Positions 1 to 34,223 of a stretch of DNA of 34,223 nucleotides are shown in pieces. The stretch comes from Gemmatimonadota bacterium. GTDB lineage: Bacteria > Gemmatimonadota > Gemmatimonadetes > Longimicrobiales > Gaopeijiaceae. Below the pieces are notes generated by a model that searched no databases, had not been told where the DNA came from, and saw nothing but the letters and a program-made list of their open reading frames with translations. Position 1 is the stretch's first letter. The number at the start of each line of letters is the position of its first letter. The stretch is taken from positions 1-34,223 of the forward strand of contig PXFI01000134.1 of assembly GCA_003564295.1 (NCBI GenBank), given 5' to 3'. A program made the position numbers and the translations under genes.

Positions 1-408
1 ATGAGGTTCGTGCCGGTGGGCCGTGAGGATCAGAAACTGCCTGACCCCGTGGTTCTCCCAATCCGCCAGGAGCTCGTTCATGACCCGGTGGAGGGTCTTT
101 CGCCGGAGTCCGGCGGATCCTGCGAAGCTCTCCGCCCCGGGGCCCCTCACGCCGAAGCGAAAGGTAGGAGCCAGGAGTGTTCCGCATCTCCTGGAAACCT
201 CCCGCCCCACCTCTTCCGCAATGAGGGTGTTGGCGCCGAGGGGAAGGTGAGGGCCGTGCTGGATCAGGGCCCCCACAGGAAGGATCAAGCGGGGATCCCG
301 GGCCAGGATGCGTCCCACCTCCGGCCAGGGGAGGTGCTCCAGGTGCCATGACCAGCCAGCTTCCTCGGTCTCGGCCGTCGGGCCAGGTGATTCTCGCTCA
401 TCCGGCAT
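1..408 (-). CDS. Creatininase-family amidohydrolase, N-terminal part (3' end outside window)
   Basis: This gene is not in the ORF track because it runs off the left edge; I read it by reverse-complementing. It starts at ATG 408-406 behind a GAGGAG Shine-Dalgarno five bases upstream, and about 136 residues are visible. The core LPVGALIQHGPHLPLGANT matches the creatininase/MftE-type family block (usually PVGSxEQHGPHLPLGTD). It is followed by a long helix and, at the window edge, AHRHEPH where the family normally has NGHGGN or NGHYEN. The family comprises metal-dependent amidohydrolases acting on cyclic or C-terminal amides. Two residues that normally bind metal are changed: the Glu of EQH is Ile and the Asp of GTD is Asn. 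It could therefore be a non-canonical or inactive member. Its 5' end overlaps the divergent kinase ORF by 61 bp. The substrate is unknown. Confidence 0.82.
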   Translation of the reverse strand, partial: MPDERESPGPTAETEEAGWSWHLEHLPWPEVGRILARDPRLILPVGALIQHGPHLPLGANTLIAEEVGREVSRRCGTLLAPTFRFGVRGPGAESFAGSAGLRRKTLHRVMNELLADWENHGVRQFLILTAHRHEPH

Positions 409-3400
409 GGCATCTCCTCTGGGTGGGGGTCGTGGGTCTCGTGGCATGGGCCCGATGGCTTTCGCCCTGGTGGCTCCTGGCGCCGGCTGCCTCGGTGCTG
501 GTCTGGGTAATCTTCCGCCCCTCGGGGCGGCCTGTCCATAAAGCGGCGGTCCTGGTGCTCCTCCTGGGAACCCTGGCGGGTTTCTTCGCCCAGCGCCAGG
601 TGGATGGATCAGGTTATTCCAATGGTGACACCCGGAGTCTCCGGGAAGAGCGGGTCTCCGCTGCCCTCTCCAGGCGGTTCGAGGTACTCCTGGACACGGG
701 GGACAAGGTTGTCCGGGAGGCCCTGGCTCTCCTGGAAGAACCGGAGCCTCAGGACGTTCAGCGAAGGCTCTCCCGCCTCCAGCGGCGCCGGAACGTTACC
801 GCCCTGGCCCTTTACGATGCCGAGGGTGGTCTCAAGGCCTGGGTGGGTGTACACCGAGGTCAGGTGCCGCCGACCATACGGATGGGGGAGGCTCCCTATG
901 CCTTCGGGGGGGGACCCCTGTTCCGGTACCTCTACTTCACCGCACGGAGCCCGGAAGGGAAAGGCACTGCCGTGGCGGCGGTGCTCCTGCAGGCGAATCT
1001 TCCGGCGGGCCTGGAGGGTGGTGGGTTCGTTTCCCGATTCCGTCGCGACACGGCGATTCCCATTCAGATCCTCCCTCCGGAACGGGTGACGGGGCCCGCC
1101 GTGTGGGATCTCTGGTGGGGCGGAGAACCCCTCCTGAGCGTTTCTCTGGACGAGCTCGGCTTGCAGGAGTACTGGGTTCCCCGGGTCCGGTTCTGGGTTC
1201 GGGTGATGGTGTTGCTTGCTATAGCGACCTGGATCCTCCTGGTGGCGGGAGGGAAGGATCTTCCGGGCTTCCGTGCCGGAGCCTCGGCGTCTCTCGTCCT
1301 GGTGGGAGCCCTGGTGCCGACCGGGGCGTTCTGGCCAGGGACCCACCTGACCTCTCCCGCCCAGTTTCTCCTTCCTCTCCCCTTGGGTGGGGTCACGTTG
1401 GGCCAGATCCTTGGGATTGCCGTGGCCCTGGGGGTACTCTGGGGGCTATTCCCGCCGCAACGCCGGAACTGGGCCGGACCCCTGGCGGCCGGCGGCGTTT
1501 TGGCCTTGGCCTTCCCGATCCTGGATGCCGTGCTTCGACTGGGCCCCTCCCCGGCCCTCCTGTCCGGGGGAGCGGCGGGCTGGCTGCCTTACCAGATCAC
1601 ACTGGCCTTGGCCCTGTCCCTGGCGGCGTGCTGTTCTCTCTGTGCGGCTGAAAACGGATCACCTCGGGTGAAGGCACAATGGCTGCTCGGGGGCAGCATT
1701 GTCCTCACTCTCGCCCTGGCTGTGGCAGGAGCCCTTCTCGCTCGCTCCGGGCCAGGGCTTTCCCCTTGGTTCCTGGTAGCCTGGGGGGCGCCTGGCTACC
1801 TGGCGGCACGGGGCCTGGTCGGGTTGGGAAGGACCCGGAGATTGCTGTGCTGGCCATTGGCGGCACTCCTGGGCTCCACAGCAGCGCTTCCGGCGGCCTG
1901 GGGAACGCAGATCGAGGCCCGCATGGCTGAGGCTGAGGGGTACCTGAGGGAGCTCAGCGCCGAGGCCGATCCCTACCTGGAATTCCGACTCCTCAGGGTC
2001 GGAGAGGTGGCCGACTCCCTCAGCACCATCATCCCCTCCCCGGTGGAATTCCTCTTCGAAGTCTGGGCGGAGACCGGCCAGCAGGACGACCCTCTTCCCA
2101 TGTGGCTCACCCTCTGGTCTCCCGGGGACCTGCCCCGTGAGGATCTCGCCATGGGCGTCTACGGCAACAGGCCTCCGGAGGCTGGCGACTTCCTCGATCT
2201 GGCCCGGGAGGAGGGGGCCCCGGTGATCCGGCACCTTGGCCTGGCGGATGCCCGGTATCTTCTCCTGGTGCCCCTGCGAGGGGGGTTTGTGGTCTCCGCC
2301 GTGGTGCCCCCCAAGGGATCCCTGTCCCTTTCCTCTCCCCTGGGGCCCATCTTCGCCCTGACGGGTCGTACCTGGATGGATTCTCCGAGCCTCGTTCAGG
2401 CGCCGGGAGGGCAGGTGATGGAGCCTGGGGAGGGGGTCCGATGGGAGCTGACGCAGGACGGGTGGCGAGGCAGCTTCCCCATATCGTACCCGGAAGGGTG
2501 GTATCTGGGCAGACAGACGGTGGCCCTGCCCGGAATGCTTCACATGATCGCCCGGGGAACGCTGGTCCTCTCCCTCAACCTCCTCGTGATCCTGACCATC
2601 TGGGCATTGGGCCGGATCCTTGCCCGGGGCAGGGAGCTGCAGATCAAGGAGACATGGCGGTTCCTGGGGACCTTCCGAGCCCGGGTCACCCTGGCCCTTT
2701 TCGGCTTCTTCCTTCTGTCCATCGCCATCTTTGGCACCCTCGCCTTCAGGACCCTCTCGGGCGCCGCTCAGAGAACCGCCGCTGCCCTGGCGGAGCGTCT
2801 GGTGGAGGACGGGGCCGGTTTCTATCCGGAAGTGGCCGGGTCCATGCCGCTACTGGCCAAGGAGGTGGGTGCGGACCTCCTGGAGTACAGGGGGGGAGAG
2901 CTGAGGGGAGGATCCGCAGAGGAGCTCGTGGAGTTGGGTCTCTATGAGACGTGGATTCCGGAGCCGGTCTTCCGCACTCTGGAAGATCTCACGGAGATCC
3001 GTGCCAGCCGTCTGTCCTCCCTGGGGAACTGGGATTACGTCATGGCCTATCGGCGCCTCTCCGACCGAGACATCCTGGCGACTCCCGTGCCGCTGGAGGT
3101 GGGAGCCATGGCTCTGCGCCGACAGGAGGTGACGGAGCTCTTGGGCTTCGCCATCGTCATGGGTGCGGGCCTGTCCCTCTTCCTGGCCCTGCTGGTGGGC
3201 AGGACCCTCACCAGACCCATCGAGATTTTGCAGGTTGCTTCCGAGAGAGTCGGGTCGGGAAACCTGGGTGTGCGTCTCCCGGAAGACCGGAGCGACGAGT
3301 TCGGTGCCGTCTTCCGCGCCTTCAACCGCATGGTACAACGGATCCACAGGGCCCGGCGAGCCCTCCTCCGGACCACCCGCCGGACCCAGGCCATCATGGA

Positions 3401-4421
3401 GGAAGCCGCCATGGGGGTGGTGGCCCTGGATGCCGGGGGACGGGTCACTCTGGTGAATCCCAGGGCCGAGAGACTCCTGGCCGAGAAGATTTCAGTGGGA
3501 CAACCCCTTCCTGGTCTTCGGGGAGAGGCCCGGGAGCTGGTCCGCTGGGTGGATCTCTACTTCCGAGACGGAATCCGGGAAGCCAACACGGAGCTTCAGC
3601 TGGGCAACCGGCGCATCCGGATCCGAGCTCGCCGGGTGTCCGGAGAAGGGCCTTCCGGCGGTGCGGTTCTCAGCATGGAGGATGTGACGGATGAGCTCAG
3701 GACGGAACGAATCCTGGCCTGGGGAGAAATGGCTCAACAGGTGGCCCATGAGGTGAAGAACCCTCTCACCCCGATGAAGCTCAGCGTTCAACATCTGCAG
3801 CGGGCCTGGGAAGACCGGCGCGTCGATTTCGGCGACATTCTGGGCAAGAACGTGGATGTGATTCTGAAGGAGATCGACCATCTGGCCGCCATCGCCCGTA
3901 GCTTCTCCAGGTTCCGTGCTCCAGGAGAGACGGTGGAGGTCCCCTTGCAGCCCGTGGACATCCACGCGGTGGCGGAGGAGGTCCTCAACCTCTATCGTGG
4001 CGGGAAGGGCGTCCTATCCTTCCGGTGTGCCGTGCCATCGGGTCTTCCCCCGGTTCAGAGCCGGGAGGATGAGCTCCGGGAGGTCCTGATCAACCTCCTG
4101 GAGAACTCCAGGGCGGCGGTATCGGAGCAGGGAGAGGTGGTGATAGAGGCCGAGCCTCTGAACGGAAGGGTGGAGCTCAGGGTCAGGGATGACGGGACGG
4201 GTATTCCGAGGGAGTTCCTCCCCCGGATCTTCGAGCCCCACTTCTCCACCCGCTCCACCGGGACGGGTCTCGGTCTGGCCATTGTTCGGCGGCTCGTGGA
4301 ATCATGGGGTGGCGTGGTTTCTGCGGAGAGCCGGATCGGGAGCGGTACGTTGATGCGCATCGAAATCCCCCTTTGGGGTGCGGGGAAGGACGCAGAGGGA
4401 GAGGAGGATCCATGGATCTGA
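348..4421 (+). CDS. Very large NtrY-like membrane sensor histidine kinase
   Basis: This is a 1357-residue kinase, far longer than the roughly 700 residues usual for NtrY. Visible order: three N-terminal membrane segments (about 22-81); a first extracytoplasmic region (about 85-278); a cluster of seven or eight hydrophobic segments (about 280-515); a second soluble region (about 515-725); a membrane pair; a third soluble region (about 800-915); a last membrane segment; HAMP (about 945-1005); PAS (about 1020-1085); HisKA; and HATPase_c. The phosphoacceptor is His1134 in AHEVKNPLTP. The ATPase shows an N box (INLLENSRAAV), DDGTGIP and GTGLGLAIV near 1304. It should sense an envelope signal and phosphorylate a response regulator; no regulator gene is adjacent. 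The start is uncertain: ATG 348 has a poor Shine-Dalgarno and overlaps the divergent creatininase gene. GTG 387, 423, 432 or 441 are alternatives. The 3' end overlaps the next gene. Confidence 0.9.
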   Translation: MTSQLPRSRPSGQVILAHPAWHLLWVGVVGLVAWARWLSPWWLLAPAASVLVWVIFRPSGRPVHKAAVLVLLLGTLAGFFAQRQVDGSGYSNGDTRSLREERVSAALSRRFEVLLDTGDKVVREALALLEEPEPQDVQRRLSRLQRRRNVTALALYDAEGGLKAWVGVHRGQVPPTIRMGEAPYAFGGGPLFRYLYFTARSPEGKGTAVAAVLLQANLPAGLEGGGFVSRFRRDTAIPIQILPPERVTGPAVWDLWWGGEPLLSVSLDELGLQEYWVPRVRFWVRVMVLLAIATWILLVAGGKDLPGFRAGASASLVLVGALVPTGAFWPGTHLTSPAQFLLPLPLGGVTLGQILGIAVALGVLWGLFPPQRRNWAGPLAAGGVLALAFPILDAVLRLGPSPALLSGGAAGWLPYQITLALALSLAACCSLCAAENGSPRVKAQWLLGGSIVLTLALAVAGALLARSGPGLSPWFLVAWGAPGYLAARGLVGLGRTRRLLCWPLAALLGSTAALPAAWGTQIEARMAEAEGYLRELSAEADPYLEFRLLRVGEVADSLSTIIPSPVEFLFEVWAETGQQDDPLPMWLTLWSPGDLPREDLAMGVYGNRPPEAGDFLDLAREEGAPVIRHLGLADARYLLLVPLRGGFVVSAVVPPKGSLSLSSPLGPIFALTGRTWMDSPSLVQAPGGQVMEPGEGVRWELTQDGWRGSFPISYPEGWYLGRQTVALPGMLHMIARGTLVLSLNLLVILTIWALGRILARGRELQIKETWRFLGTFRARVTLALFGFFLLSIAIFGTLAFRTLSGAAQRTAAALAERLVEDGAGFYPEVAGSMPLLAKEVGADLLEYRGGELRGGSAEELVELGLYETWIPEPVFRTLEDLTEIRASRLSSLGNWDYVMAYRRLSDRDILATPVPLEVGAMALRRQEVTELLGFAIVMGAGLSLFLALLVGRTLTRPIEILQVASERVGSGNLGVRLPEDRSDEFGAVFRAFNRMVQRIHRARRALLRTTRRTQAIMEEAAMGVVALDAGGRVTLVNPRAERLLAEKISVGQPLPGLRGEARELVRWVDLYFRDGIREANTELQLGNRRIRIRARRVSGEGPSGGAVLSMEDVTDELRTERILAWGEMAQQVAHEVKNPLTPMKLSVQHLQRAWEDRRVDFGDILGKNVDVILKEIDHLAAIARSFSRFRAPGETVEVPLQPVDIHAVAEEVLNLYRGGKGVLSFRCAVPSGLPPVQSREDELREVLINLLENSRAAVSEQGEVVIEAEPLNGRVELRVRDDGTGIPREFLPRIFEPHFSTRSTGTGLGLAIVRRLVESWGGVVSAESRIGSGTLMRIEIPLWGAGKDAEGEEDPWI

Positions 4422-4969
4422 AGCTTTGGCTCGAGGAGCACATGGGGTTGCTTGCCCGTCGCTGGCACTCCGAGATCATGGTGATGGAGGACCGCAGGGG
4501 AGAGGGCGGGGATGGCCTTCTCGAGCAGTTTCTCCACCACCTCGTATCATTCCTTCCCCCTTGCCTTGGGGAGCACCGGGAGCAGGCAGAGGACATATGG
4601 CAACAGGCCACCCACCTCTTCGGCTCCTTGGCTCTTCGCCGTGGACTGGCTGCGGGGGAGGTGGTGGAAGAGCTCCAGTTCCTTCGGGGCGTGACCCTCA
4701 AGACCCTGCACGACGCAGGCCCCGATACAGCTCTGCAGTCGGTGGATTTTCGAGATCTGCTGATTCTCAACAGGATCCTGGACCTGGGAGTGGTCCAGGC
4801 AAGCGTAGCCTATGTGGACGAGCTCTTCTTCGCCCACCTCCAGGGGTCCGGGGTGACGGACGGGGTGACATCGGAGTTGGTGGAGGAGATCACCAGGCAG
4901 TTGGAGGGTTTCCGCAGAGAGCTCAAAGGTTTGGACCTGGGGCAGAGTGGCTCCCATGCCCAAGCCTGA
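4412..4969 (+). CDS. RsbRD_N-like all-helical sensor/partner protein
   Basis: The start is ATG 4412 after GAGGAGG, not the upstream codon in the ORF track. This gives 185 residues and a 10-bp overlap with the kinase stop. It opens with LKLWLEEHMGLLARRWHSEI and continues as a predicted all-helical protein with the stretch RGLAAGEVVEELQFLRGV. This resembles the RsbRD N-terminal domain, a helical module usually fused to STAS or kinase domains in stressosome-type or two-component proteins. Here it stands alone, without a STAS or catalytic domain. No signal peptide or membrane segment is visible, so it is probably cytoplasmic. Tight coupling to the histidine kinase suggests it modulates or partners that kinase; this is inference. 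The family call rests on pattern only. Its stop lies inside the decarboxylase start region. Confidence 0.6.
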   Translation: MDLKLWLEEHMGLLARRWHSEIMVMEDRRGEGGDGLLEQFLHHLVSFLPPCLGEHREQAEDIWQQATHLFGSLALRRGLAAGEVVEELQFLRGVTLKTLHDAGPDTALQSVDFRDLLILNRILDLGVVQASVAYVDELFFAHLQGSGVTDGVTSELVEEITRQLEGFRRELKGLDLGQSGSHAQA

Positions 4970-6410
4970 AGAGAGCCCCGAGGATGGCTCCCTGCTGGGA
5001 GATATGCCCGGGTCGGAGCTCCGGCCGGCGGCCCGGGCTGTGGCGGACTGGATTTCGGACTACCTGGATGACGTGGGCAGCTATCCGGTGCTGGCCCGGG
5101 TCCGGCCCGGAGAGATACGGGGCGAGCTGCCCCTTCGGATGCCCCATGAGGGCGAGCCCTTTCAGGACATTCTCAGGGACTTCCAGACTCTCCTCATGCC
5201 GGGGGTGACCCACTGGAACCACCCGGCTTTCTTTGCCTATTTCTCCATTACGGGCTCAGGTCCCGGTGTCCTGGGCGAGATGCTGGCGGCGGCCCTCAAT
5301 GTCAACGGGATGTTGTGGCGGGCCTGTCCGGTGGCCACTGAGCTGGAGGAGGTGGCATTGGCGTGGCTCCGGGATCTCCTGGGTCTTCCCCCGGAATTCG
5401 ACGGCACCATCAACGATACGGCTTCCTCCTCGTCCCTCTATGCCCTGGCCGCGGCGAGGGAGGCCAAGCTGCCGGAGGCCCGGACCAGGGGACTGGGCGG
5501 GATGCCGAGGGGGCGGTTCTACGCTTCGGAGCAGGCTCACTCCTCCATCGACAAGGCCGTGATCACCCTGGGCTTCGGCATGGACGGGATCCGGAAGATC
5601 CCCACCGATCAGGAGTTTCGCATGCTCCCGGCAGAGCTGCGACGGGCGGTCCTGGAGGACCTGGAGGCGGGGGTGCGGCCGCTGGCAGTGGTGGCGACCC
5701 TGGGAACCACATCCACCACCAGCGTGGATCCGGTGGAAGCTGTGGCCGGGATCGCCCGGGAGTTCGAGCTCTGGCTCCATGTGGATGCAGCCTACGGGGG
5801 GGCCGCCGCAGCCATTCCGGAGTTGCGGCCCCTGTTATCCGGATGGGAGAAGGCTGATTCTATCGTGGTGAACCCTCACAAGTGGCTCTTCACGCCCATA
5901 GACTGTTCGGTCCTCTACGTGAGGGATCCGGAGCGGCTCCGGAGAGCGTTCAGCCTGACGCCGGAGTACCTCCGAACCCCGGAGGAGGGGGAGACGCGGA
6001 ATCTCATGGACTACGGCGTGGCCCTGGGCCGGCGCTTTCGCTCACTGAAGCTCTGGTTCGTGCTTCGATACTTCGGGGCCAGGGGGATCCGGGAGCGCAT
6101 CCGGCAGCACGTGGCCATGGCCAGGGAGCTGGCGGCCTGGATGGACGAGGCACCGGAGTGGGAGGTGGTGGCTCCGGTGCCCTTCAGCACGGTGGTCTTC
6201 AGGTTTGTGCCGGCGGGGACCTCGCCCGAGGATCAGGACAGGCTAAACGGGGAGATCATGGACCGGGTGAACGAGACCGGTGAGATGTTCATCTCCCACA
6301 CGGTTCTAAAGGGCCGGTTCTGCCTGAGGATGGCCATCGGAAACCTCAGGACACGAAGGGAACACCTGTCGCGGGCGTGGGAGCTTCTCCAGGAGGCGGC
6401 GAGAGGTTGA
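4956..6410 (+). CDS. PLP-dependent group II (aromatic-L-amino-acid type) decarboxylase
   Basis: This is a fold-type I PLP enzyme of the DDC family, about 484 residues, the usual length. Asp277 in HVDAAYGG should hold the pyridine nitrogen. Lys309 in VNPHKWLFTP is the expected Schiff-base lysine. The N-terminal part (HWNHPAFFAYFSITGS) and AEQ/HSSIDKA segments match aromatic amino acid decarboxylases such as DOPA or tryptophan decarboxylase, better than glutamate decarboxylase. The substrate cannot be fixed from sequence by eye. It is cytoplasmic, with no signal. I chose ATG 4956; GTG 4947 (as in the ORF track) is an alternative. Either start overlaps the RsbRD_N-like gene, so translation is probably coupled. 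A strong palindrome follows the stop. Confidence 0.88.
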   Translation: MPKPEESPEDGSLLGDMPGSELRPAARAVADWISDYLDDVGSYPVLARVRPGEIRGELPLRMPHEGEPFQDILRDFQTLLMPGVTHWNHPAFFAYFSITGSGPGVLGEMLAAALNVNGMLWRACPVATELEEVALAWLRDLLGLPPEFDGTINDTASSSSLYALAAAREAKLPEARTRGLGGMPRGRFYASEQAHSSIDKAVITLGFGMDGIRKIPTDQEFRMLPAELRRAVLEDLEAGVRPLAVVATLGTTSTTSVDPVEAVAGIAREFELWLHVDAAYGGAAAAIPELRPLLSGWEKADSIVVNPHKWLFTPIDCSVLYVRDPERLRRAFSLTPEYLRTPEEGETRNLMDYGVALGRRFRSLKLWFVLRYFGARGIRERIRQHVAMARELAAWMDEAPEWEVVAPVPFSTVVFRFVPAGTSPEDQDRLNGEIMDRVNETGEMFISHTVLKGRFCLRMAIGNLRTRREHLSRAWELLQEAARG

Positions 6411-6431
6411 GGGTACCGGTTGGCCACAGAA

Positions 6432-6461
6432 GACCCCTCCAGGGCATGCCCTGGAGGGGTC
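6432..6461. terminator. Perfect 30-nt palindrome, likely bidirectional terminator
   Basis: Two exact 15-nt arms (GACCCCTCCAGGGCA and its reverse complement) meet without a spacer. The palindrome lies between the convergent decarboxylase and pntB genes. No T-run follows on either strand, so it would be a GC-rich terminator without a U-tract, or a processing hairpin. Confidence 0.7.
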
Positions 6462-6509
6462 GAGCTGTAAGGATGCCGGACAGAGGAAGCCCGTCCTCCG
6501 CCCTGGAAT

Positions 6510-7889
6510 CTACATCTCCCGGACCTCCCTCACCAGGTCTTGCATGGAAGGCTTCGCGGATCCGAAGAACATCATGGTTTTGTCCATGTAGAAGAGGGGG
6601 TTGTCGATGCCGGCGAAGCCCGGGCTGAGGCTCCTCTTCATGATGATGACGTTCCTGGCATAATCCACGTCCAGGATGGGCATGCCCGCGATGACGCTGT
6701 CGGGCTTCCGGGCATCGGGGTTCACCACGTCATTGGCTCCCACGATGAGGGCCACGTCCGTGTCCTTGAACTGGTCGTTGATCTCTTCCAGGTCGTAGAG
6801 CTGGTTGTAGGGCACGTCGGCCTCGGCAAGGAGGACGTTCATGTGCCCCGGCATGCGTCCCGCCACCGGATGGACGGCGAACTTGACGTCCACACCACGC
6901 TCCTCCAGGAGGTCGCAGAGCTTCTTCAGGTCGTGCTGGGCCTGGGCCACCGCCAGGCCGTAGCCCGGCACCACCACCACCGATTGACAGTAGGCCAGGA
7001 TCATGGCAGCGCCCTCGGCGTCCACGGAGCGAGCCGTCTTGTCACCGGCCCCGATGGAAGCGGCCGTGGCCCCCTCCGTCCCGAAGCCCCCGAACATGAC
7101 GTTGGCCAGAGAACGATTCATGGCCTTGCACATCAGATTCGTCAGGATCAGGCCAGCGGCTCCCACCAGCGCCCCGGCGATGATGAGGATCATGTTCCCC
7201 AGGATGAACCCGGCCGCCGAGGCCGCAAGCCCCGAGTAGGAGTTCAGGAGGGAGATGGCCACCGGCATGTCGGCGCCGCCGATGGCATTAACCAGGAGGA
7301 TTCCCAGAATGAGGGCCGCTGCGATGAACACCAGGAAGAGGACCATGCTGGGATCCTGGACGGCGATGTACGTCCCGACGCCCAGGAGCCCGACGAAGAT
7401 CAAGGCCGTTACGGCCTGCAGGAACTTGTTGGTAACCGGATTGCCCGTGATCCAACCGGCGAGCTTTCCGAAGGCCACCACGCTTCCCGAGAAGGTCACC
7501 CCTCCGATGAGCATCCCCAGCATGATGGTGGAGCCTTGGCCCAGGGGAAGCACTCCAAAGGGCTGGAGGCGTACGAACTCGGCTCCGGCAACCAGAGCTG
7601 AGGCCCCGCCTCCGAATCCGTTGAAGATTCCCACCATCTCGGGCATGGACGTCATCTTCACCATCCGGGCTGCCGTGGCCCCGATGAGGGAGCCAATGAT
7701 GATCCCCGTGACGATCCAGGTCCAGGTGAGAACGTCCTGCTCCACCAGCGTGACCACGATGGCCAGGAGCATGGCCGCCGAGGCCATGACATTGCCCTTC
7801 CGGGCCGTGGCGGGAGAGGAAAGCTGCTTCAGGCCGACGACGAATAGAAGCGCCGACACGAGATAGGCGAACTGCGTGACCAGGTTCAC
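6510..7889 (-). CDS. pntB: NAD(P) transhydrogenase subunit beta
   Basis: This is a 459-residue protein, the usual length for PntB. The N-terminal half carries about eight or nine hydrophobic segments forming the proton-conducting dII half. The C-terminal soluble dIII domain binds NADP(H): GYGLAVAQAQHD, HPVAGRMPGHMNVLL, LIVGANDVVNP and IIMKRSLSPGFAGIDNPLF are all intact. The enzyme couples inward proton flow to hydride transfer from NADH to NADP+, supplying NADPH. The start is GTG 7889-7887 with a GAGGG Shine-Dalgarno seven bases upstream. It is the last gene of pntAA-pntAB-pntB. It ends toward the decarboxylase with a strong palindrome between them. Confidence 0.96.
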   Translation of the reverse strand: MNLVTQFAYLVSALLFVVGLKQLSSPATARKGNVMASAAMLLAIVVTLVEQDVLTWTWIVTGIIIGSLIGATAARMVKMTSMPEMVGIFNGFGGGASALVAGAEFVRLQPFGVLPLGQGSTIMLGMLIGGVTFSGSVVAFGKLAGWITGNPVTNKFLQAVTALIFVGLLGVGTYIAVQDPSMVLFLVFIAAALILGILLVNAIGGADMPVAISLLNSYSGLAASAAGFILGNMILIIAGALVGAAGLILTNLMCKAMNRSLANVMFGGFGTEGATAASIGAGDKTARSVDAEGAAMILAYCQSVVVVPGYGLAVAQAQHDLKKLCDLLEERGVDVKFAVHPVAGRMPGHMNVLLAEADVPYNQLYDLEEINDQFKDTDVALIVGANDVVNPDARKPDSVIAGMPILDVDYARNVIIMKRSLSPGFAGIDNPLFYMDKTMMFFGSAKPSMQDLVREVREM

Positions 7890-7950
7890 TGAGAGTCCCT
7901 CGTTCTTGTGTTCGAAGTCATGGGAAGACCCGGAAAGCCGACGCCGGATC

Positions 7951-8247
7951 TCATTTCTTCTTGAACATCTCGAGCATTCTGTCGGTCACCAGAAACCCGC
8001 CCACCACGTTGATGGAGGCGAAGATGATGGAGACCAGCCCCAGGATGACGACCACCGGCTCCCGGGCCATTTCGGCTTCGGCAGAGACGATGAGGGCGCC
8101 GATGAGTGCGATACCGGAAATGGCGTTCGCACCGGACATGAGGGGCGTGTGAAGCGTCGGGGGCACCTTTGTGATGACCTCCTTCCCGGCGAGGGTCGCC
8201 AGGACGAAGACGTATAGGGCCACCAACATGATTGGCATGCTTTCCAT
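7951..8247 (-). CDS. pntAB: NAD(P) transhydrogenase subunit alpha, membrane part (PntAB/PntA2)
   Basis: This small membrane protein of 98 residues corresponds to the C-terminal dII portion of E. coli PntA, encoded here as a separate gene. This split arrangement is known from Rhodospirillum and other bacteria. Three or four hydrophobic helices are visible, with the conserved stretch PPTLHTPLMSGANAISGI followed by ASINVVGGFLVTDRMLEMF. ATG 8247 is preceded by GGGAG about eight bases upstream. It sits between pntAA and pntB and completes the membrane domain together with PntB. Confidence 0.94.
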   Translation of the reverse strand: MESMPIMLVALYVFVLATLAGKEVITKVPPTLHTPLMSGANAISGIALIGALIVSAEAEMAREPVVVILGLVSIIFASINVVGGFLVTDRMLEMFKKK

Positions 8248-8294
8248 TCAGGAATCTCCCGCAGTGGAAGTTCAGGGGTTCCGGCAACGGGTCA

Positions 8295-9434
8295 TCAGGC
8301 TGCGCCCAGGGCTTCCTTGGTGGGTCCGTGCCTCACTTCGTTCTGGAAGGTGAGGCACACACCGTCCAGAACCTCGTTCTCCCAGTTCAGATGGATGGAG
8401 CCGTCCTCCTTGTTCACCATCTCCATGACGAAGGTGACGAGGTTCTTGGAGAACATCTGACTGGCGTGGTAAGGCATGGATGCCGGGAGGTTAACCGGCC
8501 CCAGGACCATGACACCGTTGTGGACCACGGTCTCGCCCGCCTTCGTCAGCTCGCAATTGCCTCCGCTCTCGGAGGCCAGGTCGACGATGGCGGATCCGGG
8601 CTTCATGCTCTCCACCATTTCCCTGGTGATGAGGATCGGGGCCTTGCGTCCCGGGATCTGTGCCGTGGTGACCACGACATCAGCGTCCTTGATGGACCCG
8701 GCGATGAGCTCCAGCTCCTTCTGGTGCTGGTCTTCGGTCAGCTCCTTCGCATACCCGGCCTCGTCCTCCAGCTCTGCCGAGAGCTCCATCTCCAGGAACT
8801 TCGCTCCCAGGCTCTCCACCTGTTCCTTCACGACCGGCCGGACGTCGAAAGCCTCCATCCTGGCTCCCAGCCGGCGGAAGGTGGCCAGGGCCTGAAGCCC
8901 GGCGACGCCGGCACCCAGGACGAGTGTCTTGGCGGGCCGGATCGTTCCGGCCGCCGTGGTGAGCATGGGGAGGAACTTCCCGATGGCGTTGGCTCCCAGG
9001 AGAACCGCCTTGTACCCCGCCACTGTGGCCTGGGAGGAGAGGATGTCCATGGTCTGCGCCCGGGTTATGCGGGGCATGAGGTCCAGCGCCATGGTGGTGA
9101 TGCCCGCATCCTTGAGAGCCCTCACCACATCCAGATTGGCCGAGGGTTGGAGCGAGCAGACCAGGATGTGGCCCTTCTCGAGAATTCCCACCTCGGATAC
9201 CGTGGGGGGAAGGACCTTCGCCACCACGTCTGCTCCAGCTAAGGCGGAAGCTGCGTCCGGGGCGATGGAGGCGCCCTCCGCCTCGTACATGGCGTCCAGG
9301 AACCCGGCGTCGAGGCCGGCGTCCTTTTCCACCACGACCTGGATCTCCTTCTTCACCAGGAATTTCACGCCCTCCGGGACGAGGCCCACGCGGCTCTCGT
9401 TTGGATTGGTTTCCCTCAGGACCGCGACCTTCAT
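8295..9434 (-). CDS. pntAA: NAD(P) transhydrogenase subunit alpha, NAD(H)-binding part (PntAA)
   Basis: This is the soluble dI domain, 379 residues, related to alanine dehydrogenase. It begins with MKVAVLRETNPNESRVGLVP. The Rossmann loop GAGVAG is at residues 174-179, with an acidic residue (Asp197 in AFDVRP) that selects NAD(H) over NADP(H). The SSQATVAGY segment near 133-141 is the family's RQD-loop region. It binds NADH at the cytoplasmic face and passes hydride to NADP+ in PntB. ATG 9434 has CGGAG about seven bases upstream. It is the first gene of the operon and lies about 45 nt downstream of the start site predicted from the sigma-54-type promoter. Confidence 0.95.
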   Translation of the reverse strand: MKVAVLRETNPNESRVGLVPEGVKFLVKKEIQVVVEKDAGLDAGFLDAMYEAEGASIAPDAASALAGADVVAKVLPPTVSEVGILEKGHILVCSLQPSANLDVVRALKDAGITTMALDLMPRITRAQTMDILSSQATVAGYKAVLLGANAIGKFLPMLTTAAGTIRPAKTLVLGAGVAGLQALATFRRLGARMEAFDVRPVVKEQVESLGAKFLEMELSAELEDEAGYAKELTEDQHQKELELIAGSIKDADVVVTTAQIPGRKAPILITREMVESMKPGSAIVDLASESGGNCELTKAGETVVHNGVMVLGPVNLPASMPYHASQMFSKNLVTFVMEMVNKEDGSIHLNWENEVLDGVCLTFQNEVRHGPTKEALGAA

Positions 9435-9488
9435 GCGTCAACTCCGGGTTGGCGAGCGATTGTGTCGATCATGTCGAGCACGGGCCTT

Positions 9489-9504
9489 AGCAAGCTACGT
9501 GCCA
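9489..9504 (-). promoter_or_regulatory. Sigma-54 (-24/-12) promoter for the pnt operon
   Basis: On the minus strand the sequence TGGCACGTAGCTTGCT matches the RpoN consensus TGGCACG-N4-TTGCW at every fixed position. The predicted start site is near 9478, about 45 nt before pntAA. Sigma-54 promoters need an AAA+ activator, and one of this class is encoded at 16720-18081. A weaker sigma-70-like reading (TGCCAC region with TAGCTT) overlaps the same bases. Confidence 0.65.
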
Positions 9505-9583
9505 ATAGGCGACCGTGGCAGGATCCATCGGTGGAACCTGCATGAGGACTCAGCGGTGGAGTCCACAGGCCACTAAGGTAGCA

Positions 9584-9624
9584 CGCTTTGGGCGGGTCGC
9601 AATGTCCCAAGGACCCAAAGAGCG
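9584..9624. repeat. Imperfect inverted repeat, candidate activator site
   Basis: CGCTTTGGG and CCCAAAG(A)GCG face each other across a 21-nt loop in the pntAA-amidase divergent gap. The centre lies about 100 bp upstream of the -24 element of the pnt promoter, a usual distance for sigma-54 enhancer sites. Binding by any protein is inference. A shorter palindrome, GTGGAGTCCAC, lies at 9556-9566. Nothing else is recognisable in the 262-bp gap. Confidence 0.35.
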
Positions 9625-9696
9625 TTGCGCCACGGCCCGCCCGGCGCCATGGTGCGTGAGTGAGCGTTACCTTGCCCCTTTTCCCGAGGATTCCTC

Positions 9697-11427
9697 ATGG
9701 CCCATCATGCCGATTCCGTGGGAGAGCCTTCTGCTGTGGAGGGTCTCAATCGTCGTGACTTCCTGTCCTATTTTTCCGGAATCGGGTTGTCCGGAACCCT
9801 TCTTCCCGGCGTGCTGTGGGCCAGGTTCCAGGAACACCGGCAGCTCACGGCGGAAGTTCTGGCAGAGGCGGAGAAGGTGGCCGGTCTCGAGTTCACGGAG
9901 GAGCAGAGGGAGGAGATGGTTCGGGGGCTGAACGGAAACCTTCGGCAGTACCAGGCCCTCAGAGAGCTTACCATCCCCAACGAAGTCCCCCCGGCTCTGC
10001 ACTTCGACCCCATGCTTCCCCACATGCCGGTCCCCTCACTGGCCCGTCCGCCTCGACCCAGCCGGGTACCCTCCATCCAGTTGCCGGGGGACCTGGAAGA
10101 TGTGGCCTTCTGGCCCTTGCTTCACCTGGCCGAGCTCGTGAAGAGCCGCCAGGTGACGGCCGAGGCCCTCACCCGCATGTACCTGGGCAGGCTCAAGCGC
10201 CACGGCCCCGACCTGGAGTGCGTCATCAACCTCACCGAAGAGCGAGCCCTCCGGCAGGCCCGCCGGGCGGATGAAGAGATCGTGGCAGGCCGGTATCGGG
10301 GACCTCTGCACGGGATTCCCTGGGGAGCCAAGGACCTTCTGGCCGTGAGGGGCTATCCCACCACCTGGGGTGCTCGGCCCTACCAGGACCAGGTCATCCA
10401 TGCCGACGCGGAGGTGGTGAAACGCCTGGACGAGGCGGGGGCGATCCTGGTGGCCAAGCTCACCCTGGGGGCCCTGGCCATGGGGGACGTCTGGTTCGGG
10501 GGCCGCACACGGAATCCATGGGACCTGGAACAGGGGTCCAGCGGTTCGTCGGCAGGCTCGGCGGCCGCCACCGTCGCAGGACTGGTGGGCTTCTCCATCG
10601 GTAGCGAGACGCTGGGGTCCATCGTCTCCCCCGCCACCCGATGCGGAGCCACGGGTCTGCGGCCCACCTTCGGGCGGGTGAGCCGGGCCGGTGCCATGGC
10701 CCTTTCCTGGAGCATGGACAAGCTGGGCCCCCTCTGCCGGACGGTGGAGGATTGCGCCCTGGTCCTGGACGCCATCCACGGGGCTGACGGTCTGGACCCC
10801 ACGGCCAGGACCCTTCCCTTCAACTGGGATGCCCATGAGCCTCTTTCCGAGATCCGAATCGGTTACTACCGGCGTGCCTTTCAGGAGGGGGACAGCCGTA
10901 CCAGGGACCTGGACCTTCTGGCGCTGGAAGCCCTCCGGGGGTTGGGGGTGGATCCCGTTCCCGTGGACCTGCCCGGGGAATTCCCCGTGGGAGCGCTGAG
11001 GATCATCCTGAACGCCGAGTCCGCAGCCGCCTTCGACGACCTGACCCGAAGCGGACGGGACAGTCTCCTGGTGCGGCAGGACCCCGGGGCCTGGCCCAAC
11101 AGCTTCCGGCAGGCCCGTATGATCCCGGCGGTGGAGTTCATCCAGGCCAACCGGATCCGGACCATGATCATGGGCGCCATGGACGTGGCAATGGAAGGGG
11201 TCGACGTCTTCATCACCCCCTCCCACTGGGGGAATCTCCTCCTCATTACCAACCTTACGGGGCACCCGGTGGTGGTGGTGCCTTCGGAACTCGACGAGGA
11301 GAATCGCCCGGCCAGCATATCTTTTGTTGGAAGGCTCTGGGGGGAGGCCCATGCCCTGCGGGTCGCCAAAGCCTGGCAGGATGCCACGGGTCACCATCTG
11401 AAGCACCCGCCACTGTTCGCCGGGTGA
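9697..11427 (+). CDS. Tat-exported amidase-signature hydrolase
   Basis: This 576-residue protein belongs to the amidase signature family, which hydrolyses amide bonds with a Ser-cisSer-Lys triad. All three residues can be placed: Lys212 (WGAKDLL), Ser284 (GSSAGSAA) and Ser308 (SETLGSIVSPA); the 24-residue Ser-Ser spacing equals that of FAAH. The N-terminus has a twin-arginine signal, NRRDFLSYFSGIGLSG, so the folded enzyme is probably exported or anchored outside the cytoplasmic membrane. This argues against a role as GatA. About 130 residues separate the signal from the amidase core. ATG 9697 has GAGGA six to seven bases upstream. It converges on the HAD hydrolase. Substrate unknown. Confidence 0.9.
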   Translation: MAHHADSVGEPSAVEGLNRRDFLSYFSGIGLSGTLLPGVLWARFQEHRQLTAEVLAEAEKVAGLEFTEEQREEMVRGLNGNLRQYQALRELTIPNEVPPALHFDPMLPHMPVPSLARPPRPSRVPSIQLPGDLEDVAFWPLLHLAELVKSRQVTAEALTRMYLGRLKRHGPDLECVINLTEERALRQARRADEEIVAGRYRGPLHGIPWGAKDLLAVRGYPTTWGARPYQDQVIHADAEVVKRLDEAGAILVAKLTLGALAMGDVWFGGRTRNPWDLEQGSSGSSAGSAAATVAGLVGFSIGSETLGSIVSPATRCGATGLRPTFGRVSRAGAMALSWSMDKLGPLCRTVEDCALVLDAIHGADGLDPTARTLPFNWDAHEPLSEIRIGYYRRAFQEGDSRTRDLDLLALEALRGLGVDPVPVDLPGEFPVGALRIILNAESAAAFDDLTRSGRDSLLVRQDPGAWPNSFRQARMIPAVEFIQANRIRTMIMGAMDVAMEGVDVFITPSHWGNLLLITNLTGHPVVVVPSELDEENRPASISFVGRLWGEAHALRVAKAWQDATGHHLKHPPLFAG

Positions 11428-11453
11428 GGGATCGGGACCCCTCCTCCCTCACC
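11423..11453. terminator. Hairpin shared by two convergent genes, containing both stop codons
   Basis: The arms GGTGAGGGA (11423-11431) and TCCCTCACC (11445-11453) form a perfect 9-bp stem around a 13-nt loop. The amidase TGA (11425-11427) and the HAD-gene TGA (11451-11449) lie at symmetric positions in the stem. It probably ends transcription from both sides. No T-run follows. Confidence 0.5.
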
Positions 11454-12183
11454 TTCTGGCGGTTTCCGCCTCGCCCCCGTCCGCCAGGAGGTGGTCCACT
11501 GCCTCCGGGAAGGTGGAAAAACGTAGGAAGTCCAGGGAAACGGGTGGCACGTTGTCGTAGTGCCACATCTCGTAGGGCTCCACCAGAATGGCCCGGGCCC
11601 CGGCGGTGAGGGCCGGATTGATGTCGCTCCTCAGGCTGTTCCCGATCATGGTGGAGTCACCCGGGTTTCGAACACCGAAATGGTCCAGGGTTGCCAGGAA
11701 GGCTGCGGCGGTTTTCAGGGGAGTGATCCGGATCCGGTCCGGCGGGATGATCCGCGTCACACCGGCGTCCCGCATCCGGGCCAGCTGGTACAGGGGATGA
11801 GAGGCCTGGGAGTAGAGGATCGTGGGGGTGACGGCCGCCAGCCTGTCCAGGGCCTCCAGGCTTCCCGGCATTACCCTGGGATGTCCCATGAAGTCCCTGC
11901 CAAGAGTCGCGCACTCCTCCGCCACCCCATGATCCGGGGTCCGCCCCTGGTCCCGGCAGAGACGGAGGTAGGTGTCCAGGAAGGAAGGCTCCATCCTGAA
12001 GGGGCCCATTCCGAAGAGGGCCAGGAGCTCCGGTTCCACCTCCTGGTGGTGTACCCTCCGGACTGCCTTCCGGGAAAACCCTTCGGCCTCCAGGCGCTGA
12101 AACAGGGCCTCCCGTGCCTCGTGGAAGGACGGTGCCGTCTCCACCAGTGTGTCGTCGAAATCCACCAGAACCAGCTCCCGCAT
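11449..12183 (-). CDS. HAD-superfamily hydrolase
   Basis: This is a 244-residue phosphatase-like protein. Motif I is VDFDDTLVET immediately after the start. Motif II is probably LYSQAS, motif III the lysine in ITPLKTAAA, and motif IV MIGNSLRSDINPA. A helical cap lies between motifs I and II, giving a class I (phosphoglycolate phosphatase-like) layout. I chose ATG 12183 (MRELVLVDF) rather than the GTG 60 bases upstream in the ORF track. The catalytic motif then sits at its normal distance from the N-terminus, and GAGGTGG lies upstream. The substrate cannot be named. It is a stand-alone gene, divergent from yifB and convergent with the amidase. Confidence 0.85.
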   Translation of the reverse strand: MRELVLVDFDDTLVETAPSFHEAREALFQRLEAEGFSRKAVRRVHHQEVEPELLALFGMGPFRMEPSFLDTYLRLCRDQGRTPDHGVAEECATLGRDFMGHPRVMPGSLEALDRLAAVTPTILYSQASHPLYQLARMRDAGVTRIIPPDRIRITPLKTAAAFLATLDHFGVRNPGDSTMIGNSLRSDINPALTAGARAILVEPYEMWHYDNVPPVSLDFLRFSTFPEAVDHLLADGGEAETARR

Positions 12184-12400
12184 GCCTGCCGTTCCACCTC
12201 GTTTCGTACCTGGAGGGTTCACGCCGGGCGGCTGCCTCGCCACCGGGGCTCGCCCTGATCACTGCTGTTGGAGTGCCTCATCCCCTCGATCCATGGAATC
12301 GCCCCTCCAAAGAGCCACCGTCACATGAGGACTCTCGGCAGGAGGCCCTGGTATGGCAAGGTCTCGCTGCTCGCAGAACTCTCGTGGAGGGAAGGATACC

Positions 12401-13936
12401 ATGCTCGCACAACTCACGTCCGCAGCCCTCAGGGGCATCGAGAGCTATCTGGTCCGGGTTGAGGTGTACATTGGGAACGGCCTTCCAGGCGTTTCCGTTG
12501 TGGGATTGGCGGAGGGAGCGGTAAGGGAGGGCAAGGAGCGCGTGTGGGCCGCTCTGCACAACTCCGGTTTCTCCATTCCTCCCCGCAAGATCACCGTGAA
12601 CCTGGCACCCGCCGACGTTCGCAAGGAGGGCAGTGCATTCGATCTGCCCCTGGCGCTGGGCCTCCTGGCCGGAATGAAAGAGATCCCTTTGGAGGCCCTC
12701 TCCGGCAAGGCTTTCGTCGGGGAGCTGGGGTTGGACGGCACCCTGCGGCCGGTACGAGGGGTCCTTTCCATGGCCGGTGCCTGCAAGCGGGCGGGCCTTC
12801 GTACCTTCCTCGTGCCGGAGGCCAACGCACCGGAGGGTGCGGTGGTGGGAGGCCTGGAGGTCATCGGGGCGCCCTCGCTTCTGGATGTCGTTCGACACCT
12901 GAGAGGGGATGAGCTCATCCTGCCCCTGGAACTGGACCCGGGGACACTGCTGGAGGAGGGAGAGGACCTCGGGCCGGACATGGCGGAGGTCCGGGGGCAG
13001 GAATATGTGAAGCGTGCCCTGGAAGTGGCGGCGGCAGGAGGCCATAACATCCTGCTCCTGGGCCCTCCGGGCTCCGGCAAGACCATGCTGGCAAGAAGAT
13101 TGCCCGGCATCCTTCCCTCCATGAACCTGGAAGAGGCTGTGGAGGCGACCCGAATCCACTCGGTGGCGGGACTCCTGCTGCCCGGGGAGCCTCTCCTCAG
13201 GGCCCGGCCATTCCGGGCGCCTCACCATACCATCAGCGACGGAGGCATGGTGGGTGGAGGAGGGGTGCCCAGGCCCGGTGAGGTGAGCCTGGCTCACCGT
13301 GGAGTCCTGTTTCTGGACGAGCTCCCGGAATACCGGCGCAACGTCCTGGAGGCTCTCCGTCAACCACTTGAGGACGGACAGGTCATCCTGGCCCGGGCCC
13401 GGATCTCTATTCGGTATCCGTCCAGTTTCGTCCTGGTGGCTGCCATGAATCCTTGTCCCTGTGGTTTCTTCGGGGACGGGTCGGACCGGTGCACCTGTGA
13501 CCCCAATGTCGTTGCCAGGTACCGGGCCAGGATCTCCGGTCCCCTCCTGGACCGGGTGGATCTCCATGTGCCCGTGCGCAGGGTCTCCTTTCAGGATCTG
13601 GCCGGCCGGGAAGGGAAGGAGGAGACCCGGTTCATCCGTGAGAGGGTGCGGGAGGCCCGGATGAAGCAGGGAGAACGGTTCCGGGACCAGGACGGGGTTC
13701 ACAGCAACGCTCAGATGGGTGTTCGGGAGATCCGCCGGTTCTGCCGTCCCTCACCGGAGGTGGTACGCACGCTGCAAGGGGCCATGGACCGGCTTGGCCT
13801 TTCGGCTCGGGCCTATCATCGCATCCTGAAGGTGGCCCGAACCGTGGCGGATCTGGCCGGGTCCAGCGAGATTGGGCCGTTCCACGTGGGCGAAGCCATC
13901 CAGTACCGATCCCTGGACCGGCCCGGCCCACTTTGA
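12401..13936 (+). CDS. comM: YifB/ComM family magnesium-chelatase-like AAA+ ATPase
   Basis: This 511-residue protein is close to the standard length. An N-terminal Lon-S5-like domain is followed by a Mg-chelatase AAA+ module and a C-terminal Mg_chelatase_C helical domain. Walker A is GPPGSGKT at 221-228, Walker B is VLFLDE near 302-307, and a cysteine-rich loop CPCGFFGDGSDRCTC follows. ComM in Vibrio is a hexameric helicase promoting branch migration during natural transformation. The family is also widespread in non-competent bacteria, so the role here is inferred. Start ATG 12401 (MLAQLTSAAL) is preceded by GGAGGGAAGGA; the ORF-track start 48 bases upstream lacks family conservation. The 217-bp divergent gap before it shows no convincing promoter. 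Confidence 0.93.
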   Translation: MLAQLTSAALRGIESYLVRVEVYIGNGLPGVSVVGLAEGAVREGKERVWAALHNSGFSIPPRKITVNLAPADVRKEGSAFDLPLALGLLAGMKEIPLEALSGKAFVGELGLDGTLRPVRGVLSMAGACKRAGLRTFLVPEANAPEGAVVGGLEVIGAPSLLDVVRHLRGDELILPLELDPGTLLEEGEDLGPDMAEVRGQEYVKRALEVAAAGGHNILLLGPPGSGKTMLARRLPGILPSMNLEEAVEATRIHSVAGLLLPGEPLLRARPFRAPHHTISDGGMVGGGGVPRPGEVSLAHRGVLFLDELPEYRRNVLEALRQPLEDGQVILARARISIRYPSSFVLVAAMNPCPCGFFGDGSDRCTCDPNVVARYRARISGPLLDRVDLHVPVRRVSFQDLAGREGKEETRFIRERVREARMKQGERFRDQDGVHSNAQMGVREIRRFCRPSPEVVRTLQGAMDRLGLSARAYHRILKVARTVADLAGSSEIGPFHVGEAIQYRSLDRPGPL

Positions 13937-13952
13937 CGGGATGCGCGACAAC

Positions 13953-13972
13953 CCTCGGCCTTCAGGCCGGGG
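13953..13972. terminator. Small GC-rich hairpin after yifB/comM
   Basis: CGGCC-TTCA-GGCCG, extended by a few further pairs, lies 17 nt past the stop codon. It may be a terminator or attenuator before the transporter gene. It has no T-run. Confidence 0.35.
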
Positions 13973-14034
13973 AAGGATGACCACCGCTGGCCGAACCTCC
14001 GAAATCCAAGGGCCGGCATTCGCAATTCCGGGTC

Positions 14035-14991
14035 TTGGAGACTGCAACGAACGGCAGAGGAGAAACCTTCGCAGGTGGCCGGGGCGCCAAGATCGCCCTG
14101 GCCCTGGCCAGCTTGTACCTGATCTGGGGATCCACGTACCTGGCTATCCGGATCGCCATCGACACTCTTCCTCCCTTTCTCATGGCCGCTGCCAGGTTCG
14201 TTGTGGCCGGCGGGATTCTGGTGGGGTGGGCCCGAAGGAGGGGTGCTCCTCGACCCGGGCTTGATCTCTGGAAGACCGCCACCGTAGCGGGAATCCTCAT
14301 GTTTCTGGGGGGGAATGGCAGCGTGGTGTGGGCTGAGCAGTTCGTGCCGTCGGGGCTGGTGGCATTACTGGTGGCTACCGTCCCACTGTGGATCGTCCTG
14401 CAGGATTGGGTTTTCGGGGAGGGTGAGGCGCCGGGGCCCGGGGTGATGGTGGGGATCCTGTTGGGGTTCGCCGGGGTGGTCGTCCTGGTGTCGGGGTCCG
14501 AGATCGGTCGCGCCGGTCCCGAGCACCTCCTGGGAGGTGTGTTGGTGTTGCTTGGTGCGGGAAGCTGGGCGGCGGGATCGCTGGTGGCCCGCTACGGCGC
14601 CCACCCGCCTTCGGCGGCCATGGGTAACGGGATGCAGATGGTCGCAGGGGGCGTGTCACTCCTGGTCCTTGCCCTCGTGACGGGGGAGGCGGGCTCCTTC
14701 AACCCTGCCGCAGCTTCGACGCCTTCCATTCTCGCTCTCCTCTACCTGACGGTATTCGGGTCCATTCTGGCTTTTTCCGCCTACATCTGGCTTCTGAGGA
14801 ATACGACGCCAGCCGTGGCTTCCACCTACGCGTACGTGAATCCTATGGTGGCCCTCCTTCTGGGGTGGGCCCTGGCGAGCGAGCCCCTCTCTCTCCGGAC
14901 GGGGCTGGCGGCATTCGTCATCCTCTCCTCAGTGATCATGATCACCCTTCGGCCGGCCCGGGGCCCTTCGCTTCGCCGACGGGCCGGTTGA
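14035..14991 (+). CDS. EamA/DMT-superfamily transporter
   Basis: This integral membrane protein of 318 residues has about ten hydrophobic helices arranged as two EamA repeats. The first repeat carries LYLIWGSTYLAIRIAI and the second STYAYVNPMVALLLGWAL, both typical of YedA/RhaT-like drug/metabolite exporters. Substrate unknown. No ATG or GTG start is available in frame before the first helix; TTG 14035 is the only visible candidate and has no clear Shine-Dalgarno. The exact N-terminus is therefore uncertain. It follows yifB by 98 bp. Confidence 0.87.
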   Translation: METATNGRGETFAGGRGAKIALALASLYLIWGSTYLAIRIAIDTLPPFLMAAARFVVAGGILVGWARRRGAPRPGLDLWKTATVAGILMFLGGNGSVVWAEQFVPSGLVALLVATVPLWIVLQDWVFGEGEAPGPGVMVGILLGFAGVVVLVSGSEIGRAGPEHLLGGVLVLLGAGSWAAGSLVARYGAHPPSAAMGNGMQMVAGGVSLLVLALVTGEAGSFNPAAASTPSILALLYLTVFGSILAFSAYIWLLRNTTPAVASTYAYVNPMVALLLGWALASEPLSLRTGLAAFVILSSVIMITLRPARGPSLRRRAG

Positions 14992-15159
14992 TGCCCCGGG
15001 GCAGGGTGATGTCTCTCATGAGCCGGAGAGGACCGGACCTGTGGGACGGCGGGTAGCACTGGTGGTGACGGGGCCCTGGCCCTTAGGATACGGCCTGCTG
15101 AGCCGGGGCTTCGTCCCGGGGAGCCGGAGTACCTCTGGAGTCGAGGCGAAAGCAGAACC

Positions 15160-15384
15160 ATGAGCGCTCTTTGGCGTTGGCTTCCATCGGTGGCGATGCA
15201 GGTGGATTCCGGGGTCTCCGGCCCCGATCCTTCGGCCTCCGGGCCGGGGTCCCCGGTGGACATCCGCATCTTCCAGTTCAGCCTCCTGGAGATCGGGAAC
15301 TGGGTGAACGCGGACCAGAGCACCGGCAGGATCGTCCATGAGCCCAATGCTCTGGTGTTCACCGAGCCCCTCTCCAACTACTGA
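15160..15384 (+). pseudogene. Remnant of an MscS-type mechanosensitive channel gene
   Basis: The last 42 residues of this 74-codon ORF (from 15256), including RIFQFSLLEIGNWVNADQ and GRIVHEPNALVFTEPLSNY, match the beta-domain segment of YbdG-like mechanosensitive channels (E-x-GNW-ADQSTGR-x-x-x-PN-x-x-FTEP-x-NY). An intact channel would be several hundred residues with membrane helices before this segment and about 100 residues after it. Here a TGA follows the NY directly, no helices precede it, and the upstream 30 codons look unrelated. I therefore read it as a decayed fragment, though expression as a small protein cannot be excluded. A long inverted repeat abuts the fragment. Confidence 0.6.
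15209..15256. repeat. Long imperfect inverted repeat at the MscS remnant boundary
   Basis: CCGGGG-TCT-CCGGCCC pairs with GGGCCGG-GGT-CCCCGG around a 16-nt loop, giving stems of 7 and 6 bp separated by a 3x3 internal loop. It ends exactly where similarity to MscS channels begins. The rest of the 14992-15396 gap shows nothing recognisable. Confidence 0.45.
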
Positions 15385-15396
15385 ACGGGGAGGTCC

Positions 15397-15969
15397 ATGC
15401 GAACCTTCGTCGCCGTCAACGTGCCGAAGAAACAACGGGATCGAATCCACCGGGCTTCCCGGGTTCTGCGGGAGCAAGGGTATCCCGTGCGCTGGGTGGA
15501 CCCGGATCGTTTTCACCTCACCCTCAAGTTCCTGGGTCAGGTCCGGAAGGAAGCCTTGCCCGGCGTGGAAGGAGTCCTGGAGCGAATCGCCCATACGACG
15601 GACCCCTTCGCCATGACCTTCAGTGGATTCGGGGCCTTCCCGACGCTCCGGAGGCCCCGTGTCCTCTGGGTGGGAGTGGATCCTTCTCCCGCCCTTCGAT
15701 GCCTGAAGCAGGATCTGGAGTGGACACTTTCGGATCTCGGGTTCGAGCGGGAGACCCGGGCTTTTCACCCGCACCTTACACTGGGGCGAGCCGCTTCAGA
15801 TGCGGGCCCCGGAGCATTTCGGGGGTTGGACGCCCTGGCCGCCGACCTCGAGTTCAAGGGCGAAGTGAAGGTCTGGAAAGTTGACCTGATGGAGAGCCAT
15901 CTATCCTCCTCCGGGCCTCGTTACGAGATTCTCGCCAGCTTCCCTCTGAAGAGTCCCCAGAGACGCTGA
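15397..15969 (+). CDS. thpR: RNA 2',3'-cyclic phosphodiesterase (2H family)
   Basis: This 190-residue protein is of normal length for ThpR/LigT. The two catalytic HxTx motifs are intact: H40-L-T-L (RFHLTLKFLG) and H126-L-T-L (HPHLTLGR). The N-terminal RTFVAVNVP matches the family's RxFxAI start. The enzyme opens 2',3'-cyclic phosphates at RNA ends to 2'-phosphates; a ligase activity is known in vitro. It is cytoplasmic. ATG 15397 follows a strong GGGGAGG. The neighbour upstream is the MscS remnant, and it probably shares a transcript with the following hypothetical gene. Confidence 0.93.
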   Translation: MRTFVAVNVPKKQRDRIHRASRVLREQGYPVRWVDPDRFHLTLKFLGQVRKEALPGVEGVLERIAHTTDPFAMTFSGFGAFPTLRRPRVLWVGVDPSPALRCLKQDLEWTLSDLGFERETRAFHPHLTLGRAASDAGPGAFRGLDALAADLEFKGEVKVWKVDLMESHLSSSGPRYEILASFPLKSPQRR

Positions 15970-16043
15970 GGATCTTCTTGGAGGCCCCGGGGAGGGGATG
16001 AGGAACCTTTCGGAGGATTCCCGAGGGCGATAGGAAGGTACCT

Positions 16044-16706
16044 ATGTTCAGTGGCATGAAGAGCTGTTTTGGCAGGCTGATCATCCTGGCTCTCCTCCTC
16101 GGGGCCGCGTATGCAGGGTGGCAATGGGGGGAGCCGGTCTTTTCCAGGGTCCAGGAATGGCTGGGGAGTCCAGAGACGGTGCGTCCCGTCGATGTCCCTG
16201 CTCCGAGCGCGGAATTGGCCGATTCCGTGCTGGAAATGGTTCAGAGCCTCCAGGGAGCGGCTGGGGGCGACCGGTTAGCCCTGGGGGGCAGGGAGATCAC
16301 ATCGGTTCTGCGATACTCGGTGCCTGGGTTCGTGCCGGAAGGAGTCCGAGATCCGGAGGTGTCCTTCCATGAAGCCAGAGTGCACCTCAGGGCGAAAGTG
16401 GCCCTGGACGCCTTTCCCGACCTTCCGGATCTCGGTGCCGTGCTGGGCCTGCTTCCGGATACCGTGAGCGTGGAATTCCAGGCCTCTCTCTTGCCTTTCG
16501 GCACTGAAACGGCGGCCCTGGTCGTCCACCGCATCGAAGCAAACAGGATCCCTCTACCACGCCGGGTCATTCCGGACATCCTGAGGGCCATGGGCCGCCG
16601 GGACCATCCTGGCCTTCCCCCGGAAGCCTTGGTGGTGCCGCTTCCGACCGGTCTCACCTCGGCGTACATTCACTCTGACAGCCTCATCCTTTCCACCGAT
16701 TTCTGA
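16044..16706 (+). CDS. Hypothetical membrane-anchored protein
   Basis: I do not recognise this 220-residue protein. One N-terminal hydrophobic helix (about residues 12-29, LIILALLLGAAYAGWQWG) is followed by a soluble region that would face the periplasm. The soluble part alternates short strands (VHLRAKVALDAF, VSVEFQASLLPF) and looks mainly beta. There is no cysteine lipobox at the helix end. ATG 16044 has AGGAAGG five bases upstream, so expression is credible. It lies between thpR and the sigma-54 activator, ending 13 bp before the latter, and is probably co-transcribed with it. A signal-transduction link is possible but unproven. Confidence 0.75.
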   Translation: MFSGMKSCFGRLIILALLLGAAYAGWQWGEPVFSRVQEWLGSPETVRPVDVPAPSAELADSVLEMVQSLQGAAGGDRLALGGREITSVLRYSVPGFVPEGVRDPEVSFHEARVHLRAKVALDAFPDLPDLGAVLGLLPDTVSVEFQASLLPFGTETAALVVHRIEANRIPLPRRVIPDILRAMGRRDHPGLPPEALVVPLPTGLTSAYIHSDSLILSTDF

Positions 16707-16719
16707 ACCCCGGGGTTCC

Positions 16720-18081
16720 ATGGCCAGAATCCTCATTGTCGACGACGAGGAATCCATCGGCGACGCCCTCCAACAAGTCTTCGAGTACGAAGGGCATGAG
16801 GTCCGGGTGGCCCGGAACGGACCCGATGCTCTTTCCATGGTGGAAGAGAGTCCTCCCGACATCGTATTCCTGGATGTGAAGATGCCGGGAATGGATGGTC
16901 TCGAGGTCCTGGAGCGCCTGCGAGGGGCCGATCCCAATGCCCTGGTGGTCATGATCAGCGGCCACGGTACCATCGACACTGCGGTTGAGGCCACCCGGAA
17001 AGGGGCCTACGACTTCCTGGAAAAGCCTCTGGACACCGACCGTCTCCTGGTGACCCTTCGCAACGCCCTGGCCGTGAAAGGACTCTCCGCAAGCGTGGAG
17101 AGACTTCTGACCGAGGTGCAGAGTCGCCACGAGATCGTCGGCTCGTCCTTCCAGATCCGCCAGGTTCTGGAGAGGGTCGAGAAGGTGGGTCCTACGGAAG
17201 CCCGGGTGCTCATCAGGGGGGAGAACGGAACGGGAAAGGAACTCGTAGCCCGAGCTCTGCATCGCCTTTCCTCCCGGCGAGATGAACCCTTCGTGGAGGT
17301 GAATTGCGCGGCGATTCCGTCCGAGCTTATCGAATCGGAGCTCTTCGGCCACATCAAGGGGTCCTTCACGGGGGCCGTGGCGGATCGGGCCGGTAAGTTC
17401 GAACAGGCCCACGGAGGTACACTCTTCCTCGACGAGGTCGGAGACATGTCCTTGGCGGCCCAGGCCAAGGTTCTCCGGGCCCTGGAGCAGGGGGTGGTGA
17501 CCAGGGTAGGGAGCTCCAAGGCGGTGCGGGTGGATGTCAGGGTGGTGGCGGCCACGAACAAGGATCTCGAGGCCGAGATCAGGGAGGGGAGCTTTCGGGA
17601 GGACCTCTTCTATCGCCTCAACGTGGTGCCCATAGAGGTTCCTCCCCTTCGGGAGCGAAGGGAAGACATACCCATGCTCGTGCAGCACTTCGTGACCCTC
17701 CTCCAGCGCAACGATGGGGTAACACCCCGAAAGATCTCCCGGGAAGCCATGGAGCGGCTCCAGGCCCTGGAATGGCCCGGGAATGTTCGGGAGCTCCGAA
17801 ACACGGTGGAACGGCTCCTCATCCTTTCCTCCGGGGATTCCATCGAGGCTGAGGACGTTGAATTCCTGGTCTCGGGGGGCGCAGGTGGGGTTTGCCTCGG
17901 GGCCGAGATGCTCGATGCCGAGACCTTCAACGAGTTCAAGGAGCGGGCGGAGCGGGCCTACCTTCTGCAGAAGCTCCGGGACCACGACTGGAACGTGTCC
18001 GAGACGGCCCGATCCGTGGACATGCCCCGGTCGAACCTCTACAAGAAGATCGAGCGTTATGGCCTGGTCCGGGAGGAGTGA
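16720..18081 (+). CDS. NtrC-family sigma-54-dependent response regulator
   Basis: This 453-residue protein has the three standard domains. The receiver (1-120) has Asp52 in FLDVKMPG as phosphoacceptor. The AAA+ domain (about 138-370) has Walker A GENGTGKE at 167-174, Walker B TLFLDEVGD near 234-242 and arginine-rich FREDLFYRLNV. A Fis-type helix-turn-helix ends the protein (NVSETARSVDMPRSNLYKK). The sigma-54 contact loop reads GSFTGA (214-219) rather than the usual GAFTGA. It should activate RpoN promoters after phosphorylation. The NtrY-like kinase at 348-4421 is a possible partner but is 12 kb away. The Shine-Dalgarno is weak. Confidence 0.94.
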   Translation: MARILIVDDEESIGDALQQVFEYEGHEVRVARNGPDALSMVEESPPDIVFLDVKMPGMDGLEVLERLRGADPNALVVMISGHGTIDTAVEATRKGAYDFLEKPLDTDRLLVTLRNALAVKGLSASVERLLTEVQSRHEIVGSSFQIRQVLERVEKVGPTEARVLIRGENGTGKELVARALHRLSSRRDEPFVEVNCAAIPSELIESELFGHIKGSFTGAVADRAGKFEQAHGGTLFLDEVGDMSLAAQAKVLRALEQGVVTRVGSSKAVRVDVRVVAATNKDLEAEIREGSFREDLFYRLNVVPIEVPPLRERREDIPMLVQHFVTLLQRNDGVTPRKISREAMERLQALEWPGNVRELRNTVERLLILSSGDSIEAEDVEFLVSGGAGGVCLGAEMLDAETFNEFKERAERAYLLQKLRDHDWNVSETARSVDMPRSNLYKKIERYGLVREE

Positions 18082-18154
18082 GCCGGTGGCCGACGTCCTG
18101 ATCGGTTGGTTTTGACGAGTAGTCGGAACGGAGGCGAGTGGTGCCGTTTATCGA

Positions 18155-18176
18155 GTCCCGAACCCGCCGTCGGGAC
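18155..18176. terminator. Hairpin between the NtrC-type gene and lepB
   Basis: GTCCCGA and TCGGGAC form a perfect 7-bp stem around an 8-nt loop. It may end the upstream transcript or lie in the lepB leader. No T-run follows. The 121-bp gap otherwise shows no clear promoter. Confidence 0.35.
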
Positions 18177-18202
18177 CCCGAGTCCATGGCGCGGGGAGCT
18201 CA

Positions 18203-18931
18203 TTGAGAAATGGCCAAGTAGCCACTGAACGAGTCATGCAGAATCTCTTCTCAAGGTACCGTATCCCCTGGCGGCGTATCCGTTCTCCGCTCCTCACACT
18301 CCTTCTCTTTCTCGCCATTCGTGGGCTGGTCCTGGAGGCCTTCACGATTCCCACCTCCTCAATGGAAAACACCCTTCTTGTGGGGGACTTCCTGCTGGTC
18401 AACAAGGCTCTGTATGGAGCGGAGATCCTGGGCACCGGGGTTCGACTTCCGGCAATCCGGGATCCGCAGCGTGGAGACGTGGTCGTCTTTCGGCCTCCGC
18501 ATGATCCGGCACGGAACTATGTCAAGAGGGTGGTGGGGCTTCCTGGAGACACGGTGGCCATGCGGCGGAAGGTTTTCCATGTGAACGGGGTTCCTCAGGA
18601 GGAAGAGTATGCCGTCCACAGACAAGCCAGGGGAGATGCCTTCCACCCCGGGATGGCATGGCAATCGGGCTTTCTGGCGGCAGCCCGGCCCCGCCAGAGG
18701 TACCTGCCGTCCCGGGACAACTGGGGGTCTCTGGTCGTTCCTCCCGGCAAGTATTTCGTCCTTGGAGACAACCGCGACAACAGTGAGGACTCACGGTATT
18801 GGGGATTCGTGGGGAGGGGCGAGATCCATGGGTATCCCTGGCTCGTTTATCTCTCCCTGGAGAGGGGGGACGCATTGTCTGGCTGGATCGGAAGGATCCG
18901 CTGGCGGCGTTTGGGGCATCGTGTGCAATGA
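18203..18931 (+). CDS. lepB: Signal peptidase I
   Basis: This type I leader peptidase has 242 residues. One membrane segment (about 29-47) is followed by the catalytic domain. Ser53 in IPTSSMENTL is the nucleophile and Lys108 in NYVKRVVGLPGD the general base. The GDNRDNSEDSRYWGFV box is intact. It removes signal peptides from exported proteins at the outer face of the inner membrane. TTG 18203 is chosen because GGGGAG lies five bases upstream. ATG 18236 (11 codons later) has a poorer ribosome site and would leave a shorter cytoplasmic tail. It lies just upstream of the primary sigma factor. Confidence 0.93.
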   Translation: MRNGQVATERVMQNLFSRYRIPWRRIRSPLLTLLLFLAIRGLVLEAFTIPTSSMENTLLVGDFLLVNKALYGAEILGTGVRLPAIRDPQRGDVVVFRPPHDPARNYVKRVVGLPGDTVAMRRKVFHVNGVPQEEEYAVHRQARGDAFHPGMAWQSGFLAAARPRQRYLPSRDNWGSLVVPPGKYFVLGDNRDNSEDSRYWGFVGRGEIHGYPWLVYLSLERGDALSGWIGRIRWRRLGHRVQ

Positions 18932-18957
18932 GATCCTACTCCTCGCAGGGGGGGGAG

Positions 18958-18988
18958 TTGCGCGAGGACCGGGGTCATGACCTAGATT
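18958..18988 (+). promoter_or_regulatory. Weak candidate promoter for the primary sigma factor gene
   Basis: TTGCGC and TAGATT lie 19 nt apart, about 100 bp upstream of the sigma-factor ATG. The spacing is long, but the TAGNNT -10 shape recurs at other candidate promoters in this window. Confidence 0.28.
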
Positions 18989-19088
18989 CGTTCTTTCGGC
19001 GGCTGGAGGCTGGTGCCCGTGGGATTCCGGTTCGCGGGGCATCATCAATGGACCCTACCGAATCTCTCACACCACGAGGTCTTGAAGA

Positions 19089-19943
19089 ATGAGCTTCCCC
19101 TCCAAGAGAGGCCAGTTCAGAGAGGGGTCCCTGGACCAATACCTGAAGGAGATCAGCAATTACCCGCTGATTGACAGGGACGAAGAGGCTCGGTTGGCGA
19201 AGGCGATACATGCGGGAGTGGAGGCTGCTCTCGACAAGCTGGTTCGTTCGAACCTCCGCTTCGTCGTGTCGGTGGCCAAGAAGTACCAGAATCAAGGAGT
19301 GCCTCTGCCCGACCTCATCAACGAGGGGAATCTGGGCCTGATCCGGGCGGCACATAAGTTCGACGAGACCAAGGGGATCAAGTTCATCAGCTACGCAGTC
19401 TGGTGGATACGGCAAGCCATCCTCCAGGCTCTGGCCGAGCAGAGCCGTATCGTGCGGGTTCCCCTGAACCGTGCCGGAGCCCTCCACCGGATCGGAAGGC
19501 GCAGCTCCAGCCTTCTCCAGGAACTGGGTCGGGAGCCCACGGTGGAGGAGATCGCGGAGGAGTTGGAGATTTCGCGGGATGAGGTGGAGCGGACCCTGGC
19601 CATTTCCCAATCCCACCTGTCCCTGGATGCGCCCGTCACCCTGGGTGAGGACAATCGTCTGCTGGACTACCTTCCGGACCAGTTGGCGGTGGGTCCGGAG
19701 GATGAAGCCTACGAACACGCTCTCAAGGAGACTGTGGAAGAGGCACTGTCGTCCCTCAAGGAGCGGGAGGCCAAGATCCTTCGCCTCTATTTCGGGCTCG
19801 ATGACAACGAGCCCATGACCCTGGAGGAGATCGGATCTCTCATGGGGATCACCCGGGAGAGGGTGCGCCAGATCAAGGAAAAGGCCCTGTCACGAATGCG
19901 CCACGCATCCAGGGCCCGGTTCCTGGAGACCTTCATCAAATAG
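19089..19943 (+). CDS. rpoD: Primary sigma-70 factor, short form (RpoD/SigA)
   Basis: This sigma factor of 284 residues lacks the N-terminal region 1.1. Region 1.2 (SLDQYLKEISNYPLI), region 2 (NLRFVVSVAKKYQNQGVPLPDLI, and FISYAVWWIRQAI for -10 recognition and melting), region 3 (GREPTVEEIAEELE) and region 4.2 (MTLEEIGSLMGITRERVRQI) are all present. The DLINEGNLGLIRAA motif marks a group 1/2 factor. This short form is usual for primary sigma factors in the Bacteroidetes/Chlorobi/Gemmatimonadetes range. ATG 19089 has GAGG about nine bases upstream. It follows lepB and precedes the ribosomal cluster. Whether it is the only housekeeping factor cannot be told from the window. Confidence 0.93.
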   Translation: MSFPSKRGQFREGSLDQYLKEISNYPLIDRDEEARLAKAIHAGVEAALDKLVRSNLRFVVSVAKKYQNQGVPLPDLINEGNLGLIRAAHKFDETKGIKFISYAVWWIRQAILQALAEQSRIVRVPLNRAGALHRIGRRSSSLLQELGREPTVEEIAEELEISRDEVERTLAISQSHLSLDAPVTLGEDNRLLDYLPDQLAVGPEDEAYEHALKETVEEALSSLKEREAKILRLYFGLDDNEPMTLEEIGSLMGITRERVRQIKEKALSRMRHASRARFLETFIK

Positions 19944-19981
19944 GCCTGCCGACGAAGGAATACTTCCCGGGAAACAGTTGC

Positions 19982-20000
19982 GCCGGGCATGGGGGCCGGC
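19982..20000 (+). terminator. Weak hairpin after the sigma-factor gene
   Basis: GCCGG and CCGGC flank a G-rich loop just before the rplM promoter. With a 5-bp stem and no T-run, it is only a possible terminator. Confidence 0.25.
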
Positions 20001-20019
20001 ATCTTCGCTTGACAGGCCG

Positions 20020-20048
20020 TTGACACCTCGCAACGCTACAAATAGCTT
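20020..20048 (+). promoter_or_regulatory. Promoter of the rplM-rpsI ribosomal cluster
   Basis: TTGACA (20020-20025) and TAGCTT (20043-20048) are 17 nt apart. A second TTGACA sits 11 bp upstream (20009-20014), one helical turn away. The predicted start near 20055 leaves a leader of about 30 nt. AAATAGCTT with AAGCTCTATTT forms an imperfect hairpin across the -10 and start region. Confidence 0.6.
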
Positions 20049-20087
20049 AGAAAGCTCTATTTTGAACTGGTATTTCGGGACCAACGG

Positions 20088-20522
20088 ATGACGACCCTGA
20101 CTCCGAAGGCAAGAGAGATTGAGCGCCAGTGGTGGCTGGTGGATGCGGAGGGAGTTACCCTCGGCCGCCTGGCCTCGCAGGTTGCCCGGATCCTTCGCGG
20201 CAAGCACAAGCCGGTCTTCACGCCGCACCTGGACACTGGGGACTGCGTGGTGGTAGTGAACGCCTCCAAGGTGGCCCTGACCGGAAAGAAGGCGGAGCAG
20301 AAGACCTACTTTCGGCACTCCGGCTACGTGGGGAAGGAGAGGCACATACCCTTCCGCAGGATGCTGGAGACCAAGCCGGAGCGGGTAATCGAGCTCGCCG
20401 TGAAGGGAATGCTTCCCAAGAACGCCCTGGGGCGTCAGATCAAAAACAACCTCCGAGTCTACGCTGGGGCCGAGCACCCTCATAAGGGCCAGAATCCTCA
20501 GCCCCTGAAGATCGAAGGGTAG
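20088..20522 (+). CDS. rplM: 50S ribosomal protein L13
   Basis: This 144-residue protein has the expected length. Family blocks are [55 protein letters not shown] and the C-terminal NPQPLKI. L13 is an early-assembly protein of the large subunit and binds 23S rRNA. ATG 20088 has only a weak CGGGA ribosome site. It heads the conserved rplM-rpsI pair, behind the best sigma-70-like promoter in the window apart from the 31960-31989 pair. Confidence 0.98.
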
Positions 20523-20534
20523 GCGGGATAGTCC

Positions 20535-20936
20535 ATGGTTGCAGAGGAGTCTCAGAAGATTCAGACCGTTGGGCGCCGGAAGACCTCCGTGGCCCGTATC
20601 CTCCTTCTCCCCGGCAAGGGCGAGTGGACCATCAACGGACGGCCCATGGCCGAGTATTTCCCCCGCAGGACCCACCAGATGCGGGTGGAGGAGCCCCTCA
20701 ACGTGACCGAGATGAACGGGAGGTTCGATGTTCAGGTCCGGGTGATGGGGGGGGGTCTCACGGGTCAGGCTGACGCCATCCGCATGGGTCTTTCCCGAGC
20801 CCTGGTGGCCTTTGATGAAGAACAGCGTACCACCCTCCGGTCCAAAGGGCTCCTGACTCGGGACCCCCGGAAGGTTGAGCGGAAGAAGCCCGGTCGCCCC
20901 AAGGCCCGGAAGCGCTTCCAGTTCAGCAAGCGGTAA
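20535..20936 (+). CDS. rpsI: 30S ribosomal protein S9
   Basis: This 133-residue protein shows [36 protein letters not shown], and the basic C-terminus ending [10 protein letters not shown], whose last arginine reaches the P-site tRNA. It is 12 bp downstream of rplM, the usual partner, and 19 bp upstream of rpsB. Confidence 0.98.
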
Positions 20937-20955
20937 TCTCTACTCCGGCTCCGAC

Positions 20956-21867
20956 ATGCAGCAGGTTCAACTGAACGAATTGCTCGAGGCAGGCGTCCAC
21001 TTCGGACACCAGACCCGCCGTTGGAATCCGAAGATGAGGGGGTTCATCTTCGGAGAGCGAAACGGCATTCACATCATCGATCTCCGCAAGACTCTGGATC
21101 GACTCAATCGAGCCCAGCAAGCCGTCAGGGATGGGGTGCTGAAGGGTGAGAGGGTCCTCTTCGTGTGCACCAAGCGGCAGCTTCGGAGCATTGTGGAGCA
21201 GGAGGCCATCAGGTCAGGATCCTACTTCGTCACGGAGCGGTGGCTGGGTGGGATGCTCACGAATTTCCAGACCATACGTAAGCAGATCCGCCGACTGAAG
21301 GAGTTGGAGCGAGGCCAGGAAGAGAACGCTTTCGAGTTCTATACCAAGAAGGAACGTCTTCTCCTGGACCGGGAGCGATTGAAGCTGGAGAAATACTTCA
21401 GCGGCGTGAAGGAGATGTCCCGCCTTCCGGGAGCCGTGTTCGTGGTGGATGCCCGCCGAGAGGTCATCGCGGTGAAGGAGGCGCACCGTCTTGGCATTCC
21501 CGTCATTGCCATCACCGACACGAACGTGGATCCGGACCTCATCGATTATCCCATCCCCGGCAACGACGATGCCATTCGAGCCGTGAGCCTCATCTCCAAG
21601 GCTATCGCCGATGCCGTTGAGGCGGCGCGGCAGGAGGTTCCGGAAGAGGAGCGTCGACGGGTGGATGAGCTGGAGGCCACCACCTACTCCACCGAGACGG
21701 GCGAGACCACTGAAGTGGAAGAGCGTCCCGCTCGGCGACGGCCCCGGAGAAAGCGTCGTCCGCGTCCGGAGGTCATCGCCCAGCATCGCAAGGCTGGCGA
21801 GGAGCCTCCCCCCGAGTCCGAAGACGAATCTCCGGAGGCTAAGGAAGGGGAGGGAGACGGGGAGTAG
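20956..21867 (+). CDS. rpsB: 30S ribosomal protein S2 with long charged C-terminal tail
   Basis: The family start MQQVQLNELLEAGVHFGHQT begins at ATG 20956; the ORF-track start 81 bases upstream lies inside rpsI. The protein is 303 residues, about 60 more than E. coli S2. RRWNPKMRGFIFGERNGIHI and NVDPDLIDYPIPGNDDA are intact. The extra C-terminus (from about 245) is first arginine-rich (RPARRRPRRKRRPR) and then strongly acidic. No clear Shine-Dalgarno is seen, as expected for some rpsB genes. S2 anchors S1 and joins the small subunit late. The rpsI-rpsB spacing is only 19 bp, so they are probably one transcript. Confidence 0.96.
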   Translation: MQQVQLNELLEAGVHFGHQTRRWNPKMRGFIFGERNGIHIIDLRKTLDRLNRAQQAVRDGVLKGERVLFVCTKRQLRSIVEQEAIRSGSYFVTERWLGGMLTNFQTIRKQIRRLKELERGQEENAFEFYTKKERLLLDRERLKLEKYFSGVKEMSRLPGAVFVVDARREVIAVKEAHRLGIPVIAITDTNVDPDLIDYPIPGNDDAIRAVSLISKAIADAVEAARQEVPEEERRRVDELEATTYSTETGETTEVEERPARRRPRRKRRPRPEVIAQHRKAGEEPPPESEDESPEAKEGEGDGE

Positions 21868-21894
21868 CCATCTTCGACCTCCACGGAGATGAGA

Positions 21895-21918
21895 GGACCC
21901 CGGGCTGGTCCAGGGTCC
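21895..21918 (+). repeat. Hairpin in the rpsB-tsf gap
   Basis: GGACCC and GGGTCC form a 6-bp stem around a 12-nt loop, with an alternative GGACC/GGTCC pairing inside. It may act as a partial terminator or attenuator between rpsB and tsf. A short GGGGA-GGT-TCCCC hairpin and a T6 run also lie in this 160-bp gap, but I see no convincing promoter. Confidence 0.3.
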
Positions 21919-22027
21919 AGGCGGTAGCAGGACGGTGCCGAGCGACGGGGAGGTTCCCCTGATCCGCTCTCCCTCTTTGCTCCCGCCCTTTTTTCTACGT
22001 ACGGATCAACTCAACAGAGAACGAACC

Positions 22028-22627
22028 ATGACGATCTCCGCCCATGACGTTAAGAGCCTCCGGGACCGCACCGGGGCTGGCATGATGGACTGCAAGAAGG
22101 CTTTGTTGGAAACGAACGGCGACGCCGAGGCGGCCATAGACCTTCTCCGCTCCAGGGGAGCTGCGAAGGCAGCAAAGCGGGCCTCCAGGGCAGCGAACGA
22201 GGGTACCATCGGGAGCTACATCCACTTCGGCGGTAAGATCGGCGTCATGGTGGAGCTCAACTGTGAAACCGATTTTGTGGCCAAGACCGAGGACTTCCGG
22301 AATCTGGCCAAGGATCTGGCCATGCATATCGCTGCGACCAACCCGGTGGCGGTAAGCCCCGAGGACATCCCGGCGGAGGTGGTGGAGCGGGAGCGCGCCA
22401 TCTTTCTCGAGCAGGTCAAGAACGAAGGGAAGCCGGAAAAGATCGCCACAAGGATCGTTGAGGGGAGGCTCAGGAAGTACTTCGAGGAGAGCTCCCTTCT
22501 TCAGCAGGCCTTTGTGAAGGACCCGGAAAAGACGGTGGAACAGCTCATCACGGAGGTGTCGGCCAAGACGGGGGAGCGGATCCAGGTGGCGCGGTTTGCC
22601 AGGCTCCAGGTGGGGGGCGGGAGCTGA
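22028..22627 (+). CDS. tsf: Elongation factor Ts (short form)
   Basis: I chose ATG 22028 (MTISAHDVKSLRDRTGAGMM) because the family N-terminus starts there; the ORF track extends 31 codons upstream without homology. The protein is 199 residues, like the short Thermus-type EF-Ts rather than the 283-residue E. coli form. TGAGMMDCKKAL and the EF-Tu-contact motif CETDFVAKTEDF are intact. It recycles EF-Tu by GDP release. It follows rpsB, the near-universal order, with a 160-bp gap. The Shine-Dalgarno is weak. Confidence 0.96.
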   Translation: MTISAHDVKSLRDRTGAGMMDCKKALLETNGDAEAAIDLLRSRGAAKAAKRASRAANEGTIGSYIHFGGKIGVMVELNCETDFVAKTEDFRNLAKDLAMHIAATNPVAVSPEDIPAEVVERERAIFLEQVKNEGKPEKIATRIVEGRLRKYFEESSLLQQAFVKDPEKTVEQLITEVSAKTGERIQVARFARLQVGGGS

Positions 22628-22722
22628 TGCCGGCAGTTGGCGACTCCCTGCCGACTCGCGAAACAGGGCATATTGCTGATACCTTCGTTACACCTTTTGA
22701 GTGTACGAGAACCGAGGGGTAA

Positions 22723-23445
22723 ATGAGCGGCGGCGAAGATCTAAAATACTCCCGGGTCCTGCTGAAACTCTCGGGAGAAGCTCTGGCCGGCAGCCTGGGG
22801 TTCGGGATCGACCCGCCGGTGGTGGAGCGTCTCACGGAGGAAGTCCGGGACGTCCACCAGATGGGCGTGGAGCTGGGAATGGTCATTGGGGGCGGGAACA
22901 TGGTTCGGGGAGCCACCGCCAGCAAGCAGGGCATGGACCGGGTGTCGGCGGACTATATGGGAATGCTGGCCACCATCATCAATGCCCTGGCCGTCCAGGA
23001 TCTGCTGGAGCGGAAGGGTTTGGACACCCGGGTCATGACGGCCATTCGCATGGATGAGCTGGCGGAGCCTTACATACGCCGGAGAGCCATCCGGCACCTG
23101 GAAAAGGGAAGAGTGGTGATCTTTGCCGGGGGCACCGGCAATCCCTACTTCTCCACGGATACGGCTGCCGCCCTCCGAGCCATCGAGATTGAAGCCCAGG
23201 TCGTCATCAAGGCTACGAAAGTCGCCGGGGTGTTCACCGCCGACCCAGTGAAGCATCCATCGGCGGAGTTCATTCCCGACATCAGCTTCCAGGAGGTGGT
23301 GACCAGGGAGCTGGCGGTAATGGACGCTCCGGCGGTCTCCCTCTGCAAAGAGAACGGTCTGCCTATCATCGTGTTGGACTTGGAGCGGCGAGGGTCCGTG
23401 GCCGCGGCCATACGCGGGGAGCGGGTAGGGACCTTGGTCTCCTGA
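22723..23445 (+). CDS. pyrH: UMP kinase
   Basis: This 240-residue protein belongs to the amino-acid-kinase-fold UMP kinases. [36 protein letters not shown] and [18 protein letters not shown] are all intact. It phosphorylates UMP to UDP and is usually GTP-activated and UTP-inhibited. ATG 22723 follows GAGGGG by four bases. A gap of 95 bp after tsf contains a weak 7-bp hairpin near 22635-22655. Confidence 0.97.
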
Positions 23446-23488
23446 GTGGCCTCGCCGCAGAGCTCAACCGGAACACGGAGGTGACTGC

Positions 23489-24040
23489 ATGCCCAGCCTG
23501 AAAGAGGCGGAACGGGCCATGAAGGACGCGGTGGAGGCGATGCGAAGGGAGTTCGCCACCGTACGCACTGGGAAGGCCACTCCTTCCCTGCTGGACACGG
23601 TTCGCGTGGAAGCCTACGGGACTCAGATGCCCCTGAACCAGGTAGCCACCGTCAGCTCGCCCGACCCCTCTCTACTGGTGGTTCAGCCCTTCGATCCCTC
23701 CCTCATCGGACCCATCGAAAAAGGCATCCTCAAGTCCGACCTGGGACTCAATCCCTCCAACGACGGTAGTGTGATCCGGGTCCCCATCCCACCCCTCAAC
23801 GAGGAGCGGAGGCGAGAGTACGTGAAGCTCCTCCACAAGATCACCGAGGAAGGCAGGGTGTCCATTCGTCATGCCCGGCACAGGGCCCGGGATTCCATCC
23901 AGGCACTCATGAGGGACAAGGAGATCGGGGAGGATGAGGGCCACCGCCAACTGGACGAGGTGGATAGGCTGACCCGGGACTACAACCAGGCCATCGATGA
24001 CCTCCTGAAGAAGAAGGAAGAGGAGGTCATGTCCATCTGA
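23489..24040 (+). CDS. frr: Ribosome recycling factor
   Basis: This 183-residue protein is of standard length. VRTGKATPSLLDTVRVEAYG, VATVSSPDPSLLVVQPFD and RREYVKLLHKITEEGRVSIRH match RRF domains I and II. With EF-G it splits post-termination ribosomes. ATG 23489 has GGAGGTG about five bases upstream. It follows pyrH by 43 bp in the conserved order. Confidence 0.98.
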   Translation: MPSLKEAERAMKDAVEAMRREFATVRTGKATPSLLDTVRVEAYGTQMPLNQVATVSSPDPSLLVVQPFDPSLIGPIEKGILKSDLGLNPSNDGSVIRVPIPPLNEERRREYVKLLHKITEEGRVSIRHARHRARDSIQALMRDKEIGEDEGHRQLDEVDRLTRDYNQAIDDLLKKKEEEVMSI

Positions 24041-24112
24041 CGCCTTCGGGGCCCGGGGCGAAAGGTAGTCCCGGCTCCGGAGGTGCTTCAGTGATCTGAG
24101 ACATGGTAGCGC

Positions 24113-24856
24113 ATGGCTTCTGACCTCCTCCAACAGCTCCAGGCCGGGCCCGGTGTCCCCGGGCACATCGCCGTCATCATGGACGGAAACGGCCGATGGG
24201 CACGCCAGCGGGGCCTTCCCCGCCATGCGGGCCACAGGGAGGGTATGAAGGCCGTGCGGGAGGCCGTGGAGGGCTCCATAAAGGCCGGCATCGATATCCT
24301 CACACTCTTCGCCTTCTCCACGGAGAACTGGCAACGTCCCGCAAGTGAGATTTCCGCTCTCATGGCCCTCCTGGAAGCCTATGCCAGGAAGGAGAAGGAG
24401 GAGCTCAGGAGGCAGGGCGTGGAGGTTCGCGTGCTGGGTGAGTTGGACCGCCTCGCTCCAGACACCCGACGGGCCATTGACGGGATCATGGAGACCACCG
24501 AGGGTGGGGAAGCCCTTCGTCTCAACCTCATGATCTCCTATTCGGGGCGGGAAGAGATCCTGCGGGCGGTACGAGCCCTGGCTACGGAAGCGGCGGAGGG
24601 ACGTCGGAAGCCGGAGGAAATCGACCACAAGGTCTTCGAGAAGGCTCTGTTCACGGGAGGCATACCTGATCCGGACCTCCTCATACGGACCTCCGGGGAG
24701 CTTCGGATCAGTAACTTCATGCTCTGGCAGTTGGCCTACACCGAGATCCACATCCCTCCGGTGCTATGGCCCGACTTCACGCGCCAGGACCTTTTCGCCG
24801 CCGTCCTCGACTACCAGAAGCGGGAACGCCGGTTCGGACGGGTCGCGGCCTCCTAG
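24113..24856 (+). CDS. uppS: Isoprenyl (undecaprenyl) diphosphate synthase
   Basis: This 247-residue cis-prenyltransferase has Asp24 in VIMDGNGRWARQRG as the key Mg-diphosphate residue. FAFSTENWQRP and the C-terminal RTSGELRISNFMLWQ block complete the active site. It condenses isopentenyl diphosphate onto farnesyl diphosphate to make the C55 carrier for peptidoglycan and other glycans. No clear ribosome site is visible before ATG 24113. It precedes cdsA by 18 bp. Confidence 0.97.
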   Translation: MASDLLQQLQAGPGVPGHIAVIMDGNGRWARQRGLPRHAGHREGMKAVREAVEGSIKAGIDILTLFAFSTENWQRPASEISALMALLEAYARKEKEELRRQGVEVRVLGELDRLAPDTRRAIDGIMETTEGGEALRLNLMISYSGREEILRAVRALATEAAEGRRKPEEIDHKVFEKALFTGGIPDPDLLIRTSGELRISNFMLWQLAYTEIHIPPVLWPDFTRQDLFAAVLDYQKRERRFGRVAAS

Positions 24857-24874
24857 GGAAGAGGACCGATCCTG

Positions 24875-25756
24875 ATGGTGGCAGGACAGCTGGGAAGAAG
24901 AGTCGCCGTGGCGGCCGTGGGAATTCCCCTGGGCCTTGTCCTGCTCTACCTGGGAGGTTGGATCCTGACGGCCGCCATGGGCGTCATAGCTCTCCTGGCC
25001 ACCCGAGAGCTGTTCGCGCTGGGAGAGGTCCAGGGGGTCCGGCCGTTCTCGGCGGTGGGCATGGCAGGATCCCTGGCCCTTGTGCTGGCAGCTGGCGCCG
25101 GCCGGTCCTTTGCCGAGGCCGCTCCCTGGCAGCTGGGCATCATTCTGGGGGTCTTCCTTCTCACTTCCGCATTGGCGGTGAAGCTGAGGTGGCCCGATGG
25201 ACGGCCCATGGCTGCCATCTCCCTCACCCTCTTGGGGGTGGTGGTTGGGGGGGGGTGTTTTTCGTTCGCCGTGTTCCTTTGGCATCTTCCCCTCACGGTG
25301 ACCTGGGTGGGAGCCGGCCTACCAACCCCGGGACTCCTCCTGGTGGCCTTTCCTCTTGCCGTGACCTGGGTTGGAGACACCTTTGCGTACTTCATGGGCA
25401 GGCGCTTCGGACGACGGAAGCTTTGTCCCCCCGTGAGCCCCGGGAAGACCGTGGTGGGAGGGGTCGCCGGACTGGTGGGCTCGGTGCTGGTAGGGGCATT
25501 GGTTGGTTGGGTGTTCCTGACGTTCCATCCCCATACCGGGGTCTCGGTGGCCCTCGGCGCCTGCATGGCGCTGGCCCTTGGCGTGGGGGCCCAGGTGGGT
25601 GATCTGGCCGAATCGGTGACGAAGAGGGAAGCCGGTGTGAAAGATTCGGGCAATCTCCTTCCAGGGCACGGGGGGGTCCTGGATCGCTTCGACGGCCTCA
25701 TCTTCAACCTTCCCCTGGCGTATCTCCTGTACCACGTGGTCGGGTTCTTCCATTGA
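24875..25756 (+). CDS. cdsA: Phosphatidate cytidylyltransferase
   Basis: This 293-residue protein has about eight hydrophobic helices. The C-terminal signature of CDP-diacylglycerol synthases is clear: SVTKREAGVKDSGNLLPGHG followed by GVLDRFDGL. VGDTFAYFMGRRFGRRKL and SPGKTVVGG are also typical. It makes CDP-diacylglycerol, the precursor of phosphatidylglycerol and phosphatidylethanolamine, in the inner membrane. Its TGA overlaps the TTG start of dxr (TTGA), implying coupled translation. Confidence 0.96.
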   Translation: MVAGQLGRRVAVAAVGIPLGLVLLYLGGWILTAAMGVIALLATRELFALGEVQGVRPFSAVGMAGSLALVLAAGAGRSFAEAAPWQLGIILGVFLLTSALAVKLRWPDGRPMAAISLTLLGVVVGGGCFSFAVFLWHLPLTVTWVGAGLPTPGLLLVAFPLAVTWVGDTFAYFMGRRFGRRKLCPPVSPGKTVVGGVAGLVGSVLVGALVGWVFLTFHPHTGVSVALGACMALALGVGAQVGDLAESVTKREAGVKDSGNLLPGHGGVLDRFDGLIFNLPLAYLLYHVVGFFH

Positions 25757-26907
25757 TCAGGGTCGCCATCCTGGGGTCCACCGGATCCATCGGACGGAGC
25801 ACCCTCGAGGTCATCAGCCGTCATCCGGATCGATTCCGGGTAGTAGCTCTGGCGGCGAACCGTGCCCTGGGATCCCTCGTTGAACAGGTTCGCCGATACA
25901 ATCCCGTGGTGGCCGTCCTGGCCGAAGAGACGGAGCTTCGGGGTAGGCAGGACCTCCCCCCTGCTCGCTGGCTCGCGGGACGCGATGCCCTGGCAGAGAT
26001 CACACAATCTCCCGATGTGGACGTGGTGGTGAACGCTCTGGTGGGCTCCGCCGGCCTCGAGCCCACTATTCAGACCCTCCTTGCCGGAAAGCGGCTCGCC
26101 CTGGCGAACAAGGAGAGTCTGGTCACGGGTGGCGATCTGGTGGTTGCGGCGGAGGCCGCCGGAGGGGGCGAGTTGATCCCCGTGGACAGCGAGCACAGCG
26201 CCATCATGCAGTGTCTTGAGGGTTCCGAGATCAGCTCTGTCCTGCGGTTGGTCCTCACGGCTTCCGGGGGGCCGTTCAGGGGCTGGACTGTGGAGGAGCT
26301 GCAGGAGGTCCGGCCCGTCCAAGCCCTCAACCATCCCACCTGGTCCATGGGAGCGAAGATCTCGGTGGATTCCGCCACCCTGGCCAACAAGGCCCTGGAG
26401 CTCATCGAGGCCCATTTCCTCTACGGGATCGATTATGATTCCATGGGGGTGGTGATCCACCCCCAGTCCATCGTGCATTCCTTCGTGGAGTTCGTGGATG
26501 GATCAGTTTTGGCCCAACTGGGGTTTCCTACTATGGAGCTCCCTATCCTCTATGCCCTGAGCTATCCGGAGCGGCTGGCGGACATCTCGCTGCAGACGTT
26601 TGACCCTGTGAAGGCGTCGCCGCTGGTGTTCGAGGAGGTGGACCGGGAGACGTTCGCCCTCTTTGGCCTGGGGGAGCGGGCAGGGAAGGACGGCGGTACG
26701 TCGCCGGCTGTGTTCAACGCCGCCAACGAGACGGCCGTGGAGGCCTTCCTCCGGGAGCGGATCCGCTTTCCGGAGATGGGTGACGTGGTGTCGGGGGCCC
26801 TCGACCGGATGGGTAGCCGTCCCGTGGAGAGCCTGGAGCAGATTCTGGAGGTGGACCGGGAAGCCCGGGCCGTGGCGGGGAAGATCGTCCACCTCCTGGA
26901 GCGTTAG
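25753..26907 (+). CDS. dxr: 1-deoxy-D-xylulose 5-phosphate reductoisomerase
   Basis: This 384-residue enzyme of the non-mevalonate isoprenoid pathway turns DXP into MEP using NADPH. The NADPH loop GSTGSIGRSTLEV starts at residue 8. LANKESLVTGG, the metal-binding Asp145/Glu147 in PVDSEHSAI, SGGPFRGW and the flexible-loop region NHPTWSMGAKISVDSATLANK are intact. TTG 25753 is the only plausible start, since IRVAILGSTG follows directly. The TTGA overlap with cdsA supports re-initiation. It lies in the same cluster as uppS, which uses its pathway's product. Confidence 0.97.
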   Translation: MIRVAILGSTGSIGRSTLEVISRHPDRFRVVALAANRALGSLVEQVRRYNPVVAVLAEETELRGRQDLPPARWLAGRDALAEITQSPDVDVVVNALVGSAGLEPTIQTLLAGKRLALANKESLVTGGDLVVAAEAAGGGELIPVDSEHSAIMQCLEGSEISSVLRLVLTASGGPFRGWTVEELQEVRPVQALNHPTWSMGAKISVDSATLANKALELIEAHFLYGIDYDSMGVVIHPQSIVHSFVEFVDGSVLAQLGFPTMELPILYALSYPERLADISLQTFDPVKASPLVFEEVDRETFALFGLGERAGKDGGTSPAVFNAANETAVEAFLRERIRFPEMGDVVSGALDRMGSRPVESLEQILEVDREARAVAGKIVHLLER

Positions 26908-26925
26908 AGATTCGAGCAAATAGTC

Positions 26926-28287
26926 ATGACTCTTTTGGCCACAATCATCGTCCTGGGCGTTCTCATCTTCGTCCATGAGCTGGGCCACTTCTGGGCCGCC
27001 AAGCTCATGGGGGTGGAGGTCCAGCGGTTTTCCATCGGCTTGGGTCCCAGGGTCTGGGGGGTGAAATGGGGTGAGACGGAGTATGTCCTGAGCGCCATTC
27101 CCCTGGGCGGCTACGTGAAGATGGGCGGGATGGGGGACGAAGTGCTGGAAAAGATCGAGGGCGGGGAGCCCTCGGAGCCCCGGGTGCCCGAGTCCCGTGC
27201 CTTCGACAGAAAGCCCATCTGGGCCCGGACTCTGGTGATCTCCGCCGGGGTCGTCATGAACATGGTGTTCGCCTTCGTCCTCTACACTGCCATTGCTGGG
27301 TTCTGGGGGATGCCGGAGCTCGCCACCACTCGGGTGGGGCACGTCTTCCGGGAAGCCCTCCCGGCGGGTACGGAAGAGCTGGCGGGCATACCCCAGGGCG
27401 CCGAGCTGGTTCGGGTGGGAGACCGGGACGTAACCTCTTGGGGCGACGTCACCCGAAAGCTGGCGGGTGCGGCCCCGGGTCCCCTGGCCCTCGAGTTCCG
27501 GAGCCCGGAGGGTCGGGTGGAGGTCACGGTGCCGGAGAGTGAGGAGGATCGCATACGGCTGGCCACCTCCCTGGCTCCCTGGATGGACGCCGCCGTGGGG
27601 ATGGTGCTCCCCGGCTCTCCGGCCGAAAGGGGAGGGGTGGAGGCCGGGGACCTGATCCTCTCCGTGGACGGGGTCGAGCTGGTGAACTGGTTCGACTTCC
27701 TGGAGGCTGTCCAGGCCCGGCCCGGGGCCCGGGTGGAGCTGAGGATCCTCCGGGACGAACGGGAGGTCACCCGGGTGGTGACGCTGGATTCCAACGAAGT
27801 GGTGGATCCGGCCACCGGTGAGAGGGTCCTGGAGGGGCAGGTGGGCATCCAGGCCCCGCCCAACGAGATCGTCTACTTCCCTTTGACCCTCACCGAATCC
27901 GTCTCTGCGGGGTACCGGCAGACCGTGGCCATCACGAGAGCCATCCTCGGCTTCCTCCGGGATCTGGTCACGGGGAACGTCTCCCCCCGTTCCGTGGGGA
28001 GCATCGTTACCATCGGAGAGCTGTCGGGCCAGGCGGCAGCCATGGGCCTGGATTCCTTCCTGGGATTCATGGCCCTCTTCAGCATCAACCTGGCCATCCT
28101 GAACCTCCTCCCCATTCCCGTGCTGGATGGGGGGCATCTCCTCTTCCTGGCCATCGAAGCCATCCGGGGTGGCAGGCCACTCACTGTGGAGCAGCGTCTG
28201 CGCTGGAGCCAGGTGGGCTTCGTGGTCCTCATCGGGATCATGGTGTGGGCCCTTTCCAACGATTTCCTGAGGCTCTTCGGCTTCTGA
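26926..28287 (+). CDS. rseP: RseP-type site-2 metalloprotease (M50B)
   Basis: This 453-residue intramembrane protease has the zinc motif H17-E-L-G-H21 in the first helix and the second zinc-ligand region NLLPIPVLDGGH near residue 395-405. Two PDZ-like segments lie between, with GSPAERGGVEAGDLILSVDG the clearer. IPLGGYVKMGGMG is the family's reentrant-loop motif. RseP completes cleavage of membrane anti-sigma factors and clears cut signal peptides. It is the last gene of the cluster, 18 bp after dxr, with a weak ribosome site. Confidence 0.96.
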   Translation: MTLLATIIVLGVLIFVHELGHFWAAKLMGVEVQRFSIGLGPRVWGVKWGETEYVLSAIPLGGYVKMGGMGDEVLEKIEGGEPSEPRVPESRAFDRKPIWARTLVISAGVVMNMVFAFVLYTAIAGFWGMPELATTRVGHVFREALPAGTEELAGIPQGAELVRVGDRDVTSWGDVTRKLAGAAPGPLALEFRSPEGRVEVTVPESEEDRIRLATSLAPWMDAAVGMVLPGSPAERGGVEAGDLILSVDGVELVNWFDFLEAVQARPGARVELRILRDEREVTRVVTLDSNEVVDPATGERVLEGQVGIQAPPNEIVYFPLTLTESVSAGYRQTVAITRAILGFLRDLVTGNVSPRSVGSIVTIGELSGQAAAMGLDSFLGFMALFSINLAILNLLPIPVLDGGHLLFLAIEAIRGGRPLTVEQRLRWSQVGFVVLIGIMVWALSNDFLRLFGF

Positions 28288-28312
28288 GGCCGGCGGGCCA
28301 CCAGGTAGGGGA

Positions 28313-28340
28313 GGAGCCCTCCGGCCGCCGTCCGGGCTCC
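28313..28340. terminator. Hairpin between convergent rseP and the metallo-hydrolase gene
   Basis: GGAGCCC and GGGCTCC form a 7-bp stem around a 14-nt GC-rich loop in the 61-bp convergent gap. It probably serves both strands. No T-run. Confidence 0.5.
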
Positions 28341-28348
28341 CGCCGCTA

Positions 28349-29170
28349 TCAGAGGAGGGAAAGCTGGTCCGGGCCGAGGCGCTGCCCGAGGGCCTGAACG
28401 TCCATGAGCTCCGTGGGGCTGTTCTGGGAGGCGACCCTGAGGAGGCCCCGGTAGCCGGCCCTTCTCAAGACGGCCCCCACCACCGACTCCGCCAGCTCAG
28501 GACGGTTGCACTCGGCGGAAAGATGGGCCAGGACGACTCCCGCCAGCCTCGGATGCAGAAGCTCCATGGCCAGCTGGGCTGCCGCCTCGTTGGAGAGGTG
28601 CCCGTGGCTGGAGGCGATGCGGGACTTCACCGCCCACGGATAGTTGCTCTCCAGGAGAAGGGTCCGGTCGTGGTTGGCCTCCAGGACCAGGAAGTCGCTC
28701 CCGGCAAGGGCATGGAGCACCTGGGTGGTGGGCCGTCCCAGGTCCGTGGCCACCCCGAGCTTCACTCCCGTCCCCTGGTCCCGCACCGCCACCGCCACCG
28801 GGTCCCGGGCGTCATGGACGGTGAGGAAAGGCTCCACCCAAAGGCATCCCACGGAGAAGGGGAAGCCAGCCCGGTAGAGCTGGATATCCTCCCCTCCCTT
28901 GAAGAGGCCCCGGCAGGCAGCCAGGGTCTCCTCCGTGATGAAGACAGGAGTCTTGTGACGGCGGGCGAACACCCCCACGCCCCGGGTGTGGTCCCCGTGG
29001 TCGTGGGTAATGACGATGGCGTCCAGGGTCTCGGGAGTGACCTCCAGGGAACGGAGGCGCCCCTCCAGTACCCTGGCACTGAACCCGGCGTCCACCATGA
29101 TCCTGGTGCCATCCCCCGTGACCAGGATGGCGTTGCCGCGGCTCCCGCTCCCGAGGACGGAGATCCTCAT
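28349..29170 (-). CDS. MBL-fold metallo-hydrolase, WalJ/YycJ-like
   Basis: This 273-residue protein starts ISVLGSGSRGNAILV, typical of the YycJ/WalJ group, and carries the metal motif THDHGDHTRGV (HxHxDH). Later ligands are probably ATDLGRPT, EANHD and SSHGHLSNEAA. Known relatives are cytoplasmic phosphodiesterases or nucleases linked with cell-envelope regulation in Firmicutes; the role here is inferred. Its ATG overlaps the stop of the GlmU-like gene (ATGA), so it is the last gene of the four-gene minus-strand operon. Confidence 0.9.
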   Translation of the reverse strand: MRISVLGSGSRGNAILVTGDGTRIMVDAGFSARVLEGRLRSLEVTPETLDAIVITHDHGDHTRGVGVFARRHKTPVFITEETLAACRGLFKGGEDIQLYRAGFPFSVGCLWVEPFLTVHDARDPVAVAVRDQGTGVKLGVATDLGRPTTQVLHALAGSDFLVLEANHDRTLLLESNYPWAVKSRIASSHGHLSNEAAAQLAMELLHPRLAGVVLAHLSAECNRPELAESVVGAVLRRAGYRGLLRVASQNSPTELMDVQALGQRLGPDQLSLL

Positions 29171-30414
29171 GTCCCGTGGTGGCGAAGAAGGCGGGTGGCG
29201 TCCCAGGCCCGGCGCAAGACGGTCGCCATTTCCGGCTCCAACTCCACTCCACGACGGGCCATGCTCCGGGAAGCCACCTCCAGGAATGGCTCGATTCGGT
29301 ATTCGGTGAGATCGCTGCCGGCTCCCCAGGAGAAGGGGGGTACATAGGACGGCGGCATCCGTCCTCCGAAGAGATTGCTCCCGGCGCCCACCGTCGTGCC
29401 GGTATTGAACACGGTTCCGATGCCCGTCTTCACGTGATCGCCCAAGAAGCAGCCGACCTTCAGGAGTCCGGTCTCCACCGTCCCCCCCGGCCTCCCCACC
29501 CGAACCGGGCCATAGTTGTTCTTGAGGTCCGAGTTGGTGGTGAAGGCCCCGAGGTTCACCCAGCGCCCCAGGTACGCGTGGCCCAGGAACCCGTCGTGGG
29601 CTTTGTTGGAATAGCCAAGGATCACGCTGGCTTCAACCTCTCCCCGAATCTTGCACACTGGCCCCATGGAGGTTCGGGAGAGGGCGCCTCCCAGGATGAC
29701 GCTCCCGGGGCCTACGAAGGCAGGGCCCTCCAGCCGGGTGTGCGCACGGATCACCACGCCATCGGAGAGTCGTACAGGGCCGCCGGACAGGTCGAATACC
29801 GAGCCGGGCTCCACCGTCACCTCCGAGCCCACGGAGAGCAGTCCATCTCCCAGGACATGGCACCCCGGGAGCTCCACTACGGCATGGTCCGGGAAGTGCC
29901 GGGGGAGGTCCTCCCGGAGCTGGTCGGCGTTCCGGTCCATGAGATCCCAGACCGCTCCCAGGAGCCGCCCCGAGACCTCCACCGAGATGGAACCCGGAAG
30001 GGGCGCCGGGTTGAGGAAGAACTCCCGGGAAGGAGTGGGGTCTCCCGGCGGGAGGATCCATCCGACAACCTCTCCCTCCAGCAGAAGAGTGGTCCTCTCT
30101 CGGGTGTCAAGGCCCGGAGAGGCGGTGGCCGTGGTCGGAGAGGAAGGGGAAAGGACCGCTCGGCTCGATTGGAAGATCCGTGAGTCCCCTTGGGGTATGG
30201 TGGCTGGATCCAGGACGGTAGGGGCGCTCGGCTCCGAGAAACCCTCCAGAACCGGCCCGGACAGGTGTCCGCTGCAGGGGGATCCCCAATACCGCTGGGC
30301 ACGCTCCCTCAGGAGAAAGGCACCGAAGAGGAGCTCGCCCACAGGCCGGGTGAGGCTGAAAGGTTCCCAGGAGTGGGCCACCTCGTCGTCGAAGAGATAC
30401 AGGGAAGGGGTCAT
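29167..30414 (-). CDS. GlmU-like putative sugar nucleotidyltransferase/acyltransferase
   Basis: This 415-residue protein resembles the alternative GlmU family known from Bacteroidetes and relatives. The N-terminus (LYLFDDEVAHSWEPFSLTRP followed by VGELLFGAFLLRER) is that family's start and lacks a classical GGxGTR nucleotide loop. The C-terminal half is a left-handed beta helix with imperfect hexapeptides and the marker stretches GYSNKAHDGFLGHAYLGRW and TNSDLKNNYGPV. It is thought to combine uridylyl- and acetyl-transfer for UDP-GlcNAc-type sugars. ATG 30414 has GGAGG about five bases upstream and overlaps the manC stop by four bases. Confidence 0.85.
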   Translation of the reverse strand: MTPSLYLFDDEVAHSWEPFSLTRPVGELLFGAFLLRERAQRYWGSPCSGHLSGPVLEGFSEPSAPTVLDPATIPQGDSRIFQSSRAVLSPSSPTTATASPGLDTRERTTLLLEGEVVGWILPPGDPTPSREFFLNPAPLPGSISVEVSGRLLGAVWDLMDRNADQLREDLPRHFPDHAVVELPGCHVLGDGLLSVGSEVTVEPGSVFDLSGGPVRLSDGVVIRAHTRLEGPAFVGPGSVILGGALSRTSMGPVCKIRGEVEASVILGYSNKAHDGFLGHAYLGRWVNLGAFTTNSDLKNNYGPVRVGRPGGTVETGLLKVGCFLGDHVKTGIGTVFNTGTTVGAGSNLFGGRMPPSYVPPFSWGAGSDLTEYRIEPFLEVASRSMARRGVELEPEMATVLRRAWDATRLLRHHGT

Positions 30415-31499
30415 GAGGCCTCCGGGTCCCTGAGCTTGGGTGGGAGGACCTCAAGCAGAGACTTGAGCTCGGAGGCCCGGTCCCGGTTCGCCACCAGGAA
30501 GATGCTCCCGCTCCTGACCACCACCAGTCCCTGGACTCCGAAGAGGACAACGCTCCCGTCTTCAGCCATGACGACATTATCGCAGGAATCCACGGCGTGG
30601 GCGTCGCCGAGAAGGACGTTGCCGTCCTCGTCCAGGGGCCGGGTCCTGCCAAGAGCCTCCCAGCTTCCCACATCGTCCCACTCAAACGTGGCCCGGACGA
30701 AGGCCACCCTGGAGCTTCTTTCCAGAACGGCCTCGTCCACGGAGATGACCGGGGCCTCTTGGAAGAACTGCTCCACCCTCCCCTCCTCCAGCAGGGGGAT
30801 CAGCTCTCCCAGCTCCGGCGCCACGGCTCTCACTTCCTCGAGGAATAGGCCGGCCCTCCACAGAAAGATTCCGCTGTTCCAGAGGCACCCCGAACCCACG
30901 TACCTTTCGGCCGTCTGGGCGTCCGGCTTCTCCACGAAGGAGCGGACCCGGAACGCGTCGGTATCCCCTGCCCGGGCCACTACCTCCCCCGGTTGGATGT
31001 ACCCGAATCCCGTCTCGGGCCGGGTTGGGGTGACGGCCACGGTCAGGAGGTGCTGGGTGGTGGCGGCCACCTCGGCAGCATCGAGGACCAGGGCGTGGAA
31101 AGCCTCCCGGGGCCGGATCGCATGGTCGGCGTGGAGGGACACCAGGATGGCCGACGGATCTTCTCTGAAGATGGACCAGGCGGCCCAGACGAGGACCGGG
31201 CCCGTTCCTCTGGCCTGGGGCTCCACCAGGAAGGTGGAGGGATCCAGCTCACCCAGGACCCGGCGGAAGGGATGGAGGAGCCTGCTCCCGGTGAGGATGC
31301 GGACACGGTCTTTACGGGCCAGACCCAGGGCCCGCTCCACCGTCTCTTCGATCAGCGAGCGCTCACTTGCCAGGGGCAGCAGCTGTTTCGGCCTCCCCGG
31401 AGTGCTGGCGGGCCAGAACCGTGTTCCCACGCCTCCGGCGAGGATGGTGATCCAGAGGTGGGGCTCAAGGGCCCCGGATGAGCTTTTGGATTCGGGCAA
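30411..31499 (-). CDS. manC: Mannose-1-phosphate guanylyltransferase
   Basis: This is a monofunctional guanylyltransferase of about 362 residues without the C-terminal isomerase domain. ITILAGGVGTRFWPAS is the nucleotide loop, followed by RPKQLLPL, ETGFGYIQPG, FVEKPD, WNSGIFLWRA and WDDVGSWEAL, all family motifs. It makes GDP-mannose for glycans from mannose-1-phosphate and GTP. The start is unclear: TTG 31499 is preferred, and TTG 31553 (ORF track) would lie deep inside the upstream regulator gene. Both overlap that gene's end, so translation is probably coupled. It belongs to an operon with a receiver protein and a GlmU-like enzyme. Confidence 0.92.
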   Translation of the reverse strand: MPESKSSSGALEPHLWITILAGGVGTRFWPASTPGRPKQLLPLASERSLIEETVERALGLARKDRVRILTGSRLLHPFRRVLGELDPSTFLVEPQARGTGPVLVWAAWSIFREDPSAILVSLHADHAIRPREAFHALVLDAAEVAATTQHLLTVAVTPTRPETGFGYIQPGEVVARAGDTDAFRVRSFVEKPDAQTAERYVGSGCLWNSGIFLWRAGLFLEEVRAVAPELGELIPLLEEGRVEQFFQEAPVISVDEAVLERSSRVAFVRATFEWDDVGSWEALGRTRPLDEDGNVLLGDAHAVDSCDNVVMAEDGSVVLFGVQGLVVVRSGSIFLVANRDRASELKSLLEVLPPKLRDPEAS

Positions 31500-31866
31500 G
31501 GAGCTTCTTGGGGCTGAAGGGCTTGGTGATGAAATCCTCTGCTCCCAGGGCAAAGGCGGCTTCCCGGTCGGTGTCCTGGCCCTTGGCCGTGAGAATCAGG
31601 ATGGGCAGGCCCGCGCGGTGGGGGAGGAGTCGAGCGGCCTCCAGGACCTCCAGACCGTTTGGTCCCGGCATCATGATATCCAGGAGGGCCACCTCATACG
31701 GCACCGGACCTTCAAGGAGCTCCAGCGCCTGTGTTCCGTCGATGGCCTGGTCCACGGCGAACCCGGATGCCTCCAGGAAGGTAGCCAGAATCCTCCGGAT
31801 GTGGGGCTCGTCGTCGGCAACCAGGATCCGGCCACGATGGGAGGCGGAAAGGTCCTGGTCCGGCAT
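31465..31866 (-). CDS. Single-domain response regulator
   Basis: This stand-alone receiver domain has 133 residues. RILVADDEPHIRRIL holds the acidic pocket, Asp63 in LLDIMMPG is the phosphoacceptor, and Thr93 (LILTAKG) and the lysine of ITKPFSP complete the switch. No output domain follows; the protein ends soon after the last helix. It is the first gene of an operon with manC, the GlmU-like gene and the metallo-hydrolase, which is an unusual place for a CheY-like protein. ATG 31866 has CAGGAG about eight bases upstream. No kinase lies directly beside it. Confidence 0.93.
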   Translation of the reverse strand: MPDQDLSASHRGRILVADDEPHIRRILATFLEASGFAVDQAIDGTQALELLEGPVPYEVALLDIMMPGPNGLEVLEAARLLPHRAGLPILILTAKGQDTDREAAFALGAEDFITKPFSPKKLLARIQKLIRGP

Positions 31867-31907
31867 GGCGTAGGCTCCTGGCTCATTGGGGATTCCCGAG
31901 GCGGCGG

Positions 31908-31936
31908 AACCTACCCGTCGGGGGGTGTAAAGTCAA
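31908..31936 (-). promoter_or_regulatory. Promoter of the regulator-manC operon
   Basis: On the minus strand TTGACT (31936-31931) and TAGGTT (31913-31908) are 17 nt apart. The leader to the regulator ATG is about 35 nt. It is back to back with the promoter for the lipoprotein gene. Confidence 0.55.
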
Positions 31937-31959
31937 GAAAACGTGGGGATTTCCCAGGG

Positions 31960-31989
31960 TTGACACCCCCGACTCGTTTCCGATAGAGT
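31960..31989 (+). promoter_or_regulatory. Promoter of the lipoprotein-serS unit
   Basis: TTGACA (31960-31965) and TAGAGT (31984-31989) are 18 nt apart, about 35 nt before the ATG at 32024. The -35 matches the consensus exactly. Confidence 0.6.
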
Positions 31990-32023
31990 TCTTCTCTGTC
32001 CAGCCATCGCCACAAGGTTCATC

Positions 32024-32647
32024 ATGAGAGCAGTGACGTCCATACCAACGGTTCCCTGCCTTCCCGGATCCCTGTCTCCGACTCGCCGGTCCCGGGGAAG
32101 GTATCGGTTTCTGGTTTTCGGCCTTCTCCCGGCTCTTTTCGCCTGCGATGACGATCTCTTTCGGATCGATTGGAGGGAGAATCCCGAGACGGTTCTTCTC
32201 TACTCACTGGCCCGCCCTGAGTTGAATCTGCTCTCGGCTTTCGACTTCGTGAATCGGGTTCCGGTCCGCATCGAGTCCCCGAACGCCACCGGCAGGTGGG
32301 ACCTGGCCGTGGACACGCAGGACGGGGACCTGGTATTCCTACCTCCGGAGGCTGTGGGTGTGACGGGCTCCAGGGCCAGGATCATCCCCATGGGTCCTGT
32401 AGCGTTCGACGACCTCAGGATGGCGCCTTCCGATACGACACTCTATGTCGGAGACCGGGCGGTGCCCATCGTGCTTGGTCACACCTATGTGATCCGGACC
32501 CGTCAGGAGTATGGGTTCTACGGCCGGCCGTGCGTCTATTATGGGAAGCTGGAGCCTCTGGAGAAGGATCTTGAGGCCGAAAGGGTGACCTTCGTCTTCG
32601 ATGTGAGCCCGGTGTGCAACAGCCGGAAGCTCTATCCTCCCAAGTGA
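32024..32647 (+). CDS. Probable lipoprotein of unknown function
   Basis: I do not recognise this 207-residue protein. A basic stretch (RRSRGRYR) and a short hydrophobic run end in LLPALFAC, a plausible lipobox with Cys41 as the lipidated residue. Three aspartates follow (CDDD), which in Enterobacteria would retain it in the inner membrane; that rule may not apply here. The mature part looks beta-rich and has two further cysteines (PCVYYG and PVCNS) that might pair. ATG 32024 has AAGG six bases upstream and a clear promoter. serS begins 28 bp downstream. Confidence 0.72.
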   Translation: MRAVTSIPTVPCLPGSLSPTRRSRGRYRFLVFGLLPALFACDDDLFRIDWRENPETVLLYSLARPELNLLSAFDFVNRVPVRIESPNATGRWDLAVDTQDGDLVFLPPEAVGVTGSRARIIPMGPVAFDDLRMAPSDTTLYVGDRAVPIVLGHTYVIRTRQEYGFYGRPCVYYGKLEPLEKDLEAERVTFVFDVSPVCNSRKLYPPK

Positions 32648-32675
32648 TCAGCTTCCATTCCGAGAACTGAATGCC

Positions 32676-33953
32676 ATGCTCGACATCCGATCCCTCCGAC
32701 ACGATCGGGACGCGGCGAAGGCTGCTCTGGCCAAGAGAGGCGATGGGGGGTACTCATCGGTGGTGGATGACCTCCTGGCGGCGGATGAAGAACGGCGGCG
32801 GGCCCTGGCCCAGGTGGAGGAGCTGAAAGCCCGAAGGAATGAGGTTTCCAGGGAGATCGGCCAGCTGAAGCGCCAGGGAGCCGACGCCGAAGAACGGATC
32901 CTGGAAATGCGATCCGTGGGCAAGCGAATCGGGGAGCTGGATGCCGCAGTGGCAGAGAGGGAGGAGCGCATCCGACAGCTTCTCATGGATCTTCCCAACC
33001 TTCCCCTCCAGGAGGTGCCCTCCGGGGGGGAGGACGCAAACGTAGTGGTTCGGCAATGGGGTGAGATGCCGTCCTTCTCCTTCCGGCCTCGGCCCCACTG
33101 GGAGATCGGAGAATCCCTGGGGATTCTGGATCTTGCCCGGGGGGCGAAGGTCTCCGGATCTGGCTTTCCGGTCCTTCGAAGGAAGGGTGCCCGTCTTCAG
33201 CGGGCCCTCATCGATTTCATGCTGGATCTCCACACCCGGGAGCACGGCTACGAGGAGCTCAGGGTTCCCTATCTGGTCACGGAAGAGGCCATGACGGGTA
33301 CCGGCCAGCTTCCAAAGTTCGCGGACGAGTCCTACCTGAGCGACCGTGACGGGCTCTGGCTCATTCCCACGGCTGAGGTGCCGGTCACGAATCTCTACAG
33401 GGACGAGATCCTGGCGGGGACAGAACTGCCCCTGCGGCTCACGGCCTACTCGCCCTGCTTTCGCAGGGAGGCAGGAGCCGCGGGCAAGGACACCCGGGGC
33501 CTCCTTCGGGTCCACCAGTTCGACAAGGTCGAGTTGGTCCGTTACGAGACCCCGGAACGAAGCAGGGACGCCCTGGAGGATCTGACCAGGGAGGCCGAAT
33601 CCGTGCTCCAGCGCCTGGGCCTGGCCTACCGGGTCGTTCTCCTGGCGGCGGGGGACCTGGGGTTCTCCGGCGCCATGACCTACGATCTGGAGGTGTGGGC
33701 CCCCGGGGTGGAGAAGTGGCTGGAAGTATCCAGCTGCTCCGTCTTTACGGATTACCAGGCCCGCAGGGCGAATCTCCGCTTCCGGAGGGCGCCCGGGGAG
33801 AGGCCCGAGTTCGTGCATACGCTCAACGGATCGGGTCTGGCCCTTCCCAGACTCGTGGTGGCCCTCCTTGAGGCCTACCAGCAGGAGGACGGAGGAGTCG
33901 TCCTGCCCGAGCCTCTTCACTCCTACGCGGGCTTCTCCCGGCTGGACCCTTGA
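32676..33953 (+). CDS. serS: Seryl-tRNA synthetase
   Basis: This class II synthetase has 425 residues. The N-terminal arm is a long coiled coil (about 30-105, RRALAQVEELKARRNEVSRE) that grips the long variable arm of tRNA-Ser. The catalytic core shows PTAEVPVTNLY, motif 2 (SPCFRREAGAAGKDTRGLLR) and motif 3 (NGSGLALPRLVVALLEAY). It charges tRNA-Ser and, indirectly, tRNA-Sec. Its TGA overlaps the TTG start of the following membrane protein. Confidence 0.98.
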   Translation: MLDIRSLRHDRDAAKAALAKRGDGGYSSVVDDLLAADEERRRALAQVEELKARRNEVSREIGQLKRQGADAEERILEMRSVGKRIGELDAAVAEREERIRQLLMDLPNLPLQEVPSGGEDANVVVRQWGEMPSFSFRPRPHWEIGESLGILDLARGAKVSGSGFPVLRRKGARLQRALIDFMLDLHTREHGYEELRVPYLVTEEAMTGTGQLPKFADESYLSDRDGLWLIPTAEVPVTNLYRDEILAGTELPLRLTAYSPCFRREAGAAGKDTRGLLRVHQFDKVELVRYETPERSRDALEDLTREAESVLQRLGLAYRVVLLAAGDLGFSGAMTYDLEVWAPGVEKWLEVSSCSVFTDYQARRANLRFRRAPGERPEFVHTLNGSGLALPRLVVALLEAYQQEDGGVVLPEPLHSYAGFSRLDP

Positions 33954-34223
33954 GGCGACGCAACTGGCCCATTGTCCTGGCGATCCTGTTCATCGCCCAG
34001 CTGGTATGGTACCTCTTCTACACGGAGCGCATCGTCCAGGCCCTCCGAACGAACGCCGAGGGCCTTTCCAAGATCTATGCTTTGGTGCAGGAGAGCATCG
34101 GGGATTCCATTCCTCCTCCCGCCGACGAGACCCTTTTCCGCCTCCAGGGGATCATCCTGGAGACGGGTGTCCCCCTGGTCCTGACGGGGGAGGGGGACAC
34201 GGTTCTGGCGGCGGCCAACCTCC
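33950..34223 (+). CDS. Membrane-anchored protein, 5' part only; possible sensor kinase
   Basis: This gene is cut by the window edge and absent from the ORF track. It is read from TTG 33950, which overlaps the serS stop as TTGA, and about 91 residues are visible. RRRNWPIVLAILFIAQLVWY is a basic start and one membrane helix, followed by a soluble segment (ERIVQALRTNAEGLSKIYAL, then ETLFRLQGIILETGVPLVLT). This resembles the N-terminus of a membrane sensor histidine kinase, but no kinase motif is in view, so the call is tentative. It is probably co-transcribed with serS. Confidence 0.65.
   Translation, partial: MRRRNWPIVLAILFIAQLVWYLFYTERIVQALRTNAEGLSKIYALVQESIGDSIPPPADETLFRLQGIILETGVPLVLTGEGDTVLAAANL

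Follow-up and report, generated by a model that had tools for sequence, protein, structure and literature searches.

A candidate sigma-54 promoter precedes the proton-translocating transhydrogenase operon in a clade of Gemmatimonadota

The stretch of DNA analysed here (the window, 34,223 nucleotides from a Gemmatimonadota genome) carries three genes, arranged in order on the minus strand, that Pfam and NCBIfam models together identify as a proton-translocating transhydrogenase operon. The first, pntAA (8295-9434), encodes subunit alpha 1 of NAD(P) transhydrogenase, a protein of 379 amino acids with AlaDh_PNT_N/C domains that scores above the cut-off for the NCBIfam model PRK09424 (Re/Si-specific transhydrogenase alpha). 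It is followed by pntAB (7951-8247), encoding the 98-amino-acid membrane subunit alpha 2 (PNTB_4TM), and by pntB (6510-7889), encoding the 459-amino-acid subunit beta (PNTB, E 5.5e-180). Upstream, a gap of 262 bp (9435-9696) separates pntAA from a divergent amidase gene on the plus strand (9697-11427). No copy of this amidase gene turned up between pntAA and the adjoining genes in three close relatives, where it has probably been lost; we rejected the idea that it is a new insertion, as it also adjoins pntAA in several distant family members (G006, G004 and G018).

Within the gap, the minus strand at 9489-9504 reads TGGCACGTAGCTTGCT, an exact match to the sigma-54 consensus TGGCACG-N4-TTGCW. 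In this -24/-12 core, TGGCACG-TAGC-TTGCT, the GG lies at 9503-9502 and the GC at 9491-9490, a spacing of exactly 10 nt. The core is on the same strand as pntAA, is directed at it, and ends 54 bp before its ATG (9434), so the initial annotation, which had placed an exact RpoN consensus about 55 bp ahead of the gene, was right in both sequence and distance. Counting 12 nt past the C of the -12 element, spacing alone predicts a minus-strand transcription start at 9478 and a leader of about 44 nt.

It had also been claimed that a chance match in a gap of this length was very unlikely, and simulation agrees. In Markov-simulated upstream regions of the same dinucleotide make-up, an equally good site arose with p = 5e-5 for the window, and with p = 5e-4, 2e-4 and 9e-3 for the pntAA upstream regions of three relatives. 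The exact consensus occurs nowhere else in the window and did not arise in any of 100 dinucleotide-preserving shuffles. The bare GG-N10-GC pattern, with 595 matches in the window, is uninformative and was set aside as evidence. Across the whole genome to which the window belongs (3.34 Mb in 369 contigs, 89% complete), the exact consensus occurs twice, before pntAA and before nqrA, and allowing up to one mismatch gives 25 matches versus 20 for a reversed control pattern. With strict and looser patterns alike, genome-wide counts were not clearly above this control, and we rejected them as proof of a sigma-54 site. Because the counts barely beat the control, it is position and conservation that carry weight.

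A search of the family, covering 121 genomes, returned only three others with a PntAA 75-79% identical to that of the window (G029, G100 and G019), giving a close clade of four genomes in three genera, the window's own and two further ones. In each of the three relatives, a strict GG-N10-GC site that includes TTGCT precedes pntAA by 82-121 bp. Their cores, GGGCACGGTTATTGCT at -84, AGGCACGGATGTTGCT at -82 and GGGCATGGATATTGCT at -121, all conform to GGCAYG-N4-TTGCT. A four-way alignment of the upstream regions has a mean column identity of 52%, while all four sequences agree throughout the core's GGCA, G and TTGCT. Conservation of the GG and GC dinucleotides in related genomes had been proposed as a check, and both are kept, along with TTGCT, in every close relative. 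No strict site with up to two mismatches was found in 31 more distant pntAA upstream regions, and the same absence held when the scan was widened to 500 bp in the 27 regions that were re-scanned. Presence in four of four clade members and in none of the distant regions makes the site a property of the clade, and we conclude that the predicted sigma-54 promoter of pntAA-AB-B is specific to it.

The motif is also positioned like a promoter elsewhere in the clade. GGCAYG-N4-TTGCW occurs only 3-7 times in each of the four genomes, and a looser form 16-21 times. Among 69 distinct GGCAYR-N4-YTGCW sites, whose surrounding genes were called by a codon-usage model trained on the window and which include non-independent orthologous sites, 39 are intergenic and no more than 250 bp before a gene on the same strand; random positions in the four genomes satisfy this in 4-6% of cases, and the mirror arrangement accounts for 12 of the 69. 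Recurrent orthologous targets are pntAA, dnaK (at 95-102 bp) and hsp20 in all four genomes, a TPR lipoprotein gene in three, and genes for pairs of secreted proteins. Among the targets seen in one genome only, nqrA, alanine dehydrogenase and a penicillin-binding protein belong to the window's genome, and G019 contributes a second hsp20, a multihaem cytochrome and a molybdopterin oxidoreductase. The second exact consensus match (G000:C102:8811-8826, L145) lies just upstream of nqrA, which belongs to the sodium-pumping NADH:quinone reductase, and a sigma-54-like site lies about 70 bp ahead of the gene for alanine dehydrogenase, which is homologous to PntAA (G000:C115:4892-4906, L149).

The dnaK site extends well beyond the clade. 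With up to three mismatches, a strict site precedes dnaK in 30 of 30 genomes of the family and order, and with up to two mismatches in 26 of them (L226-L255; L151 in the window's genome). Taken with the promoter-like placement described above, this indicates that the motif serves this lineage as a promoter. The dnaK sites are themselves preceded by two dyads that approximate CTGCCA-N3-TGGCAG, usually some 30 bp from each other and significant by shuffling (p < 0.05) in 28 of the 30 genomes, and the hsp20 promoters of all four clade members combine a similar dyad with a sigma-54-like site (L222, L211, L201 and L210). In G100 and G029 the dyad also occurs in its exact form, CTGCCA-N3-TGGCAG, at a distance of about 21 bp from a clpB-like gene (L256 and L257). 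The dyad is not enriched genome-wide over its control. These sites point to a sigma-54 heat-shock regulon that appears to be ancestral in this lineage. Chaperones including DnaK and IbpA/Hsp20 lie under predicted sigma-54 promoters in Bacteroidota and Planctomycetota (PMC12316311), a regulon that the dnaK and hsp20 sites resemble; the dyad pair before dnaK is a point of contrast with it, and the main text of that study includes neither Gemmatimonadota nor a transhydrogenase. The dnaK site across family and order would thus extend predicted chaperone control of this kind to another phylum. The same dyad was considered as an activator site for pntAA and rejected, as it is absent from three of the pntAA promoters and matches in the window only with three mismatches. 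That the pntAA promoters lack the dyad of dnaK and hsp20 implies a different activator.

Sigma-54 promoters require an activator that hydrolyses ATP in response to a signal. Of 59 genomes searched for rpoN, 58 have the gene. The absence of rpoN had been named as a way in which the promoter assignment could fail, and the window's genome encodes a full-length RpoN that appears functional, with the RpoN box ARRTVAKYRDQL near its end. The genome also encodes ten strong Sigma54_activat proteins of the enhancer-binding type. GAFTGA or GSFTGA could be read in seven of these, the rest being cut by contig ends or unmatched by the pattern.

Two further elements of the gap lie upstream of the core. On the minus strand at 9575-9602 is a sigma-70-like element, TTGCGA-N16-TACCTT, of which TTGCGACCC...TA--TT is common to the window, G029 and G100 in the four-way alignment and weaker in G019. 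A strict TTGACA/TATAAT scan does not call it, so the element is only tentative; it may be a source of basal pntAA expression. At 9540-9570 lies an inverted repeat with 12-nt arms, 83% complementary and 7 nt apart (GGACTC-N7-GAGTCC on the minus strand). By eye, similar dyads are present in G029 (TTCCTC-N7-GAGGAA) and G100 (TTCCTC-N7-GACGAA), with none in G019. The repeat and its counterparts are a possible operator or activator site, weak and not convincing. No activator-binding motif common to all four pntAA promoters emerged when one was sought.

Given the exact core, its direction and distance from pntAA, the presence of rpoN and activators, conservation in the clade, and the promoter-like placement of the motif genome-wide, we propose that 9489-9504 functions as a sigma-54 promoter for pntAA-pntAB-pntB, a reading to which we assign a probability of about 0.87 from sequence analysis. 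RNA polymerase carrying RpoN would be held at the -24/-12 elements as a closed complex and would start near 9478 only upon ATP hydrolysis by an enhancer-binding activator. Inducible transcription would thereby be layered on basal expression that the weaker sigma-70-like promoter about 80 bp upstream would supply. NADPH supply in the clade would then probably be switched by a signal-responsive activator, and not by a housekeeping promoter alone.

The sigma-70-like element also allows an arrangement in which sigma-54 polymerase acts mainly as a roadblock or competitor to the upstream promoter, keeping pnt expression down until the block is cleared by an activator. Three or four of the four genomes do carry a conserved TTGCGA-N16-TA--TT ahead of the core and pointing the same way. 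However, the element is weak and escapes a consensus scan, and the sites of the same type before dnaK and hsp20, with their dyads upstream, resemble ordinary activator-driven promoters, so we think a roadblock improbable. That the sequence resembles the consensus by chance and has no function would fit the one-mismatch counts, which hardly exceed those of the reversed pattern, but it is very hard to reconcile with retention of the core in four of four close relatives at differing distances from the start codon. Equally remote is the prospect that the conserved block binds some other factor, an ECF sigma or a repressor, whose site happens to look like a -24/-12 element. We found no biochemical data on RpoN specificity in Gemmatimonadota, which leaves some room for this reading; against it, the RpoN is canonical, and the positions that do not vary match those of sigma-54 promoters, with GG-N10-GC spacing fixed over dozens of sites.

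If the sigma-54 promoter operates as proposed, a candidate for its regulator is encoded nearby, on the plus strand at 16720-18081. The product has a receiver, an AAA+ domain and a Fis-type HTH (Pfam Response_reg, Sigma54_activat and HTH_8), and its best NCBIfam model is NtrX, at 477 bits, under the cut-off of 600. A possible partner is the NtrY-like membrane histidine kinase at 348-4421 on the plus strand (HAMP, PAS, HisKA and HATPase). This kinase is unusually large, at 1357 amino acids, and most of the family members examined have it close to pnt, often with an NtrX-like activator in the neighbourhood. In this refinement of the promoter reading, the kinase would drive the NtrX-like protein in a local redox-sensing circuit, an assignment that we hold as tentative and rather unlikely. 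The two genes flank pnt in the window, and the NtrX-like gene lies within about 5-7 kb of pnt in G019 and G100. The protein has GSFTGA in place of GAFTGA, as in the relatives too, and this is compatible with contact to sigma-54: the validated activator LevR likewise has serine at this position (A2 to S; PMC3162934). On the other hand, NtrX was not found on the stretches of G029 examined, although that genome has the pntAA site, and the window's genome encodes nine other activators. Many family members retain all or part of the order kinase, decarboxylase, pnt, YifB, NtrX, and several keep the NtrY-pnt-YifB-NtrX neighbourhood without a pntAA site. Since this neighbourhood is ancestral and persists where the site is absent, we rejected it as proof of regulation; it does not decide whether NtrX drives pntAA. 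The initial annotation had drawn attention to this activator as a partner for the promoter. Its nearness to pnt stands, but it is equally near in relatives without the site, and attempts to define an activator-binding site did not succeed.

The suggestion that sigma-54 control of pntAA-AB-B is not a described theme accords with our literature searches. Phrase searches returned no report of such control for a proton-translocating transhydrogenase (pntAB), a weak negative given that they covered few subscription papers, and they brought up two near precedents. In Azoarcus sp. BH72, the transhydrogenases azo1003-1005 are strongly induced within a gene set analysed as the NifA regulon (PMC3916325); that case is proteobacterial and linked to nitrogen fixation, and no obvious RpoN/NifA site was predicted upstream. 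In Bradyrhizobium sp. DOA9, a -24/-12 RpoN site is predicted for sthA, a pyridine nucleotide transhydrogenase gene (PMC13207237), but the enzyme is soluble and does not translocate protons, and both gene and phylum are unrelated to the pnt operon described here. The clade's site agrees with classical -24/-12 promoters in sequence, spacing and orientation, and in the accompanying RpoN and AAA+ activators, and differs from them in its target, which we did not find reported as sigma-54 dependent. The operon would be a new target of a known promoter class. With a selected sigma-54 promoter in front of their main proton-driven NADPH source, these bacteria would gate reducing power by a sensed condition, and the site offers a testable entry into gene regulation in a phylum with few cultured members.

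As to what is sensed, a redox or energy signal is our leading guess, because the other exact consensus match precedes nqrA and a further site precedes alanine dehydrogenase. One could go further and suppose that pnt in the clade, and nqr and alanine dehydrogenase in at least the window's genome, make up a sigma-54 redox and energy regulon added to the ancestral chaperone regulon and activated by the NtrYX-type pair adjacent to pnt; we regard this fuller scheme as unlikely. Alanine dehydrogenase (ald) has a sigma-54 promoter in Desulfovibrio vulgaris (PMC4641369), and the ald of the window's genome likewise has a -24/-12-like site, though the phylum and the activator differ.
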